Positions 1-64,000 of a stretch of DNA of 64,000 nucleotides are shown in pieces. The translations under genes were made by a program, and so were the position numbers. The stretch lies in IMG/VR virus record IMGVR_UViG_3300044675_001825, positions 1-64,000 of that record. The stretch is one strand, 5' to 3'. Numbering within the stretch: position 1 is the stretch's first letter; each line of letters starts with the position of its first letter. The notes under the pieces are model-generated. The model did no database searches and was not told the origin of the DNA. It saw nothing but the letters and a program-made list of their open reading frames with translations. This DNA comes from a virus.

Positions 1-221
1 TTAGCTGTATAATTTTTATCTTTTTCTTTTATTTCAATAAGATTTTTTGATTTATACATTTTACAATCATTTTTAATTTTTTCTTTATTGGTTAAGTAAT
101 ACTCTTTGTTGTATGCATTAACGCATGTTTTACATTTAGTTTGATAGCCATCTTTACTTTTAACAGTTAAAGAAAAATTAGCAAGAGATTGTTTGCTATT
201 ACAATTTATACAAGTTTTCAT
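1..221 (-). CDS. Zinc-binding HNH-like protein, N-terminal part (cut by window edge)
   Basis: The reading frame starts with ATG at 219-221 and runs off the left edge without a stop, giving 73 visible codons. The N-terminus has a CxxC pair (TCINC) and a second pair (CKTC) about 30 residues later, followed by a Lys/Asn/Tyr-rich stretch (NAYNKEYYLTNKEKIK). This is the usual start of small phage HNH endonucleases, whose catalytic HNH lies further on. That part is outside the window, so the nuclease call is inference. It follows the RIIA-like gene in the same direction but is separated from it by two hairpins. Confidence 0.6.
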   Translation of the reverse strand, partial: MKTCINCNSKQSLANFSLTVKSKDGYQTKCKTCVNAYNKEYYLTNKEKIKNDCKMYKSKNLIEIKEKDKNYTA

Positions 222-249
222 AATTTAAAAAAATAAACCCCCAAATAAA

Positions 250-309
250 AAAAGCAGTACCAGTGCTTAGTCTATAAGAGGGCATTAATGTTTTATAGTA
301 ATCTGGTAC
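250..309 (-). terminator. Two-part hairpin followed by a U-run, in the leader of the HNH-like gene
   Basis: On the minus strand an outer stem (303-309 with 257-263, GTACCAG/CTGGTAC) encloses an inner stem (293-298 with 272-277, CTATAA/TTATAG). It is followed at once by TGC and seven T. This fits an intrinsic terminator or attenuator before the leftmost gene. It could also end a short RNA transcribed between here and the RIIA-like gene. Confidence 0.5.
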
Positions 310-387
310 ATTACAAAGTAAATATAATGTATTAATTTTAATTATCCTAATTTGTTTTCCATTTTTATTTATTTAATTAATTGTTAC

Positions 388-426
388 TTTTTAAAACTTT
401 GAGGTCACAATATGTAACCTCAAAGT
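388..426 (-). terminator. Intrinsic terminator of the RIIA-like gene
   Basis: A perfect 10-bp inverted repeat (actttgaggt 396-405, acctcaaagt 417-426) lies directly after the stop codon at 430. A TTTT run follows on the minus strand. Confidence 0.7.
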
Positions 427-429
427 AAT

Positions 430-2760
430 TTAATTTACTAAATTCTCTATTATTTCTTCTGTTAACACTTCCTCATTAAGAGTGAGGTGATAATGTTTGA
501 GGTCCACTCTGTATCTGTAGTATTTGAAAAGGTCAGCTAATACATTTACAAGATCATTTTTCTCATCATAATAACCTACACCTTTCATGAATGGATTTAA
601 GAAAGGAAGCTTGTCAAATATCTCTTGTAGCTCCATCACTTCAGGATAGATGGTCATGTCAAACAGCTTATGCTCTTCAGCCACTACCAACATAGATTCT
701 AAGAATTCTTTAGCTGCATCACTACCACCTGAATAACCAGGTAAGTAATAATGATCAGCTGCATACTTAGACAATACATCTAATTTTTTACGTAAAGGGG
801 AACATGTATATCCCACTTGTACATTTCTCTCAAATGTAGATCTGTATTTATCCATCATCTTTCTAATTAGATAAGCTGTAGCCATACGTTTGAATGGTTT
901 GTTTTTCCCTTCCATAAATTGTTCTAATGATATTAAGTTATGTATTTCTGAATCCTTTATGATGTTTAGTTCTCTCTGAGAGAATGTAACCACTTTCATC
1001 TTTTGTTTTTGTATGCAACCAAACAAAGCATCAAGCTTCATATAGTCATCGTGATGTGCATACACCTTCAGATTCTTATCAGATTCTAGTTTCTCCAACT
1101 TGTATATTATAGGGACGAATTTACAACATCTACCATCACTCCACTTCTGAAGATCATCAGCTTCTTTACCATTGATTTCTCCTTTAAGCTTTTGTCTTCT
1201 GACACCAGGAATACCAGTTCCAATAGCAGATGGCTTAATCTTCTTCTTACTATCAATAAAAGCTTGTGGCACCTCAAAAGCATCTAGATCTATGAAGTTA
1301 GCACTGATAAGAGATATCACATGTTGATACTCTTCTATCACTTGTCTCCATTGATTCTTTGGATAAGACTTAAGACCTAATGCATGGTAATAGGTAGTGT
1401 TGTCAAACTTAGCAGGATGACCTAACGTCATAGGTTTAGCTGGTTTAACAAAGAAATTGTTGTCACTTTCTACACATGTAGCTCTTAAATAGTCTTTCTT
1501 GATTCCAGGAATTCTATCTTGATATACATACACTTTAGCACTTCCATTACATACATTCTCAATGTTGTATCCATATACATAATGTTTGTCCATGTCGTGC
1601 ATTCTCTTATATCTCAAAGAGAATTTACACTTGAATGAATTACTTAGAATAAACTGTTTGTGTGCTTTGTACACAGCAGTAAAATTCAAAAGCTTGATTC
1701 CTTCTAACTGAGGAATAGCTGGTTGAATAGTAGAGAACTTAACAAATGGATCAATTCTTTGTTTATCTCCATTCTCCATAGTCAAGAAATATCCACTCTT
1801 CTCAAGATAGTTTATAACAGATTTGATGTCATTACCTTCTTCAATGCTTTCATTGTACTTAGTGATAAAATAATCAGCTACGTTAGCAAGTCTTTCCTTG
1901 ATGATAATCTTGGCCTCCTGTGTGTAACGCAATGATTCTCTATTAGGAGTTGGATATAATCCATCACTCAATGAAAATCTAAGAGCTACAGGAAAGTCAA
2001 TTCTATCAATACCAAGCTTCTCAAAGTCTAAAGGATAATACACATTGTCCAAACAGATGTGTAGTTTACTATCTGTACTCATTTCAGAAAACTGAAAATG
2101 TGGATGTCTGCTAATGATGAATTCATTAGTGATAGATGAATCTTCTGGTACATCAAAGTATACACTCTCGAAATAACAAAGCTGTTCCTTAATCTTTTTA
2201 TGAAACTGCCATTTGTCACTGTACTTCACAGGAATAATAACCTTTACACCATTTCTTTCTGTGGTTTCTTTCTCATATAAAAGATCAATAGTGTTAGTGT
2301 CTTCTCCTTCATACATCATATACTTACGTTCCATACCATCTTTTCTACATACGAAGTAGAAACTAGATGAATAAGCTAACGGGCTCTTAAAACCAAGCCC
2401 CATAGCTCCGATCTCTATATTTGATTCTCTTTTAGTAGATTTACCATATTTACTAAGAATATTTGTAACATCTTCATGTGATAACCCAACCCCAAAATCT
2501 TCTACACAAAACTCGTAGTTGTTAGCTGCAGATGCTTTTAAGGATACAACAATTGGTTCATCAATACCAGCTCTTCTATGACTGTCTAGTGCATTAGATG
2601 CACATTCTCTAATAGCAGAACCTATATCATCTGAATACAGGTTCTTACTTAACATTTGCATAAGGATCTGTGCACTATCTAAGTCTAGTGACATTCCAAT
2701 TGATTCTTGTGATTGTCCATCAACTAGGACATTCGCTTCTTTCTGTTTTTCTAAAATCAT
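430..2760 (-). CDS. RIIA-like GHKL-family ATPase
   Basis: The 776-residue protein has the Bergerat ATP-binding fold of GHKL ATPases. The N box is at about 51-61 (RECASNALDSH), the G1 box at 88-94 (DFGVGLS) and the G2 box at 118-127 (GAMGLGFKSP). Length and architecture match the phage RIIA family (T4 RIIA is about 725 residues), which is linked to exclusion of superinfecting phage and to lysis control; the molecular reaction is unknown. No RIIB-like partner is seen next to it. It is the last gene of the leftward replication-side operon before a strong terminator. Family assignment is firm; the role is inferred. Confidence 0.85.
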   Translation of the reverse strand: MILEKQKEANVLVDGQSQESIGMSLDLDSAQILMQMLSKNLYSDDIGSAIRECASNALDSHRRAGIDEPIVVSLKASAANNYEFCVEDFGVGLSHEDVTNILSKYGKSTKRESNIEIGAMGLGFKSPLAYSSSFYFVCRKDGMERKYMMYEGEDTNTIDLLYEKETTERNGVKVIIPVKYSDKWQFHKKIKEQLCYFESVYFDVPEDSSITNEFIISRHPHFQFSEMSTDSKLHICLDNVYYPLDFEKLGIDRIDFPVALRFSLSDGLYPTPNRESLRYTQEAKIIIKERLANVADYFITKYNESIEEGNDIKSVINYLEKSGYFLTMENGDKQRIDPFVKFSTIQPAIPQLEGIKLLNFTAVYKAHKQFILSNSFKCKFSLRYKRMHDMDKHYVYGYNIENVCNGSAKVYVYQDRIPGIKKDYLRATCVESDNNFFVKPAKPMTLGHPAKFDNTTYYHALGLKSYPKNQWRQVIEEYQHVISLISANFIDLDAFEVPQAFIDSKKKIKPSAIGTGIPGVRRQKLKGEINGKEADDLQKWSDGRCCKFVPIIYKLEKLESDKNLKVYAHHDDYMKLDALFGCIQKQKMKVVTFSQRELNIIKDSEIHNLISLEQFMEGKNKPFKRMATAYLIRKMMDKYRSTFERNVQVGYTCSPLRKKLDVLSKYAADHYYLPGYSGGSDAAKEFLESMLVVAEEHKLFDMTIYPEVMELQEIFDKLPFLNPFMKGVGYYDEKNDLVNVLADLFKYYRYRVDLKHYHLTLNEEVLTEEIIENLVN

Positions 2761-2770
2761 CTTTCTGTTT

Positions 2771-3103
2771 TTAAATTGTTTCTCTTTTAACTAACCAAAT
2801 TTGTCTACTATTTAGATCTACTGACACTCTAAGATTGTGATCTTCAGGTGTAGGTATCCATGTTTTTTGCATTCTATTGTGAACTTTACCTGCACTATCA
2901 GTATATGAATATGATAACACTTCTTCCTGTCTTGTAGTGCATCTAAAGTTTGCATGCATTGGTTTTTTAGTTCTCCAACTTGTTTTGGTTTTACTCATTG
3001 TTGGTGGTGTTAGCACTCTTAAATACTTGAAGTATGACTGACAAGATATCATTATCTCATCACCTACTTGTAAATCTTGAACTTCAATTAATCTATTTTC
3101 CAT
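2771..3103 (-). CDS. Hypothetical protein, 110 aa
   Basis: Not recognised. The N-terminus (VQDLQVGDEIMIS) looks like a small beta-barrel/SH3-like start. The middle is basic and rich in Ser, Thr, Arg and Lys. It lies between the UDG homologue and the RIIA-like gene with gaps of 10-15 bases, so it is probably in the same transcript. Confidence 0.7.
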   Translation of the reverse strand: MENRLIEVQDLQVGDEIMISCQSYFKYLRVLTPPTMSKTKTSWRTKKPMHANFRCTTRQEEVLSYSYTDSAGKVHNRMQKTWIPTPEDHNLRVSVDLNSRQIWLVKRETI

Positions 3104-3117
3104 TTTTTTTCTAATTT

Positions 3118-3837
3118 TTAAAAAGGTGGATCAATGTCTACCCATAAGACAGTGTCACCATTCATTTCATCTAATAATCTATTTACTTTCTTAAACACAC
3201 CTTCTGTGTCCCAATCAATTCCTTTGTAACTTGCTGATGCTGGATGAGACACTTCAAACACATGTGTGAATATACCTGTGTATTTTTTGTATCTAGCAGC
3301 ATCTTTCCCAAGAAAGACAATTGGTACACCTAAGTGGTTTATAATTTCCTCAAAGAGGTATTTGATAAATGGTTCCCATATTTCCATATGACTACCAGCT
3401 TTATCTTTCTCTGTTGTTAAAGCAGCATTAAGCATAAGCACTCCCTGGTGAGCTAAAAAGCTTACATCTGGGTTCTCTATAATATCTAAGTTTAGTCCAT
3501 CATAGAATTCCTTTTCCATAGCTCTATAGAATTGGTCTAAAGAAGGCTGAACTTGTCCTGTTACAGAACATCCCATAAGTAATCCATCTGCTACTGGTGC
3601 ATCATTCTTAAATGTGTGGTAAGGGCACATGCCTACCAACACCACTTTAAGATCATCTAATGGTGTCTCTAAGAAACATCTCCATACGTGCATAGAGATG
3701 GGAGCAACTTTCTTGCCTCTCTTACTCTCTGCTTTTAGAAATGCATAAATCTTATCACACTCTTCACTCTCTATGAATGGCTGCATCCTTGCATGCCAAC
3801 TAGGGTGAAATTTGTCTTTAAACGATTCCCATTTCAT
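3118..3837 (-). CDS. Uracil-DNA glycosylase family 1 homologue with altered catalytic motif
   Basis: The 239-residue protein aligns with Ung-type uracil-DNA glycosylase through its whole core. The water-activating loop is at 69-74, the uracil-binding strand is LMLN at 134-137 followed by the family-typical KAGSH, and the leucine-loop counterpart is HPASA at 198-202. Active Ung has GQDPYH in the first motif; here it reads GMCPYH, so the catalytic Asp is Cys71. The Asn of the uracil pocket and the late His are kept. UDG homologues are common in crAss-like phages beside primase genes. The protein may be a weak enzyme, or a DNA- or replisome-binding protein that has lost catalysis. The start overlaps the upstream stop as ATGA. 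Confidence 0.85.
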   Translation of the reverse strand: MKWESFKDKFHPSWHARMQPFIESEECDKIYAFLKAESKRGKKVAPISMHVWRCFLETPLDDLKVVLVGMCPYHTFKNDAPVADGLLMGCSVTGQVQPSLDQFYRAMEKEFYDGLNLDIIENPDVSFLAHQGVLMLNAALTTEKDKAGSHMEIWEPFIKYLFEEIINHLGVPIVFLGKDAARYKKYTGIFTHVFEVSHPASASYKGIDWDTEGVFKKVNRLLDEMNGDTVLWVDIDPPF

Positions 3838-4010
3838 AATGATAATGATATTTTTCTATGAAAGAATCTTGTTAATATGGATTCTAAATTTTCAATGCTT
3901 ATGCATTCCACTGTTCCCAATGTTTCACCATTTTCTGTAAGGGATAACCATTCAATGTTTTCTTTAATCTCTTCTTCGAGTATTTCTAACTCGTCATCTG
4001 TTGCTCTCAT
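3834..4010 (-). CDS. Small acidic protein, 58 aa
   Basis: The frame runs from ATG at 4008-4010 to TGA at 3834-3836. Both ends overlap the neighbouring genes as ATGA, which supports it as a real, translationally coupled gene. The first half is highly acidic and probably helical (DDELEILEEEIKENIEWL). No family is recognised. Confidence 0.6.
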   Translation of the reverse strand: MRATDDELEILEEEIKENIEWLSLTENGETLGTVECISIENLESILTRFFHRKISLSL

Positions 4011-4198
4011 AAGTCTTTTTCGTCTTTATAAATTTCTAATAATTGTTTTACATCATCAAAATCATAACCTCTGCCTTTCATTTTGCACACTCTAATCCAA
4101 TCTGCAAATCCAATAGCAAATTCTTCTGCTATTTGTTCACATTCGGTAGTATCAAACCAGGTTGATGTTGCTTTTTTAAACTTTTCTTTTAGTGTCAT
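4007..4198 (-). CDS. Hypothetical protein, 63 aa
   Basis: A small helical, charged protein (MTLKEKFKKATSTWFDTTEC start) of the kind that abounds in leftward accessory runs of Bacteroidota phages. It ends in an ATGA overlap with the next gene and starts one base after the stop of the 131-aa gene. Function unknown. Confidence 0.65.
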   Translation of the reverse strand: MTLKEKFKKATSTWFDTTECEQIAEEFAIGFADWIRVCKMKGRGYDFDDVKQLLEIYKDEKDL

Positions 4199-4199
4199 A

Positions 4200-4595
4200 T
4201 TAATAATTTAAAATTCCTGAATCTCTAATCTTCTCATACAGTTCTGTCTTCTGTGCAGGAAACAATGCTGTCTCATCTATAAAAGCTTTTAAAAACTTCT
4301 TTCTATTAGATATATCTAAAATGTTTTCCATACCTAAAGCTTTCTCCACTCTGTTTGATAGTTCTGTTATCACTGTAGCTCCCTTCTTAAAATGTTCTAA
4401 TTCATCTTCATGTTTAGGTTTAATCATTTTACCTACGTATTGTTCTACATGTGGAATGCATGTTCTTATAGATTGTTTTGCTTTTTGAACAAACAGTCCA
4501 TTTTCATCCATTGTCTCAAATCTTTCTAATAGCATTGTTGCTAATACAAGACTCTCTATTACAACATCACTAAGTTCTTCTGATGTTAGTTTCAT
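4200..4595 (-). CDS. Hypothetical helical protein, 131 aa
   Basis: Predominantly alpha-helical and charged, without a recognised motif, signal peptide or membrane segment. It lies between the primase group and the UDG homologue, and its start overlaps the upstream 58-aa gene as ATGA. A replication-associated role would be inference from position only. Confidence 0.7.
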   Translation of the reverse strand: MKLTSEELSDVVIESLVLATMLLERFETMDENGLFVQKAKQSIRTCIPHVEQYVGKMIKPKHEDELEHFKKGATVITELSNRVEKALGMENILDISNRKKFLKAFIDETALFPAQKTELYEKIRDSGILNY

Positions 4596-4768
4596 ATTAT
4601 TTCTTTTAATGTTAACTCGTATTTCTTCCCATCTGAAGTTTCTATAACACCCTCGTGGTTTATATACTTTACTGTTTTATACACTTCAGTAAAATGAATA
4701 TTGAGTGATTTAGATATAGCTAATCTAAACCAATGACCAGCTGTGCTATTTAGTTTCCAACTATTCAT
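4592..4768 (-). CDS. Hypothetical protein, 58 aa
   Basis: The frame runs from ATG at 4766-4768 to TGA at 4592-4594. It is coupled by ATGA overlap to the primase stop upstream and to the 131-aa gene downstream. The C-terminal half resembles a small beta hairpin (YINHEGVIETSDGKKYELTL). Function unknown. Confidence 0.6.
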   Translation of the reverse strand: MNSWKLNSTAGHWFRLAISKSLNIHFTEVYKTVKYINHEGVIETSDGKKYELTLKEII

Positions 4769-5766
4769 ATTAGTTCTTTTTGTGTTAAATATTGTTCAAT
4801 AACTTTTAGTCCATGTGTCTTAGCTAAATCAGCCCAGTCTTTAATTCCTTCATCTAGATAAAGTCTTGGTACATTACAATACTCAAACCCAAACTTGTCA
4901 GTTATAAGTTGAGAATTCTTTACACCAGTCTCATCACTATCGAATGATAGAATTTGTCTTTCTGAGTTTTCTTTTAAGTATTCAACGTTCTCTTCAGAGA
5001 AACATCCCATACCTTCATTTTGAACTGCACAACAACATGGAAACACTTTTTTCATCACCATGTAATCCTTCTTACTCTTATTGATGAACGCAACATCACA
5101 ATCTCTTATGTCATCTAGTCCATCCATCATAGTAATAGGTACATTATTTGGCATCCACTTATTCTTCTTGTCAGCAAATGGTCTGTAGATCTTCCAATGT
5201 CCTTCATATAGATAACCAAACCTCAACTCTGTATCCTTTAAAGGAAACTTCTTCTTGTTAAGAAATAGTGTGTCTATTGAATATACATTATTAGCTCTCA
5301 GATCATCTATGTCCTGATAATACCCATTCCAATAGGCCAGTTCTTCGTGTGTAAACTTTCTAGGTTTAACCTGAATGAAATACTCACGTTTAGATGTAGC
5401 TGTTGGTTGTGTATAATTAGAAACAATCCTCTCGTAGTTTCTTGTAGAGGACCCTGTGACAATCCCTAGATCAAAATCTCTATCAATCATCAACATTGCT
5501 TCACGCAATGATATATTGAATAGCATCATAACGAAATCAAAGCATCCACCTTTCTTGCTGGAGTCTCCAAAATCACAAAATCTCAATGCTCCTCCTCTAT
5601 ATCCTATAATGAATGATGGATTCTTTTCGTTTCTAAAGGGAGAATAAGTAACAACATTAATTTTCCAATTCTGATGTGGCATATAGAACTTGTAAATATC
5701 ATAGTCAGATATCTTCTCTAGTATGCTATCAGGTGTCAAGTTTACTTTTTTTCTACCTTGTATCAT
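4765..5766 (-). CDS. DnaG-type DNA primase (TOPRIM)
   Basis: The 333-residue protein synthesises primers for phage DNA replication by homology to DnaG-like primases. The N-terminal part resembles the CHC2-type zinc/DNA-binding domain but keeps only part of the cysteines (SPFRNEKNPSF, then CDFGDSSKKGGCFDFVM at about 64-80). The C-terminal part is a TOPRIM domain with the glutamate in QNEGMG and the metal-binding FDSDETG at about 275-281. It is shorter than cellular DnaG and lacks a helicase-binding domain. It is read from just after an intrinsic terminator and is followed by the coupled small genes and the UDG homologue. Confidence 0.85.
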   Translation of the reverse strand: MIQGRKKVNLTPDSILEKISDYDIYKFYMPHQNWKINVVTYSPFRNEKNPSFIIGYRGGALRFCDFGDSSKKGGCFDFVMMLFNISLREAMLMIDRDFDLGIVTGSSTRNYERIVSNYTQPTATSKREYFIQVKPRKFTHEELAYWNGYYQDIDDLRANNVYSIDTLFLNKKKFPLKDTELRFGYLYEGHWKIYRPFADKKNKWMPNNVPITMMDGLDDIRDCDVAFINKSKKDYMVMKKVFPCCCAVQNEGMGCFSEENVEYLKENSERQILSFDSDETGVKNSQLITDKFGFEYCNVPRLYLDEGIKDWADLAKTHGLKVIEQYLTQKELI

Positions 5767-5775
5767 ATAGCTTTA

Positions 5776-5806
5776 AATAAAAAACCCTCACCATTTCTGA
5801 TGAGGG
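5776..5806 (-). terminator. Intrinsic terminator after the single-strand binding protein gene
   Basis: An 8-bp stem with one G-U pair (5799-5806 with 5785-5792) and a 6-base loop is followed on the minus strand by TTTTTTATTT. It separates the SSB gene upstream from the primase gene downstream. Confidence 0.85.
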
Positions 5807-5829
5807 CTCTTATCAACAATTAATTTGAA

Positions 5830-6702
5830 TTAATAATCATCACCATCATCTGAAATATACGCATCTGAGGCAACTAAGTTATCATCAGGATTATAATCCT
5901 GAATTTCTTTAAAAGTGTAATAGTCTTTACAACCATATTCACCTATTATATTCATAACAAACTTCTCATGACCTTTTAGATCACGAGGTTTCTTATTCTT
6001 AAGAGTCTCTTGTGTCTTTTTGTTTCCATAATCAACAAGTCTGAATTGCTTCAATGCATACCCACCAATAAACGCTTTATTGTAGATACCTTGATACTCT
6101 TTAGACTCTCCATCTCTCTCTTTAACTATTACAGTGGCAAGAGCTACAACAGATTTAGCCCACTCACCATCAATTTGATCTCTAAGGTCTTTTACATTAC
6201 CTCTCATCAACTTCTTCCATTCTAATTGTAGAACAGTGTCCACATCACGATAATCAAGATCAGCTAACCATGTACGCATAAAGTTGTAAAGATCTTCTTC
6301 ACCTGTATATGCTATTCTGAAATCTCTTCCTTTGGTAAACCATTCAGCAAGATCATTCTCATCAGCTGCCCAAGAACATTGACCAACAGAATTGATATAT
6401 TGATGCTTGGTACCATCTTTGTTCTCACGTTCTTTGTCTTCTAAGAAGAAGCTCACTTTGAATTTTTCATCATGGTTAACTCTTTGTAACCACACATCAA
6501 CACGTAGATAGTTATTTCCATCCTTAGTCTCACCCAAATACTCAGCAGCTTTGCTGTCTTCTTTAAGATCCATTCCAAGAACATCTTTAAACTCTTCCAA
6601 TGTTGGATTGATTGCAATCACATTTGCCTCAAATAGGCCTACTTTCTTAGAAAAATCTCCACTTCCTGTGTTTTCTCTTTTCTTTCCTCCGATACTACTC
6701 AT
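5830..6702 (-). CDS. Single-stranded DNA-binding protein
   Basis: A 290-residue protein with the layout of crAss-like phage SSBs: a mixed beta core and a short acidic C-terminal tail (SDAYISDDGDDY), as used by SSB proteins to contact replication partners. No membrane segment. It lies between the Sak4-like ATPase and the primase, and the operon ends in an intrinsic terminator right after it. The OB fold itself cannot be read from sequence alone, so the call rests on tail, size and context. Confidence 0.7.
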   Translation of the reverse strand: MSSIGGKKRENTGSGDFSKKVGLFEANVIAINPTLEEFKDVLGMDLKEDSKAAEYLGETKDGNNYLRVDVWLQRVNHDEKFKVSFFLEDKERENKDGTKHQYINSVGQCSWAADENDLAEWFTKGRDFRIAYTGEEDLYNFMRTWLADLDYRDVDTVLQLEWKKLMRGNVKDLRDQIDGEWAKSVVALATVIVKERDGESKEYQGIYNKAFIGGYALKQFRLVDYGNKKTQETLKNKKPRDLKGHEKFVMNIIGEYGCKDYYTFKEIQDYNPDDNLVASDAYISDDGDDY

Positions 6703-6718
6703 TTTAATTTAATTTAAT

Positions 6719-7390
6719 TTAGTTATAATAATCATTTACTGTGTCTACCACCAACTGTAAGTTGTTTGGTATTTTTGTTTCTGCAAACATCCCATCAGGA
6801 CTTTTAGCTGGCATCTTTCTATAACGATTTGTTACGAAGTTGTATGTAGCTGTACCATCTTTATTCTCTTCTACGAGTGTGTAAAGACATACAGTTAATA
6901 ATCCTTCTAATAACACTTGGTTATCGATAAGCTTACCTGCAGTTTTGATCTTATATCCTATAATCTCTCCACCATCTTCAATAGTTTCTGGGTGAGTTAG
7001 ATAGAATACAGTGATGTCATCTCTCAATTGTCTAGCTGTTCTAAATAGATCAACCATGTCTTTAGCCATAAGACTAAACTTGGTAAATCCTACTTCTGTA
7101 GCTTTAGCCACCATATTGAATCCCATAATGTAATTAGAGTCTTCGATGATGATGTTCTTAATGTGAGGAGCTTTCTCTGAGATAGTTCTCAACAAACGAG
7201 AGATCTCGTTAGCATCTTCTATCTCTTTGTAATTTTTGTTCTCTACGTTGTAAAGCTTTTCAGATCCCTTGAATGGGAGCTCTTTCTTTGCAACGTTAAT
7301 AATGTACGTTTCTTCTGGATTCAGATGCTTGATTGCTGTACTCTTTCCAGTACCAGTTGCACCAACAATCCCTACTAATTTACTTGCCAT
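6719..7390 (-). CDS. Sak4-like recombination ATPase (RecA-fold, AAA_24 type)
   Basis: A 223-residue P-loop ATPase. Walker A is GATGTGKST at 10-18, the Walker B strand is IIIEDS at about 80-85, and a Thr/His sensor lies in FYLTHPETIEDGGEIIGYKIKTAGKL. This pattern is typical of Sak4-like phage proteins that help strand annealing and recombination together with a cognate SSB, and the SSB gene is the next gene downstream. A near-consensus promoter lies just upstream at 7433-7464. Confidence 0.8.
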   Translation of the reverse strand: MASKLVGIVGATGTGKSTAIKHLNPEETYIINVAKKELPFKGSEKLYNVENKNYKEIEDANEISRLLRTISEKAPHIKNIIIEDSNYIMGFNMVAKATEVGFTKFSLMAKDMVDLFRTARQLRDDITVFYLTHPETIEDGGEIIGYKIKTAGKLIDNQVLLEGLLTVCLYTLVEENKDGTATYNFVTNRYRKMPAKSPDGMFAETKIPNNLQLVVDTVNDYYN

Positions 7391-7432
7391 TGTTTACTTG
7401 CTTTAATTATTAATATTAGTTTTTTCATTGTA

Positions 7433-7464
7433 TAAATATACGAATAATTTTTTTAATTATCAAA
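7433..7464 (-). promoter_or_regulatory. Bacteroidota-type promoter before the Sak4-like gene
   Basis: On the minus strand TTTG (7461-7464) is followed after 20 bp by TATATTTA (7433-7440), one base off the TAnnTTTG consensus. The -33 box overlaps the last codons of the SF2 helicase gene. Confidence 0.5.
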
Positions 7465-8536
7465 CGTATTTTATCTTATTTTCATCAAAGAATTCAAGTG
7501 CTTTCTTCAACCATTTCTGCTCTACAAGCTCGTCAGAACTGATGATATAGATATGAGCTTTCTTATCAGGAGTGTTATACTCCATAGCCATACATCTATT
7601 AATCTTCTGTGCTAAGTTCTCTGCATTACTATCAAAATAGTTGATAATCACCTTGTCCAATGGCTTATATGTCACTCCTGTGTTACCAATCTTTACAACA
7701 GCAAGATGATTACCCTTTCCTTCAGCAAAATCTTCAAAAACTTGTTTCTCTTTAGACTTATTATGATAGGAAGGAATACCAAGATTGTCTGCCACTGCAG
7801 TGGTACCACAGAACACTAACACTCTCTCATCATTATGTGCAGCCAAAAGTCTCTTTGTAGCATTACTTTTGGCTAGGGATGATTGAATGATACGCATTCT
7901 GGCCAGACGTAAGAACATAGCATTGCTACCTTCTCTGTCCATCTTATTGATCACCCAGGTAAGATCATCAAACTGTTTCTTTTCAGTTTTGTTCTTTGTC
8001 TTATACTCCTGTAATGTTCTTGTGTCTAAAGGCACTCTAATCACACGAATTTCATAATCAACTATAACTCCCTCTTCAATTGCTTTTTCAATTGGATAGG
8101 TAGCTATTACATGAAGATCTAATTCTTCTTCAAGAGTTCTTTCTGTCCAACTGGATAATGTACCAGTTAGACCAAGGATCTGTCCATTAACATCGAACAG
8201 GTCCTTACACACTTCTATTTGAGCCTCGCTCAATAGATGTATCTCATCTATAATAACAACATCAAAGCTTTGCTCAGCATACTTCTTTAATGATAGATGC
8301 GTAGTGTATGTGACAATGCTGTCATCAAACCCTAGCTCTTCAAAATCAGCTTGCCAAGATTCTTTAATCTTGTTGTCTGGATAAGCAATGAGAATACTCT
8401 CAGGCTTAACCTTTTCTAATGCATGTATACTAGTTCTAATCTTTCCAAACCTTGGAGCAAGTAATAGTATGCCATACATTCCATGCTTTAGCCATACATC
8501 TGCGAATTCTTTTTGTCTTTTGTCTCTTAGTGTCAT
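7460..8536 (-). CDS. Superfamily 2 DNA helicase (UvsW/SNF2-like)
   Basis: The 358-residue protein has the SF2 motif series. Motif I is divergent (LAPRFGKIRTS, about 26-36). Motif II is DEIH at 97-100, motif III LTGTL at 123-127, a motif IV-like strand is VLVFCGTT, and motifs V/VI are IGNTGVTYKP and QKINRCM near the C-terminus. Phage members of this family remodel branched DNA during replication and recombination. The gene is coupled by ATGA overlap to a 30-aa reading frame upstream. Motifs are clear; the exact substrate is unknown. Confidence 0.85.
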   Translation of the reverse strand: MTLRDKRQKEFADVWLKHGMYGILLLAPRFGKIRTSIHALEKVKPESILIAYPDNKIKESWQADFEELGFDDSIVTYTTHLSLKKYAEQSFDVVIIDEIHLLSEAQIEVCKDLFDVNGQILGLTGTLSSWTERTLEEELDLHVIATYPIEKAIEEGVIVDYEIRVIRVPLDTRTLQEYKTKNKTEKKQFDDLTWVINKMDREGSNAMFLRLARMRIIQSSLAKSNATKRLLAAHNDERVLVFCGTTAVADNLGIPSYHNKSKEKQVFEDFAEGKGNHLAVVKIGNTGVTYKPLDKVIINYFDSNAENLAQKINRCMAMEYNTPDKKAHIYIISSDELVEQKWLKKALEFFDENKIKYV

Positions 8537-8625
8537 TCTGATCCTTTATTAATTAGATAATACCACAACCAAATCATCTTAGGTCTTATGAATTCATAAG
8601 CTGCCCATAATAATATATATTTCAT
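8533..8625 (-). CDS. Mini-protein, 30 aa, hydrophobic
   Basis: ATG at 8623-8625, TGA at 8533-8535. It fills the gap between the DnaB-type helicase and the SF2 helicase, with ATGA overlap into the latter. It is rich in Trp, Tyr, Leu and Ile and may touch the membrane. It could instead be a leader that couples translation. Confidence 0.45.
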   Translation of the reverse strand: MKYILLWAAYEFIRPKMIWLWYYLINKGSE

Positions 8626-8626
8626 T

Positions 8627-9691
8627 TTATCTTAAAAAATAAGATTTATTAATAATAGCTTCATAGTCATCATCTGTGATGTCTTTCTTTCTTGGGAGTT
8701 CTTTGAACATACCAACTTGGCCTAGGAAACCCATACCAATTCTAATGTCATCTTCTCCATAAGAATTCTTTATCACTCTAATGCTTCTAAAATATTTAGC
8801 TCCATAGGAGTCTACTAGTTTGTCTAAGTTATATCCAGATGGATCTGCCACCTTGTATCTAATAGGATCAAACAGGCCCATAACAACATCAGCGTCATTC
8901 TGTGTTGATGAACTATCTGCAAAATCTTCTAGTTGAGGTTCTACATCTCCATTCTTTATCCTGGTAGGATTGGATATACTTCTATTGAACTGACTGACAA
9001 CAACAGGACTATGGCCATAAAAGTCTCTAGCAAATCTGAGCTCATCACTCATCTTGTCTATAGCATCTTTTTTGGTTGGTTGGTCCTTAGTTGTTTTTAA
9101 CAATCCAATATGGTCAATTACATCAAGAGTGATTTCATTTGGATCATCTGGAATGTATATTTTATTATACTCATCCATTCGTTCTATCTTTCCTCTCTCA
9201 AGAGCATAAGCTTTTAGTTCTTTGGCTATACCTACAGGGTTCTCTGGTCCATCGATTAACGTAACCACTTCACACAACTCATTCATATAGTCTTTGTAAT
9301 GTAGATACAGGTCATGCTCATCTTTGGTCATCACTTCCTTCCAACCAAGTAGTTTAGCTACAGGAATAAGAATTCCTTGGTCTATAAAGATCTTACGTGA
9401 CATCCATTTAGCCATTTTATAGGCTCTACTTCTCTCCATAGATCTATACCAAACCTTCACCTTGATTCCTGAGGCCTGTCCTTCTTTAGAAAGGGCCCAA
9501 TCAACAGGATTAAGAACAAATGCATCATCAATAAAGCTAGTCTTACCTGAACCAGTATTACCACCTATCAAATAATACATACCCTTACGAATACCTACGT
9601 AGTTTGTAAGTCTATCAAAACCCATAGGGATTCCTTTATTCTTACCAGCTAAGCCTTTGTTCACTTCTGCATCTAATATGTCAAAACTCAT
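8627..9691 (-). CDS. DnaB-type replicative helicase
   Basis: The 354-residue protein corresponds to the RecA-like C-terminal domain of DnaB. Walker A is GGNTGSGKT at 43-51, a Walker B/H2-like strand is LDVIDHIGLL, and the DNA-binding H3/H4 strand is PVVVSQFNRS. The N-terminal primase-interacting domain of cellular DnaB appears to be absent, as in several phage helicases. It unwinds the fork 5'-3' by homology. The next gene upstream overlaps it by ATGA, and the 209-aa gene before that may be its loader. Confidence 0.85.
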   Translation of the reverse strand: MSFDILDAEVNKGLAGKNKGIPMGFDRLTNYVGIRKGMYYLIGGNTGSGKTSFIDDAFVLNPVDWALSKEGQASGIKVKVWYRSMERSRAYKMAKWMSRKIFIDQGILIPVAKLLGWKEVMTKDEHDLYLHYKDYMNELCEVVTLIDGPENPVGIAKELKAYALERGKIERMDEYNKIYIPDDPNEITLDVIDHIGLLKTTKDQPTKKDAIDKMSDELRFARDFYGHSPVVVSQFNRSISNPTRIKNGDVEPQLEDFADSSSTQNDADVVMGLFDPIRYKVADPSGYNLDKLVDSYGAKYFRSIRVIKNSYGEDDIRIGMGFLGQVGMFKELPRKKDITDDDYEAIINKSYFLR

Positions 9692-9912
9692 AATAGCTCT
9701 ATTTCTTTTTTAACTTCTTGCCACCATCTTTGTCTGATGTTAGGAACTTCAAATTGTGTTTCATAAATTAATTCATCAACTGCTATTAATGCACATTGTT
9801 TGGCATTCTTTTTTTCAATATTAGGACTAAATCTATCTGTTTCAGAATCTATTCCATCAGCAAAGTCTCTAAATTTATTTACTAATTCAATTGCTTTTTC
9901 TTTTGGTGTCAT
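9688..9912 (-). CDS. Hypothetical protein, 74 aa
   Basis: A small helical protein (MTPKEKAIELVNKFRDFADG start) of a type repeated in Bacteroidota phage accessory genes, usually beginning MTPKEKA. It is coupled by ATGA overlaps both to the helicase and to the 209-aa gene. Function unknown. Confidence 0.7.
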   Translation of the reverse strand: MTPKEKAIELVNKFRDFADGIDSETDRFSPNIEKKNAKQCALIAVDELIYETQFEVPNIRQRWWQEVKKEIELL

Positions 9913-10538
9913 ATGTCTGTACCCCCTTTTGGTTTTTGTTGAGATTCTTTGATCTGTTCTCCTGAGTTAATTAATTCTATATAAGGCTCGAAAGCTCTTT
10001 GGTTTAGATAGGTGACACTGTTTTGCATAAAGGTCATTCTATTACTGTGTGTATATATAGATGATTCTTTCTTCTGTAAGATTTCGAAATTCAAAGCAGC
10101 TATAAGCTGTGCAGCTGTATATTCTCCTTCGAGTATTATCTTATCAAACTTCAGTCTGCATTCATCTTTACCTTTTCTGATAGCTCTAGTGCCTGTAAAC
10201 TTCTTACCCTTATACTCAAATGAATCAGTGCCTGGATATATCTTCCACCATTCTTCAAAATCTGTTGTAGCAGGTTTTCTCTTTATAATCTTTGCTCCTG
10301 CTTTCAAATTTAAGAAGTCTAGTAGATCTCTACCTAATGTTGTAAGTTTCTCATCAGTTTCTGTTATTAACCCTTTTCTTATCAAAGCTTGATAGACAGC
10401 AGCAATCCTCATGCTTCCTTCACATAGTGGGGAAACATCATATTGTTCATCTATCAGCTTTAATAAGTAAAGAATGTCTAAGTTATAACTTCGCTTGATG
10501 AGCTCTTCGAATTGTTCTGGTGTTATATTCAGTCTCAT
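9909..10538 (-). CDS. Possible helicase loader / replisome organiser
   Basis: The 209-residue protein has an N-terminal helical region that looks like a winged helix (LIRKGLITETDEKLTTLGRDLL). Its C-terminal region carries the pattern FEEWWKIYP ... basic helix ... MTFMQNSVTYLNQRAFEPY seen in phage replisome organisers and helicase loaders. It is two genes upstream of the DnaB-type helicase in a coupled run. Loader function is inferred from this pattern and position; no ATPase motif is present. Confidence 0.55.
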   Translation of the reverse strand: MRLNITPEQFEELIKRSYNLDILYLLKLIDEQYDVSPLCEGSMRIAAVYQALIRKGLITETDEKLTTLGRDLLDFLNLKAGAKIIKRKPATTDFEEWWKIYPGTDSFEYKGKKFTGTRAIRKGKDECRLKFDKIILEGEYTAAQLIAALNFEILQKKESSIYTHSNRMTFMQNSVTYLNQRAFEPYIELINSGEQIKESQQKPKGGTDI

Positions 10539-10692
10539 TTATAACAGGTGTTACTACTTTAATAATTGCAGGCAAACGTTTTTTGTTAGTTTGCTCTTCT
10601 TCCCATTGTTGCCATGAAGATTCAATATCTTTTTGTCTCTCCATAGCATAAATGTGGTCATTTGGATACTCCCAATCTTCAAACCAACTCAT
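10483..10692 (-). CDS. Hypothetical protein, 69 aa
   Basis: Trp- and Glu-rich N-terminus (SWFEDWEYPNDHIYAMERQ) and basic C-terminus (RTIRRAHQAKL). The last 56 bases overlap the start of the putative helicase loader in another frame, a longer overlap than elsewhere in the region. The start overlaps the stop of the membrane-anchored gene upstream by one base. Probably expressed; function unknown. Confidence 0.55.
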   Translation of the reverse strand: MSWFEDWEYPNDHIYAMERQKDIESSWQQWEEEQTNKKRLPAIIKVVTPVINETEYNTRTIRRAHQAKL

Positions 10693-10967
10693 TACTCAGT
10701 AGTTTTTCTTGGTCTTCCAACTGGTTTTTTGTCAATTGATACATTGATAGAAGGTTTTTTCTTTCTTTTCTTGTAATACTTCTTTTTAGGAGCTGGTACA
10801 GGATCTATACCAAGTTGTCCTTTAGAAAGATCAGTCACCTTTCTTGGTTCAAACTTAATAACAGGTGGTAGTTCCTCTTCAATCTCTTGTGCATTTCTAG
10901 TTAGCACGTACAAAATTACCACTGATGCAATAACTATTGCTGGTAAAATAATAAATAAATAGTTCAT
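10692..10967 (-). CDS. Membrane-anchored basic protein with an AT-hook-like tail
   Basis: 91 residues. A single N-terminal membrane segment (about residues 3-22, FIILPAIVIASVVILYVLT) is followed by a linker and a very basic region (KKKYYKKRKKKP). The C-terminal sequence KPVGRPRK has the GRP core of AT-hook DNA-binding peptides. This suggests a small protein that could hold DNA at the membrane. Its neighbours are DNA polymerase and helicase genes. The AT-hook call is a short motif match, so the function is inference. Confidence 0.6.
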   Translation of the reverse strand: MNYLFIILPAIVIASVVILYVLTRNAQEIEEELPPVIKFEPRKVTDLSKGQLGIDPVPAPKKKYYKKRKKKPSINVSIDKKPVGRPRKTTE

Positions 10968-10972
10968 AATTT

Positions 10973-11230
10973 TTAATTTTTAATACGAAGACCAAACTGT
11001 AAATTGAACCAGTCAAATGTTTGTTCAGCTCTTCCTTTGTTACATTTAAAGATTTTTTTGATTAGAGGAATAGCATAACGCTTGAATTCCTCATGTTGTT
11101 CTTGAGTCATGGTCCAATTGAAGTACCACATGTCATCATCTAGTGTATCCACTAGTCTTTTACCAACCATATCGAGTTGATACTCGATTAAATGCCTGGT
11201 AATGTTTGCTCTGTTAACTTTAGCTTTCAT
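10973..11230 (-). CDS. Hypothetical protein, 85 aa
   Basis: Helical protein rich in Trp, Phe and Arg, without a known motif. The start overlaps the DNA polymerase stop as ATGA, so it is translated with the polymerase. Function unknown. Confidence 0.65.
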   Translation of the reverse strand: MKAKVNRANITRHLIEYQLDMVGKRLVDTLDDDMWYFNWTMTQEQHEEFKRYAIPLIKKIFKCNKGRAEQTFDWFNLQFGLRIKN

Positions 11231-13191
11231 TGAAATAAATCTAATTGATTAGGAATATACACTGTCTTGATACGTTTACCTTCAGTTTGAATCTTACTGA
11301 TTATTCTGTTGGCTTTCTCAATGTAGTAATCATAATTTACATTATCAGTTTTACTGTTTTTTGGTAAGAAATTACAAACTTTACATAGCCATTCACCTGC
11401 TTCTATCTGACTGATAGCTGCAGCACGTGTTTGACACTCTGGATTCTTCACCTTAAAGATCTTTTCTCCATTGTTTGATACGTAATATCGTATCAACTTG
11501 TTGTAAATAGTCTTTTGTCCTGTCACCCTATTAGTTCCTTCATAATGGAAACTTCTAGTAGCTTTCTGTCTCAAGCAAAAATCATATAAATTAGTATGAT
11601 TTCTAATAGTCTCATCGACAGGAACACCATGAACAAAATAACGCTCAAGAGCAATAGGAACAATCCTTGCACTCTTGTTTTTATGAAGTTCAAAATCTGT
11701 AAGGAAATCGCCTTTCTTTTTAATTTCTCCATTAGTCATAATTGCTAAGTAATCATTCACTGTACTAAAGATGATTTTGGAATAGTCAGTTCTTTCTAAC
11801 TCATATTGAGTTATGCTACACCACCATTCATTAAGCTTATACATTAAAGGAATTAGGTCTTTCTTAATCCTGATAGTTACACCATCTGTATTTGCAGAGA
11901 TCACATGTATACCATTGGTTTCATATTTCTCGATAAGCATCATTAGACTAAGCTCACCAGTTATAGTGGTGAACATAGTTAACTGCCTATCATATATCCA
12001 TGATAGCATATCAGATGACTTACCATACACAGAGTTAACTGCAAGTTTAAGTGCTCCAACAATTCCTTTAATCTTCTTATCGCTTTTTGCAAGGGGTTTT
12101 AGCTCCAATCTCTTATCAAACATCTGTTTGTACCCACGAAGGAACTCTTTTCCTAAGTGAGTAGGGAATTTCCCATTGTTGATGATGATTGCAGGATAGT
12201 AAGAACTAACATCCCAATCGATTATCTCGTACTCTTCATCAGCCTCAAACACCTTAGGTGTATTCTCTGTATGAAGACCACCTTTCATAAAAGAATACAC
12301 ATTCCCATAGAAATCTATATGCTCTTTGAAATCATCTTGCAGGCCAAGCTGCATCTTATTAATCTTCTTTAAAAACTCTTTTAGTTGAGGAGTCTCAAAT
12401 GTTACATACTTTGCAATGCAATTCTTTACATCAATACTCTTTCTAAAATATCCTTTCTTTGGAAGTTCTTTATAATCTATTCCTTTTTCAGAACAATAAT
12501 ACTTCTTAATCATCTCATCACCTATCTTACTGTCTGAATAGTTCAAACAAGGAATACCAAACTCTTCAAAGATATCTTGTCTTAGTTCTATTTGGTTGTT
12601 TCCTTTGTATAAGGGATGATCTGTATCACCAGTTGTTATCTTAAAGAATTCATACGTAGCATCAACATCATTATAACAATAGTCAATGGTGAGTTCAACC
12701 TCTTCCTTGGTCATGTTAGTCTTGGTGTGATGAATAGGCATTTCTTCTATGTTCTCTAGGTCCATCTCAAACTCTAATCTCTTCAATGAAACCATCCGAT
12801 TTTTATTGTCGAAATGTGAAATTTTAAACAGATCAATTTGCTTGAGACTTAGTTCATGTTCTCTGTATTCAGGAAATACATCATAGTTAGCATCATGAAT
12901 AACATCTGCAGCTTTCTGTGCTATTTTTGCACATATTTCTAAGTTAGTTAGTTCATGCCAATTGTCATGATTTCTCAAGATCCATTCAACAACCTGACTG
13001 TCAAAGCGTAGATTATTATAACCTACCCAATAAGCATCAGCATTGTCTTCTGTGTATCTAACAAAAGCATCTAACTGATTCTTCCATTTAGATACTTGAA
13101 AGCTCTTACCAGCTTTACCAGGCACCATACATACAACTAAGAATAGTTCTTGCATGGTTTCAATATCGTAACATATAACTCGTTCTTTCAT
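11227..13191 (-). CDS. Family B DNA polymerase with 3'-5' exonuclease
   Basis: Replicative polymerase of about 654 residues. Exonuclease motifs: Exo I YDIET at 8-12, Exo II YNNLRFD at 58-64, Exo III YCYNDVD. Polymerase motifs: A DVSSYYP (about 330), B KLAVNSVYGKSS (about 383), C ANTDG (about 433). In motif C the usual DTDS is NTDG; the second, catalytic Asp is kept. Start 13191 is chosen over the upstream ATG at 13230 because it forms the ATGA overlap used throughout this operon and begins just before Exo I. The protein is compact compared with T4 gp43 and lacks obvious extra domains. Confidence 0.88.
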   Translation of the reverse strand: MKERVICYDIETMQELFLVVCMVPGKAGKSFQVSKWKNQLDAFVRYTEDNADAYWVGYNNLRFDSQVVEWILRNHDNWHELTNLEICAKIAQKAADVIHDANYDVFPEYREHELSLKQIDLFKISHFDNKNRMVSLKRLEFEMDLENIEEMPIHHTKTNMTKEEVELTIDYCYNDVDATYEFFKITTGDTDHPLYKGNNQIELRQDIFEEFGIPCLNYSDSKIGDEMIKKYYCSEKGIDYKELPKKGYFRKSIDVKNCIAKYVTFETPQLKEFLKKINKMQLGLQDDFKEHIDFYGNVYSFMKGGLHTENTPKVFEADEEYEIIDWDVSSYYPAIIINNGKFPTHLGKEFLRGYKQMFDKRLELKPLAKSDKKIKGIVGALKLAVNSVYGKSSDMLSWIYDRQLTMFTTITGELSLMMLIEKYETNGIHVISANTDGVTIRIKKDLIPLMYKLNEWWCSITQYELERTDYSKIIFSTVNDYLAIMTNGEIKKKGDFLTDFELHKNKSARIVPIALERYFVHGVPVDETIRNHTNLYDFCLRQKATRSFHYEGTNRVTGQKTIYNKLIRYYVSNNGEKIFKVKNPECQTRAAAISQIEAGEWLCKVCNFLPKNSKTDNVNYDYYIEKANRIISKIQTEGKRIKTVYIPNQLDLFQ

Positions 13192-13385
13192 GTTCTTGTT
13201 GTTTTTTTGTGATCTTTCCAATCTAGCCAAAAGCCTATTGCCACTATGATGTTCATACCTAAAGAAGCAAGGATTTCATACAAATCCTTATAGATATTAA
13301 TAGTTAAGTGGATATGTCCTACTACCCAAAAAGGCATTGCAAGATTATTCGATATCCACCTAACTAAATAATTTATAAACTTCAT
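13188..13385 (-). CDS. Small membrane protein, 65 aa
   Basis: Two hydrophobic stretches (around FWVVGHIHLTINIY and LASLGMNIIVAIGFWLDW) and a charged C-terminus (KDHKKTTRT) suggest a two-pass inner-membrane protein. It ends in an ATGA overlap with the polymerase start. Size and topology would allow a holin-like role, but nothing specific supports it. Confidence 0.55.
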   Translation of the reverse strand: MKFINYLVRWISNNLAMPFWVVGHIHLTINIYKDLYEILASLGMNIIVAIGFWLDWKDHKKTTRT

Positions 13386-13392
13386 AGTCTAC

Positions 13393-13400
13393 AAAGATAA
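13393..13400 (-). promoter_or_regulatory. Possible -7 box before the membrane protein/polymerase operon
   Basis: TATCTTTG on the minus strand matches TAnnTTTG. The -33 position shows only a poor match (TTAG, 20 bp upstream). The box is so close to the ATG at 13385 that the transcript would be nearly leaderless. Confidence 0.3.
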
Positions 13401-13428
13401 TTAAAAATATTATATTATTCTAACAGGT

Positions 13429-13926
13429 TTAGTTATTAAAATAGTATCTGATGTGGTCTGAATATATCACCACTTTCTTTGGTGTATCAGTGAATGAAAC
13501 AACACTTGCAGGCACTTCAATACCTATTTCTGCAGGTTGTCTTTCAATGTCAGGATGAATAATTTCTTCACAGATCTCTTGTACAACAGGTACTTGTTTT
13601 GCATCAATGTCTGCAGCAATCTCTTCCATTCTCTTATCAAAGTTATCCCATAGAGAGCCTGGCATAGGTTCAAACTCCATTGTAACAGGTTCTTGTATAA
13701 TAGCTGGTCTTGGTGCTTTCTTTCTTACATAAGGTCTTTTAGCTGGACCTGAGTAAGTGTTAACAATCTTTCTTGTCATCTTGGACAATCTTAGCACTTT
13801 GTGATAAACTCCATTAACTGGTCTTTTCCATTCTTTTGCTAATTCATCAGCGATGATAGCTACAGGCTTTCCTGTTCTAATTTCTTGTTTGATTTGATTA
13901 ATCTGCTTTGGTGTGTAATGTTTCAT
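13429..13926 (-). CDS. Putative SANT/Myb-like DNA-binding protein, paralogue 1
   Basis: The 165-residue N-terminus (YTPKQINQIKQEI ... WKRPVNGVYHKVLRL) resembles a SANT/Myb-like or homeodomain-like helix-turn-helix. The end (IGIEVPASVVSFTDTPKK ... YSDHIRYYF) is nearly the same as the end of the next gene downstream, so the two are tandem paralogues with a variable middle. A basic linker (KRPYVRKKAPRP) lies between the parts. It could be a phage regulator; this is inference. Confidence 0.65.
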   Translation of the reverse strand: MKHYTPKQINQIKQEIRTGKPVAIIADELAKEWKRPVNGVYHKVLRLSKMTRKIVNTYSGPAKRPYVRKKAPRPAIIQEPVTMEFEPMPGSLWDNFDKRMEEIAADIDAKQVPVVQEICEEIIHPDIERQPAEIGIEVPASVVSFTDTPKKVVIYSDHIRYYFNN

Positions 13927-13947
13927 GATTTAAAATTTATTTAGTTA

Positions 13948-14268
13948 TTAAAAGTATATTCTAAAGTGGTCAGAGTGTAACATAATCTTTTTAGGTGTTC
14001 CTTCGAATGTCATACCATGTGGTACTTCTACACCTATGTCTGCAGGTTGAATTCTAGTAGTCACCTTTTTTATTTCTCTAACTGTATCAGGATTCATTTT
14101 TCTATTTAAAGTGTACAATTTATACTTAATACCATTTACACTTCTACCATATTTGGCAGCTAATTGAATGCCTATGTTATTTATATTTACATTCTCATCT
14201 TTTAAGAGAGATTTCATCTCTTGTATTTGTTCTCTTGTGTAAAAATCTACTTTTGATTGTTTTTGCAT
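13948..14268 (-). CDS. Putative SANT/Myb-like DNA-binding protein, paralogue 2
   Basis: 106 residues. The same two conserved blocks as the neighbouring 165-aa gene are present: an HTH-like N-terminus (YTREQIQEMKSLL ... YGRSVNGIKYKLYTL) and a C-terminal block (IGVEVPHGMTFEGTPKK ... HSDHFRIYF). The middle linker is mostly missing. Tandem duplication is evident; the role is not known. Confidence 0.65.
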   Translation of the reverse strand: MQKQSKVDFYTREQIQEMKSLLKDENVNINNIGIQLAAKYGRSVNGIKYKLYTLNRKMNPDTVREIKKVTTRIQPADIGVEVPHGMTFEGTPKKIMLHSDHFRIYF

Positions 14269-14273
14269 GTTTT

Positions 14274-14819
14274 CTAAATTTTAGCAAAGCAACACATAGC
14301 TGATGTGTCCCAATACTTGATGAATAAATAATTTCCTTGTTTTGTTTTGTAAATTGTGTGAGGCATAGGTGATGAATAATCAACACTGGCTATCACTTTC
14401 TCTTTTCTAGCTTTGAAGAATGTATCAATTGTTTCTTGTAGTCCTATTCTATAACTAAATGTCATAATGAAGTTCTTTTTGAACTTAGCAATGTGATCTG
14501 TTAAGAATCTAACAGAAGCACAAAAGTCAAGATCAAACAATACATTCTCTTTATCTGGGTTTGCTTTAATAATATCACTGCATATCAATGCCACCTTAGA
14601 TTTTGATCTTATCTTGGATAGTTGTTGCAATGCTACCTGTGAGTTATTCTCATAGATTTCAAATTGTGTACATCCTTTGGATTCTAGATATGCTAGATAT
14701 TCATTGATGTCTGGACCTGCTAATCCAACTACTGATTCAAATTGGAATCTTTGGATTAAGAACTCTCTAACAGCATGTTTGTTACTTGAGTTTATATAAG
14801 TTTTCTTTCTTTCTGCCAT
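14274..14819 (-). CDS. Hypothetical protein, 181 aa, Rossmann-like
   Basis: Alternating strands and helices (VVGLAGPDINEYLAYLESKG, FEIYENN, KVALICSDI, VLFDLDFCASVRFL) recall a nucleotide- or SAM-binding Rossmann-type fold. The acidic end of strand 2 and the DLDFCAS stretch are at expected places. No catalytic motif can be named, so a methyltransferase relationship is only a suggestion. Confidence 0.6.
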   Translation of the reverse strand: MAERKKTYINSSNKHAVREFLIQRFQFESVVGLAGPDINEYLAYLESKGCTQFEIYENNSQVALQQLSKIRSKSKVALICSDIIKANPDKENVLFDLDFCASVRFLTDHIAKFKKNFIMTFSYRIGLQETIDTFFKARKEKVIASVDYSSPMPHTIYKTKQGNYLFIKYWDTSAMCCFAKI

Positions 14820-14821
14820 GA

Positions 14822-15271
14822 TTATTCTTCTTCTAATCCATCGTTTAGTGTTACATCCCAGTCATCAAGCTCTTCGTCTGGTACTAGAGATAACACCACT
14901 TTATCTTCCATAAAGACTATTCCTTCATCTTCATCATATTCAATATCAATATAACCATCAAACTCTCGTAATAGGTAATTGATATCATCTAATGTGATGT
15001 CTCTGAGTTCATCTGTATGTTCTCCTTCATCCCACCAACCTATTTCATCATGTGAAGCAAGTAAGTTACCACTCTCATCAATAATGACTAGTTCTACAGG
15101 AACACCATGTCTACTCATAAATGCATCTGGGTCTTCAGGAATCTCTTCAAGCTCAAAGAGCTCAATGAATGGTTCTATTACACCAACAGAAATTCTGTTA
15201 GTGAAAAGCATACCTACCTCCAATTCTGGAGGCAGATAGCTCTTTACTGCAATTTCAGCTGGATACCACAT
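14822..15271 (-). CDS. Hypothetical acidic protein, 149 aa
   Basis: Strongly acidic, especially in the second half (WWDEGEHTDELRDITLDD, DEELDDWDVTLNDGLEEE), with a beta-rich pattern and no membrane segment. Such DNA-mimic-like charge is seen in some phage inhibitors, but nothing specific shows this here. It shares one base with the stop of the upstream 118-aa gene. Confidence 0.65.
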   Translation of the reverse strand: MWYPAEIAVKSYLPPELEVGMLFTNRISVGVIEPFIELFELEEIPEDPDAFMSRHGVPVELVIIDESGNLLASHDEIGWWDEGEHTDELRDITLDDINYLLREFDGYIDIEYDEDEGIVFMEDKVVLSLVPDEELDDWDVTLNDGLEEE

Positions 15272-15627
15272 TAGAAATCTTTTTTAGGTGTTGGTTCAGC
15301 TATCTGATAGACACAATGTACACTTGCTAGTCTTAACAATATATGAAGCTGCTCAGCTTCTAAATAGTCAATCTCTTTCTTAGTGCACAGACCAATGATT
15401 TGTATTCCATCACCTGTGTCTACTAATTGCATAGCCACTGATTTTCTAACAACATCATCCCATTCATCATCATCACTGAAGTATAATGTATGTACTGTTG
15501 CATTTCTTGCAGCTTCTAGTTTGTGATAATCATATTCATGTTTACCATTAATGTAGATCTCTTCTCTGTATAACACATCACTTGTGTTATCAATAATGTC
15601 TTGAATTTGTTTACTCAGTGTTGCCAT
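15271..15627 (-). CDS. Hypothetical protein, 118 aa
   Basis: A soluble alpha/beta protein (EEIYINGKHEYDYHKLEAAR, VDTGDGIQIIGLCTKKEID) with no recognised family. It overlaps the preceding gene by 17 bases and touches the next by one base, so it is part of a coupled run. Confidence 0.65.
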   Translation of the reverse strand: MATLSKQIQDIIDNTSDVLYREEIYINGKHEYDYHKLEAARNATVHTLYFSDDDEWDDVVRKSVAMQLVDTGDGIQIIGLCTKKEIDYLEAEQLHILLRLASVHCVYQIAEPTPKKDF

Positions 15628-15946
15628 AATTTCCTTTTTTTATAAAATTAATTGCTTTTTGATGTCCTTCAATAGCTTGTTCATAAGATGCATATCTCTC
15701 TTGATACGCTTGATCATTTTCTCCTCCAAATATCATAGTTTCCCATAATATTGGTTTTCCACCACCATAAGAATGATCTAATCCAAGAAACACTGTTGAT
15801 ACACGAACCTCATCACCATTGAGGTCTGTTAGTTCGTCATATCCAACTTTCTTTCTATTTGGATTATCTTCCATCCACTTTGCTGATTCTAAAACTGGTT
15901 TATGAACAGGCTTGTGATTGTTGTCTAGTATATACCATTTACTCAT
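15611..15946 (-). CDS. Conserved phage protein of unknown function, 111 aa
   Basis: It contains the pattern VRVSTVFLGLDHSYGGG, then LWETMIFGG, RYASYEQAIEGH, known from a small protein family found in many unrelated tailed phages (STVFLGLDH ... ETMVFGG ... RY ... A ... GH). The family has no established function. The conserved His, Asp and Glu could form an active or metal site; this is inference. Confidence 0.7.
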   Translation of the reverse strand: MSKWYILDNNHKPVHKPVLESAKWMEDNPNRKKVGYDELTDLNGDEVRVSTVFLGLDHSYGGGKPILWETMIFGGENDQAYQERYASYEQAIEGHQKAINFIKKGNYGNTE

Positions 15947-16239
15947 AGTTTTGATATTAAATGTTTCATTTGATTAATAATGTCTTCGATACTCATTGCT
16001 TCTTCCTTTTCTTTCTCCTCAAGTTGATCTTTTATCATTTGTAATGGATAATAGTTTTCAATTTTAGTTGTAGAACTTATATTAATTCTACAAAATGCAT
16101 AAGGAAGATTGTGATGTAAATGAAGCACCTGAGCTTTTTTTCCAAATGATTCTTCATATTGAGAACTATATTTAAGATGTGTATCATCAAACTTGAATGC
16201 AATGAATGTTTTTCCTATTACATCTTTGTCTTCCATCAA
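15943..16239 (-). CDS. Hypothetical protein, 98 aa
   Basis: An N-terminal beta-rich half (VIGKTFIAFKFDD) and a charged C-terminal helix (DQLEEKEKEEAMSIEDIINQ). No known motif. Both ends overlap neighbouring genes as ATGA. Confidence 0.65.
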   Translation of the reverse strand: MMEDKDVIGKTFIAFKFDDTHLKYSSQYEESFGKKAQVLHLHHNLPYAFCRINISSTTKIENYYPLQMIKDQLEEKEKEEAMSIEDIINQMKHLISKL

Positions 16240-16469
16240 TAACCTGCTAGTTTAGATATCATACCTTCTTGCTCTAATAAATAAGCAAGGTCACTTTCTT
16301 CTTTTAGTGTAAGTCTTCTTATAGAAGACATAAGATTGATTCTGTCGTAGGTAATCTTCTCACCATACACTGCTTTCACTTTCTGACCTATTTCTAGGAG
16401 CTGTGAGACATTAAAATTATCTACAGGATCTTGGTTAACATCCTGCCATTTACCATTGATTATACGCAT
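16236..16469 (-). CDS. Hypothetical protein, 77 aa
   Basis: A short helical protein; the second half (SSIRRLTLKEESDLAYLLEQ) is amphipathic. The ATG follows a run of twelve A on the coding strand, typical of the A-rich, Shine-Dalgarno-free leaders of Bacteroidota. Function unknown. Confidence 0.6.
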   Translation of the reverse strand: MRIINGKWQDVNQDPVDNFNVSQLLEIGQKVKAVYGEKITYDRINLMSSIRRLTLKEESDLAYLLEQEGMISKLAGY

Positions 16470-16490
16470 GTTTTTTTTTTTATTTTTATG

Positions 16491-16691
16491 TTAATATTTA
16501 TTTGATTTATAATTTGGTTCTTCTTCTAATATAGATTCCATTATAGGAGATTTAGTATTCTCCACATGTTGTGTTAACACCTTCCATTTCTTAAAAAGCT
16601 TGTTTGCTATATTAACATCAAGTTTAGTGATTTTGTCTTTATAGAAAATGTTTCTAATTGTGTATTCTATGGTGCGTATTTCATCTTCCAT
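16491..16691 (-). CDS. Hypothetical protein, 66 aa
   Basis: Charged, helical, no motif (VNIANKLFKKWKVLTQHVEN). It stands as a separate unit with short A/T-rich gaps on both sides. Function unknown. Confidence 0.6.
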   Translation of the reverse strand: MEDEIRTIEYTIRNIFYKDKITKLDVNIANKLFKKWKVLTQHVENTKSPIMESILEEEPNYKSNKY

Positions 16692-16713
16692 GTCTTATTT
16701 CTTTTTAAATTGT

Positions 16714-16800
16714 TTAAAATAACTTTTTTACATAATACCTATATTCTAAAAAATAATAGTGTTTATGCCAACCATCGTCCACTGTATAAAACATTCTCAT
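16714..16800 (-). CDS. Mini-protein, 28 aa
   Basis: ATG at 16798-16800, one base after the stop of the 233-aa gene (16802). It is rich in Tyr and His (DDGWHKHYYFLEYRYYVKK). The immediate adjacency suggests coupled translation. Too short for certainty. Confidence 0.35.
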   Translation of the reverse strand: MRMFYTVDDGWHKHYYFLEYRYYVKKLF

Positions 16801-16801
16801 A

Positions 16802-17503
16802 TTATTTTTTAAATTGTTCAAACCATTCTTTAAATAAATCTTTACCCCAATATTTAGTAGCTTTTCCTTGATGTGTATAGTAAAACATTGCAAAATCAAT
16901 CATATCTTCCTCACTATACATTCTTTCAGCTTGCCATTTAGCACCTTCATATAATCCTACTTTAACATTATTCAAATCATTTTCATAATTTGTAGGAAAT
17001 GGTTTTTTTGGATAACCAAAAGTGTATAGATGTTCCCATTTACTTTTAAGTTTATCCATTGCTATTTTTTCTATTTCAGCAGCTTCTTCTAATAGTTCTT
17101 GTTTAGGTTCTAACTCATAAGAATGTTTTTCTAAACCTTGTTGTTCATATTCTTGAACTGTTTGTTTAGGTTCTTCTTTTGGAATGATTATTTTGTAAAT
17201 TGGCTCAACTTCATTTTCTCCTTTAAATTTTTTAAATGGTCTAATATTTACAAACTCACAACTTGGATTCTTAACAAACCATTCTAAAAATTCATCATCA
17301 ATAGCTTGTACGCCATCTTTGATAAGGTCTGTATCTGTTGTTAGGATGATTGAAAAATAGTCAGTATACACAGGAGTTCTCATTTTCATAAAATCTCTAT
17401 ATTTGTATATTTTACCTTCCCAAAAAACATAACCTCCTTCTTTAATTTCTTCATCATTAGTGATAAACAATTCTTTTCCTATGTTATAGATATTTTTTGC
17501 CAT
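16802..17503 (-). CDS. Conserved Bacteroidota-phage protein, 233 aa
   Basis: The start at 17503 (MAKNIYNIGKELFITNDEEI) is chosen over ATG 17533 because it has the usual beginning of this protein type and overlaps less with the homing endonuclease gene. The middle is Glu/Gln-rich and probably disordered or coiled (PKQELLEEAAEIEKIAMDKL). The C-terminus has the repeated phage-family pattern with EGAKWQAERMYSEEDM and a Trp-rich end. Function unknown. Confidence 0.65.
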   Translation of the reverse strand: MAKNIYNIGKELFITNDEEIKEGGYVFWEGKIYKYRDFMKMRTPVYTDYFSIILTTDTDLIKDGVQAIDDEFLEWFVKNPSCEFVNIRPFKKFKGENEVEPIYKIIIPKEEPKQTVQEYEQQGLEKHSYELEPKQELLEEAAEIEKIAMDKLKSKWEHLYTFGYPKKPFPTNYENDLNNVKVGLYEGAKWQAERMYSEEDMIDFAMFYYTHQGKATKYWGKDLFKEWFEQFKK

Positions 17504-18078
17504 GATGTGTTGTTTAAAATATGTGTTATACAAGATTCACTTACATTATACTCTTTTGATAGCTTTTTAGCTGAATACTTATAAGGAATATACTTTTGTT
17601 TTATTTCTAAAACTTGTTCTTTTGTTAATAATGACCTACCATTTTCTTCTCCTGAATATGCAACTCTATGTAAATGAAGTTTGTTTAATCCATTTTTAGT
17701 AGCGTGTATGTGATTTTGTGAGTTAGTACACCATTCAAGATTGTTTGTTTTATTATTGGTTTTATTACAATCTATATGGTTTACTTGTGGATAATCATTA
17801 ATGTTGTCAACAAATACCTCTGCAACTAATCTATGAACATACTTATTTACTTTTACATTATTAACAGTAAAACCAACAGTCATATATCCAAGATTACTTT
17901 TAGATTGTTTGCACATCTTACCTTTTCTCCAATAAGGAACTCTATTGTTTGGAGCAACTTCTCTATCTAAAGATTTTACATTACCAAGATTAGATACTTG
18001 ATATAAACCTTCGTATCCAATTACATTTTTCCAAACTTCTGACGTTGGTAATAAATGTATGTTTTTATTTGCTTCCAT
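17479..18078 (-). CDS. NUMOD4/HNH homing endonuclease with C-terminal HTH
   Basis: 199 residues. The NUMOD4 DNA-binding motif is at the N-terminus (VWKNVIGYEGLYQVSNLGNV). The HNH core is central (VHRLVAEVF ... PQVNHIDCNKTNN ... LEWCT). The C-terminal helix-turn-helix (LTKEQVLEIKQKY ... KLSKEYNVSESCITHILNN) would add specificity. No intron or intein is visible nearby, so it is a free-standing mobile endonuclease. The start is the ATG at 18078, inside the end of the upstream gene; an upstream in-frame TTG is less likely. Lower GC than most neighbours suggests acquisition. Confidence 0.88.
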   Translation of the reverse strand: MEANKNIHLLPTSEVWKNVIGYEGLYQVSNLGNVKSLDREVAPNNRVPYWRKGKMCKQSKSNLGYMTVGFTVNNVKVNKYVHRLVAEVFVDNINDYPQVNHIDCNKTNNKTNNLEWCTNSQNHIHATKNGLNKLHLHRVAYSGEENGRSLLTKEQVLEIKQKYIPYKYSAKKLSKEYNVSESCITHILNNTSWQKISIT

Positions 18079-18259
18079 AATCAAAATCTGGTATATAATT
18101 AGGGTTAACTATAAGACTAATGCTGTCTATTGATTTAAACACATTGTCTGCTGTAAATTTTTTAAGTGCCTCCATAATGTTATCTGCTTCTACAATTTCT
18201 TCTAGATCTGTAGCTTCATCATTACGCTCTGTCCAATAACATATTAAATATCTTCTCAT
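18065..18259 (-). CDS. Hypothetical protein, 64 aa
   Basis: A small alpha/beta protein (MRRYLICYWTERNDEATDLE ... NIMEALKKFTADN), a pattern seen in short phage proteins with a single beta-alpha-beta unit. Its 3' end overlaps the homing endonuclease start by 14 bases, as if the endonuclease inserted there. Function unknown. Confidence 0.65.
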   Translation of the reverse strand: MRRYLICYWTERNDEATDLEEIVEADNIMEALKKFTADNVFKSIDSISLIVNPNYIPDFDYGSK

Positions 18260-18262
18260 AGC

Positions 18263-18643
18263 TTAGTCTTTATGAAATTCAATAAACCATCCCTTGTCTA
18301 TAATCACTCTAAGACACGTGTCATCATCAAACAATTGAATAGCCACTCTGTCTCCTGATTCATCTAAACATTCTACAATTTGATATTCATCACCATTGGT
18401 TGTAGTGTCTTTTGTCATATCAGTTATTTGATGAAATGTTCTTATAGATCCATTTGGATAATAGAACACAATGTCTGTAACTCCCTTGGGATTGAATACA
18501 ACAGTCATATCTGTTGATTGCCATTCACCTTTTACGTTATTACTCACAGCAATCATTGATGTGTATTTCTTAACGAATGTTTCTTGTGCCATGCACACAA
18601 AACTGCTCAATAGTAGTAGAGCTCCTAATAGTAGTTTTTTCAT
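18263..18643 (-). CDS. Exported protein with signal peptide, 126 aa
   Basis: A clear Sec signal peptide: basic MKK, hydrophobic LLLGALLLLSSFV, and the cleavage region CMAQE typical of Bacteroidota secreted proteins. The mature part (about 105 residues) is beta-rich and acidic, with few Cys. It should act in the periplasm or at the cell surface, for example in superinfection control or lysis, but nothing in the sequence tells which. The start shares a base with the stop of the upstream 148-aa gene. Confidence 0.75.
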   Translation of the reverse strand: MKKLLLGALLLLSSFVCMAQETFVKKYTSMIAVSNNVKGEWQSTDMTVVFNPKGVTDIVFYYPNGSIRTFHQITDMTKDTTTNGDEYQIVECLDESGDRVAIQLFDDDTCLRVIIDKGWFIEFHKD

Positions 18644-19089
18644 TATTTCTTTAATTTTACAATTTCAATTAGTTTTTCAATACAAGCTGTATTAGCTTTA
18701 TAAGAATCAAATTCTGAATAATCTGCAGGTAAATCTATTTTCCATGTACCATTAATAGAATGAATATAATAATCCATACTCATCACTTCATTTACAGAAC
18801 ACATAGTTTGTCTGTCAACAAACAACCCATAAGTGTTCTCAAACCATTTGAAAGCTTGTTGAAATAGTGGTACTGCATAACTGTAATCATACAATTCTTC
18901 TTCAAATTTAATTTGATCTTCGTTTAGTTCATCAGTAATTTTATGAAGTTTACTATTTGTTATACCATCTTCATGAAATTCTGTGAACAGTTCATTATTT
19001 TCAATTTGATAGTCTATTAAACAAGGTTCATCAAAACCCAATTCTTCTAAGGCCAATGCTATCTCATAGCTAACAAACTCATTTTTCAT
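18643..19089 (-). CDS. Paralogous family protein (QQAF-W-F), 148 aa
   Basis: It shares its frame of conserved sites with the 116-aa gene at 23.7-24.0 kb: the N-terminus (EIALALEELGFDEPC), the central VPLFQQAFKWFENTYGL and the end CIEKLIEIVKLKK. This small family is common in Bacteroidota phages and has no known function. The stop is overlapped by the start of the exported protein. Confidence 0.7.
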   Translation of the reverse strand: MKNEFVSYEIALALEELGFDEPCLIDYQIENNELFTEFHEDGITNSKLHKITDELNEDQIKFEEELYDYSYAVPLFQQAFKWFENTYGLFVDRQTMCSVNEVMSMDYYIHSINGTWKIDLPADYSEFDSYKANTACIEKLIEIVKLKK

Positions 19090-19204
19090 TGTTTACAGGT
19101 TTAGGGTTACACGTATGACCATCGCTCCATTTGATTCCTGGAGGTGGTGTTGTTTCTGGTGAGCGATATATTGTACCACACTCACTACATTCAAATTTGT
19201 TCAT
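19079..19204 (-). CDS. Small zinc-ribbon-like protein, 41 aa
   Basis: ATG at 19202-19204, TGA at 19079-19081. It contains CSEC near the start and a third Cys in DGHTCNP, resembling half of a rubredoxin-type knuckle; TPPPGIKWSDGHTC recalls the second knuckle of rubredoxin-like proteins. It overlaps the 148-aa gene by 11 bases. Metal binding is inferred. Confidence 0.5.
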   Translation of the reverse strand: MNKFECSECGTIYRSPETTPPPGIKWSDGHTCNPKPVNNEK

Positions 19205-19217
19205 ATCTTAGTTATTT

Positions 19218-19559
19218 TTAAATTCTTTCCATATAGTCTAATGTAATTGGTAATCCAGTTAGTAAACTTTCATTTATAAAAACTGATTTATTATTTTTAG
19301 TTTTATCATGCCAAACTTCAATTACATTTTTATTTACAAAAACACAAGTAAAATCTTTTACCATTACTCTTTTTCCTAAAACATAATTCATTGTATAACC
19401 ACGTTTTTTTAACCAGTCTTCAATGGATTTTTCATCAATTTCCTTTACACTTTCTTTTGAAATTTTGCTTTTTGCTTGAATGTAAAGCATTTCAATGTGT
19501 TCATTAAAATTATGCATAACAGTTTGATATAAACATTCTATATATGTTTCTAGTGTCAT
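19218..19559 (-). CDS. Hypothetical protein, 113 aa
   Basis: N-terminal helices (YIECLYQTVMHNFNEHIEML) and a beta-rich C-terminal part (KRVMVKDFTCVFVNKNVIEV). No motif recognised. It is the first gene after the terminator at 19585-19612, so it probably has its own promoter. Confidence 0.65.
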   Translation of the reverse strand: MTLETYIECLYQTVMHNFNEHIEMLYIQAKSKISKESVKEIDEKSIEDWLKKRGYTMNYVLGKRVMVKDFTCVFVNKNVIEVWHDKTKNNKSVFINESLLTGLPITLDYMERI

Positions 19560-19584
19560 AATCTTATTTGTTTTAAGTTAATAA

Positions 19585-19612
19585 GAAATAAGGGCTCCAC
19601 TACAGAGCCCTT
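19585..19612 (-). terminator. Intrinsic terminator after the 48-aa gene
   Basis: A perfect 8-bp stem (aagggctc 19590-19597, gagccctt 19605-19612) with a 7-base loop is followed by a moderately T-rich tail (ATTTCTTATT) on the minus strand. Confidence 0.65.
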
Positions 19613-19624
19613 GAATTTCCCTCC

Positions 19625-19771
19625 TTAATAACCCAACTGTTCAAGTTGGTCTATACTGGCTTCTACAATATACACACCCTGTGCCATTGTACATACAAAT
19701 GCAATAGACATTGCAAATGCTAATTTTCTAAATTCATAAAACTCAGTTGGAATTAATTTAATTGTTTTCAT
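19625..19771 (-). CDS. Small membrane protein, 48 aa
   Basis: ATG at 19769-19771, TAA at 19625-19627. One hydrophobic segment (LAFAMSIAFVCTMAQGVYIV) could be a membrane anchor or an uncleaved signal. The leader holds the CCTTAATAACA element seen before three other starts in this region, and terminators flank the gene on both sides, so it is a single-gene unit. Confidence 0.6.
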   Translation of the reverse strand: MKTIKLIPTEFYEFRKLAFAMSIAFVCTMAQGVYIVEASIDQLEQLGY

Positions 19772-19777
19772 TTCTAT

Positions 19778-19788
19778 TGTTATTAAGG
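19778..19788 (-). promoter_or_regulatory. CCTTAATAACA leader element, copy 1
   Basis: CCTTAATAACA on the minus strand lies six bases before the ATG of the 48-aa gene. Further copies sit just before the starts at 22831, 23664 and 24917. Confidence 0.5.
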
Positions 19789-19800
19789 ATTAATACAAAT

Positions 19801-19835
19801 TAAAAAATCCCTACACACTTGAGACATGTGTAGGG
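19801..19835 (-). terminator. Intrinsic terminator of the tmRNA transcript
   Basis: A perfect 9-bp stem (19809-19817 with 19827-19835) is followed on the minus strand by ATTTTTTAATTT. It lies 41 bases after the tmRNA 3' end. Confidence 0.85.
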
Positions 19836-19875
19836 AAATGGTAAAAGTTATGTACAATGCAAAAGACATAACTAG

Positions 19876-20242
19876 TGGAGATGCTGAGACTCGAACTCAG
19901 GTCTTTAATACTCAAATAGTTACAATTTTATACAGCTTATATTCCTACACTTATTTAAAGAGTCTGCAGGAGATACTCTGGGGCCAACAGTTATGTTAGC
20001 GAAACCACCATCTTGTTTAATCTAACAAGAAAATCTTTGAATGTTTAGGCTGCTACAACAAGATCAATATCCTCAGTTAATAATGAGAACACTTTGTTCA
20101 TGTTAGCTTCGATTTGTGCGTTGTCTCCTTGAGATACTACACGAGAATTGTTTTTGCCATTTATTATATTCACCTTAGTTTACAGTTATCTCTCTGGCTG
20201 AATTGTAACCCATGCTTATTAAATCAATTCCATGTCATCCCC
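19876..20242 (-). ncRNA. ssrA: Transfer-messenger RNA (tmRNA)
   Basis: The tmRNA rescues stalled ribosomes and tags their products for proteolysis. The acceptor stem pairs GGGGATG (5', 20236-20242) with CATCTCC (19877-19883) and has G-U as third pair, the alanine-charging identity. The T arm is CTGAG/CTCAG around TTCGAGT. Helix 2 pairs 20201-20209 with 19919-19927 (9 bp) and 20217-20223 with 19904-19910 (7 bp). A 7-bp hairpin resembling helix 5 (TCTTGTT/AACAAGA) follows the tag stop. The 5' region matches the tmRNA pattern GGGG..GA..TGGA...GA. The mature length is 367 bases and the CCA end is not encoded. Promoter and terminator are both visible. Pseudoknots were not fully resolved. No SmpB gene is seen, so host SmpB would be used. 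Confidence 0.88.
20045..20158 (-). other. Predicted tmRNA tag reading frame, 37 codons
   Basis: From a probable resume codon GGC (20156-20158) the frame stays open for 37 codons to TAA (20045-20047). It begins GKNN, close to the GENN start of Bacteroidota tags, and ends LVVAA, close to the usual ALAA end read by ClpXP. Ordinary tags are about 8-15 residues, so this is very long. The resume codon is inferred; a short alternative (ATG-frame AKTILV then TAG) lacks a degradation end and is less likely. Confidence 0.65.
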
Positions 20243-20394
20243 AAATGTCCCTCGTGTGAGGGCACAGTTCAATTAGTTGTGTTGACCAATGATCAACTTT
20301 TAAAAATGTATAATATAGGTAAGTTCAGTGATACGCAGCACATACATTGACTATTTAAACTACTTTGTGGCGATTATAGTCCCCAGTGATTATA

Positions 20395-20425
20395 CAAAAT
20401 CCCTGCAAATATACTTCACAGGGAT
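20395..20425 (-). terminator. Intrinsic terminator of the VWA gene
   Basis: A 7-bp stem (atccctg 20399-20405, cagggat 20419-20425) is followed by TTTTG on the minus strand, 17 bases after the VWA stop. Its loop holds the -7 box of the tmRNA promoter. Confidence 0.65.
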
Positions 20426-20437
20426 TAATAAAACAAA
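20406..20437 (-). promoter_or_regulatory. Bacteroidota-type promoter of the tmRNA gene
   Basis: TTTG (20434-20437), 20 bp, TATATTTG (20406-20413): a full match to the primary sigma-factor consensus of Bacteroidota. The expected start is near 20400, giving a 5' leader of about 160 bases that holds two small hairpins (20281-20297 and 20249-20262) before the mature tmRNA end at 20242, to be removed by host RNase P. Confidence 0.7.
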
Positions 20438-20441
20438 AAAA

Positions 20442-21809
20442 TCAATACTTAAGTTCTTGCTTTCCTGCTTCAACAGAATATGTAAACACTTTGTCATCTT
20501 CTGTAACTTCAATCTGTTTACCACCTGTGTTAAGACACAAGTCTTTCAATTGACTACTGAATGACATCAATGATACAGCATTCACCTTGTATGGGAATTT
20601 ATCTGTACCAATATCATCTTGACCATCATTGATAACTAAGATCTCTGGCTTCTCTTCTGATAGATTTACATCAAGATTACATAATGTACCTCTTGTTATC
20701 TCATCAGAGATGTGTGCAACCATATCACCCACCTCTGTCATACCACCATTTGGATTATTAGAGAATGTTTGCCAAAACTTAATGACATCTTCTCTATCCT
20801 TGATATGTTGGAACTCAAGATCAGCTGTACTGTCAACAAAATAACTGAAGAACACTTCAGCTTCTCCTTTCATGACATACTTGAATCTGTCGATTAATAT
20901 AGCATTAACCCATATCTGTTTCTGACGATAATCCATACTACCTGAATAGTCAAGAATGATAATAATCTTCTGAATCTGTTCTTTTCTATCAACTGGGACA
21001 CTAACTGTCAAGTCTTTAGTTAAGAACTTACTTCTGAAGTTTGGATACACCTTCTGCATTAGATTCATCATATGGATTTGAGAATAGTCTCTCATAATCA
21101 TAGTAGAATACTCATCAGAATTAGCTACAATCTTCTCACTGATTTCTTTCTCCACTTTAAACTCACTACCAAATTGACCAACAAGAGATAGATGGTTCAT
21201 AATCTCCATCTTTCTATCTCTACTAAGATCATTAAGATCTAGTTGCTCATTAATAGTTGGGTCACTGTAAAGCTTTCTATCAAAGTCTAAGCCTTTCTTC
21301 ATGTCCAATTCATCATCATCTTCTTCACTACGTTCAGCATGTTCTTTACCACTCTTCATTTTCAAGAAAATAGATATGGCTTGTTCCAATGGTGTGAATC
21401 CAGGAATGTATTGCTCAAATATACTATCGTATAGAGCTTTTCTTGCTTGATGTTCACTGTCTTCAGAATCTATAAACTGCTCAGCTACAAAATCACGCTC
21501 ATCAATCATCTTGAAATAACACACACGTGCTAGTTCTTTGATTGTATCAACAGATGTTTGCTTTGGAGCATGCACTTTCTTTCTGATCTCTGATGTAGTT
21601 GGTGTTAGATATGTAACAGGATCTTTAACAAATAGATCATCGTTATTATCTGTGTCACCCCATGAGAAAGAGAATGAACCCCATCCACTCTTGGACCAAC
21701 CACCACTATATTTACTCTTCCAACCACCTGTACTCTTTGTAGGAGTATAGGTTGGGGCATAACGACTACCATAGTAATCGTCATACCCATCATCCCATAA
21801 GTTTCTCAT
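20442..21809 (-). CDS. VWA-domain protein (partner of MoxR ATPase)
   Basis: 455 residues. The N-terminal 50 residues are low-complexity (Gly, Ser, Trp, Tyr), probably disordered. A helical middle is followed by a von Willebrand A domain whose metal-ion site is complete: DYSGS at about 287, Thr in GGMTEVGD at about 356, Asp in NDGQDD at about 394. VWA proteins work as adaptors of MoxR AAA+ ATPases to insert cofactors or remodel proteins; MoxR/VWA pairs occur in several phages with unknown targets. Its ATG overlaps the MoxR stop by one base. Confidence 0.85.
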   Translation of the reverse strand: MRNLWDDGYDDYYGSRYAPTYTPTKSTGGWKSKYSGGWSKSGWGSFSFSWGDTDNNDDLFVKDPVTYLTPTTSEIRKKVHAPKQTSVDTIKELARVCYFKMIDERDFVAEQFIDSEDSEHQARKALYDSIFEQYIPGFTPLEQAISIFLKMKSGKEHAERSEEDDDELDMKKGLDFDRKLYSDPTINEQLDLNDLSRDRKMEIMNHLSLVGQFGSEFKVEKEISEKIVANSDEYSTMIMRDYSQIHMMNLMQKVYPNFRSKFLTKDLTVSVPVDRKEQIQKIIIILDYSGSMDYRQKQIWVNAILIDRFKYVMKGEAEVFFSYFVDSTADLEFQHIKDREDVIKFWQTFSNNPNGGMTEVGDMVAHISDEITRGTLCNLDVNLSEEKPEILVINDGQDDIGTDKFPYKVNAVSLMSFSSQLKDLCLNTGGKQIEVTEDDKVFTYSVEAGKQELKY

Positions 21810-23125
21810 TAGATAAATGAAGCAATAGTTAAGTTCTTAGTAAACTTGTCTACAGAAGATGTAGCTGCTTTTACAAGCTGTGCATGTACATTAGCAACAT
21901 CATCACCCACTGTCAAGCCTTTGATGTCTTTCAATTGCATGCTAAGACTGTTAAGAGCTTCTTTGTAAGTCTTCTCATCTTCTCTTGATCCTAATGGAAG
22001 AGTGTTCAATGTCTCAATCATATGTGTAATACCTGAAGACAACTCTCTAAACTTCATTGTAGCCTCAAACTTCTTAATTGCTTCAGCAATAAGAGATGGT
22101 TTCTTAGCAAACTCAGCAATAAATGCTAATGATTCTGGACCACACTGATCATACACTTGATATGCTGTAACAGCAACACGAGGACTAATGGTAATACTAT
22201 TCTTAGCATACTCTTGTAACAAATAAGGAATAACAGGATCAACTTCTCCTTCACCAAATTTACTCTCCAATAACTTGTTATAGCTGATCTCTGTGTAGTT
22301 ATCCCAGATAACATTCAATTCAAGAGGAAAACGCTCCATCAATGCCTTCAATGACATGTTCTTAGAGAATTCATCACGAGTTCTGTTAGTACAACAGATG
22401 ATGAACTTGGTGTTGATAGGAAATATCTGTGTACCATTTCTAAATACACCACTAGATAGAATATCCTTCAATTGCTCTAGGATAAAATCAGGAGCATCGA
22501 ATAACTCTTCGAAGATAACATACTCGTGGTTCATAAATGAATTCTCAACAAGATATTCAATCTTACCTGTTGTTTCGAATGTAGGAATGTCAAGACCACC
22601 AAACAATCTGTCTGTAGTCATACCTGTACCCATGGTTTGTATGAATGGATCAATACCTTTTGATTTAAGAAAATCTAATGTAATCTCTGACTTGCCATGT
22701 CCCCCAGGTCCGAAAAGTACTACATTTTTACCTGTAGAATATCCTACGTTTAGAATGTTAACTGTCTTATCCATGAATACAAACTTGTCTCCCACTGGAT
22801 TTTTCTTTACTGATTTAGTTTTTGTCTTCATCTTTTCTTTTGTTATTAAGGAATTATTGTTTTTTACTTGGTTTAAAATTTCTTTTGTTTCTTCTTCTGA
22901 TAGCTCTATTGAGTTTAAAATGCATTGATTAGCTCTGAATGTCCAATCATCATGATTGAAATCATGTCCTGCTTCAATTTGTTTAATGAATTTGTCAGGA
23001 ATGTCTTGTCCCATAAAATGATTCATGTCACCCTCTTCATTCCAGAAGTAAGGACAGTCATAATCTTCATTCCAAAGATCAACATCTTCAAACTCTTCTT
23101 GTGTCTTAAATCTATATTTTGTCAT
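21809..23125 (-). CDS. MoxR-type AAA+ ATPase with phage-specific N-terminus
   Basis: 438 residues. The AAA+ core has Walker A GPGGHGKS (139-146), Walker B YVIFEE (202-207), a sensor-1 strand FIICCTNRT and downstream Arg residues. It is preceded by an acidic, Trp/Asp-rich N-terminal domain (1-95) not usual for MoxR. An in-frame ATG at 22831 (Met99) has the CCTTAATAACA element in front of it, so a shorter ATPase may be made as well. The stop is coupled to the VWA start (TAATG). The pair probably remodels a phage or host protein complex; the target is unknown. Confidence 0.85.
   Translation of the reverse strand: MTKYRFKTQEEFEDVDLWNEDYDCPYFWNEEGDMNHFMGQDIPDKFIKQIEAGHDFNHDDWTFRANQCILNSIELSEEETKEILNQVKNNNSLITKEKMKTKTKSVKKNPVGDKFVFMDKTVNILNVGYSTGKNVVLFGPGGHGKSEITLDFLKSKGIDPFIQTMGTGMTTDRLFGGLDIPTFETTGKIEYLVENSFMNHEYVIFEELFDAPDFILEQLKDILSSGVFRNGTQIFPINTKFIICCTNRTRDEFSKNMSLKALMERFPLELNVIWDNYTEISYNKLLESKFGEGEVDPVIPYLLQEYAKNSITISPRVAVTAYQVYDQCGPESLAFIAEFAKKPSLIAEAIKKFEATMKFRELSSGITHMIETLNTLPLGSREDEKTYKEALNSLSMQLKDIKGLTVGDDVANVHAQLVKAATSSVDKFTKNLTIASFI
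22841..22851 (-). promoter_or_regulatory. CCTTAATAACA leader element, copy 2 (inside the MoxR gene)
   Basis: It lies 10 bases upstream of the in-frame ATG at 22831. The upstream flank (AGTAAAAAACAAT) is shared with the copy before 23664, which extends the match to about 30 bases. Confidence 0.5.
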
Positions 23126-23133
23126 AGCTTTGA

Positions 23134-23162
23134 TATAAAGAGAGAGCCATTACAGCTCTCTC
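23134..23162 (-). terminator. Intrinsic terminator between the 163-aa gene and MoxR
   Basis: A perfect 8-bp stem (gagagagc 23140-23147, gctctctc 23155-23162) with a 7-base loop; the tail TTTATAT is only moderately U-rich. Confidence 0.55.
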
Positions 23163-23172
23163 AATTAAACAT

Positions 23173-23664
23173 TTAATCATCATCTCCATCACCATTAGGA
23201 TCTATACCAAACTTACCCTTGATAAGACCATCAAGAAACTTCTTAATTTCAGGTGGAAGAGAATTAGCATCAATAGCATCATCCATACTGTTTCCTGATT
23301 CCATGTTAGTGAGAAACTCTCTAACATTTGGTGGAAGATCATCAGCAGCATCTAATGCTATCTTTCTAATACCATCTTTAAGACCATCTATTTTCTTCTC
23401 TAACTTCTTAGCAAATCCATCTAACTTATCTTGTAGAAAGAACGATGCTATAATTACTAATTGAGAATAGCTAAACTCATTAAGAGCTGCTTCTACTAAC
23501 ATACTTGGTGATAGATCATCTTTAAGATCTTTGTTTTCATCAAAGAGATGATTCTTTAATAGGTTAGCAATTTGTTGTTGAAGATCATCCATATAGGATT
23601 CTTCGATACCAATAGCTTTGTTAAGCTTTCTTTGACCATGGTCAAATGTAAAAATACTGTTCAT
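23173..23664 (-). CDS. Hypothetical acidic helical protein, 163 aa
   Basis: The start at 23664 (MNSIFTFDHGQRKLNKA) is chosen because the leader element CCTTAATAACA ends directly before it and the upstream gene stops at 23670; a longer frame to 23718 would overlap. The middle is helical with Lys/Asp repeats (GFAKKLEKKIDGLKDGIRK) and the C-terminus is acidic (DPNGDGDDD). It lies just upstream of the MoxR/VWA pair and might be its substrate or adaptor; this is a guess from position. Confidence 0.65.
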   Translation of the reverse strand: MNSIFTFDHGQRKLNKAIGIEESYMDDLQQQIANLLKNHLFDENKDLKDDLSPSMLVEAALNEFSYSQLVIIASFFLQDKLDGFAKKLEKKIDGLKDGIRKIALDAADDLPPNVREFLTNMESGNSMDDAIDANSLPPEIKKFLDGLIKGKFGIDPNGDGDDD

Positions 23665-23675
23665 TGTTATTAAGG
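23665..23675 (-). promoter_or_regulatory. CCTTAATAACA leader element, copy 3
   Basis: It directly abuts the ATG at 23664 and shares the AGTAAAAAACAAT flank with copy 2. Confidence 0.5.
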
Positions 23676-24020
23676 ATTTAAATTGTTTTTTACTATTTCT
23701 ATTAATTTCTTTAAACATTCAAGTTCTGCTTCTTCATATGAACCTGATCCAACGGTAATCCATGCTGCACCTGTCCAATAAAATCCAAAATACAAACCTT
23801 CAGATTCTTTTTGAACTTTAACATCATAACCTTTCTCCCTAAACCATCTAAATGCTTGTTGGTATAGTGGTGCTAAAACTTGTTCTTTTGCTCTCAATAA
23901 TCCATAATGATGTAAAAAAACTGTTTTACTAGGAGGAGCATATAAACCAAAACACATCTCATCAAATCCTAATTCTTTTAAAGCTAATGCTTGTTCGTAG
24001 GGTATAAATTCTTTTTCCAT
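23670..24020 (-). CDS. Paralogous family protein (QQAF-W-F), 116 aa
   Basis: Same family as the 148-aa gene at 18.6-19.1 kb: N-terminus YEQALALKELGFDEMCFG, central LAPLYQQAFRWFREKGYD, and end CLKKLIEIVKNN. Family of unknown function, common in phages of gut and aquatic Bacteroidota. The two copies within 5 kb are diverged. Confidence 0.7.
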   Translation of the reverse strand: MEKEFIPYEQALALKELGFDEMCFGLYAPPSKTVFLHHYGLLRAKEQVLAPLYQQAFRWFREKGYDVKVQKESEGLYFGFYWTGAAWITVGSGSYEEAELECLKKLIEIVKNNLNP

Positions 24021-24039
24021 ATTATTTAACTTAAATTGT

Positions 24040-24195
24040 TTATTGTTCTATTGATGATCTAACATCAATTGTTGTCTCTTTTACAATCCCATGTCTGAAA
24101 TTGTATAACACCTCAACCACTAACCTCTTAGAAACTATTTTTCTAAGAGGATTAGTTGAGCCCACTAATGTGCCTTTATATATCCTACGTCTCAT
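24040..24195 (-). CDS. Small basic protein, 51 aa
   Basis: The ATG at 24195 overlaps the stop of the next gene upstream as ATGA, which makes it the preferred start over a longer frame. Basic, probably beta-rich (KGTLVGSTNPLRKIVSKRLV). Function unknown. Confidence 0.5.
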   Translation of the reverse strand: MRRRIYKGTLVGSTNPLRKIVSKRLVVEVLYNFRHGIVKETTIDVRSSIEQ

Positions 24196-24434
24196 AATAT
24201 ATATGATAATAATGATCCTATTGATATTGCACCAAGACATACAAATAACCAAAACATTAATCTATGTAATCTACTAACCTCTTTTTTATAAAGAGCTGTT
24301 TCTTGTTCACATAACTCAATTAATCTATTCTTCATAGATATGATTTCATTAGCACATTCTAATGCTTCTTGATAACTACGAGAAAGCTCTATAAGCTTCT
24401 CAATTGTCTCTTCGATGTGTGGATGTTTACTCAT
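24192..24434 (-). CDS. Coiled-coil membrane protein, 80 aa
   Basis: The start at 24434 (MSKHPHIEETIEKLIEL) overlaps the upstream gene's stop. Residues about 5-55 are heptad-like helix; a C-terminal membrane anchor (LMFWLFVCLGAISIGSLLSY) follows. The topology (cytoplasmic coiled coil, C-terminal anchor) resembles small spanin- or tail-anchored phage proteins, but no lysis gene is nearby. Confidence 0.6.
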   Translation of the reverse strand: MSKHPHIEETIEKLIELSRSYQEALECANEIISMKNRLIELCEQETALYKKEVSRLHRLMFWLFVCLGAISIGSLLSYIL

Positions 24435-24603
24435 TGTCTTTAGTTTTTTCAGATATAGACATACCAATAAATATTGGACAAAAGAATGGACTAAGTGCAT
24501 AAATAAACCAAGCACTTGCTGGAATACTATCTTCTTTACCATATGCTTCAAGCATCATTCCTAACATTACCATGTAGGAGATGAAAATGTATAACAAAAT
24601 CAT
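24427..24603 (-). CDS. Small two-pass membrane protein, 58 aa
   Basis: ATG at 24601-24603, TAA at 24427-24429. Two hydrophobic segments (LLYIFISYMVMLGMML and ASAWFIYALSPFFCPIFIG) are separated by a short charged loop (EAYGKEDSIP). It overlaps both neighbours by a few bases, which supports it as a coupled gene. It could be holin-like; no direct proof. Confidence 0.55.
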   Translation of the reverse strand: MILLYIFISYMVMLGMMLEAYGKEDSIPASAWFIYALSPFFCPIFIGMSISEKTKDNE

Positions 24604-24791
24604 AGTCCTATAAGATTATCAAAAGAGCTCTCTAACAATTCCATTAGAGAGTTTCTTTCTGTTATTAATGAATCGATTTGATCTTCTATACAATGTGTAT
24701 TCACATCATCATAAGAATCTTTAAGACTGTCCAAAGAATGTATTTCATTCTTTAAGTCTTGAATACGTTGTTCTATTTGTTCTATTCTCAT
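24600..24791 (-). CDS. Coiled-coil protein, 63 aa
   Basis: Nearly the whole protein is one amphipathic helix with heptad spacing (IEQIEQRIQDLKNEIHSLDS, ITERNSLMELLESSF). Its stop overlaps the start of the two-pass membrane protein as ATGA. Function unknown. Confidence 0.6.
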   Translation of the reverse strand: MRIEQIEQRIQDLKNEIHSLDSLKDSYDDVNTHCIEDQIDSLITERNSLMELLESSFDNLIGL

Positions 24792-24794
24792 GAT

Positions 24795-24917
24795 TTATAC
24801 ACATCTATGATTAGACCAATATCTTTTTGTTCGTGTACATTTAGATGCACAACTCTCAGTCAATAAGACCAAGACCAATAATGCTACAATAGCATAGGAA
24901 GTTTTAAAATGTTTCAT
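24795..24917 (-). CDS. Small lipoprotein, 40 aa
   Basis: ATG at 24915-24917, TAA at 24795-24797. A lipoprotein signal peptide is followed by a lipobox-like Cys (YAIVALLVLVLLTESC). The mature peptide is only about 17 residues, basic and with two further Cys (KCTRTKRYWSNHRC). It follows a CCTTAATAACA element. The short mature part suits a small envelope anchor, an o-spanin-like protein or an exclusion lipoprotein; these are guesses. Confidence 0.6.
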   Translation of the reverse strand: MKHFKTSYAIVALLVLVLLTESCASKCTRTKRYWSNHRCV

Positions 24918-24923
24918 ATTGTT

Positions 24924-24934
24924 TGTTATTAAGG
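24924..24934 (-). promoter_or_regulatory. CCTTAATAACA leader element, copy 4
   Basis: It lies six bases before the ATG of the lipoprotein gene and directly after a terminator hairpin (24937-24963), as expected for a start signal of a new transcript. Confidence 0.45.
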
Positions 24935-24936
24935 GT

Positions 24937-24963
24937 TTATTTAAAAGGGCCCAAGAAGAGCCC
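24937..24963 (-). terminator. Intrinsic terminator after the 59-aa gene
   Basis: A 6-bp G/C-rich stem with one wobble (GGGCTC/GGGCCC), a 5-base loop, and TTTTAAAT downstream on the minus strand. Confidence 0.6.
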
Positions 24964-24967
24964 ATTA

Positions 24968-25147
24968 TTATTCTGCTAATGAATACATCTCTCTTTCTAT
25001 AAACTCACATTTCTTAATGAGAGAAGAAGCTAATAGTTTAATAGAATCTATATTAGATATAATATCTTCTACTCCTTGTGTATCTAATTCTAATAGTCTA
25101 ACTATATAATGTATTTCTTTTGCTTGTACTTTAGTGTTTGCATTCAT
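24968..25147 (-). CDS. Hypothetical helical protein, 59 aa
   Basis: ATG at 25145-25147, TAA at 24968-24970. Fully helical pattern (VQAKEIHYIVRLLELDTQGV, IDSIKLLASSLIKK). It is the first gene of the leftward accessory series left of the divergent region. Function unknown. Confidence 0.55.
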   Translation of the reverse strand: MNANTKVQAKEIHYIVRLLELDTQGVEDIISNIDSIKLLASSLIKKCEFIEREMYSLAE

Positions 25148-25467
25148 AATGCTATATATATTTCGTTATTATACGTTGTTTGTTGTTTGTCAAGTTGACC
25201 TATTTATTACGTGATGGTCCTCACGTTCATATCTTTACACTCACAAAAAGTTTTTTTCTCCCTCGTAAAAAGTTTTATATACACCAACCTGATATTTTTG
25301 CACTCCACATGGTATGGACTAACTACTTATTGCTAAGCACTGCATATTTCCTGGTTATATAAACTTTTCCACTAGGAAGAATTAAACTTTTATACCTATA
25401 TATATATAAAGTTTGGAGATGTTTAGGATTTTTTCACCCACCCAGACATCTCCACCCTTGATATATA
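25148..25467 (-). other. AT-rich intergenic stretch with palindromes
   Basis: No convincing gene. It contains repeated AAAAAGTTTT-type motifs (near 25236 and 25268), an imperfect palindrome AAACTTTTATA ... TATATAAAGTTT around 25387-25414, and an 8-bp inverted repeat GGAGATGT/ACATCTCC (25415-25422, 25446-25453) enclosing a cacccaccc tract. It could hold leftward promoters or a replication origin. No full TAnnTTTG promoter was found for the leftward gene. Confidence 0.4.
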
Positions 25468-25494
25468 AGAAAAAACAGGGCTATTCTAGCCCTG
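25468..25494 (-). terminator. Intrinsic terminator overlapping the stop of the 117-aa gene
   Basis: A 7-bp stem (cagggct 25476-25482, agccctg 25488-25494) with a 5-base loop is followed by TTTTTTCTTAT on the minus strand. The TAG stop (25481-25483) lies within the hairpin. Confidence 0.85.
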
Positions 25495-25834
25495 CAAATT
25501 CTGTTGGATTACTGATCACTTCAGGTTGGAAGTTCTCAATAGTCATTGCTTCCAATGTCAATTGATTTCTTCTAACACCAATCAGTTTCTTAAATGTTAA
25601 GTAACCTACCATAGCAAGTTTACCTTCATCATTAGGTTCAATCTTAACACTTTCAACGCCACCTGCTTCTAATGTTTCATAAAAGGTGTCATCGTTGCTG
25701 ATAAATACTTTACCTTCGAAAATAAATCTACGATAAAATTGTCCTGCCATTTTTGTGTCTGCTTTGTAAGGAAATAATTTCCCATCACATTGAATCTCTG
25801 CTACTTCGTTAGCGTTTAATTTTTGAATTGCCAT
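25481..25834 (-). CDS. Hypothetical protein, 117 aa
   Basis: An isolated leftward gene in the divergent control region. Beta-rich, soluble (NEVAEIQCDGKLFPYKAD, KVFISNDDTFYETLEAGG). Tight intrinsic terminator and A-rich leader; in this position it may be a strongly expressed early or regulatory gene. No family recognised. Confidence 0.7.
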   Translation of the reverse strand: MAIQKLNANEVAEIQCDGKLFPYKADTKMAGQFYRRFIFEGKVFISNDDTFYETLEAGGVESVKIEPNDEGKLAMVGYLTFKKLIGVRRNQLTLEAMTIENFQPEVISNPTEFAGLE

Positions 25835-25969
25835 TTTGTTCTGTTTTAATGGATTAATGGGGGAGCACCCTGCTCACCCAAACGTAGGTGGGGTAGCGAG
25901 TTGGAAGTACTCTCAAACCCTACATACATGGGGGGTCTTACTATTTGGAAAAAAATTTTGGGAAAAAAA

Positions 25970-26002
25970 TTTGGAGCACACCAGTTTTTGTTTATACATT
26001 TG
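25970..26002 (+). promoter_or_regulatory. Rightward promoter 1 (Bacteroidota type)
   Basis: TTTG (25970-25973), 21 bp, TACATTTG (25995-26002). Full match to the consensus. The transcript would begin in the G-rich tract, about 145 bases before the first gene. Confidence 0.65.
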
Positions 26003-26103
26003 GTGGGTGGGTGGGTTTGTCTGTATAAGAACAGATGTTGTCTTTATAGGTCTAAAAAAAGTTCATAATATAGCATAGGAATAAAATATTTGTCTCTTAT
26101 GTG

Positions 26104-26133
26104 TTGATTATGTTTTTTTATTATATATCTTTG
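26104..26133 (+). promoter_or_regulatory. Rightward promoter 2 (Bacteroidota type)
   Basis: TTG (26104-26106), 19 bp, TATCTTTG (26126-26133), with the ATG of the first virion-side gene 20 bases downstream. The best placed promoter for the packaging/capsid operon. Confidence 0.7.
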
Positions 26134-26152
26134 TCAGTATTAAAACTAAATT

Positions 26153-26542
26153 ATGATCGTACAGAGTCTTAAGAAGGTTGTCGATACAGACATGCAATTA
26201 GCTGAGAAGTACTATAGTATATTGTTCACGATAAACAATCTTCATCTCACAGAGAGAGAAATACAGCTCATAGCTTTTACAGCTATTAAGGGTAACATTA
26301 CATATGCTAATGTAAGGGAGGAGTTCTGCAAAACCTACAACAGTACATCACCCACAATCAACAACATTGTTTCTAAGCTTAAGAGGTTAGGTATATTTAT
26401 TAAGGAGAATGGTAAGGTGAAGGTAAATCCTAAGATTATCATAGACTTCAAGAAAGACTTAATGTTGAATATAAAACTTATACATGAAGAAGCCCCAATC
26501 AATGTCAGTGAAAGAGTGGATCATCAAGAAGATGGCAATTAG
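26153..26542 (+). CDS. Winged-helix DNA-binding protein, 129 aa
   Basis: First gene of the rightward operon. The core LTEREIQLIAFTAIKG ... STSPTINNIVSKLKRLGIFI ... GKVKVNP is a winged helix-turn-helix of the MarR-like kind. It may regulate the divergent promoters or recognise packaging DNA; neither is shown by the sequence. The end overlaps the IHF-like gene by 59 bases. Confidence 0.75.
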   Translation: MIVQSLKKVVDTDMQLAEKYYSILFTINNLHLTEREIQLIAFTAIKGNITYANVREEFCKTYNSTSPTINNIVSKLKRLGIFIKENGKVKVNPKIIIDFKKDLMLNIKLIHEEAPINVSERVDHQEDGN

Positions 26543-26846
26543 TATGGTGGTGCCAGAAAAAACTATCGATGCTGTTGTGACACATCAGTTTGATTCTGCT
26601 AATGATGCTCTCAATATAAACAAGAGTGTAGAAATATCTGGGTTTGGGAAGTTTCATTTCAACCAGAAGAAAGCTCAAGGACAATATGACAAACTCAATA
26701 AGATAAAACAGGCATATGAAAGGATGCTGTTAGACGAGAACATTACAGAGACAAAGAAAAACGCTGTAGAGCTTAAACTACAAATCATCGAATCCAGTAT
26801 TAAAACATTAAAACCAAAAATAAATGAGTCTGGGACAAATATTTGA
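26484..26846 (+). CDS. IHF/HU-like DNA-bending protein, 120 aa
   Basis: The segment from WIIKKMAISMVVPEKTIDAV to VEISGFGKFHFNQKK (about residues 12-62) matches the HU/IHF family: helical dimer half, then the beta strand with GFG before the DNA-binding arm. A charged C-terminal helix follows. crAss-like phages typically carry divergent IHF-like genes among virion genes. An internal ATG (26502) is an equally possible start and would shorten the overlap. Confidence 0.7.
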   Translation: MKKPQSMSVKEWIIKKMAISMVVPEKTIDAVVTHQFDSANDALNINKSVEISGFGKFHFNQKKAQGQYDKLNKIKQAYERMLLDENITETKKNAVELKLQIIESSIKTLKPKINESGTNI

Positions 26847-27093
26847 GGGATGGAAGAATCACCTTCTTCCTCAAGAGAGAGAAAAAGCTTTTATTCAACA
26901 TGTAAGCAATGAAAGACTTGCTATATGTGAAGCATGTGACAAGCATTCTAAAAATCACACATCAGTAAGACCAGATGCACATTGCACAGAGTGTGGATGT
27001 ACATTATCTGCTAAGACTAAATGTTTAACATGTGAATGTCCATTAAAGAAATGGGTAGCACAACCAATGCCAGAAGATAATGAATCTACGTAA
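26824..27093 (+). CDS. Zinc-ribbon protein, 89 aa
   Basis: It carries CEAC, then CTEC, CTLSAKTKC and CECP: at least six metal-ligand cysteines in CxxC-type pairs, as in a small phage zinc-ribbon family. The N-terminus is helical (LGQIFEGWKNHLLPQERE). It overlaps neighbours on both sides (23 and 14 bases). DNA or protein binding is inferred. Confidence 0.75.
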   Translation: MSLGQIFEGWKNHLLPQEREKAFIQHVSNERLAICEACDKHSKNHTSVRPDAHCTECGCTLSAKTKCLTCECPLKKWVAQPMPEDNEST

Positions 27094-27355
27094 AATACCA
27101 TTAGGACCATTCATAGAAATCCTTACAGACCTGTTTGAAAATGGGGCTGATTTCATTGATTTATCAGGTAATGAGGACAATGGAACAGAAGCACCAAGAG
27201 ACACTCTTAAGATTACTGTGAAGCCTGAGTATTTATCTCCTGATATTGAGGAGGAAGAGGAAGTAATAGATCATGGAATGGATTTTCTAATAGACAATAC
27301 AAGTGATTTACCACCTTCTCCTCTTTCTAAAGATGACATTGAAGATTTAATATAA
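27080..27355 (+). CDS. Hypothetical acidic protein, 91 aa
   Basis: Acidic, probably partly disordered (IEEEEEVIDHGMDFL, then PSPLSKDDIEDLI). No family recognised. It lies between the zinc-ribbon gene and the terminase group. Confidence 0.65.
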   Translation: MNLRKIPLGPFIEILTDLFENGADFIDLSGNEDNGTEAPRDTLKITVKPEYLSPDIEEEEEVIDHGMDFLIDNTSDLPPSPLSKDDIEDLI

Positions 27356-27361
27356 TACAGC

Positions 27362-27640
27362 ATGAGCAGACAGCCAAATTATTATCGACAAATCCTACAT
27401 GTGTTAGAGAGTCTACGCAAGGCCCATCCAACATATAATATAGGAAGACATATTTCTACAGCATTGGATGGATATGACGATATATGGGGTGTCACAGATA
27501 AGGAGTTTCTTTTTGCTTTAGAGAAATATGAACTAGAATTAAACATGGATGTAGATCATATTGATCAGGAGGAGATAGAAGAGATAATAAAAGATGGCAT
27601 GAATTTGGAGAGAACATTGTTCGAAGAAGAGGAGGAATAA
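27362..27640 (+). CDS. Hypothetical protein, 92 aa
   Basis: N-terminal YYRQILHVLESLRKAHPTYN ... HISTALDGYDDIWGVTDKEF is a pattern repeated in crAss-like phages upstream of the terminase. The C-terminal half is very acidic (ERTLFEEEEE). Function unknown. Confidence 0.65.
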   Translation: MSRQPNYYRQILHVLESLRKAHPTYNIGRHISTALDGYDDIWGVTDKEFLFALEKYELELNMDVDHIDQEEIEEIIKDGMNLERTLFEEEEE

Positions 27641-27655
27641 ATTAATAACTACATA

Positions 27656-27988
27656 ATGGCAGTAAAAAAGAACACATACATCAATACAGAACTTGATTGG
27701 GCAGAACAGCAACTATCAAGTTGGAAAGAATATGTTGATGCTAATCCTTTACATACATTAGAGGATAGAATCAAGTGGAAAGAAACCAAAGCTGGTGGTG
27801 CTATGCCTATGGTGATTGCAAGCATTGAAGCTCAGGGTAAGTTTGTCCAAGAGACAATGAAAAACTACCTAGCTTTATTAGAGCAAGTGGATAAGTTACG
27901 TGAGAAAGAAGAAGCTAAGAAGGTGGAAACACGTGGTGGTCAAGAACTTGGTTCTATGGCAGAAGAATTCTTAAAAGGTAGAGGATAG
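27656..27988 (+). CDS. Candidate small terminase subunit, 110 aa
   Basis: Helical protein directly before TerL, with the stop TAG sharing its last base with the TerL GTG start. Size, coiled C-terminal helix (NYLALLEQVDKLREKEEAKK) and position suit a small terminase. No HTH is clear, so this is inference from synteny; one of the preceding small genes could be the subunit instead. Confidence 0.5.
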   Translation: MAVKKNTYINTELDWAEQQLSSWKEYVDANPLHTLEDRIKWKETKAGGAMPMVIASIEAQGKFVQETMKNYLALLEQVDKLREKEEAKKVETRGGQELGSMAEEFLKGRG

Positions 27989-30009
27989 TGAACTTACATA
28001 ATATAGAGTATAAGGATTGGTTTATCAATCAAAGACGTATTCCAGATGAAACATCTAGTGAATACAAAGCATTCTTCAATTTCCATAAGGAACTTTGTAT
28101 GAATGGCTGTATGATGGATGGACAATACATCAATCCATTTCTATATTGGCATTTAAACATATGGCATACAGAGGTGGACACCATAGATGAATATGGACGT
28201 ATCAACCAGAAGTATGCTAACCCACTGCTCAGAGATAATGAGTGGTTAGTAACAAATGAAATAGACAGAGCTCATAAAGAGAAGAAAGGCCTAGTTATAC
28301 TAGGTATTCGTCGTTTTGCTAAGTCTGTTATTGAAGCATCTTACATAGGACAAGGAGCTACGTTTGATGAGAACAGTCAGAACATTATTGCAGGACTGAA
28401 TGCTCCTGATATTAAGCTGATTACAGATAAGATTGACAAAGGACTTAACTTCCTACCTAAAGCTTGGAGATGGCAGAGGGTAGAGGATAACTGGAAGAAC
28501 CAAGTTACCCTAGGGATTAAGACCAAGGCAGGAGAGAGAATACCCTTCTCTCAGATTCTTATAAGAAACTTAGATGGTGGTAACAATGAAGAGGCTATTG
28601 CAGGTACTAAACCTCGTAGACTAATCATTGATGAGATTGGAAAAGGGTCTTTTCTACGTGGTCTTCAAGCTGCTATACCAGGTTTTACAACACCATTTGG
28701 TTGGGGATGTTCGCCCATACTTACAGGTACAGGTGGAGACATGAAGATGTTCATGGACGCAAAGAGCTTAATGTTCGATGTAGAAAACTTCAACTTTCTA
28801 GAATACAACAATGCAAAGGATGATAAGAGAGTGCATGGCTTATTCATCTCACATAAATATAGAATGGAAGCCAAAGAGGAAAGTTCTCTTGGTGCTTTCT
28901 TAGAAAAACCAGAAGGATCTTCTCTATATCAAGTGAAGATGATGGTCAGTAATGAAGAGAAAGCTACAGAGATAACCAATGGTAATCTAGAAAAGCTTAA
29001 GAAAGCTGGTGATAGAATGGCCTATCTGAAAGAGAAGATGTACTACCCACAAGAAGTGGATGACATATTCTTAAATGAAGATACTAATATATTTGATATT
29101 GAATCAGCTAAACGTCAGAAAGCCAGACTGTTAATGCAAGAAAGAACAGGAACGCCTGTTATTCTATATGATGATGGCGATGGAGTGAAACATCAATTCA
29201 CTGATAAGCTTCCTATATCAAACTTCCCTCTGAAGAATAGTGATCAAAAAGATGCTCCTGTAGTGATATACGAGTTTCCAATTGAATCTCCTCCATATGG
29301 ACTTTATGTTGCAGGAATTGACCCTTATAGACAAGGAAAGTCTGCCTACTCAAGCTCATTAGGATCTGTGTACATATATAAACGTATGCATGCTATTGCA
29401 GGAGAGAAATACCAAGATATGTTTGTGGCCAGCTATTGTGCTAGACCAGACAAGAAAGAAACATGGGAAGAGCAAGCTCGCTACCTCATCAAGTATTATA
29501 ATGCTAGAGCTCTATGTGAGAACGATGAAATCTCTTTCATAGACTACATGATAGCCAAGGGCGATCAGCATTATTTAGAGAAACAACCTGAGTGGTTAAA
29601 GGAAATTGTTCCAAACACCACAGTGAGAAGGGATTATGGAATACATAGGTCTTCTGATAAAATACGAGACTTTCTTCATGGATGTCTTAAGAAGTATACA
29701 GAGGAAGCTATACACGTAGAGAAAGATGCTGATGGTAACATCACATCAGAGATAAAGGGTATGTCAAAGATATTTGACCCTGTTTTATTAGAGGAGATGA
29801 TCCAGTATAATGAACAAGGTAACTTTGATAGAATCATTGCTGCAGAATTAGCTGTGGCATTAGCTATGAAGCTAGATCCCATTATGGGAAAAATAGGTGG
29901 AGAGGAAGATGTAAGAATCAAATCAATGTTCACAAAGAGCAAAAAGAATATGCTTTTCACAGAGAGCAGAACAATGTTTAACACACCAAAAAGTAAATTG
30001 TTTAGATAA
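27988..30009 (+). CDS. Terminase large subunit (packaging ATPase/nuclease)
   Basis: 673 residues. The ATPase domain has a deviant Walker A GIRRFAKS (106-113) and Walker B RLIIDE (211-216). The C-terminal RNase H-like nuclease has its first Asp in AGIDPYRQGKS (about 443) and acidic residues in CENDEISFIDYM and near the end. It drives DNA into the procapsid and cuts the concatemer. The start is GTG, overlapping the previous stop; no usable ATG is nearby. The length is usual for crAss-like TerL. Confidence 0.9.
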   Translation: MNLHNIEYKDWFINQRRIPDETSSEYKAFFNFHKELCMNGCMMDGQYINPFLYWHLNIWHTEVDTIDEYGRINQKYANPLLRDNEWLVTNEIDRAHKEKKGLVILGIRRFAKSVIEASYIGQGATFDENSQNIIAGLNAPDIKLITDKIDKGLNFLPKAWRWQRVEDNWKNQVTLGIKTKAGERIPFSQILIRNLDGGNNEEAIAGTKPRRLIIDEIGKGSFLRGLQAAIPGFTTPFGWGCSPILTGTGGDMKMFMDAKSLMFDVENFNFLEYNNAKDDKRVHGLFISHKYRMEAKEESSLGAFLEKPEGSSLYQVKMMVSNEEKATEITNGNLEKLKKAGDRMAYLKEKMYYPQEVDDIFLNEDTNIFDIESAKRQKARLLMQERTGTPVILYDDGDGVKHQFTDKLPISNFPLKNSDQKDAPVVIYEFPIESPPYGLYVAGIDPYRQGKSAYSSSLGSVYIYKRMHAIAGEKYQDMFVASYCARPDKKETWEEQARYLIKYYNARALCENDEISFIDYMIAKGDQHYLEKQPEWLKEIVPNTTVRRDYGIHRSSDKIRDFLHGCLKKYTEEAIHVEKDADGNITSEIKGMSKIFDPVLLEEMIQYNEQGNFDRIIAAELAVALAMKLDPIMGKIGGEEDVRIKSMFTKSKKNMLFTESRTMFNTPKSKLFR

Positions 30010-30010
30010 C

Positions 30011-32596
30011 ATGGCAATAATTAGATATACAAAAGATGCTACCATCAGGTATGCATACTTAAACATCTTCCCTGATCAGTTCAAAACTGAAAAGGAAAAG
30101 CAAGATGAGAGTTGGATAAAGAATACAATGGACTATTTCTCCAACAAAGCATATGCTGAGTATGTAAAGAATAGAGACACATTTGTTAAGAATTATGATC
30201 TTATGAAAGGTATTCTTCGTATGGAGGATTTCTATCAAGAACCAGAGGTGAGAAGCTTTACAGATGTTCTTACAGGAGATCTAGAACTTCCTGCTTATGT
30301 AAAAATGTATTCTATTGTCACCACTCCTGTTAATGAGTTGGTAGGAGAGATCTCTAAACGTCCAGATACATTTAGAGTGAAAGCTTTTGATGATGACAGT
30401 CAGGCAGAAGAACTACAGTTTAAAACAGATACGTTACAAGAATATGTAATAGGTCAAGTTAAACAACAGTTTGCACAGAAAGCTGCTATGCGAGGGGAAG
30501 AGATTGATGAGGAGCAATTACAGCAAATGACAATGGAACAGGTTAAGGATCAGTTAGATAGCTACACATCTGTTGCTGAGAAATGGGCTAACCACATCCT
30601 TACATGTCAAAAAGCTGAGTTTAATTTAAAAGAAAAATCAGAGGATGCGTTTAGAGATATGCTAATCTCTGCTAGACAATTTTACCATATATATGAAGAC
30701 AACTCGAAACTTGGTTTCAACATCGAAGTGGCGAACCCAAAAAACACTTGGTTTCTTACTACTCCTGATAGAAAGTGGATATCAGATCCCACTGGTAGAG
30801 CTCAAGGAGCCTATGCTGCTGGCACAGTACAAGTTATGGAGCTATCAGAGATCATTGAAAGCATACCAGATCTTACGAAAGAGGAGATTGACCACTTACG
30901 CTCATCGCTCCAAGACTATGGACTGATCAATGTACGTGAATCAAACTTAGGTAATCCAGATGCTATTCCTGGACAAGACTCTGTAATGTATGATACGTTT
31001 GACCCATTAGTGTTACAGACACGTATGATCATTGAATCAGAAATGAAAGAGAACAACGATGGACTTAAAGACTTCTTAGGACTAACTAATAACGTTAGCT
31101 CATTTGGTTATAAGTATGTTGTTGTTAGATCATATTGGATTTCTAAGAGAAAGATAGGTAAGCTTATATACATAGATGATATGGGTAATGAGCAATCTTT
31201 ACTTGTTGATGAAAGTTACAAATCAGGAAGTATACCTACTCAACAATCATTAGAATGGGGATGGGTAAATGAGTGGTATCAAGGAACTAAGATTGGGCCA
31301 GACATATACCACATCAAACCATTCAAGCTTTTAAATTACTGTCCTATTATAGGTACAACATATGAGGTGAAGAATACAGAGGCTAAATCTCTAGTAGATC
31401 TTATGAAACCTTTTCAAGTCCTTTACAATGTATGTATGAACCAATTGTACAAACTTCTTGAAAAAGAGATGGGTAAGGTTCAGCTTATGTCATTGAGACA
31501 TGTTCCTATTCCTAAAGATGGAGATGCACAAGATGCTCTTGATATATGGGAAATGGAAGCACGTAACAGAGGTGTAGTATTTGTGGATGACAGCCCAGAG
31601 AACTTAAAAGCTCCTAGCTCATTCAACCAATACACAGCTCTTGATCTTACACGTACACAGGAGATACAATCTAGATATACACTAGCTCAACAAGTTAAGA
31701 ATGAATGTTGGGAACTTGTAGGTATGTCAAGACAACGTATGGGATCAGTGGCAGCATCAGAAACTGCAACAGGGACTAATACAGCTATGCAACAGAGTTA
31801 TTCTCAGACAGAACCATTGTTTATTGCACATGAATATGTGATGGGACAACTATATCAAGCTATCATTGATGCTGCATTATATGTAGAGAGTTCTAAACCT
31901 CAATCTACGCTTTCATATATCACTTCTGAGGGACAATCTGCGTTCGTACAAGTGAATGGATCAGATCTTAAATTTCGTGACTTAAAAGTGTTCTTAACCA
32001 ATAGACCTGAAGATCAACAAATGTTTAATGAGCTTAGACAACTTTCTCAAGCTATTATTCAGAATGGTGGCACACTTTATGATGTAGTGGAACTATATAG
32101 TTCTAAGTCTCAAAGAGAACTTAAGAAAGCATTCAAAGATCTTAGAGATAGACAAGTTACTCTACAAGAACAACAACAAAAACTTGCTGAACAACAACAA
32201 CAAGCTCAACAAGAACAAGCTCAAGCTCAGTTACAACAAGCTGCTCAGATGGCACAAGAGCAACAAGCTAACGATAATTACCAAAAAGAACTTGATAGAT
32301 TATCTAAAGAGAAGATTGCTATCATACAAGCAACAGGCTTTGGTAAAGTGGAAAGTGAAGATGTTAATGCTAATGCTGTTCCTGATGTATTGGAAGTGAG
32401 TAAGTTAAATATGGAGCAACAGAAAGTTACTAAAGACTATGGAGTGGAAATGGCTGATATTCAAGCTAAGAATAAACAAGCAGCTGATAAAATGTCCATA
32501 GAAAAAGAGAAATTACAAGTGGCTAGAGAGAATATGGCAAACGATCTTGCAGTGGCAAAAGAGAACGCTAAGGGAAGAAATAACAAAAAAAGTTAA
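30011..32596 (+). CDS. Portal protein
   Basis: 861 residues, following TerL by one base. The core has portal-like features: long helices, a YMMPxx-free crAss-type stem, and AASETATGTNTAMQQSYSQ, a segment typical of phage portals before the crown. The C-terminal 150 residues are Gln-rich coiled coil (about 715-760, repeated EQQQKLAEQQQQAQQ) ending in a basic tail. It forms the dodecameric DNA channel at the capsid vertex. Assignment from position, size and layout. Confidence 0.82.
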   Translation: MAIIRYTKDATIRYAYLNIFPDQFKTEKEKQDESWIKNTMDYFSNKAYAEYVKNRDTFVKNYDLMKGILRMEDFYQEPEVRSFTDVLTGDLELPAYVKMYSIVTTPVNELVGEISKRPDTFRVKAFDDDSQAEELQFKTDTLQEYVIGQVKQQFAQKAAMRGEEIDEEQLQQMTMEQVKDQLDSYTSVAEKWANHILTCQKAEFNLKEKSEDAFRDMLISARQFYHIYEDNSKLGFNIEVANPKNTWFLTTPDRKWISDPTGRAQGAYAAGTVQVMELSEIIESIPDLTKEEIDHLRSSLQDYGLINVRESNLGNPDAIPGQDSVMYDTFDPLVLQTRMIIESEMKENNDGLKDFLGLTNNVSSFGYKYVVVRSYWISKRKIGKLIYIDDMGNEQSLLVDESYKSGSIPTQQSLEWGWVNEWYQGTKIGPDIYHIKPFKLLNYCPIIGTTYEVKNTEAKSLVDLMKPFQVLYNVCMNQLYKLLEKEMGKVQLMSLRHVPIPKDGDAQDALDIWEMEARNRGVVFVDDSPENLKAPSSFNQYTALDLTRTQEIQSRYTLAQQVKNECWELVGMSRQRMGSVAASETATGTNTAMQQSYSQTEPLFIAHEYVMGQLYQAIIDAALYVESSKPQSTLSYITSEGQSAFVQVNGSDLKFRDLKVFLTNRPEDQQMFNELRQLSQAIIQNGGTLYDVVELYSSKSQRELKKAFKDLRDRQVTLQEQQQKLAEQQQQAQQEQAQAQLQQAAQMAQEQQANDNYQKELDRLSKEKIAIIQATGFGKVESEDVNANAVPDVLEVSKLNMEQQKVTKDYGVEMADIQAKNKQAADKMSIEKEKLQVARENMANDLAVAKENAKGRNNKKS

Positions 32597-32676
32597 AAAA
32601 AGTTCTTCCACAGACAAGGGTAAAACATATTAATGCTATATTATCTAGAAAATTGGATCACATTGATCTATAACCC

Positions 32677-32707
32677 TTTGATATTCCAAACCCTTATTAT
32701 ACTTTTA
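32677..32707 (+). promoter_or_regulatory. Possible promoter before scaffold and capsid genes
   Basis: TTTG (32677-32680), 19 bp, TACTTTTA (32700-32707), one base off TAnnTTTG. It lies in a 144-base gap after the portal gene and would boost capsid expression. Confidence 0.45.
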
Positions 32708-32740
32708 CATAAATAAAACCAAACATAAATACAACTACAT

Positions 32741-34003
32741 ATGGCTGATAATTTAGATAACTTTAGTATCCAAGGTACTATGGAAATGGGAATGGGTAAC
32801 CAAGAACTATTAAATGACTTGTTTTCCCCTGAAACATCAACATCGAATCCAGAAGATGTTACACCTATTATTAAAGACGCAGATGCTCCTGAAGCTCCAG
32901 AAGTTCCAGCAGTAAAGAAAGGTAAGGATATTATTCCTCCTAAAAGCGTTGATGGTAAAACAGATGAAGAGAAAGCAGAAGGACAATCAATGATTGCTGA
33001 TTTCTTAAGTGATGATGAAGATGACACTGAAGATGATGACACTCCTGCACCAGCAAAACCTGCAGAAGCTGCAGAAGCTGCTGCTGACGTTGATGCTGAT
33101 GATGACACTCCACAAGGTACACAATTCACTGCTCTTGCAAACGATCTTTATAAACTAGGTGTATTCACCAATGATGATGATGAAGATCCAGAACCAGTAT
33201 CCACTGCAGAAGAGTTTTTAGAAAGATTTGAAAATGAAAAGAAAAAAGGTGCCTCTGAAATGGTACAAAACTTCATAGGACAATTTGGAGAAGATTATCA
33301 AGAAGCGTTTGAAGCCATATTTGTGAAAGGAGTTAATCCAAAAGATTACTTTGGTACTTATAATCAAGTAGTTAACTTTGCTGAGATGGATCTCAATGAT
33401 GAGAACAATCAAATAAGAATAATGAAACAAGCATTAGCAGATCAAGGATTTGAACCTGAAGATGTAGATACAGAAATCGAAAGACTTCAAAACTATGGTG
33501 ATCTTGAAAGCGTAGCTACAAAGCATCATAAAGTGTTGGTTAAAAAAGAAGCAGCCAAGTTACAACAACTAGAACAGAAATCTGAAGCTGAGTTAAGACA
33601 AAAAGCTCAAATCAGAAATCAATATATAGCCAACGTACAGAACATCTTACAAGAGAAGGTGAAATCAAAAGAGTTTGATGGTATTCCTATCAATCCAAAA
33701 TTAGCAGGTGAACTACAAGACTTCTTATTAGTTGATAAGTGGAAAACTCCATCAGGAGAAACACTAACAGACTTTGATCGTGCTATTCTGGATATGAAAA
33801 GACCAGAGAACCATGCAATGAAAGTTAAGTTAGGACTTCTTATGAAGATGTTAGAAAAAGATCCAACATTATCAACCATACAAAGAACAGGTGTGACTAA
33901 AAAATCTAACCAGTTATTTGGAGAAGTTGCAAGACAAGTAGAAAAAGCTAAAACAGCTGGATCTACTGGTTCAGGAGCTAAACCTAATTCATGGTTTCTA
34001 TAA
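32741..34003 (+). CDS. Putative scaffolding / head assembly protein
   Basis: 420 residues with a low-complexity, very acidic N-terminal third (Asp, Ala, Pro: DDDTPAPAKPAEAAEAAADV) and a helical second half (KLQQLEQKSEAELRQKAQIR). Soluble, rich in charge, directly before the major capsid gene: the normal place and composition of a scaffolding protein. No protease motif seen. Function inferred. Confidence 0.65.
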   Translation: MADNLDNFSIQGTMEMGMGNQELLNDLFSPETSTSNPEDVTPIIKDADAPEAPEVPAVKKGKDIIPPKSVDGKTDEEKAEGQSMIADFLSDDEDDTEDDDTPAPAKPAEAAEAAADVDADDDTPQGTQFTALANDLYKLGVFTNDDDEDPEPVSTAEEFLERFENEKKKGASEMVQNFIGQFGEDYQEAFEAIFVKGVNPKDYFGTYNQVVNFAEMDLNDENNQIRIMKQALADQGFEPEDVDTEIERLQNYGDLESVATKHHKVLVKKEAAKLQQLEQKSEAELRQKAQIRNQYIANVQNILQEKVKSKEFDGIPINPKLAGELQDFLLVDKWKTPSGETLTDFDRAILDMKRPENHAMKVKLGLLMKMLEKDPTLSTIQRTGVTKKSNQLFGEVARQVEKAKTAGSTGSGAKPNSWFL

Positions 34004-34041
34004 CAAAAAAATAATTAATAATTAACAAAAACGAATAACAA

Positions 34042-35604
34042 ATGGCAATTCAAACAATCCCTGGGTTAACAGGTTTTACTTATGCTCGTGTTGCGTCTAT
34101 GGACAAGCGTGCAGTAGGGAAACTTACAGACTCAAATCACTTAGAGAGTTTTCACTCAACAGAGCCAGCTGATTATGATAAAAAGATTATATCTTTATAT
34201 ACTCAGAGCTCATTGTACAGTAATGACTTCTTGGACATGATCAACAAAAGCACACCTTATTACATCGATAATAATAGTGATGCATGGAAATGGCAAGTAG
34301 CAGTTCCTTACAAATTCCCAAAAATTATTGACATTCCTGCTTCTACGCAAGAATTAATTGATGCTGGTAAAACAGGTATCGATGGTCAAGAATTTAGTTT
34401 AGTATTAGATACTAATGAGTTTTCTAAAAATGCAATTGTATCTGTAGGTACACGTCAGTATGGTCCACGTTTCTACGTGATCAAAGATCCACAACCATGG
34501 AACATGGGTTATCTTTATTCATTTACATTAGTAACTGACAATCCAACAGTTGACTTTGTAAACCCTACATTCTTACAATATGGTGTTGAATTAGAATTAG
34601 TTGATGCTGCTATTGGTGAGTTTGATCAAGACTTATTAGGTCTTCCAAGATTAGGTGAGCAAATCACTATGTTCGAATCATTAGGTTCTGCATATGGATA
34701 TGAGCACAAAATCACTGAGTGGGCTGATGACAAAATGATGAGAGATGCTTCTGGTAAACCATTAGACATTTTAGTTTATGCTCCACAAAGACGTAACCAA
34801 TTACCTTTAACTCGTAATGATGTTAAATGGGAACCATTCATTGAGTTCTGGATGCGTAAGTCAATGTTAGAATTGAAAGTTAAACGTATGATCTGGGCTA
34901 AACCAGGTACAGTTAAAACTAATGGTTCTAAACAAGAATTGAAACGTACATCTGCAGGTGTATACCACAGAATGCGTAACAATGGAAACTTGGTACAATA
35001 CAACAGAGGTGAATTCTCTGCTAACTTGATTCGTTCAGTATTTGGAGACTTGTTCTACAGAAGAGTGGATGTTAAAGACAGAAGTGTAAAAATGTATACT
35101 AATGAGGCTGGATTCGACGTATTCCAACAAGCTTTGAAAACAGATGCATTAAACTCTGGTCTTACGTTCATGGCAGATTCTGGAAACAGATACTTACAAG
35201 GAGAAGGACAACATATCACTTACAACTTTGCATTCGATGCAATGGTAACTCGTGAGACTGGTAGAGTTGAATTGATTCACTTGAAAGAATTAGATTTACC
35301 ACAAACTAACTTAGAGTTTGGACAAAACAAAAAATCTACGCCAGTATTTATGGTGTTTGATGTGTCTCCAATGTCTGATGGTTCAATGGTAAACAACATT
35401 AGAGAAGTACGTATGAAAGGTGCTCCTTCTATGACATGGGGTTATATTGATGGTACTCGTCACCACTTAGGTTTTGCTAAGTCTCAAGGTATGAGTTCAG
35501 CTAACAAATTCCCAGGATACGAAATCTGGATGAAAGACAGATGTGACGTATTTATCGAAGATCTTTCTAGAACTGTGTTGATCGAGGAAATCCCACAATT
35601 CTAA
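34042..35604 (+). CDS. Major capsid protein (crAss-like, HK97 fold)
   Basis: 520 residues. The start (IQTIPGLTGFTYARVASMDK) and later blocks such as SAWKWQVAVPYKFP-like DAWKWQVAVPYKFPKI, FESLGSAYGYEHKITEWADD and GYIDGTRHHLGF are characteristic of the crAss-like capsid family. The gene has the most regular codon use of the window, fitting high expression. The predicted HK97 fold is known for the family, not read from this sequence. Followed by a structured non-coding stretch. Confidence 0.88.
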   Translation: MAIQTIPGLTGFTYARVASMDKRAVGKLTDSNHLESFHSTEPADYDKKIISLYTQSSLYSNDFLDMINKSTPYYIDNNSDAWKWQVAVPYKFPKIIDIPASTQELIDAGKTGIDGQEFSLVLDTNEFSKNAIVSVGTRQYGPRFYVIKDPQPWNMGYLYSFTLVTDNPTVDFVNPTFLQYGVELELVDAAIGEFDQDLLGLPRLGEQITMFESLGSAYGYEHKITEWADDKMMRDASGKPLDILVYAPQRRNQLPLTRNDVKWEPFIEFWMRKSMLELKVKRMIWAKPGTVKTNGSKQELKRTSAGVYHRMRNNGNLVQYNRGEFSANLIRSVFGDLFYRRVDVKDRSVKMYTNEAGFDVFQQALKTDALNSGLTFMADSGNRYLQGEGQHITYNFAFDAMVTRETGRVELIHLKELDLPQTNLEFGQNKKSTPVFMVFDVSPMSDGSMVNNIREVRMKGAPSMTWGYIDGTRHHLGFAKSQGMSSANKFPGYEIWMKDRCDVFIEDLSRTVLIEEIPQF

Positions 35605-35613
35605 TAATAGTAA

Positions 35614-35777
35614 TAGTAGTTACTACGCTACCCATCATAGAACAGCGTCCCAGAGTAACTCATTTATTCGAGATGAATCCCCTCACCTCCTCTCCCTCCT
35701 AGAGGGGATGATTCTCAAACAGAGTGATGGATCAGGATTTCCTGATAGCCAGACCCTTCGATGGGACCACTCTACTA
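35614..35777 (+). ncRNA. Structured RNA element after the major capsid gene
   Basis: A GC-richer 164-base stretch without a gene. Nested helices: closing TAGTAG/CTACTA (35614-35619, 35772-35777); GTCCCA/TGGGAC (35647-35652, 35762-35767), which competes with hairpin ACGCT/AGCGT (35625-35629, 35644-35648); a long hairpin GAGA + ATCCCCTC with GAGGGGAT + TCTC (35670-35684, 35702-35716); and hairpin ATCAGG/CCTGAT (35731-35746). No U-run follows, so it is not a simple terminator. It may be a stabilising 3' structure, a processed small RNA or a packaging-related RNA. Confidence 0.55.
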
Positions 35778-35807
35778 AATAAAACCAAATTATTAAATTA
35801 ACTACAT

Positions 35808-36776
35808 ATGGGTAAAACAGGCAAAATCTCTACGATAAAACGTGAGTATAATAGTTCGCAATTGCAAACTATGGATAGTGGGTTAGCACAAAAAGGTATG
35901 ACAAGAATTCCTGGAACAGGAGTATTCAAATATCCTTACAAGGAATTAGATGGTAAATACAGAACAGGACTTGATCCAGACGCTGCTTACATTAGACGTA
36001 TCAAAGATGATACTGAAAGAGAACTTGAAGTTGAAAGAGTGACAGCTCTTAGAAAAAGACTTGAAGCTGAGATTGGTGATATTGACTTAGGTCCACGTTC
36101 TAAATTCTGGAACTATGGATTATCATTATCTCCAGACGATCAGACTCACGTACAAGCAGTTAAATTGATGGATGGTGATAACTTTTTTGATTTATCAAAT
36201 GCTTTTCAAGAAATAGCCTTTTCATGGTTGAGAGTACATCCTACTATTGCATCTTCTTACCAAGCATGGGAAAGAGGAGAATATCCAGCAGATACACAGT
36301 TTTATGTGGTAGATGATGAGATAGAGAATGCAGTGATCTTCAAGAAAAAACAATTGATTAATAAAGCAATTGTTAAGTTTGATTCAATGACTCCTGAGAA
36401 GAAACGTAAAGTTGCAAGACTATTAGGACTTCCAGTATCAGAAGATTCAAAAGAAGAAGTAGTGTACAACTTAGTAGATAATGTATTGAAACAAACAGAA
36501 TTCAAGAATGGTAAGTATTCAGGATTGAATCCAGTTGAAGTGTTCAATAGATTTGCTGACATGAAAGAAGCTTTACTCCATATTAAAGATTTAGTAAAAC
36601 AAGCTATAACACATTCTATTTATAGAGTTAAACCAAATGGTAAGGTTTATGAAGGTGAATTTGAAGTAGCTAAAGATGAAGAAGATTTAGTAAAATTCTT
36701 AGCTGATGATGATAACCAAGATGAGTTATTAGTATTAGAAGGAAAATTAAAAACTAAAAAACTAGCTGCTGTATAA
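35808..36776 (+). CDS. Virion structural protein, 322 aa
   Basis: A conserved type in crAss-like phages right after the capsid gene. Basic N-terminus, helical middle (ERELEVERVTALRKRLEAEI) and an acidic end. Likely a head or head-tail protein by position. The stop codon lies inside an intrinsic terminator. Confidence 0.65.
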   Translation: MGKTGKISTIKREYNSSQLQTMDSGLAQKGMTRIPGTGVFKYPYKELDGKYRTGLDPDAAYIRRIKDDTERELEVERVTALRKRLEAEIGDIDLGPRSKFWNYGLSLSPDDQTHVQAVKLMDGDNFFDLSNAFQEIAFSWLRVHPTIASSYQAWERGEYPADTQFYVVDDEIENAVIFKKKQLINKAIVKFDSMTPEKKRKVARLLGLPVSEDSKEEVVYNLVDNVLKQTEFKNGKYSGLNPVEVFNRFADMKEALLHIKDLVKQAITHSIYRVKPNGKVYEGEFEVAKDEEDLVKFLADDDNQDELLVLEGKLKTKKLAAV

Positions 36777-36790
36777 GTGGCTAGTTTTTA
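36758..36790 (+). terminator. Intrinsic terminator overlapping the 322-aa gene's stop
   Basis: A 9-bp stem AAAACTAGC (36758-36766) with GCTAGTTTT (36780-36788), a 13-base loop containing the TAA stop, and a T-run that merges into the stem. Transcription could be partly ended here, between capsid genes and connector genes. Confidence 0.65.
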
Positions 36791-36805
36791 AAAATATAAA
36801 AGAAT

Positions 36806-37537
36806 ATGATTCCAGTAGATAGTTTATTATACAAGATCGATCAAAAACTAAATAAACTATCGACTAATTCACATCAACAGATTCAATTAGAAGATAAGAT
36901 TTTAGCTCTTAATGAAGCTCAAATCAAGTTGATAAAACAGAAAGTTGATGGTATTAGTACTACTAGTCAATTAGGTCTTGATTCATTTAAGAAACGTTAT
37001 GAAGACTTACAGAGTCTTATATTAGATTATAATCATCAACCATTGCCACTAGTATTAGAAGATGATAACTTAAATCAATGGTCTGCTAATGTTCATAATC
37101 TTGAGCCAAAATATATGTTCTATGTAGATTCATATGTTTTAGCTGATAAAGGAAGATGTAAAGACAGAAGAATTTGGATCAATCGAGATCTTGCAAAGCA
37201 TGGTGATCTACAGTTTATATTAAACAACGATCATTACAAACCAAGCTTTGAATACCAAGAAACATTTAATGTTCTTGCTTCTGATAAAATATCTATATAT
37301 ACTGATGGAACGTTCACTCCTAAGAATATACAGATAATGTACATGAGATATCCAGTTTATATAAACAAAGCAGGATATATAATGTTAGATGGGACTCCAT
37401 CATTTGATCAAGATTGTGAACTTGAATTATATTTAGAGGATGAATTGTTAGACTTAACAGTACAGAATCTAGCAATGTATACTGAGAATGCTGCAGCAGT
37501 ACAAAGTGCTCAGTTCAGAATACAAACAAACGAGTAA
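36806..37537 (+). CDS. Virion protein, probably head-tail connector/ring, 243 aa
   Basis: An N-terminal coiled-coil helix (LLYKIDQKLNKLSTNSHQQI) and a beta-rich C-terminal region (KNIQIMYMRYPVYINKAGYI), ending in a helix (TVQNLAMYTENAAAVQSAQF). This layout is found in crAss-like connector proteins encoded in this place. Exact ring position unknown. Confidence 0.6.
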   Translation: MIPVDSLLYKIDQKLNKLSTNSHQQIQLEDKILALNEAQIKLIKQKVDGISTTSQLGLDSFKKRYEDLQSLILDYNHQPLPLVLEDDNLNQWSANVHNLEPKYMFYVDSYVLADKGRCKDRRIWINRDLAKHGDLQFILNNDHYKPSFEYQETFNVLASDKISIYTDGTFTPKNIQIMYMRYPVYINKAGYIMLDGTPSFDQDCELELYLEDELLDLTVQNLAMYTENAAAVQSAQFRIQTNE

Positions 37538-37562
37538 ATTTTTAACTTAATAAATAAATAAA

Positions 37563-38735
37563 ATGGCTGATTTTTCATTAACCACAGTATTCGTGGTTCC
37601 AGTGGGGCAAACTGCACTCCCTAGCTCTGGCTCAACACAAAACTTGACTGCAGGACAAGTAGGTTTCTTTAGAAACGATTATTCAATAGCTACTTCTGCT
37701 AACATTGCTGCTGCACCTTATTTCTACGTAGCACAAGGTAGAACAAACACTTATTTACAAGGATCTAAAAGATCTGACAAGATCAAAGGATGTCCTTCTG
37801 GATCTGGTTGCAACTCAAACGTAACAGAATGGTACAAAGTATCAGGATGTCCTACAGCTGCTAACCAAATCACTGATGTAACTAATTTCACTGTACAATG
37901 TGGAGAAACTATCACGTTAACTTTACGTGCTCACTCTTCTTACATTGATACATTGTATTTTAATGGTTTCACTCGTTCAGTAACAATCCAAGCTCCATGC
38001 TGTGGTTGTGATGAAAATCCATGTGCTGATGTAAGTGACAACACTATCATCAACTTATTGATTGCTAAATTAACACAACAAGCTCCTGGTATCAACCCTG
38101 ATAACATTAGCTTTAATACATTCTTTACATTTGAAAATGTAGGTGGTACAATCTTACGTATTACAGGAAAACCATTAACTCAATATGGACAACCTTGTGA
38201 TATTGCAGCGTTCCCTTTTGAATATGACAGAATGTCTTTCAGAACATTTGTATATGCTGGTCCAGCTACAACTGCTGACTTCATTGTAGCAGATGCTTGT
38301 AACATTGTTGCTAACCCAATCATCACTCAACGTGCTTCTTACGCTACTGGTACATCTGCAGAAATTGCTCAATTAGAGAAAAACTTCTACAGCTACCAAG
38401 CAGGTTACTTGAAACATTTATATAGAATGAATGGGTATAACGAGAACTTTGAATCTTGGGTTTCTGCTGGTACAACTTATGATACATACTACATTAGATT
38501 TAATGAGTATAATAAATCTGAGTACCAATGGGGTGATTACATTATGGAAGATTCAACAGTAATTATTGCTGCTCCGAACTCTGTAACAAGTGGTATTTCT
38601 GCTGCAATCACTACTGTGTTAGAAGCTGCATTAGGTACTGTAGTAGATCAAGGTGTTCCTTGTATCACAACTACAACTACTTCTTCTACTGCTGCTCCAT
38701 CAACAACAACTACTACTTCTACAAACATTCCTTAA
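37563..38735 (+). CDS. Virion/fibre protein with Thr-Ser tail, 390 aa
   Basis: A beta-rich protein with several Cys (QAPCCGCDENPCAD) and a C-terminal Thr/Ser tail (TTTTTSSTAAPSTTT). It is the first member of a row of proteins with this tail type. The N-terminus (FSLTTVFVVPVGQTALP) has no signal peptide. It may be a head fibre, decoration or tail protein. Confidence 0.6.
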   Translation: MADFSLTTVFVVPVGQTALPSSGSTQNLTAGQVGFFRNDYSIATSANIAAAPYFYVAQGRTNTYLQGSKRSDKIKGCPSGSGCNSNVTEWYKVSGCPTAANQITDVTNFTVQCGETITLTLRAHSSYIDTLYFNGFTRSVTIQAPCCGCDENPCADVSDNTIINLLIAKLTQQAPGINPDNISFNTFFTFENVGGTILRITGKPLTQYGQPCDIAAFPFEYDRMSFRTFVYAGPATTADFIVADACNIVANPIITQRASYATGTSAEIAQLEKNFYSYQAGYLKHLYRMNGYNENFESWVSAGTTYDTYYIRFNEYNKSEYQWGDYIMEDSTVIIAAPNSVTSGISAAITTVLEAALGTVVDQGVPCITTTTTSSTAAPSTTTTTSTNIP

Positions 38736-38766
38736 GAATAAAAGAAGTAAAATTTAAACAATAACC

Positions 38767-38809
38767 TATGCCAGGGGAAAGAGGATAAATCTCATATTCC
38801 TCTGGCATA
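38767..38809 (+). other. Long hairpin between two virion genes
   Basis: A 13-bp stem with one G-U pair (38767-38779 with 38797-38809, TATGCCAGGGGAA/TTCCTCTGGCATA) and a 17-base loop. Only a weak AT tail follows, so it is more likely an mRNA stability or processing signal than a terminator. Confidence 0.55.
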
Positions 38810-38823
38810 ATTATTATAAAAAC

Positions 38824-39387
38824 ATGGCAAACTTACAATTAGATATATTAGTAATCCCTACTTATAGTGTACTTACACTTGGTGTTACAGATGCTTCTGT
38901 ATATCCTACCAATCCTCCAGTGGTGTCAGCACCTACTATTGAGATTGATATTCCAGGATTTGGAACAACGACATTACCATTCGTTCCTAATGAAATCAAT
39001 GTATTTACATCGTCTAATTTAGGAATCACAGAACCAGATTGTAATCAACCACTTCCAGATGGAATATACAGATTAAGATATTCTGTAGCTCCTGCATATG
39101 CAAATTATGTAGAGAGAACAATATTACGTGTTGATAGACTTCAAGAGAAGTTTGACAATGCGTTTCTTCAATTAAACATGATGGTGTGTGATAGAGCTCT
39201 TAAAACACAATCTAGTGTTATGTTAAACACTATAAACTTCTTTATACAAGGAGCAATTGCAGCAGCTAATAACTGTGCAGAATTTGAATCAAACACATTA
39301 TATGCTCAGGCAGATAATATGTTAAACAACTTTTTAAGAACCAACTGTGGTTGTTCTGGTAACAACTACTTAATAAACTTTTATTAA
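38824..39387 (+). CDS. Hypothetical virion protein, 187 aa
   Basis: A beta-rich N-terminal half with a fibronectin-like pattern (LSVLTLGVTDASVYP-type, PPVVSAPTIEIDIPGFG, GIYRLRYSVAP) and a helical C-terminal half with Cys pairs (FLRTNCGCSG). Such proteins occur next to fibre genes in crAss-like phages and may be adaptor or decoration proteins. Function unknown. Confidence 0.6.
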   Translation: MANLQLDILVIPTYSVLTLGVTDASVYPTNPPVVSAPTIEIDIPGFGTTTLPFVPNEINVFTSSNLGITEPDCNQPLPDGIYRLRYSVAPAYANYVERTILRVDRLQEKFDNAFLQLNMMVCDRALKTQSSVMLNTINFFIQGAIAAANNCAEFESNTLYAQADNMLNNFLRTNCGCSGNNYLINFY

Positions 39388-39389
39388 TT

Positions 39390-39485
39390 ATGGCACAATG
39401 TTCAGGATGTGGAGCTAATGTAGGCTGTGGATGTCAGCTGAAAAATGGAATGTGTGCAGCGTGTGCTGCAAAAGCAAATAAATAA
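39390..39485 (+). CDS. Cys-rich mini-protein, 31 aa
   Basis: ATG two bases after the previous stop. Seven Cys in 31 residues: CSGC, CGC and CAAC, an arrangement that could bind one or two zinc ions. Too short to be found by most gene callers. The tight spacing and biased composition support translation. Function unknown. Confidence 0.6.
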   Translation: MAQCSGCGANVGCGCQLKNGMCAACAAKANK

Positions 39486-39495
39486 AATTGTTATT

Positions 39496-39984
39496 ATGTT
39501 ATCACCAAGACTAACCAACTGTCCTGAATGCTCGGACATTCCATCTTTACTTAAAAAAATAGATTGCAAGTTAGCAGAACTTGGTAACAACTTGTACAAC
39601 AATATTTCATATATGTTGAACAAACCTGTGCCTGCTGATGACATAACTCAATTAATAGGATATAGAAGAATATTAATGTACAAGCTTATTAATCCAAACT
39701 ATGCACATAAATATTCTGTAGCTATGATATCTAGTAGAGTGATACGTCTTACAGTGGGATGTATAAGTAGATGTAACACACCAGAACCTTGTATAGAGGA
39801 ACGTTGTGATATAACTATTGTACCAAATCCAACTACCACTACTACTAGCAGTAGTTCTACTAGCTCAACAACAACAAGTACCACTGCAGTACCAACTACT
39901 ACCACTACTAGTTCTAGTAGTTCAACTAGCACAAGCACGTCTACTAGTAGTTCTTCTACAACAACCACTACAACAACAATTTAA
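39496..39984 (+). CDS. Virion protein with long Thr-Ser tail, 162 aa
   Basis: The start at 39496 (MLSPRLTNCPECSDIPSLLK) avoids overlap with the mini-protein; the frame extends upstream to 39445 but would overlap it. About 110 residues of folded, Cys-containing helical region (LLKKIDCKLAELGNNLYNNI) are followed by about 50 residues of Thr/Ser only. The tail has no terminal domain, unlike other family members, as if it had lost one. Confidence 0.6.
   Translation: MLSPRLTNCPECSDIPSLLKKIDCKLAELGNNLYNNISYMLNKPVPADDITQLIGYRRILMYKLINPNYAHKYSVAMISSRVIRLTVGCISRCNTPEPCIEERCDITIVPNPTTTTTSSSSTSSTTTSTTAVPTTTTTSSSSSTSTSTSTSSSSTTTTTTTI
39831..39978 (+). repeat. Thr/Ser-coding low-complexity tract (ACN/AGY repeats)
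   Basis: Nearly pure ACN and AGY/TCN codons at the end of the 162-aa gene. Similar tracts lie near 38670, 41490, 42118, 42690, 42940, 43259 and 51905. The synonymous codons vary, so this is a protein-level low-complexity region rather than a perfect DNA repeat. Confidence 0.85.
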
Positions 39985-40005
39985 AACCTTTTTAAAATAA
40001 ATAAT

Positions 40006-41118
40006 ATGTCAACATGCTCAAATTGTTACAATGGATGTACAGAGATTGTCTCTGACAGATGTGTAAAATATACAGGAATAGATGTTCCTGTCCTAGGAAT
40101 ACAAACAGGTGATTCTTTATCATTTGTAGAACAAGCATTAATTACATTTCTTACATCTACATTAGATGGCACAGGAGTAAAAATTGATCTTGCACCTACA
40201 GTGGTATGTGAGCTTGTACAGCAATATCTTCCAACATGTAAAGATCTTTCTATTGTAGATATATCAAAAGCTCTTGTACAAGCTGCTTGTAATCTTCAAT
40301 TACAAGTGAATGCCATTAATGCTACACTTGCTACATTGAATGCTGATTATACAATTGGATGTTTAACAGGTGTTACAGCATCTTCAGATACACATGCTAT
40401 TCTGCAAGCTGTAATTAACAAGTTGTGTCAAGTACAAGTTGATTTAACAGCATTAACTTTAAACTTATCTACTAATTATTCTAGCAATGGTGCACAACTA
40501 GATGCTTATATAGCTAACTATCTAGCTACAAATACTCCTAGTTCTAATCTTATAAGTAATAGAATGGTTCCTTATGCTGTGGTTGAATACTATGGTCCTA
40601 TTGCTGGTAATTTTGATGGAACAGGTAAAGGACTTGGAATTTGGGATAATATATATTTATGTAATGGATTAAATGGTACACCAGATAAAAGAGGAGTCGT
40701 AGGAGTAGGTGCTACAAATGGTGCAATGTTAGGACTTACAATGCCTTCAGCTACTAATCCATCATTAGGAAATCCTACATATAGTGTAGGTGGATCAATA
40801 ATAGGTAGTAATAATATTGTGTTATCAACGCTCCAAATGCCTAGCCATACACACCTTACAACAGTAACAATTAATGATCCAGGACATGGTCATATTTTTA
40901 GTAATTCTAGTGGAACATCACTTGGAGGTGGTTATATAGCAACAGGAGTTCCAAATGAAGGACCAGGTGCTTTTGGATTAGTTAATAATCAAACAGGATT
41001 AAAAGGAACAGGATCAGGACAAAATGTTTTTGTTACTAATTCTAATGAAGGAGGAGGACTAGCACATCCAAATTTCCAACCTGGATTAGGTTGTTTATAT
41101 ATTCAATACAGACCTTAA
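40006..41118 (+). CDS. Tail fibre with phage collar domain, 370 aa
   Basis: The N-terminal helical shaft has Cys (MSTCSNCYNGCTE start) and seems trimeric. The C-terminal 190 residues match the tail-collar/short-tail-fibre type: LCNGLNGTPDKRGV, MPSHTHLTTV, PGHGH and HPNFQPGLGCLYIQYRP. The HxH and final YIQY-type signature are as in phage receptor-binding fibres that bind metal along the trimer axis. A receptor-binding role is likely. Confidence 0.8.
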   Translation: MSTCSNCYNGCTEIVSDRCVKYTGIDVPVLGIQTGDSLSFVEQALITFLTSTLDGTGVKIDLAPTVVCELVQQYLPTCKDLSIVDISKALVQAACNLQLQVNAINATLATLNADYTIGCLTGVTASSDTHAILQAVINKLCQVQVDLTALTLNLSTNYSSNGAQLDAYIANYLATNTPSSNLISNRMVPYAVVEYYGPIAGNFDGTGKGLGIWDNIYLCNGLNGTPDKRGVVGVGATNGAMLGLTMPSATNPSLGNPTYSVGGSIIGSNNIVLSTLQMPSHTHLTTVTINDPGHGHIFSNSSGTSLGGGYIATGVPNEGPGAFGLVNNQTGLKGTGSGQNVFVTNSNEGGGLAHPNFQPGLGCLYIQYRP

Positions 41119-41130
41119 TAAATCAACACG

Positions 41131-41769
41131 ATGTCATATCCTTTTTTACCAGTTAATCCTTGCTGTACAGACGTAGTTTTAAATACTCCTTGTGGATGCA
41201 CTTCTACACTTCCTAATACTGGATGTGAACAAACCCAATGTGGTACTAATGTAATTCTATCTAGCAATGTACTTTATAATGGTCCTGTATTGGATTGCAT
41301 TATAGCTGAGCCATGTGATACACTTAATGTGATATTACAAAAGATCGATGAGATTATATGTAATCTACTTGTTCAGATTAACACATTGAATATTCAAGTA
41401 GCAAACATCACTGGTCAAATAATTAATATTAATAGTCAGATAATTAATATTAATAATACATTAGATGTATGTTGTAATGTTACAACTACTACCACAACCA
41501 CTGCAACACCAACTACCACAACAACTACCACTGTAGTAGAAGAATGTCGTTATTATATTTTAGAAGGAAACATAGCTCCTGGAGTATGGATTGCAACTTT
41601 ATGTGGTTCTAAAGTAGATGATCCAGTTTATGTTGGAGGAGAATTAACTCCAGGACAAACTGAAGAGACACCTTGTATTATACCTTCTACATTAGAACTG
41701 TATGGCGTAAGTATTAAAGTAGACAGAGGAGTATGTCCAACAACAACAACCACCACTACAACACTATAA
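41131..41769 (+). CDS. Fibre-associated protein with Thr linkers, 212 aa
   Basis: A Cys-rich N-terminus (PCCTDVVLNTPCGC), then a coiled coil with Asn/Ile heptads (TGQIININSQIININNTL), a Thr linker, a small beta domain (CRYYILEGNIAPGVWIATLC) and a Thr end. The heptad part predicts a trimeric shaft. Part of the fibre cluster. Confidence 0.65.
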   Translation: MSYPFLPVNPCCTDVVLNTPCGCTSTLPNTGCEQTQCGTNVILSSNVLYNGPVLDCIIAEPCDTLNVILQKIDEIICNLLVQINTLNIQVANITGQIININSQIININNTLDVCCNVTTTTTTTATPTTTTTTTVVEECRYYILEGNIAPGVWIATLCGSKVDDPVYVGGELTPGQTEETPCIIPSTLELYGVSIKVDRGVCPTTTTTTTTL

Positions 41770-41778
41770 ATATAAAAC

Positions 41779-42453
41779 ATGGCTGATTGTCCTCAAATAA
41801 ATAACACAACAATACTAGGAACGAGTGCTGTCACATACGATAGCACTCCACTTCCTTGTACAGATATAAAAACATGTGATGATCTAAACACGATCCTTGC
41901 TAAGTTTGATAATGTTATATGTTCTGCTATAGATAGTGTAAACATTCTTATAGAAGAAGTAACAAATATCACTGAGGACTTAATGCTTATTACAGAGGAT
42001 GTAGAGACTATAAACAATCAAATCTTTATATGTTGTCCTATTTGTAGTTTTACAATAACTGCTACTGAATTACCTGTGTGTGAGTTTACTGGAACTGCTA
42101 ATCAACTTCCAGATCCTACAACAACTACAACCAGTAGTTCTTCAACCAGTACTTCTACATCAACAAGCACATCTACTAGCACTAGCACATCTACAACAAC
42201 TAGCACTAGTAGTTCAACCACTACAACTACAACTACAAGTATACCATTACTTTGTTTTCAAGCAGAGGTTTATCCTCCAATACTTAATCCAGGAACATAT
42301 CACGTAATACAATATTTAGATTGTAATGGAAACATTCAAGTTGAAAGTGTTCCAGATGGTGGAGAAATGGTAACTATTTGTTATACAGGAATTGTATCAG
42401 ATAACAATAATGGTGTAACCATTCCTTTATATACTTATTGTATAGCAACTTAA
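41779..42453 (+). CDS. Fibre-associated protein with Thr-Ser linker and Y-DCNG domain, 224 aa
   Basis: Same plan as its neighbour: a helical shaft with heptads (CDDLNTILAKFDNVICSAID), a Cys pair, a Thr/Ser linker of about 40 residues, then a C-terminal beta domain with YLDCNGNIQ and a late Cys. The domain recurs in three other proteins in this window. Probably displayed on the virion. Confidence 0.65.
   Translation: MADCPQINNTTILGTSAVTYDSTPLPCTDIKTCDDLNTILAKFDNVICSAIDSVNILIEEVTNITEDLMLITEDVETINNQIFICCPICSFTITATELPVCEFTGTANQLPDPTTTTTSSSSTSTSTSTSTSTSTSTSTTTSTSSSTTTTTTTSIPLLCFQAEVYPPILNPGTYHVIQYLDCNGNIQVESVPDGGEMVTICYTGIVSDNNNGVTIPLYTYCIAT
42118..42240 (+). repeat. Thr/Ser linker tract
   Basis: A run of ACN, AGY and TCN codons between the coiled coil and the Y-DCNG domain of the 224-aa gene; contains the partly repeated 6-mers ACTAGC and ACATCT. 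Confidence 0.8.
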
Positions 42454-42466
42454 TAAACCAAATAAT

Positions 42467-43015
42467 ATGACAGTATTAATAACATTAACAGTAGCAGGTT
42501 CAGATTCTGGACCATTTAATCTCTATTCAAATCTTGATGGATATACATCAGCATTTGAAGCAGGAGTACCTAAAGCATCATTGCTTGCAGGATATTCTTC
42601 TGCATTAGTTCCTGACTTTACAACAACTATTAGAATACAATCTGTAGGGGATTGTACTAACCACATTGACATACCACTGTATGCCACTACAACAACAAGT
42701 AGTAGTACAAGTAGCACAAGTAGTACAACAACAAGTACTACTACTATTGCTAATACTTGTTATGCATTCCAGAGTGATCCATACACTACAACATTTACAG
42801 CTCAATATATAGATTGTAATGGTGTTATTCAAACAGTTAATGATACATGTTTCTCTCCACCTTGTACATATACACTGTGTGGATTTTCTGTTTTATCTAG
42901 TAGTGAACTTATGAGTATTATAGGAGTTTGTACAACAACCACAACAACCACAGCTGCACCTACTACAACAAGTACTACTACAGCTGCACCAACCACAACT
43001 ACAACTACTACTTAA
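42467..43015 (+). CDS. GPFNLY-domain plus Y-DCNG protein, 182 aa
   Basis: The N-terminal domain of about 75 residues has GPFNLYSNLDGY, then LLAGYSSALVPD and a Cys in SVGDCTN. It is followed by a Thr/Ser linker, a Y-DCNG domain (QYIDCNGVIQ) and a Thr end (AAPTTTSTTTAAP). The N-terminal domain is shared with the next gene and with the gene after the muzzle protein. Confidence 0.65.
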   Translation: MTVLITLTVAGSDSGPFNLYSNLDGYTSAFEAGVPKASLLAGYSSALVPDFTTTIRIQSVGDCTNHIDIPLYATTTTSSSTSSTSSTTTSTTTIANTCYAFQSDPYTTTFTAQYIDCNGVIQTVNDTCFSPPCTYTLCGFSVLSSSELMSIIGVCTTTTTTTAAPTTTSTTTAAPTTTTTTT

Positions 43016-43034
43016 TTATATAATAAATAAAAAC

Positions 43035-43631
43035 ATGACAATATTAATAACATTGGTTTTACCACCTGGTGGGGACGCAGGTCCTTTCAATCTTTATTCA
43101 GATACAGATGGATACGTTGTTGCATTTGCAACAAATATATCTGCTTCAGCTTTAATTGCTGGATATACAGCTACAAACGTACCTGATGGAACAACTATAA
43201 TTAAAGTACAGTCTGTAGGAGTGTGTACAAACTTTGTTAATGTACCAGTGAATGTGCTTCCTACTACAACTACAACAAGTTCTAGTAGCACATCTACCAC
43301 TACAAGTACTAGTACCACTGCTGGTCCAACTACCACTACAACTAGTAGTAGTTCAACAAGCACAAGTACTTCTACAAGCACAAGTACATCAACTAGCACT
43401 TCTACAAGCTCAACCACCAGTACATCTACAACATCAGTTCCTACCACTACTACCACAACTAGTCTTGGTGCATGTACAAAATATAACACTGATGGTCTAG
43501 ATACAATAAATTATATAGATTGTAATGGTGATCCTCAAACAATTGTAAACATTGAAATTGATTTTTGTGCACAAGCTGGTACAGTAACAGGTACTGGTGT
43601 AAGTATAATTACACCAAACGATTGCGTATAA
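43035..43631 (+). CDS. GPFNLY-domain plus Y-DCNG protein, 198 aa
   Basis: A paralogue of the preceding gene: GPFNLYSDTDGY, LIAGYTATNVPDGT and SVGVCTN in the N-terminal domain, a longer Thr/Ser linker (about 65 residues), then YIDCNGDPQ in a short C-terminal domain. Tandem duplication with linker-length change. A strong terminator follows. Confidence 0.65.
   Translation: MTILITLVLPPGGDAGPFNLYSDTDGYVVAFATNISASALIAGYTATNVPDGTTIIKVQSVGVCTNFVNVPVNVLPTTTTTSSSSTSTTTSTSTTAGPTTTTTSSSSTSTSTSTSTSTSTSTSTSSTTSTSTTSVPTTTTTTSLGACTKYNTDGLDTINYIDCNGDPQTIVNIEIDFCAQAGTVTGTGVSIITPNDCV
43259..43463 (+). repeat. Thr/Ser linker tract, longest copy
   Basis: About 205 bases of ACN/AGY/TCN codons with many imperfect ACAAGTACT-like units; length varies between paralogous genes. 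Confidence 0.85.
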
Positions 43632-43678
43632 TAATTTTATAAAATAAAAAATCATAGTTTGTTGGTTTTCTGTGATTT

Positions 43679-43710
43679 CTCCTCAAGATCTTCTTGGGGA
43701 GTTTTTGTTT
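43679..43710 (+). terminator. Intrinsic terminator of the fibre cluster
   Basis: A 9-bp stem with one U-G pair (CTCCTCAAG 43679-43687, CTTGGGGAG 43693-43701), then TTTTTGTTT. Confidence 0.85.
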
Positions 43711-43754
43711 CTAACTAATTTAGTTATAAATAATTAGAGCTCTAACTAGAATTA

Positions 43755-43787
43755 TTTGGAATATATAAAAACTATTATTTATCTTTA
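43755..43787 (+). promoter_or_regulatory. Possible promoter of the connector/muzzle operon
   Basis: TTTG (43755-43758), 21 bp, TATCTTTA (43780-43787), one base off consensus, 28 bases before the next ATG and directly after a terminator. Confidence 0.55.
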
Positions 43788-43815
43788 CAATATTTTTTAA
43801 CTAATATGAATATAT

Positions 43816-45036
43816 ATGTCTGAAAATCAAAGCTTATTAGGTCAATTGGAGGAATTGCTGACAATGAAAAGAAGTAAAAAATTCTATGCTGAAAGACTTG
43901 GAATAAGCGAATTTGAAGTTAATGAGCTCTTAAAGGAGCTTAGAGAAAAGGACAATTATCAAAACGTAGAAGGAAAAAACTACACAGAAGAACGAAAAGT
44001 AAATGTTGAAAAGGGTACAATAGAAAGTACAATCATATCTGATTTTGATCCTAAAGATGATCTTGAACTAGCTAAGCTACACAAGATAAACCTAGACAAG
44101 TATGTCATCACAAACTACTGGTCTAAGATGCTACCAAGTGGGAAGTTCACTTCCTCAGTCTTTTCTAAGAGAAAAGAAGCAAAAGATTACTCCCCTGAAG
44201 ACTTTGCTAAATTTTTAGAGAATTATATTCCTAATAACATAAGAGTTATTAATAAACCAGTATTAGATGAAGAAAGTTTAGTGGATGTTGAATTATCTTT
44301 ATCTGATTATCATTTAGCTAAAAAAGTTGTAGATGGAGATAATTGTCCATTTAAAAGAGCTTCAAACTATTTAAAAATAGTGGAAGATTTAATTACCAAA
44401 ATAAGAAAAAATTATAGTATTGAACATATAGTTTTTCCTATAAGTAACGATTTTTTTCATACTGACAATTATCAAAACCAAACTACAAATGGAACTCCTC
44501 AAGATACCATCCTTGAATATCATTCTGAATATGAATTAGGATTTTCTTTATTAGTAGATACTATTAATACATTAAGAGATCATTGTAAAAGTGTTACAGT
44601 AGTTTTAGTACAAGGTAATCATGACAGGACTAAATCTTTTTATTTAGCACATGCATTAGAAGTTTTCTTTAAAAAAGATTATGATGTAAACTTTATAAGA
44701 GAACATAGTGTAGTAAAAGCAGTAGTATTAGGAAATACATTTATAGGATATCATCATGGTAACTGTAAAATAGATGATTTGCCTTTATTATTTGCAACTC
44801 ATCCTGAATATAGTTCTTATTTTGGAGAAGCTAAATATAGAGAAATCCATACAGGAGATAAGCATCATTACATGGCTAAAGAAATAAAAGGAGTAAGAAT
44901 ACAACAAATGCCAAGTCTTTCATTTACAGATAGATGGCATATGGATAATAACTTTGTACATTCAATTAGAGCAGCATTAGCACTTGTTTATGATAAAGAA
45001 ACAGGAAAAATTGCAGAATTTGAATCAAGAATATAA
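43816..45036 (+). CDS. Calcineurin-like metallophosphoesterase with N-terminal HTH
   Basis: 406 residues. The N-terminal helical part (KKFYAERLGISEFEVNELLK) resembles an HTH. The phosphoesterase core has DYH at about 163 (SLSDYHLA), a variant second motif (ISNDFFHTDN), GNHD at about 267, GYHHGN at about 312 and GDKHH at about 347. This is the metal-ligand set of the family. A metallophosphatase next to connector genes is typical for crAss-like phages. It probably cleaves nucleic acid or a nucleotide; the substrate is unknown. Confidence 0.85.
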   Translation: MSENQSLLGQLEELLTMKRSKKFYAERLGISEFEVNELLKELREKDNYQNVEGKNYTEERKVNVEKGTIESTIISDFDPKDDLELAKLHKINLDKYVITNYWSKMLPSGKFTSSVFSKRKEAKDYSPEDFAKFLENYIPNNIRVINKPVLDEESLVDVELSLSDYHLAKKVVDGDNCPFKRASNYLKIVEDLITKIRKNYSIEHIVFPISNDFFHTDNYQNQTTNGTPQDTILEYHSEYELGFSLLVDTINTLRDHCKSVTVVLVQGNHDRTKSFYLAHALEVFFKKDYDVNFIREHSVVKAVVLGNTFIGYHHGNCKIDDLPLLFATHPEYSSYFGEAKYREIHTGDKHHYMAKEIKGVRIQQMPSLSFTDRWHMDNNFVHSIRAALALVYDKETGKIAEFESRI

Positions 45037-45041
45037 ATAAT

Positions 45042-45770
45042 ATGGCAACATTAAGAAAGTTAGTATCAGATGTTAGAAGTGTCCACAAGATACTTTCGAC
45101 TGACTCATTAATAACAGATCGTGCAATTGCATCTGAAATAAGAAATAACTCTTTGTTATTAATCAAACGTGAGACAAACCTTAGAAAACTTTGGGCAACT
45201 GATACATTGTTCACTACAATTCCTTGTTTAGAGATGGTAGAAGTACCCATCTCTGAATGTTGTAACTATGTAGATGAGTGTAGTATTGCAAGAACTAAGT
45301 TTAAACTTCCACGTATATCAGAAGGTAATTACCAATATGTAATACAAGGAGTTTATTCTATCAATGCATTAGGTGGCCAAGGAAAGAAGTTAAAAGAGAT
45401 CACTGTCAATAGATATATCAATCTACTAAAGCTTCCTATAATTAAGAAAGAAGAATACTTCTGGATATCTAATGGATATCTATACGTAAATAATCCATTG
45501 CTAAAATCAATCAGGTTTGTAGCATTGTTTGAAGAAGATGTAGAGAATGAAATCATGTATCCAGAATGTGGATGTGGTTCTCCTGATTATACAAATGAAC
45601 AACTATGTATGAACCCATTAGACAAAGAGTTTGCTCTTCCAGGATATCTAGAACAACAAGTGTTACAGCTTACATCACAAAAACTTCTTTCTACTTACTT
45701 CAATATTAAAACAGACATAAGTCAAGAAGGAATAGATGGCCAAGCACCAAACTCAAAACCAACTAATTAA
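45042..45770 (+). CDS. Virion protein of the connector group, 242 aa
   Basis: Conserved type in crAss-like phages between metallophosphoesterase and IHF-like genes. Helical N-terminus (TLRKLVSDVRSVHKILST), Cys pairs (CCNYVDEC, CGCG) and a helical end. Probably a tail or ring protein by synteny. The stop overlaps the next ATG. Confidence 0.65.
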   Translation: MATLRKLVSDVRSVHKILSTDSLITDRAIASEIRNNSLLLIKRETNLRKLWATDTLFTTIPCLEMVEVPISECCNYVDECSIARTKFKLPRISEGNYQYVIQGVYSINALGGQGKKLKEITVNRYINLLKLPIIKKEEYFWISNGYLYVNNPLLKSIRFVALFEEDVENEIMYPECGCGSPDYTNEQLCMNPLDKEFALPGYLEQQVLQLTSQKLLSTYFNIKTDISQEGIDGQAPNSKPTN

Positions 45771-46249
45771 TGAGAACAAAGGTTGATTGGAGAAGTTCTA
45801 GCAAGGACAGTTATAATAGTTTCTGTAAAAAACATCCATCTGTAAAACTAACATATGATGAATGGAGAAACGTCTTATACACCTACAATGAATCTTTTAA
45901 AGAATACATATTAGAAACAGGAGAGAAGGTAAAGCTTCCTTTTGGATTTGGAGAGTTCTCAATCAACAAGAAGAAAAGAAGAAAACTAAAGAACAATGTA
46001 GATGGTAAAGAGTTTGTTAATCTTCCCATAGATTGGCAAAAGACCAAAGAGAAAGGAAAGGTGATATATAACTTCAACTACCATACAGAAGGTTATTTTT
46101 TTGGTTGGATGTGGTTTAAGAACACAGCACGCTTCAAGAACTCTGATCTATGGTATTTCAAACCTTCTAGACTAACATCAAGACTTCTGTCACATTACTT
46201 AAAGACCAACGACAAGTATCAATACATCTACAATGAATGGAAAAAATAA
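45770..46249 (+). CDS. IHF-like protein of the virion cluster, 159 aa
   Basis: It has the HU/IHF-type strand LPFGFGEFSINKKKRR (56-71), followed by a basic arm (LKNNVDGKEFVNLPI), and a C-terminal extension rich in Arg, Lys and aromatic residues. crAss-like phages carry such a gene just before the gp4-like ring gene. It may bend DNA in the capsid or act in packaging; inferred. Confidence 0.75.
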   Translation: MRTKVDWRSSSKDSYNSFCKKHPSVKLTYDEWRNVLYTYNESFKEYILETGEKVKLPFGFGEFSINKKKRRKLKNNVDGKEFVNLPIDWQKTKEKGKVIYNFNYHTEGYFFGWMWFKNTARFKNSDLWYFKPSRLTSRLLSHYLKTNDKYQYIYNEWKK

Positions 46250-46255
46250 TGAACT

Positions 46256-47230
46256 ATGTCATACTACTATAAATACAATTTCGTATCCCCAGAGCCTGTC
46301 TATTCAACAGTTAAAGAAGAATTAAAGTCTTACTTTGACACTGGTGCAGTGGATGATCTTTTATTCCCTACCTACTTAGACAAATGTCTCAAGAAGTTAG
46401 GAAGAACTACATTTGTAATAAGTGAAGAGATCTTATATATAGAAGACTTTGAAGCTAGACTTCCTGATAACTTTTATGCTGTTAGAGAAGCTTGGATGTG
46501 TACAGCAGTGAATGGTTTTCCATATCAAGATGCTAACTCATTCTATTCACAAGCAGCCAATGCAACAACTATTCAGGTGTCTCCATTAACTATTGGAGGT
46601 ACTCCTTGTACTAATCCTGGTTGTCAGAATTCAGCTTGTGATGGTACATGTATGCCAACATTAGTACAAGCTGTATACAAAACAAATAATAGTACACCTA
46701 GACAGTTTGTTCATGAGTATTTACTTAGACCTGGTAATATATCTGCAAGACAAAACTGTGGTGTAGATTATACAAGTGCTTGGGAATTCTATGCTGAAGC
46801 TCCTCCTATTCATGAATTTACTCCTGGTGCTGCCAGTTATGACTCATTTGATATTAGAGACAATAAGTTTGTAACCAACTTCAGAAATGGTGTTGTTCAC
46901 TTGTTGTTCTATGCTACAGAGTATGATGAGATAGGGAACCAAATGATTCCTGATAACTATCGTATAAGAGAATATGTAGAAGCATTCATTAAGTTCAAAG
47001 TGTTTGAGATGCTTACTAACCAAACTAATGATGAAACATTCAATCAGTTACAACAAAAGATGTTATATCACAAGCAAGCATATGAAGAAGCATACATCAT
47101 GGCTGAGATTGAAATGAAGAAACAATCTCCTTGGGAAAAACAAAGAAGAATCAAAAATGATCTTAACAGATTTAATATGTATGAGCTTCCTAATCGTACT
47201 AACAGGTATGGTAGAAGACGTAATAATTAA
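46256..47230 (+). CDS. Ring/tail tubular protein (P22 gp4-like)
   Basis: 324 residues. The helical fold pattern (VYSTVKEELKSYFDTGAVDD ... YLDKCLKKLGRTTF ... ARLPDNFYAVREAW) is as in P22 gp4-like head-tail connector proteins. An insertion with six Cys (CTNPGCQNSACDGTC) may bind metal. Position directly before the muzzle gene is the standard crAss-like order. Forms a ring under the portal. Confidence 0.8.
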   Translation: MSYYYKYNFVSPEPVYSTVKEELKSYFDTGAVDDLLFPTYLDKCLKKLGRTTFVISEEILYIEDFEARLPDNFYAVREAWMCTAVNGFPYQDANSFYSQAANATTIQVSPLTIGGTPCTNPGCQNSACDGTCMPTLVQAVYKTNNSTPRQFVHEYLLRPGNISARQNCGVDYTSAWEFYAEAPPIHEFTPGAASYDSFDIRDNKFVTNFRNGVVHLLFYATEYDEIGNQMIPDNYRIREYVEAFIKFKVFEMLTNQTNDETFNQLQQKMLYHKQAYEEAYIMAEIEMKKQSPWEKQRRIKNDLNRFNMYELPNRTNRYGRRRNN

Positions 47231-47238
47231 TACACATC

Positions 47239-50200
47239 ATGGCTGAAGAACAATCAAAAAATAACATAACTCAACATCTTGGCACTGCAATTACTGGTTT
47301 AAACTTAGATAGCTCTGTAAATCAAGTTAAACAGGGTTCATTAACCTATGCGTTAAATGCTGCAATTGAAAATTTTGATGGTAACATAGTTAACTATCAA
47401 AATGAAATGGGTAATGATTTATGTGTCACTTTTCCAAAATCTTATTTACTAATTGGTACTCATTTCATTAATGAGAAGAATAAACATATATTCTTTCTTG
47501 TAAATCCTTTGACATCAATGAGTCAAATTGGATACATGGAAAACAATGATTGTATCTATCACGTATTAGTAGAAGCTGCATGTCTTAATTTTAATGTTAA
47601 TAATCCTATACATAAAGTAGTACATAAGATTACAAACTGTACTATAGAGATATATTGGACAGATGGTTTAAACCCAAGAAGATGGTTAGATATAAATAAC
47701 ATTCCTTATTTATTGAAACCTGGAGCAGACCTTTGTGATCCTGAATATACAGACCAATTAGATTGTAACCAACTTAAGATACAACCTAATTTTAGTATTC
47801 CTCAACTTAAAGTTGTAGATGTTAGATCTGGAGGAGAACTTGTATCAGGAACTTATCAGTTTGCTATACAATATTGTGACCCTGTTGGTAATCCATATAC
47901 TTCTTACTACTCAGTAACAAACCCTACTCCTATAGCAGATTTAACAATAGCCACTGTAAATTTCAACACTCCTGTAAGTAAATCTATTGTAGTGGATATA
48001 ACAGATCTTGATGTTACAGGACAGTTTCAATATTATAATGTAGCTGTAATCAAAACAATCAATAATGTTTCATCTGTTGAGTTAGTAGGTACCTATTTTA
48101 TTGAACAAAACTACGATCAAATTATATATACTGGAGAGGATCAAACTGCAATACAATTAACTATTGCTGATATATTTGAGAAGTTTCCTTATTATGAAAT
48201 AGCACAAGATCTTACATCTGTACAAGATATTCTTGTATGGGACAACCTTACATCTATTAATAGAATCAACTATCAATCAATAGCTAGTCAAATAGATGTT
48301 CAGTGGGAAACATATAGAATACCTGCTAATGAAAGTTATGAAGATGAATTGAACGCAACCAATCTACGTGGGTACCTACGTGATGAGGTGTATGCACTTG
48401 AGATTGTATTCCTATTAAAGAATGGAAAACAAACAGATGGTTTCCACATTCCTGGAAGAGAACAAAACTTTAATGAGTTCTCTCAACCAGATATACCTGA
48501 TACAAGTGCTGACTTTATTGGTGAGCCTGATTACTATTCAGGTGGTGTAGGATATAGTCCTTATTGGAAAATATATAACACTGCTTCTGTTACTGGATTT
48601 TCTCCAGGATATTCTCCTAGCCCTACTTACAAAGGAGCATATCAGTATGGTCAAATGGCTTATTGGGAATCTACAGAAGAGTATCCTTGTAATGTAGATC
48701 TTTGGGGTGATCTTGCTGGTAAAAATATCAGACATCACAAGTTTCCAGATGTATTAGTTTCTCCTATAAATGAATCACAGATATTTTCAGGACCTACATC
48801 AATGGTGATGGGTAATGATGCTGTATTTCCTATTGGTATTAAAATAGACATTGGTCAGATATCAAATCTTATATACAACTCTAATTTAACTGATGATGAA
48901 AAGAGTGAGATAGCAGGGTTTAAAATCATTAGAGGTAACAGAGGAGTACATAAATCTATCATAGCTAAAGGGATACTTCGTAATGTTAACTCTTATATAA
49001 GAGAAGACCAGTACTACTACTATCCAAATTACCCATATAATGAAACAGGTCCTGACGTTGATCCATTCTTAAATGAGGTGAATAACGCATGGACAGAAAT
49101 ATGTGAACCATGGGAGATTAATGTAATGGAATTTAATTTACCTGAAGGTCCTGGTCCATATACATATGCAGAGGTTGAATTTACCAATTGTAATAATGAT
49201 AAACCTGATAAACAAAAGTTTACTACATTAGGTAAACATACATTGTGTTCTATTAGTAGACCTATACCACAAGGTGTTGGTCCATTCAATAGAATGAAGC
49301 TTAGAAGAGGAGATACTGAAGAACCTACTCCTGGAACAAAAGTGAATGTGTCTCCAATGAATTATGATGTTTATAAACTTGAAGTTAAGAAAAATAGACT
49401 TGGACTTCCTAGAGCTGGATGGAGAGCTCAATGGGAAGACACAGTGACAGGAGTAACTGATTTTTGGGTATGCTGTGGAAGAAGTTATTTTGTTAATTGT
49501 ATAAAAGGAACTCGACCAGTTAGCGTACAGAATGATACTGATATAATTACTTTAGATAAAGAAGTTAGAGTGCCTGATTGTAAAACTCCAGTTCCTCAAA
49601 AACCTATATCTGATAAACCAGAACTAGCATACAGACAAGTATTTAATTCTCCTGAAACATCATTTGGACAACCTTTCTTAGGTGATATATTAAAGATTGA
49701 GAATGTGATGTTTGGTAAAGGACTTGGTCACTTTGTTGAAGTGAGAGGTAATGCTAAATATAAACTTCTTACAGAAGAAGCACAAAGAGATGCTCTTCAG
49801 GCTTCACAAAATATTGGTAGTATTTCTAGTGGATTCAATGCAACAGCAATGTTCACTGTATACCAATCATATCTAACTATTTATATCAATGGTATTACAA
49901 GAAGAAACTATGCTTATTCATATAACTCAATAGCTGATTATAATTATAATGTAGGAGTGGGTAATGATATTACAGTGAATGGTGTTAGAGGTATTAAGCA
50001 AAGACCACTTGACATTAAGAGATATCTTATCCCTGGAGTACAATCTGTTGGTGATACAATTAATGTTACTGTTGGTGGAACAACTGTAGTTAAAAACGCT
50101 CCTATCAACAATTATAGAAGAGAGTCAACAGTTTATTTAAGAACAGATCTTGATAAACCAGCATTACCATTACCAAGTAATAGTCCTAGTATGATTGTAG

Positions 50201-52611
50201 GAGGTTCTTCTATTGTTACAGAAAAATCTAGAATAACCATTGGATCAAGTGGAGCATGTGCTAAACCAGCTTTAGAACAAGACATTAGTGTTGTATCTTA
50301 TTATGCATCACTAAAGAATGTAGTGGTGAATCAATGGGGACAAATATATTCATATAGAACAGTAGACACAGGGTTCCAATCACCTATCAATCCTATTTCA
50401 ACAGGATCTACAACAGTGTTTGGTGGAGATACATTTATAGGTAGGTTTACATTTAAAACTAAACTTCCTTTCTTTATTGATAATAGAGTGAATGCTCCTG
50501 ATGATTCAGACATATTTTATGATGAGATTGGTAATGTGGCCTACCCAACATTCTGGCATTCTGCTCGATCTATATTAAAAGACTACACTGTAACACCAGG
50601 AGCCATAGGAACATTGTCTAATATTATTTCATACAAAGCTCATAACTTTGATTGTCCTAATAATCAAGAGCCTGGACCAACATCAACCCCTTCTTTTCCA
50701 GGACAAGATAATCCTAATAGAACATACTATAATGGATACTTCTATTTGTTTGCTTATGGTATTCCTAACTTCTATTGTGAGAGTTCTTATAACACAGATT
50801 TAAGACAAGCATTTAATAATAGAGAAGGTGATTTCTGGCCACACGTATCAACAGGTATTCCTGATGATTGGGTACAGGAGAACTACGTATCAATTGCATT
50901 TGATAATACGTACAACTATAATGTAACATTCTCTAAACAAAACAAAGAGAATAAATTTACTAGTCTACCTGCAGACTGGAAAAAAGACTTCTGTTTCACG
51001 TACTATCCATTCAGAACTATCTATTCAGATTCTCAGAATATAGATTCTGACAATAGAGTGAATAGCTGGTTGACATATAGATCAGTTTCATATTTTGATT
51101 TTCCTCAAAACTTTGGTAACTTAATATCATTAGATGGTATTCAGAACAAAGCTATCCTTGCTAGGTTTGAGAATAAGTCATTGTTATACAATACGTTATT
51201 AACAATTGATACAAGTAATCCACAGGCTGCTTATTTAGGTAACCCTTCTTTATTTAGAAGTTCTCCTCCAGTAGACTTTGCTGAAACAGATCTTGGATAT
51301 GTAGGAAGTCAGAATAAGTTCTTATTGAAGATTCCTCAAGGCCAAATTACCGTAGATGCTAAACGTGGACAAGTATTTTTACTTGGTAGTAATGGAGCAA
51401 AAGATCTTACATCGTTCTCTTCAGGGATGAATAACTTCTTTACAAACCATTTAGCGTTTGAGATTCTTAGATATTTCCCAAGTAAGGACGTAATGGTAAA
51501 TGGTAAACTAGTTACTATTCCAGGAGTTGATGTAGATAATAACTTCACTGGTATTGGACTACATGGTGTATATGATAACAGATACGAAAGAATCATCATA
51601 ACTAAACTTGATTATATTCCTGTAGATCCTGCTGTTAAGTATGACTATATAACAAAAGAATTCTATGTAGAAGAACCTATTGTTGGAAGTGCTCCACTTA
51701 GAGTGGTTGTAAGTTTACAAGATCCTGATTACTTCTGTAACAAGTCTTGGTCAGTTTCTTATAACTTCAACACACAAAGCTGGATATCATTCCATAGCTA
51801 CATTCCTAATTTCTATATAGGAGAAAACAATTTCTTCTATTCAGGAATCAATGGATGTTGTGATGATTTTGATTTTGTGGCAGGACCAATTGTTCCTAAT
51901 GCTCCAACAACAACTACAACATCTACTAGTCCTGGACCAACAACCACTACTACATCAACTACTACTGGGTTTAATTGTAACTTAGCTGGAAGTGTTGTAA
52001 TAACTAATTGTTTTTTATCTGGTAATGGTATAATTACAGTGCCACCAGCACCTCCACCTTGTACAAGACCTACAAACTTATCAGAAGATGATTTTGTTAT
52101 TGGATATACAATAACATCTATACCAATAACTGTAGTTTCTACAGGTAGTCAATCAGATGCTTGTAATGCAATTACTTATTTAAATAGTATTCCACCAAAC
52201 ACTACAATTAATGAAATAACAGGAAGTTATTCAAGTCTTAGTATTGGATCAACAATTTATGCAGGCTCAAGCTTTAATACAGATTGTACAGTGATTCCTG
52301 ATGGATGGTATTTTACAAATGAAAGTTCATATTATGGAATAGTTTATCAAGTGGTGAGTGGAGCAATTGCACAAATACAATCATGTTTCCCAACCACTAC
52401 AACAACTAGTACAGCACATCCTTGTATATCATACACAGCTATTAAAACAACAGTGGGTGTAGTTATAATAGATTATACAGACTGTACAGGAGCACCAGCA
52501 ACTGTAACTGTTGGACTTCCAGCAGGAGGACCTTCATCAGTTACTTTCTGTGCAAGATGTTGTGTATCCACTCAACCAAATGTAACATTAACTAGTAATG
52601 GAAACTGTTAA
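47239..52611 (+). CDS. Large tail muzzle/stabilisation protein with C-terminal fibre domains
   Basis: 1790 residues. The N-terminus has the conserved crAss-like block TGLNLDSSVNQVKQGSLTYA, LNAAIENFDGNIVNYQNEMG. The long beta-rich body is the tail muzzle (stabilisation) protein that closes the tail. The last about 240 residues differ: a Thr/Ser linker at about 1556-1577, a beta domain, another short Thr stretch and a Y-DCTG domain (IIDYTDCTGAP) with paired Cys at the end. These modules are the same kinds as in the fibre cluster, suggesting they were added by recombination. Confidence 0.82.
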   Translation: MAEEQSKNNITQHLGTAITGLNLDSSVNQVKQGSLTYALNAAIENFDGNIVNYQNEMGNDLCVTFPKSYLLIGTHFINEKNKHIFFLVNPLTSMSQIGYMENNDCIYHVLVEAACLNFNVNNPIHKVVHKITNCTIEIYWTDGLNPRRWLDINNIPYLLKPGADLCDPEYTDQLDCNQLKIQPNFSIPQLKVVDVRSGGELVSGTYQFAIQYCDPVGNPYTSYYSVTNPTPIADLTIATVNFNTPVSKSIVVDITDLDVTGQFQYYNVAVIKTINNVSSVELVGTYFIEQNYDQIIYTGEDQTAIQLTIADIFEKFPYYEIAQDLTSVQDILVWDNLTSINRINYQSIASQIDVQWETYRIPANESYEDELNATNLRGYLRDEVYALEIVFLLKNGKQTDGFHIPGREQNFNEFSQPDIPDTSADFIGEPDYYSGGVGYSPYWKIYNTASVTGFSPGYSPSPTYKGAYQYGQMAYWESTEEYPCNVDLWGDLAGKNIRHHKFPDVLVSPINESQIFSGPTSMVMGNDAVFPIGIKIDIGQISNLIYNSNLTDDEKSEIAGFKIIRGNRGVHKSIIAKGILRNVNSYIREDQYYYYPNYPYNETGPDVDPFLNEVNNAWTEICEPWEINVMEFNLPEGPGPYTYAEVEFTNCNNDKPDKQKFTTLGKHTLCSISRPIPQGVGPFNRMKLRRGDTEEPTPGTKVNVSPMNYDVYKLEVKKNRLGLPRAGWRAQWEDTVTGVTDFWVCCGRSYFVNCIKGTRPVSVQNDTDIITLDKEVRVPDCKTPVPQKPISDKPELAYRQVFNSPETSFGQPFLGDILKIENVMFGKGLGHFVEVRGNAKYKLLTEEAQRDALQASQNIGSISSGFNATAMFTVYQSYLTIYINGITRRNYAYSYNSIADYNYNVGVGNDITVNGVRGIKQRPLDIKRYLIPGVQSVGDTINVTVGGTTVVKNAPINNYRRESTVYLRTDLDKPALPLPSNSPSMIVGGSSIVTEKSRITIGSSGACAKPALEQDISVVSYYASLKNVVVNQWGQIYSYRTVDTGFQSPINPISTGSTTVFGGDTFIGRFTFKTKLPFFIDNRVNAPDDSDIFYDEIGNVAYPTFWHSARSILKDYTVTPGAIGTLSNIISYKAHNFDCPNNQEPGPTSTPSFPGQDNPNRTYYNGYFYLFAYGIPNFYCESSYNTDLRQAFNNREGDFWPHVSTGIPDDWVQENYVSIAFDNTYNYNVTFSKQNKENKFTSLPADWKKDFCFTYYPFRTIYSDSQNIDSDNRVNSWLTYRSVSYFDFPQNFGNLISLDGIQNKAILARFENKSLLYNTLLTIDTSNPQAAYLGNPSLFRSSPPVDFAETDLGYVGSQNKFLLKIPQGQITVDAKRGQVFLLGSNGAKDLTSFSSGMNNFFTNHLAFEILRYFPSKDVMVNGKLVTIPGVDVDNNFTGIGLHGVYDNRYERIIITKLDYIPVDPAVKYDYITKEFYVEEPIVGSAPLRVVVSLQDPDYFCNKSWSVSYNFNTQSWISFHSYIPNFYIGENNFFYSGINGCCDDFDFVAGPIVPNAPTTTTTSTSPGPTTTTTSTTTGFNCNLAGSVVITNCFLSGNGIITVPPAPPPCTRPTNLSEDDFVIGYTITSIPITVVSTGSQSDACNAITYLNSIPPNTTINEITGSYSSLSIGSTIYAGSSFNTDCTVIPDGWYFTNESSYYGIVYQVVSGAIAQIQSCFPTTTTTSTAHPCISYTAIKTTVGVVIIDYTDCTGAPATVTVGLPAGGPSSVTFCARCCVSTQPNVTLTSNGNC
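51905..51966 (+). repeat. Thr/Ser linker inside the muzzle gene
   Basis: A run of ACN/TCN codons (TTTTTSTSPGPTTTTTSTTT) joining the muzzle body to the C-terminal domains; same kind as in the fibre genes about 9-13 kb upstream. Confidence 0.8.
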
Positions 52612-52614
52612 GCT

Positions 52615-53481
52615 ATGTCAAAAACTATCTCTATAAAGCTAACACAAGCAGGACCTACTGCAGGACCCTTCAATATCTATGACCAATTTGGAAATGTGAT
52701 AGCTGAAGGTGTATCTAGAAAAACTCTTGTGAGAGGCATAAGCTATATTGTAAATAATGATGTAACAATCATCACTATTAAATCTACTGGTAAATGTAGA
52801 TCAGAGAAGAGCGTTCCTGTTGAAGATATAACAGTATCGAATTACACAAGTATAAAGTTAGTTCAAACTGTAACAGCATGTGTATGGACACATTTACTTA
52901 ATATAAGAAACTATAACACCTTCTATGGAAACATAGAACCATACATCATTGAATATCCTTTTGCTTATAAGTTCCAAGATGAGATATTGCAGAACGTAGT
53001 TGACTACACTAAGGCATATGATTATTTTCCTATTCCTGATGGTGTGTTTAATGCTAACACAAGAATAGAAACAAATGATAAATACTTCAATAAAGCTGTT
53101 CTATATAATGGACAACAGAGTTCTGGTCTTCTTGAGCTTGTAGCAAAACCATTAAATAATTTGCAAGCATATAATCAATATCCTATCTTTAACGCTGATA
53201 GTAAAACCATTACATATACTAAGAGTGATAACTTCTATCAGTACAATACATTCTGGGCTTTAGAGAAAAGCTCTCAGATTCCATTATTCAATAGAACATG
53301 TGAAAGCTTATCAATTGATAAAGTGATAAATCAAGACAACATGGACTATGGAACAAGAAGCTTCAAGAAATCTCCTCTAAGAGCAAAAGAATTAAAAATT
53401 CGTCACATCTTAGATTCATCAAGTACTACTCATCTTGTTTCACAATTTATCCTGGGAGTAGCACAAATCTCATACAAATAA
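52615..53481 (+). CDS. Tail protein with GPFNIY domain, 288 aa
   Basis: The N-terminal 75 residues belong to the GPFNLY domain family (GPFNIYDQFGNVIAEGV, LVRGISYIVNND, STGKCRSEKSVPV). The C-terminal 200 residues are beta-rich, without a family call. It is placed right after the muzzle gene, so probably a tail tip protein. Shares one base with the next gene. Confidence 0.6.
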   Translation: MSKTISIKLTQAGPTAGPFNIYDQFGNVIAEGVSRKTLVRGISYIVNNDVTIITIKSTGKCRSEKSVPVEDITVSNYTSIKLVQTVTACVWTHLLNIRNYNTFYGNIEPYIIEYPFAYKFQDEILQNVVDYTKAYDYFPIPDGVFNANTRIETNDKYFNKAVLYNGQQSSGLLELVAKPLNNLQAYNQYPIFNADSKTITYTKSDNFYQYNTFWALEKSSQIPLFNRTCESLSIDKVINQDNMDYGTRSFKKSPLRAKELKIRHILDSSSTTHLVSQFILGVAQISYK

Positions 53482-55982
53482 TGAAAGGAAAAGTAAAATG
53501 CACATGTGGTTGGTCATGGAACAAATCTGATTCTAGTAAAAAAGATATGTATATATGTCATGAGTGTGGCAGAGATAATTCTAACAACATGCAAAATGGT
53601 GGTTGGTTAGATAGCTATGCTGATGGTGGAACAATGCAAGAACACCAAGAGAACTATAATGATTATAAAGTTTCTGCTCCTGAAGGAATGGTAGGAGATG
53701 GATTCTCTAATGTAGGAAGAAACTATTCTCCTGCATGGGGAGGACAGTTTCAAACTGGTGGATATTTAAAGAAAGTTAAGAAGACAGAAAAAGATCTTCT
53801 TAAAAAATATGTAAATCCAGCACAAGCAAGAGCCCTTACAAGAGCTAAACAACAAGGAATTAATACAGGTATACATAATGGACCATTAGATGCTATAAGA
53901 CATTCTTCAAGTGCAGCTGCTATGTCTTCTGCATTACCTACTTGGACAAACTTTATTCCTGGAGTTGCACCATTAAAAATAGCAGCTACTAATATTGCAG
54001 GAGCAGCACATGAACTAAATGCTCCAAATGATTGGAAAGAACATGCATCTGATTTGTATAATAATTTTATAGGAAGTGTAGTTGGAGTGTTACCTGTATC
54101 AGAAAAAAACAAACATGATCTTTTGATACAAGCTCAAAAACATGGTGTGTTATCAGACATGGGTGATAAAACACCTTTACGTAAAAGACCAGCAGCTCCT
54201 CAATTACCACAGCTTAAGTTACCACCACTTCAAATGGGTGGATCTGTTTATCCAGTTAACTATGTTCCTGAAGCACAGAATGGTAAATTAACTTTCTTAC
54301 AACCTACTAGTGAGAAGTTACCAGAAGGATATAGAATTCCATATGCTGATCCTAGTTCTGAACTAGCTATGTCTATAGGTGGAGAGAATGGAGAACCAGC
54401 TTATTTGATTCCTAGTTTTAAATATGGTAAACCATTATATAACCCTATAGAAGAATTTAAAAAGACAGGGGAACATTTAGGAGGTCCTTTTAAAACATGG
54501 CAAGAAGCTGATAAATGGGAACAAGAAGTTAGACATCCTTATGTTGAAAAAGGACAAGATATTCCTATGCCAATTAAAACTTGGGGAGAAATGGCAATGG
54601 GTGGTTCTATTCCAGGAGCTGTAGGATTTACATACGCACGTACAAAAGGTATTCCTAGTAATGGCCCTTATGCTAAGAAGACAAAAGCTTCTGCACAAAA
54701 TGGTCAAGAAATGCAATACTATAGAGAAGGACTTGATTGGAAACCTAAAACTATTAGTCAAAATGGTGGATGGTTAGATGCATATGGTGATAATGTTTAT
54801 AAAGCTCAAACTGGTAAAAATATAAGAGTAAAAAATGCAGATGGAACTATTTCTGTTATGAATACAGATTCACCTGAGTATAGAGAAATGTATCAATCAG
54901 GTATGGTTCAACATCCATCTGCAGGACAAGGTGACAATCCTTATTTTGGAGGGATATTAGATGAAGTTAGTATCACAAGAGCACCAAGAGAAAAAGGTTT
55001 TTGGGAACAATACGCAGATAAGATTGCAGAAGAAAATAGAGATGCTGGATTGCTAGGTGCAATTATTGGTACACCTATTTCTGCTGTAACAAGTCTTCCA
55101 CAACTTGCAGCTACATATGCTTTAACAGATAAAATGCAAAGACCATCAGAAGCTCTTGATGTACAAAACCCTTATGGAGCTTTTGCTGTAGATCTTTTTA
55201 CTGATCCTATAAATTATGTAGGTGCTGGACTTGCTGATGATGCTTTAAAACTTACAAGTAAAGGAAAAAATTTACTTAAGAAAGGATTTGGCAAACCAGT
55301 AAAAGTTGCTGAACAAAACATTGTTCCAATTAAAGATATGTTTATTCAACCAACTCCTCTTAAAGCATCTGAAACTTTACCAAAAGAATTAGAACCATAT
55401 CTATCTAGCTATGTTAAACCTATAAGTGACGAAGAAGAAGTTTTCAGAATGTCAATGGGTCCTGAATATAAAGCTAAGAAATTAGCAGAAGACACTGTGT
55501 ATTTAGATCCTGAAGGTAATATTATTTCTTCTCCTAAAAAAACATATACACCTTTTATTGAAGATGAAGATATAAAATATATTAATGCTAAAAAAAATAA
55601 AAATATAAATGTTGTACCAGAAGAACGTTCTATAATAAGACGTTCATCTATTATAGATATAAATGATATGAAACAAGGGGGAGTTATAAAAGATGACATG
55701 GGACAATGGAATCATCCAGGAGAGATAACAGAAATCAATTCTCCATATATAACAATGAAAGGAGTTCCATATGATGTTCTTGGTATATCAGATACAGGAG
55801 ATACAAAACTAATGAAGCCAGGAAAGAACTATAAGTTTAAGGGAAAGAAAGTTACAGAATTTCCTATGGCTAAGAATGGATTAAGACAAGAACAAAAAGG
55901 TTTGGTTAATCTAGACAATCTAACTAATTTTACAAACTATAACAAACCACAACCAGGTGGATGGTTGAGCAAATACGAATAA
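53481..55982 (+). CDS. Large virion (cargo) protein with zinc ribbon and GPxDAxRH domain
   Basis: 833 residues. N-terminal zinc ribbon with CTCG and CHECG (7-30). NGGWLDSY at 39-46, repeated as NGGWLDAY near 428 and PGGWLSKY at the end. A domain at about 125-205 has NGPLDAIRH, later AHE and DLYNNFIG, a signature also seen in an uncharacterised family (DUF6973-type) of bacterial and phage proteins; it may be an enzyme. The middle is low-complexity with Gly-rich loops. Probably packed in the virion and ejected into the cell. Confidence 0.65.
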   Translation: MKGKVKCTCGWSWNKSDSSKKDMYICHECGRDNSNNMQNGGWLDSYADGGTMQEHQENYNDYKVSAPEGMVGDGFSNVGRNYSPAWGGQFQTGGYLKKVKKTEKDLLKKYVNPAQARALTRAKQQGINTGIHNGPLDAIRHSSSAAAMSSALPTWTNFIPGVAPLKIAATNIAGAAHELNAPNDWKEHASDLYNNFIGSVVGVLPVSEKNKHDLLIQAQKHGVLSDMGDKTPLRKRPAAPQLPQLKLPPLQMGGSVYPVNYVPEAQNGKLTFLQPTSEKLPEGYRIPYADPSSELAMSIGGENGEPAYLIPSFKYGKPLYNPIEEFKKTGEHLGGPFKTWQEADKWEQEVRHPYVEKGQDIPMPIKTWGEMAMGGSIPGAVGFTYARTKGIPSNGPYAKKTKASAQNGQEMQYYREGLDWKPKTISQNGGWLDAYGDNVYKAQTGKNIRVKNADGTISVMNTDSPEYREMYQSGMVQHPSAGQGDNPYFGGILDEVSITRAPREKGFWEQYADKIAEENRDAGLLGAIIGTPISAVTSLPQLAATYALTDKMQRPSEALDVQNPYGAFAVDLFTDPINYVGAGLADDALKLTSKGKNLLKKGFGKPVKVAEQNIVPIKDMFIQPTPLKASETLPKELEPYLSSYVKPISDEEEVFRMSMGPEYKAKKLAEDTVYLDPEGNIISSPKKTYTPFIEDEDIKYINAKKNKNINVVPEERSIIRRSSIIDINDMKQGGVIKDDMGQWNHPGEITEINSPYITMKGVPYDVLGISDTGDTKLMKPGKNYKFKGKKVTEFPMAKNGLRQEQKGLVNLDNLTNFTNYNKPQPGGWLSKYE

Positions 55983-55984
55983 TT

Positions 55985-58900
55985 ATGAAAGCAGAATTTT
56001 TAAAAATCGCTAAGTGTAAAACTGTTAAACAGTTCTACGATAAATATCCAACAGAAGAAGCTTTCTTCAAAGCTCATCCTGAAGCAAAAGCATCTATTAA
56101 GAAAGCTCAGTTTGGAACTCTTATTGGTGGAGCCACTCCTAAACAAAGTGTTCCTAAACCTATATCATATATGGACTATCAAGAGTATCGTGATGAAGCT
56201 GATAAAATAGTCACTGGAAAAACTCAAGAAGAAAGAGATCAAGAAGCATACCAACAAGCTATGCTTGCTGCTGCTGCCAAAGGTGGTGGAGGTGGCGAAG
56301 GTGGTGGTGGAATGGGTAGTTTAAGTAGCATCATGAGTATGGCAGGTATGGCAGCTGGTGGTAGTGGTGGAGAAACTCTTGGTGGTGGAACTGATTCTGC
56401 TATGCCTGATCTAGCTATGTCTCTAGGAGGTGGTAGAAATGGAAGAAGAATTCCTGTAGCACAAACTGGATTTGTTGAAGGTATGGGTATGGATAGTGAG
56501 AATGGTTATAACGTAGATAATGATGGAAACGTTATGGATGGTAGTTCTACAACTGGTTATGATGCTACGTCTAATGGTGGTGGATTCATGAATACATTAA
56601 GTAAGCTAGGAAAATATGCAGGACCTATTGGCCAGATAGGTGAAGGACTTAGTATGCTTAAAGCTGGGAAACAAGCAAGACTTAATGCTGAACAAGAAGC
56701 TGCAGTTAGTGATATTGCTGCTAGAGCATCACTAACTAGAGAAGAAGAATCTAAAAGAAGATATGTTCGTCCTGAAGATATACAGAACACAGGAGAAGAG
56801 TTCTTCCCTATATATGGTGTAGGTACAAACGTACTTACTAGAAATGGTGGAGCAATTAGAAGAGCACAAGATGGTAGTTATATAACTGGTAATCCAACAG
56901 AGATACAAAATACATATTCTCCTGAATATACTCTTTATAATGATCTTGGATATGAGCCATTGGATGATTCAAATCAAGTTAAACAATATTACTATGGTGG
57001 AAGATTACATCAAATGAAAGCTGGTGGAGGAGTTCCATGGGAACAAATAGGAGGCATAGCTAATAACCTTGGACAATCTATAATGGGTGGAGAAGATGGT
57101 GGTGGTAAAATTGGTAGTACAATAGGAAGCACTGCAGGTACTCTTATTGGTGGACCTCTTGGGGGAGCTATTGGTGGATTTGTTGGTGGTGTGGCTGGTA
57201 ATCTTTTAGATACAAATGATAGAGATGCTAGAAAAGCACAAGCTAAAACAAAAAATAATGTCCAAAGAATGGCTCTTAATTCAGCATTCCAAGGATTAAA
57301 TGCACAGAACAATAGATACGTAAGAAATGGTGGTGACATAGATAGCTATGAAGATGGTGGATACATGAACCCTGAATACAATCCACAATTAATAACAATG
57401 TTTGGTGACCACACTGCAGAAGACTTTGCTGACTATGCTAATAAATATAGAGCTGGTGGACATCTGAAATCGTACACTGAACCAAGTGAAAGAGCTATGG
57501 AGACATATGCTATGGGTGGACAGCTTAAAACTTATTGGGGTGGAAAAGCTGAGACTATGTCTCATAATCCTTATATGCCAGGATCTGGTGAAACAGTAGT
57601 ATTTAGAGGACAATCACACAATGAGTCTGATAGAAAAGGTAACACAGGTATTGGTATAACATATGGAGAAAGTCCTGTAGAAGTAGAAAGAGGAGAACCT
57701 ATGTTTGAAATGGAAGCTGGTGGTGAAGTGAATCCTGAAACAGGAAAACCAGAAAACACTGGTGTAGTATTTGGTAATATGCCTATAGATAAAAAAGTAG
57801 CAGGACAGTTTAATGACCCAGACCTTATGGAAATAGCAAACAAATATCATGGTAAGAAATTCAAGAACGTTGGAATAGAACTTGCTAAACAAGAAGCTAA
57901 ACAAAACAAGATTATTGATAAGAACACAAAAATCTTAGATTCGTTTAAAGTGGAGACATCTCTTGATAAAGCAAAATTTGCTGCAATGCAAGCTAATATG
58001 GAAGGAGCTGACGCTACGCTTAGAAACATAGCTAATACTAAAATAACATTAGCTAACTACCAAAATGCAATCAATGATGCTAAAGAAGAACTATCTGATG
58101 TGATAGGAGAAAATCTTAGTGCAGAAGATCTTGCTAGAGGATACGCTAAGCTTGATAAAGACCCTGTAACAAAGGATGCTAAATGGGGTGGTAACATTGC
58201 TAAAAAAGCTAAGGATGGTATAACTACAACAAGTGAAACAACGCTTCCTCCAGAAACATTTAAGACTAAGAGAGAAGCTGAAGCTAAAGGATACATACAA
58301 AATCCTGTTACAAAAGTATGGGAAAGAACCATTAAGAAATACTCTACTAAGACTGATGGTAGTAAAGCTGCAACTGCTATGGATAATATTCCTAAACAAT
58401 CAGTAGATAAAGGAACAGGGTTTGCAGGAGGAGTAACAAAAGAAAAATTTGAAGAATTTAAAAAGAGATTCCCTGATTATCCTGGTATAGACAAGTTAGA
58501 TCCAAAAGATCCAAAAAGTTTAAGTGACTTTAAAGCTTGGGCTAACACTAAAGCTAAAGAAATGGGATCGACAGCTCGTATAATGGATGATCCTAAAACC
58601 GAAAAGAATCCACAAGGACTTCCTATTTTTGGTGATCAATTTTTTAGTTTTAATTTAGATGAATCTAAAAAAGCTACTCCTGCTGAAACTGAAGAAGTAT
58701 TAACAGCAACAGTTGAAGAACCAGGTGAAACTCCTATGCCAGAAGAAAAAGCTAAATTCCCTTGGCAAGCAATAGGTAATGCGATTCTTCCTTACTTTAG
58801 ACCTACAGATCAAGAAGGATTGGATATGGCTCAACTATATCCAGAAATGTTTGCTATGGCTACTAATCAAGTAGAACCTGTTCCTGCACAGAGCTATCAA

Positions 58901-59542
58901 CCAGAACTAATAGTTCCTTATGATATTTCTTTACAAGCACAACGTAATGCTGTAATAGCTGGTCAAAGAGCTCTTGAAAGACAAGCTGGTTATAATCCAG
59001 CTGCACAAGCTAACATTGCTCCAGCTGCTTATAATGCAATAAACGAAATAAACGAAAAAGAGTTTATAGCTAATCAAGGATTAAAGAACCAAGTTTACAC
59101 TGGTAACGTTAATACTATGAATGAAGCTAAGAAAATAAACTTAGCAATATTTGCTGATCAATGGGCTAAGCAATCTCAAGCTCTATCTAACACTAAAGCT
59201 ACAACACAAGCTGCTCTTAACTCTATTGCTGACAAGTATGCTAAAAACAAACTTGAGAATAGAAAACTTAGCATCTATGAGAACATGTATAACTACAGAT
59301 TTGGTAAGAGTGGTAGAGCTCAAAACTATAACCCTTTTCAAATATTTGATACCACTGTAGGGGGAAGTGGTTCATCAGATAAATCAGGAGGATTGGCTGA
59401 AGGAAAAGAGTTCACAATTGATAAAGATAGTGTATCAGATGCTGATCTTGAAGCAGTAGGAGGAATCAAAAATAAGAATGGAGGATACACTAAAATAAAA
59501 ACTAAAAATGGTTCAATACTTAGAGACTTCAAAAATTTATAA
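55985..59542 (+). CDS. Large Gly-rich ejected virion protein, 1185 aa
   Basis: The start at 55985 is chosen (MKAEFLKIAKCKTVKQFYDK) two bases after the previous stop. The N-terminal block FYDKYPTEEAFFKAHPEAK recurs in crAss-like cargo proteins. Then a poly-Gly stretch (AAAKGGGGGEGGGGMGS), and a glycine zipper near 376-405 (AGTLIGGPLGGAIGGFVGGV) that could enter a membrane. Repeated GG-L/I-xx-Y motifs (NGGDIDSY, AGGHLKSY, MGGQLKTY). The C-terminal part is helical and charged. Probably ejected with the DNA. Confidence 0.7.
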   Translation: MKAEFLKIAKCKTVKQFYDKYPTEEAFFKAHPEAKASIKKAQFGTLIGGATPKQSVPKPISYMDYQEYRDEADKIVTGKTQEERDQEAYQQAMLAAAAKGGGGGEGGGGMGSLSSIMSMAGMAAGGSGGETLGGGTDSAMPDLAMSLGGGRNGRRIPVAQTGFVEGMGMDSENGYNVDNDGNVMDGSSTTGYDATSNGGGFMNTLSKLGKYAGPIGQIGEGLSMLKAGKQARLNAEQEAAVSDIAARASLTREEESKRRYVRPEDIQNTGEEFFPIYGVGTNVLTRNGGAIRRAQDGSYITGNPTEIQNTYSPEYTLYNDLGYEPLDDSNQVKQYYYGGRLHQMKAGGGVPWEQIGGIANNLGQSIMGGEDGGGKIGSTIGSTAGTLIGGPLGGAIGGFVGGVAGNLLDTNDRDARKAQAKTKNNVQRMALNSAFQGLNAQNNRYVRNGGDIDSYEDGGYMNPEYNPQLITMFGDHTAEDFADYANKYRAGGHLKSYTEPSERAMETYAMGGQLKTYWGGKAETMSHNPYMPGSGETVVFRGQSHNESDRKGNTGIGITYGESPVEVERGEPMFEMEAGGEVNPETGKPENTGVVFGNMPIDKKVAGQFNDPDLMEIANKYHGKKFKNVGIELAKQEAKQNKIIDKNTKILDSFKVETSLDKAKFAAMQANMEGADATLRNIANTKITLANYQNAINDAKEELSDVIGENLSAEDLARGYAKLDKDPVTKDAKWGGNIAKKAKDGITTTSETTLPPETFKTKREAEAKGYIQNPVTKVWERTIKKYSTKTDGSKAATAMDNIPKQSVDKGTGFAGGVTKEKFEEFKKRFPDYPGIDKLDPKDPKSLSDFKAWANTKAKEMGSTARIMDDPKTEKNPQGLPIFGDQFFSFNLDESKKATPAETEEVLTATVEEPGETPMPEEKAKFPWQAIGNAILPYFRPTDQEGLDMAQLYPEMFAMATNQVEPVPAQSYQPELIVPYDISLQAQRNAVIAGQRALERQAGYNPAAQANIAPAAYNAINEINEKEFIANQGLKNQVYTGNVNTMNEAKKINLAIFADQWAKQSQALSNTKATTQAALNSIADKYAKNKLENRKLSIYENMYNYRFGKSGRAQNYNPFQIFDTTVGGSGSSDKSGGLAEGKEFTIDKDSVSDADLEAVGGIKNKNGGYTKIKTKNGSILRDFKNL

Positions 59543-59584
59543 CTAATTTAATTATAAAGAATTAACACAGATCGTTATACGCTA

Positions 59585-59615
59585 TTGTATAATCTAATAA
59601 TTCATATTATATTTG
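59585..59615 (+). promoter_or_regulatory. Promoter of the last cargo genes (Bacteroidota type)
   Basis: TTG (59585-59587), 20 bp, TATATTTG (59608-59615): full consensus, 16 bases before the ATG of the 909-aa gene. Confidence 0.7.
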
Positions 59616-59630
59616 CTTAATTAACTTGCT

Positions 59631-62360
59631 ATGGCTTCATATACAGATAAAATCCCAACCTTTAATCCTTACGTAGAGCAACAACCTGTTGATGCTATGC
59701 TTAAGGTTGGTATGTACAAACAACAAAAGTACGAAGAGGGGGTAAAGAAAATACAAACCAATATTGACAATATTGCAGGATTAGATATTGCTAATGAGGT
59801 TCAACAGAAATATCTACAGTCTAAACTCAATGCTCTTGGTAATAACTTGACATTCTTTGCTGCTAGTGATTTCTCAGACTTCTCTTTGGTAAATTCTGTT
59901 AATGGAATGACTAAGCAGATAACTAAAGATGAGGATATTATAAATTCTGTTAGTTCTACAGCTAAGCTTAGAGCAGGTTATAAGAAGAAAGCTGAGTTAG
60001 CAAAGAAAGGATTAACAGATAAAAACAATGATGACTACTATGATATGTTTGCTTCAGAGTATGTCGATAGTAAAGACTTGAAAGCTTCTTTCAACGCTGA
60101 TTATGTTCCTTATACAAACATTGTTAAAAAACTACAAGATGCTCTTAAGGATGCAGGTCAAAGTGAAACTATAGCAGAACAGATATTTGTTACTGGTCCT
60201 GATGGGAAACCACTTATTACTAATGGACAATTTACATATGCTGATTCAAAAGCTATTGATAAACTTGTTACAAACAAACCAGCAGTGATAGCTGCTATAG
60301 GTAATGTATTAAATGAAGGAAATGTTAAACGACAATTAGCAATTGATGGGTGGGCTACATATAGAAACACAGAAGCTACAGAGTTACTAGAGCCTTTAAA
60401 GAATCAATATGATGATGAGAGAGATAGACTAGAACAACAGTCAGTAGAAATTACTGCTATGTTGAATAGTACAAACATATCTCCTGAAGAAAAAGAATTA
60501 TATACTAAAGCTGCTGCTGAAATAGAAGCTTCTTTATTAAAGAATGATAATACATTTATGACACTTTCTAAAGAAGCTGAGGAAAATCCAGAATCATTTA
60601 AACAAAACTATTACACTCAAGAGTTCAAACAACGATTGATGAATCAGTTTGTTAAAGAAAATGTATCTAGAACATATGGAAAGAACGATGCTCTAGAAGT
60701 ACAAATGACAAGAGATAAAAATAGATTTGATCAGGCAATGAAGAGAAGAGAGCTATCTATTAGTGAATCTAAACTTAATCTGGACTACATGACATTTTAT
60801 AGAGATTCTGAACAAGATCCTGTTACAGGAAATTGGAATAAAAAACCTGATCCAGATAAAAAACCAACAACAACATTTGATGCAAACAAACCTTTATTTA
60901 CTGGATCCACTTCAGGAGATAAAGTGGATGCTGTATATCTAATGAAAGAAGATATAAATGTATTAAGCACAGATAAAAACAAAATGGCATTATCATTATA
61001 TGCTGATTTTATTAGAACAGCTAAAGATAATCCTTCACTTTCAGATCAAGCTATATTAGCACAAGCTGATAAATATGCGCAGAAGTTAGGAGTTACAACA
61101 GAAGCATTTTTAGATAGATGGGCAACTAACATCAAAAACAAATATGATGAGAATGGATTAATCCCTCCACCTAATTTAAATGAGAGCTTAATAGAGTATA
61201 ATAACACTGCATTTTCATTAAACAATAAAGTTAACTCAGATAGAACAGCTTATGAATCTGCCTCTAGAGAATCTGGATTAGCTGAATTAGAAAAGAAAGC
61301 ATTAAAAGGAGCAACAGGTCTTAAGTTTAAGTATAAAAATGAAACAGTTCAACTTTCTGCTAAAGAACTTATGGATGTTTCATTAGCATTAACTCCTACC
61401 AAAATTAAAGATAATGCAGGTCATGAAAAAACTGTAAACTTATTAGATATTGGTAAATTAAATGATAGACAATTAAAATATGCAGAAGGTACTTATGGAA
61501 GAGGATTATTTGGAAAAATGATAAATGGTAAAATGACATCACTTGGTTATAAAGGTTATCCAACTTTAGATGTGGGAGTAAGAATGGATATTGATAAAAT
61601 AGTAAGACCTACGTATATAGCTGCAAACCAAATACGTGAAGCTCGTAAAAAAACAGATGTAATATATAATCAAAAGCTAGCTAAGATAGTTGGTGTCTCA
61701 GATAATGTTACAGGAACTTTACCAACAACAGAAGCTTCTCAAAGAGAAGTGAGTGTAGCTAAAGTGGCTACATATATAACTGAAGGTGTAAGAAATTATG
61801 CAAAAGGGTCAGATAAAGAAAAAGTATCAAAAGCTTTAAAAGATCCAACTTCTATAACTTGGTCAGCTAAAAAACCTACTAACTCAAGAGAAAGCTGGAC
61901 AGCTACTATAACAGTTAAAGATAAAGATGGAAAAGATTACACCATAACTAATATAAATCAAACAGACTTAGCAACTTTTACAGATGCTAAGTTTACTCAA
62001 TATGAAGAGAAACCTATTCAGGATGCTTTAAATATAAACACTAATACAAAATCTACAAATGCTGTCTATATGCCTAACTCTCCTAACGCATGGCGTACAG
62101 CTTATTTTAAAGGAGGTCAAATAAATCCTGAAATTCAAAAACAAGGATGGTCATACAGAGCAGATGTTGTACAGACAGGTGTAGGATATAGACTTGTTCA
62201 CTATGTTAGAAAGCCAGGATCTAAAAAATTTACTACTATATATGGGGATGCAATAGCACTTGATGAACGTATTATAGATAATACAGTAAGAATGACTACT
62301 CCAGCACAATTAAATGCTATGTACTTAAATTATGAACATAGTACTAAATCTAAAAAATAA
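59631..62360 (+). CDS. Large virion protein (cargo), 909 aa
   Basis: The N-terminus (IPTFNPYVEQQPVDAMLKVG, then GMYKQQKYEEGVKKIQ) is characteristic of a conserved crAss-like virion protein encoded just before the giant RNA-polymerase-type genes. The rest is helical and charged, without membrane segments. It has its own promoter. Probably cargo inside the capsid/tail; no enzymatic motif seen. Confidence 0.7.
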   Translation: MASYTDKIPTFNPYVEQQPVDAMLKVGMYKQQKYEEGVKKIQTNIDNIAGLDIANEVQQKYLQSKLNALGNNLTFFAASDFSDFSLVNSVNGMTKQITKDEDIINSVSSTAKLRAGYKKKAELAKKGLTDKNNDDYYDMFASEYVDSKDLKASFNADYVPYTNIVKKLQDALKDAGQSETIAEQIFVTGPDGKPLITNGQFTYADSKAIDKLVTNKPAVIAAIGNVLNEGNVKRQLAIDGWATYRNTEATELLEPLKNQYDDERDRLEQQSVEITAMLNSTNISPEEKELYTKAAAEIEASLLKNDNTFMTLSKEAEENPESFKQNYYTQEFKQRLMNQFVKENVSRTYGKNDALEVQMTRDKNRFDQAMKRRELSISESKLNLDYMTFYRDSEQDPVTGNWNKKPDPDKKPTTTFDANKPLFTGSTSGDKVDAVYLMKEDINVLSTDKNKMALSLYADFIRTAKDNPSLSDQAILAQADKYAQKLGVTTEAFLDRWATNIKNKYDENGLIPPPNLNESLIEYNNTAFSLNNKVNSDRTAYESASRESGLAELEKKALKGATGLKFKYKNETVQLSAKELMDVSLALTPTKIKDNAGHEKTVNLLDIGKLNDRQLKYAEGTYGRGLFGKMINGKMTSLGYKGYPTLDVGVRMDIDKIVRPTYIAANQIREARKKTDVIYNQKLAKIVGVSDNVTGTLPTTEASQREVSVAKVATYITEGVRNYAKGSDKEKVSKALKDPTSITWSAKKPTNSRESWTATITVKDKDGKDYTITNINQTDLATFTDAKFTQYEEKPIQDALNINTNTKSTNAVYMPNSPNAWRTAYFKGGQINPEIQKQGWSYRADVVQTGVGYRLVHYVRKPGSKKFTTIYGDAIALDERIIDNTVRMTTPAQLNAMYLNYEHSTKSKK

Positions 62361-62375
62361 TAATAATAATATATT

Positions 62376-64000
62376 ATGCCAGATCCTACTAATGTTAATT
62401 TTGCAGGAAGACCTTACGTAAGAGGACCTCTTGATCCAAATCTTCCACCATCTCGTTTAAATACAGGATTCCCAGGACAAAGCTCAGGAAAAGCTTTGAC
62501 TCCAGATGATATGATTAATATGCAGAATCGTCAGCTAGATCCTAATGAGATTAGACCAGGTAAAACTTATTTAGCTGATGTTGCAGGAGACTTAACTGGA
62601 AGATACGATACAGTTGTATATGGAGCTAACAACGAAGATGCTTGGGGAGCACAACAATCTACAATATCAAAAGGTGTAAATGGTATATTAAAAGGTACTA
62701 GCCTTGCTGCTACAACTGTAGTTGGTGGGTTTGCTGCACTTGGTGGAGCTGTTGCATCTTTGTTTACAGGAAGAATGTCAGACATTTGGGATAATCCTGT
62801 AATGCAAAACATTGATAAATGGAACGAGAAGCTGGATCAAGAATACCTACCTAACTATTATACAGATCAAGAAAAGAATGCTGAATGGTATTCTAGTGAT
62901 AACTGGATGACAGCAAACTTCTTATTCGATAAAGTGATTAAGAACTCAGGATTTGCTGTTGGTGCTGTTATATCTGGTAACATGGCTTCTGGTTTTCTAG
63001 GTGCTGCAGGTACTGGTATTGGTAGAGGAGCAGCTGCATTAGAAGCTAACCAAGCATTTAAAGCATTCTCTCCATTATTAAAAGGTACAGCTAGAGCTTT
63101 CTCTGCAGGCAAGAATGCTGAGGCTGCTGCTATATTAGAATCACGAATCTCTTCTATTGCAGACATTACAGAAAGAACTTCTAAGCTAGCTCAAATTGCA
63201 CAACAAACAAATCAGTTTGGAAATATCAATAATATTGGTAGAAGAATTGGTATTGCTGTATACTCTCAAGGTGGTGAAGCTGCATTTGAAGGATTGCAAA
63301 CATCTAATGAGTTTAGAAGACAATTAATAGAAAAACAAACAAGAGAGAACTTTGGTGTAGCACCAAATGAAGAACAGTTAAGAAAAATTGATCAACAAGT
63401 AGAGAAGGTAGGGAAAGCATCCTTTCTTACTAACATGGCATTATTAGCTGCTACAGAATATGTACAGCTTCCTAAGTTATTAGGAAGTTCATATGCTGCT
63501 GAAAGACAAGCTGCAAATAGCTTAGCTGGAATGGCTGGTGATGTTGTATTGAAAGATGGTAAGTATGTTGCTAGAGAGGCTGCTAAAACTGGATTTGGTA
63601 AACTATACAATAGAGTTAAAGGTGTAGGTAAATTTGTATTTGATCCTAAAGAGATGGGTCAAGAGATTGGTCAGTATGCTTTACAAATAGGAGCACAAAA
63701 CTATTACAATAAAGCGTTTCAAGGAAAAGATGCTAATGTATTAGTTGATGGTGTACTATATGGTATGTTTGGTACAGATGAATCTGGTAAAGATGTTGGA
63801 GCATTAGTATCTAAAGAAGGTATTGAGGGTGGTATTATTGGAGGTCTTACTGGAGGAGTTATGCAAGCTAAGGCTAATTATAAAATGGATAAAGCCATTA
63901 AGACAAACACTGCAGCATTTTTAGAAGAACTTAACACTACACCTACATATAAAGAAGCAGTTCAATATAAAATGGATGCTGTAAATAGAGGTGTGGCACT
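62376..64000 (+). CDS. N-terminal part of a giant virion protein (cut by window edge)
   Basis: ATG at 62376, frame open to the window end (541 codons seen). Three hydrophobic, Gly/Ala-rich stretches (about 109-131, 191-216, 485-497) look like membrane-insertion segments, joined by charged helices. In crAss-like phages the gene at this place is very long and includes an ejected RNA polymerase; the visible part shows no polymerase motif (DxDxD), so that role is only inferred. Confidence 0.65.
   Translation, partial: MPDPTNVNFAGRPYVRGPLDPNLPPSRLNTGFPGQSSGKALTPDDMINMQNRQLDPNEIRPGKTYLADVAGDLTGRYDTVVYGANNEDAWGAQQSTISKGVNGILKGTSLAATTVVGGFAALGGAVASLFTGRMSDIWDNPVMQNIDKWNEKLDQEYLPNYYTDQEKNAEWYSSDNWMTANFLFDKVIKNSGFAVGAVISGNMASGFLGAAGTGIGRGAAALEANQAFKAFSPLLKGTARAFSAGKNAEAAAILESRISSIADITERTSKLAQIAQQTNQFGNINNIGRRIGIAVYSQGGEAAFEGLQTSNEFRRQLIEKQTRENFGVAPNEEQLRKIDQQVEKVGKASFLTNMALLAATEYVQLPKLLGSSYAAERQAANSLAGMAGDVVLKDGKYVAREAAKTGFGKLYNRVKGVGKFVFDPKEMGQEIGQYALQIGAQNYYNKAFQGKDANVLVDGVLYGMFGTDESGKDVGALVSKEGIEGGIIGGLTGGVMQAKANYKMDKAIKTNTAAFLEELNTTPTYKEAVQYKMDAVNRGVA

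What the first reader, a model, noticed from the sequence alone, without database searches (positions are those of the whole stretch)
19876..20242. Phage-encoded tmRNA in a crAss-like genome
Seen directly: acceptor stem GGGGATG/CATCTCC with G-U at pair 3, T arm with TTCGAGT loop, two-part helix 2 (9 and 7 bp), a helix-5-like hairpin, own promoter and own terminator. tmRNA genes are known in only a small share of phages, mostly large ones. A phage copy could keep ribosomes recycling while host mRNA is degraded, or replace the host tag. No tRNA gene was noticed in the window, so the tmRNA is not part of a tRNA array.
Basis: partly seen in the sequence, partly recalled or inferred. Interest (0 to 1): 0.85.

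Follow-up and report, generated by a model that had tools for sequence, protein, structure and literature searches.

The report
Phage tmRNA with an unusually long tag
This virus of Bacteroidota-type bacteria carries its own copy of the ribosome-rescue RNA (tmRNA), and instead of the host's 9-residue tag it encodes a conserved tag of about 37 residues, seen in many related phages and in none of the host genomes checked.

Summary
The tmRNA is real. ARAGORN and Rfam RF00023 (63.2 bits, E=2.6e-22) both place it at about 19873-20242, minus strand. The acceptor stem, helix 2, T arm and a hairpin after the stop show compensatory changes across relatives. Read from the resume codon that aligns with host tmRNAs (GGC, gene position 85), the window encodes GKNNSRVVSQGDNAQIEANMNKVFSLLTEDIDLVVAA*, 37 residues; ARAGORN reports only the last nine. 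In 93 distinct phage tag sequences, 92 keep the A-N-M core and 86 end in x-A-A. In 86 of 86 complete genes the tag frame is open and both other frames are closed. Invariant residues use varied synonymous codons. Tags run 24-49 residues (median 35), against 8-10 in 27 of 28 host tmRNAs drawn without regard to tag. The tag profile matches none of 119 host-class genomes. Isolated phages carry it (phi14:2, phi38:1, Calle_1, FpV4), so it can be tested. Most likely it rescues ribosomes with host SmpB and adds a long tag: a classical C-terminal degron plus a selected helical module of unknown partner. Nothing here shows expression, tagging or degradation. This is a new variant of a known kind.

The parts
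19873..20242 (-). tmRNA (ssrA) gene, about 367 nt plus 3' flank
   Evidence: ARAGORN; Rfam RF00023 63.2 bits
20236..20242 (-). acceptor stem, 5' strand GGGGATG
   Evidence: compensatory pairs in relatives
19877..19883 (-). acceptor stem, 3' strand CATCTCC, then discriminator A at 19876; CCA not encoded
19884..19900 (-). T arm CTGAG-TTCGAGT-CTCAG
   Evidence: covariation in relatives
20169..20196 (-). phage-specific conserved PK1-region block CAGAGAGATAACTGTAAACTAAGGTGAA
20048..20158 (-). tag reading frame from resume codon GGC: GKNNSRVVSQGDNAQIEANMNKVFSLLTEDIDLVVAA (37 aa)
   Evidence: frame; conservation
20045..20047 (-). tag stop codon TAA
20099..20116 (-). invariant tag core QIEANM
   Evidence: ANM in 92 of 93 distinct tag sequences; Q, A, N and M are invariant columns in A1
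20012..20029 (-). hairpin after the stop, CTTGTT-AGATTA-AACAAG
   Evidence: compensatory changes in relatives
19943..19979 (-). putative H-type pseudoknot AGAGTATCTCCTGCAGACTCTTTAAATAAGTGTAGGA
   Evidence: read by eye; not tested separately
19919..19938 (-). 3' side of helix 2, AAGCTGTATAAAATTGTAAC
19808..19836 (-). intrinsic terminator
20406..20437 (-). candidate Bacteroidota-type promoter TTTG-N20-TATATTTG, 163 nt upstream
   Evidence: enriched upstream of related tmRNAs, and 12-14 nt from the 5' end in L066, L115 and L133

Best explanation
A working phage tmRNA of Bacteroidota origin. Shown by sequence: intact tRNA-like domain, helix 2, PK1 region, a resume codon in the same context as host tmRNAs, and a conserved tag frame of 24-49 codons (37 here). 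Inferred: it is charged with alanine, binds host SmpB (no SmpB match in the phage) and rescues ribosomes stalled during infection, adding Ala plus the long tag. Inferred: the C-terminal x-A-A is still a degron of the ClpXP-type ssrA class. The added amphipathic helix (Q-x-x-A-N-M-x-x-V-x-x-[LI]-[LI]) is selected as peptide and probably binds a protein (adaptor, protease or chaperone), changing how fast or by whom tagged proteins are handled.
For: tmRNA identity. Stem covariation. Resume codon at gene position 84-91 in 85 phage genes against 94-100 in 106 host genes, in the same sequence context. Tag open in 86 of 86 genes, the two other frames closed in all 86. Q, A, N and M invariant, with varied synonymous codons for Q, A and N; pN/pS 0.47 in frame against 0.92 and 1.24 in shifted frames. 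The relatives were sampled by a PK1 pattern or by a neighbouring protein, not by the tag. 86 of 93 tags end in x-A-A. The tag occurs once per phage genome, in the tmRNA, and in none of 119 host-class genomes. Host tags are 8-10 aa in 27 of 28. AlphaFold gives a helix over residues 11-37, mean pLDDT 74.9. No SmpB in 12 phage records, while the control rings in 10 bacteria. [quoted passage not shown]
Against: No expression, tagging or degradation data for any of these phages. The tag partner is unknown: no Pfam match and no significant PHROGs match. pN/pS is not corrected for shared ancestry. The chance of 37 open codons at this composition is about 6% for one gene, so the case rests on the family. 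A few tags end in MVA, LVA or VGV rather than x-A-A. One tmRNA (L065) has a 50-aa tag without the ANM core.
Confidence: 0.72

Rival explanations
1. The true tag is short, as ARAGORN reports (EDIDLVVAA); the upstream open frame is a passenger.
For: ARAGORN output. Its length would be typical.
Against: ARAGORN's predicted start differs among relatives and in the window lies 84 nt downstream of the host-aligned resume codon. The residues it leaves out are the most conserved part.
Confidence: 0.05
2. The extension is a structural or length device: about 35 residues would fill the ribosomal exit tunnel, so the stalled chain is fully pushed out, with no specific partner.
For: Median length 35, near the tunnel length (general knowledge); helical prediction.
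Against: Specific invariant residues (Q, A, N, M, V) would not be needed for length alone; lengths vary from 24 to 49.
Confidence: 0.15
3. The conserved ATG is an internal start and the RNA also makes a small protein (MNKVFSLLTEDIDLVVAA).
For: The ATG is invariant in all 73 distinct core sequences compared.
Against: Q and A-N upstream of it are equally invariant, and the frame is open back to the resume codon in 86 of 86.
Confidence: 0.05
4. A decoy that titrates SmpB and blocks host trans-translation, like the tRNA-like-domain-only tmRNA of phage DS6A.
For: Such inhibition by a DS6A-like RNA has been reported (PMC4131195, PMC11915505).
Against: A decoy would not need a conserved tag frame, stop codon and x-A-A end.
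Confidence: 0.06

Closest known systems
Bacteroidota host tmRNA (ssrA, tag GENNYALAA)
   Same: Resume context TTTTAAAYGG, glycine resume codon, tRNA-like domain, C-terminal x-A-A
   Different: Host tag 8-10 aa against 24-49; host segment after the stop about 268 nt against 125-280; PK1 block phage-specific
Mycobacteriophage Bxz1-type tmRNA (ET08)
   Same: Phage-borne tmRNA with a long tag: 25 aa, ATDTDATVTDAEIEAFFAEEAAALV
   Different: Different sequence, ends ALV, and lies within a tRNA array; no ANM core
Mesoplasma florum ssrA tag read by Lon (PMC10873288)
   Same: An ssrA tag tied to a protease other than ClpXP
   Different: Host gene in a mollicute; sequences not compared here
Cellulophaga phage Calle_1 tmRNA (PMC8776804)
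   Same: Same lineage: PK1 block and ANM core, tag NGNNTNAVNAQIEANMEAVNAILNLEVAVGV
   Different: Ends VGV; the gene is annotated, but its tag is not mentioned in the paper text searched

Membership tests
tmRNA (RF00023) | Full-length covariance match above the gathering score | tested here: met
   63.2 bits against 47, positions 1-374 of 374
tmRNA (RF00023) | tRNA-like domain: 7-bp acceptor stem and T arm | tested here: met
   covariation in relatives
tmRNA (RF00023) | Helix 2 joining the domains | tested here: met
   compensatory changes in relatives
tmRNA (RF00023) | Resume codon and tag frame ending in a stop | tested here: met
tmRNA (RF00023) | Four pseudoknots | tested here: inconclusive
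   The segment after the stop is mostly shorter than in hosts; pseudoknots were seen by eye only
tmRNA (RF00023) | Alanine charging, SmpB binding and tagging activity | not testable with these tools
   needs experiments
Degradative ssrA tag (ClpXP type) | C-terminal hydrophobic-Ala-Ala | tested here: met
   window ends VVAA; 86 of 93 tags end x-A-A
Degradative ssrA tag (ClpXP type) | Length 8-35 aa as reviewed (PMC8012679) | tested here: not met
   window tag 37 aa; family 24-49, median 35. Length is descriptive rather than defining
Crassvirales (host genome of the tmRNA) | TerL and capsid close to crAss-like phages | tested here: inconclusive
   TerL about 27% to crAss-like phages; capsid matches only FpV4-type phages and Lbo-JY46

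The most novel reading that the evidence does not exclude
The phage tmRNA runs its own tagging code: the ANM helix sends proteins from stalled ribosomes to a new partner, or protects them, so that infection redirects bacterial ribosome quality control rather than only supplementing it.
Probability: 0.3. Interest if true: 0.82.

Novelty: new variant of a known kind. Interest (0 to 1): 0.62.

Why it matters
Why phages carry tmRNA is an open question. A phage tag that is about four times longer than the host's, selected at the amino-acid level and shared by at least four phage groups, suggests that the tag itself is the point and gives a concrete motif to test. Isolated phages with cultured hosts carry it. 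It also shows that a standard gene finder truncates such tags, so they may be overlooked elsewhere.

Tried and rejected
Search for a protein source of the tag: no Pfam match, no significant PHROGs match, and no second copy in the 14 phage records that have it. SmpB and ClpP in 12 phage records: none. RNA constraint as the cause of tag conservation: rejected because invariant residues use varied synonymous codons and the other frames are closed. Protein-mode search of the phage collection with a composite tag found only phi14:2. The closest TerL relatives, Lbo-JY46 and phi17:2, have no tmRNA above the cut-off and no tag. The first host control was selected by its tag and so is circular for tag length; an unselected one was run.

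Full report
Observation. The window carries one tmRNA gene on the minus strand, found by ARAGORN (19875-20242) and by Rfam RF00023 over the full model (19873-20242, 63.2 bits, gathering score 47, E=2.6e-22; again the only hit in a permissive scan). There is no tRNA in the window. A single-sequence fold is not more stable than shuffles (z=-0.92), so the case rests on the covariance model and on relatives. In an alignment of 26 compact relatives, 23 of 70 predicted pairs have compensatory changes, most of them in the acceptor stem, helix 2, the T arm and a hairpin after the stop. The terminator is at 19836-19808. No sigma-70-type promoter was found on that strand; a Bacteroidota-type element TTTG-N20-TATATTTG lies at 20437-20406, and the same element is enriched upstream of related tmRNAs (13 of 79 against 0.8 by shuffling), sitting 12-14 nt from the 5' end in three of them.

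The tag. ARAGORN reports EDIDLVVAA, but its predicted start varies from gene to gene. Aligning phage and host genes by the resume context (TTTTAAAYGG) puts the resume codon at position 84-91 in 85 phage genes and 94-100 in 106 host genes. From there the window reads GKNNSRVVSQGDNAQIEANMNKVFSLLTEDIDLVVAA and stops at TAA. Relatives were collected either by a neighbouring protein or by a DNA pattern in the PK1 region, never by the tag itself. In 93 distinct tag sequences the frame starts GGC, GGA or GAC and ends TAA or TAG; 86 end x-A-A, five MVA, one LVA and one VGV. In 86 complete genes the tag frame is open in all and both other frames are closed in all. One tag, L065, lacks the ANM core.

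Selection on the peptide. In 73 distinct core sequences Q, A, N and M are invariant and V occurs in 72, while their codons vary wherever the code allows (A: GCT, GCA, GCC, GCG; N: AAC, AAT; V: GTA, GTT, GTG); the two following hydrophobic positions are almost always Leu or Ile, with many codons. pN/pS is 0.47 in frame and 0.92 and 1.24 in the shifted frames; these values are not corrected for shared ancestry. Around the invariant core, N-terminal and C-terminal parts combine in different ways, which suggests mosaic exchange. AlphaFold gives a helix over residues 11-37 with mean pLDDT 74.9 (numbering starts at the N before the resume codon).

Hosts. In an unselected sample of the class of Aquimarina, 54 of 60 genomes have a tmRNA, and 27 of the 28 tags that ARAGORN called in the best 30 are 8-10 aa, mostly GENNYALAA-like. 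The tag profile matches none of 119 genomes of that class. The PK1 pattern matches nothing in the genome-contig collection. So the long tag is confined to phages in the sets searched. The longer tag usually goes with a shorter segment after the stop: 125-280 nt against about 268.

Which phages. Isolates with this tmRNA are Cellulophaga phi14:2 (Steigviridae), phi38:1, phi40:1 and Calle_1-3 (Pervagoviridae) and the Flavobacterium psychrophilum phages of the FpV4 type (Fipvunavirus). With the window's own group that makes at least four. The window's TerL is closest to Leptolyngbya phage Lbo-JY46 (40%), then Cellulophaga phi17:2 (33%) and crAss-like phages (about 27%); the first two have no tmRNA above the cut-off. 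'crAss-like' is therefore only loosely right. No SmpB or ClpP was found in 12 phage records, so the RNA would have to use host SmpB.

Mechanism. Shown: the parts of a working tmRNA and a selected long tag. Inferred: it rescues ribosomes stalled during infection with host SmpB and alanyl-tRNA synthetase, adding Ala plus about 35 residues; the x-A-A end keeps an ssrA-type degron; the helix is a binding site for something. [quoted passage not shown]

What is known. Phage tmRNAs are known; a 2021 phage set had them in 402 of 18,146 genomes (PMC9004378). Tags are reviewed as 8-35 aa (PMC8012679), with 10 aa the commonest (PMC11915505). A long phage tag has a precedent in the Bxz1 group (25 aa in ET08). 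Calle_1's tmRNA is annotated but its tag is not discussed in the paper text searched (PMC8776804). I found no report of the ANM tag family in the open papers searched. The 2025 tmRNA database covers RefSeq viruses and may list single examples; I could not check it. Hence: new variant of a known kind.

Limits. No expression or activity data. Many relatives share ancestry. Pseudoknots in the segment after the stop were read by eye.

Noticed in passing
L010:6797-7021, L009:7053-7311, L011:7072-7296, L014:7334-7557: Group I introns (RF00028) inside or next to the tmRNA gene of related phages; in L009, L010 and L014 the exon breaks off in the T loop. The 3' exon was not located.
   Followed up: partly
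L008:6380-6660; L033:4740-5060 (opposite strand): A second conserved, structured-looking RNA upstream of the tmRNA (GTTCTCAGC...CCCTACTCTT...AAGAAAGAGGGTGCT), shared with phi14:2, without an Rfam match.
   Followed up: no
L004:5503-5603, L011:6440-6546, L009:6593-6701: Unusually long tRNA matches by Rfam (101-109 nt) near the tmRNA in relatives, not called by ARAGORN.
   Followed up: no
L065:2427-2793: A tmRNA of this lineage whose 50-aa tag lacks the ANM core (NGNIDNDAQEVVDINYTFSTPMMVVHKGERKSVSPSQDLSWGTRQVAIAA).
   Followed up: no
L273:2960-3400 (Flavobacterium phage FpV4): tmRNA neither annotated in the record nor found by ARAGORN; in phi14:2 the gene overlaps annotated hypothetical CDSs.
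   Followed up: partly
window 20248-20261: CCCTCACACGAGGG hairpin just before the tmRNA 5' end; a similar CTCACATGAGG motif occurs upstream in 14 of 85 relatives, function unknown.
   Followed up: partly
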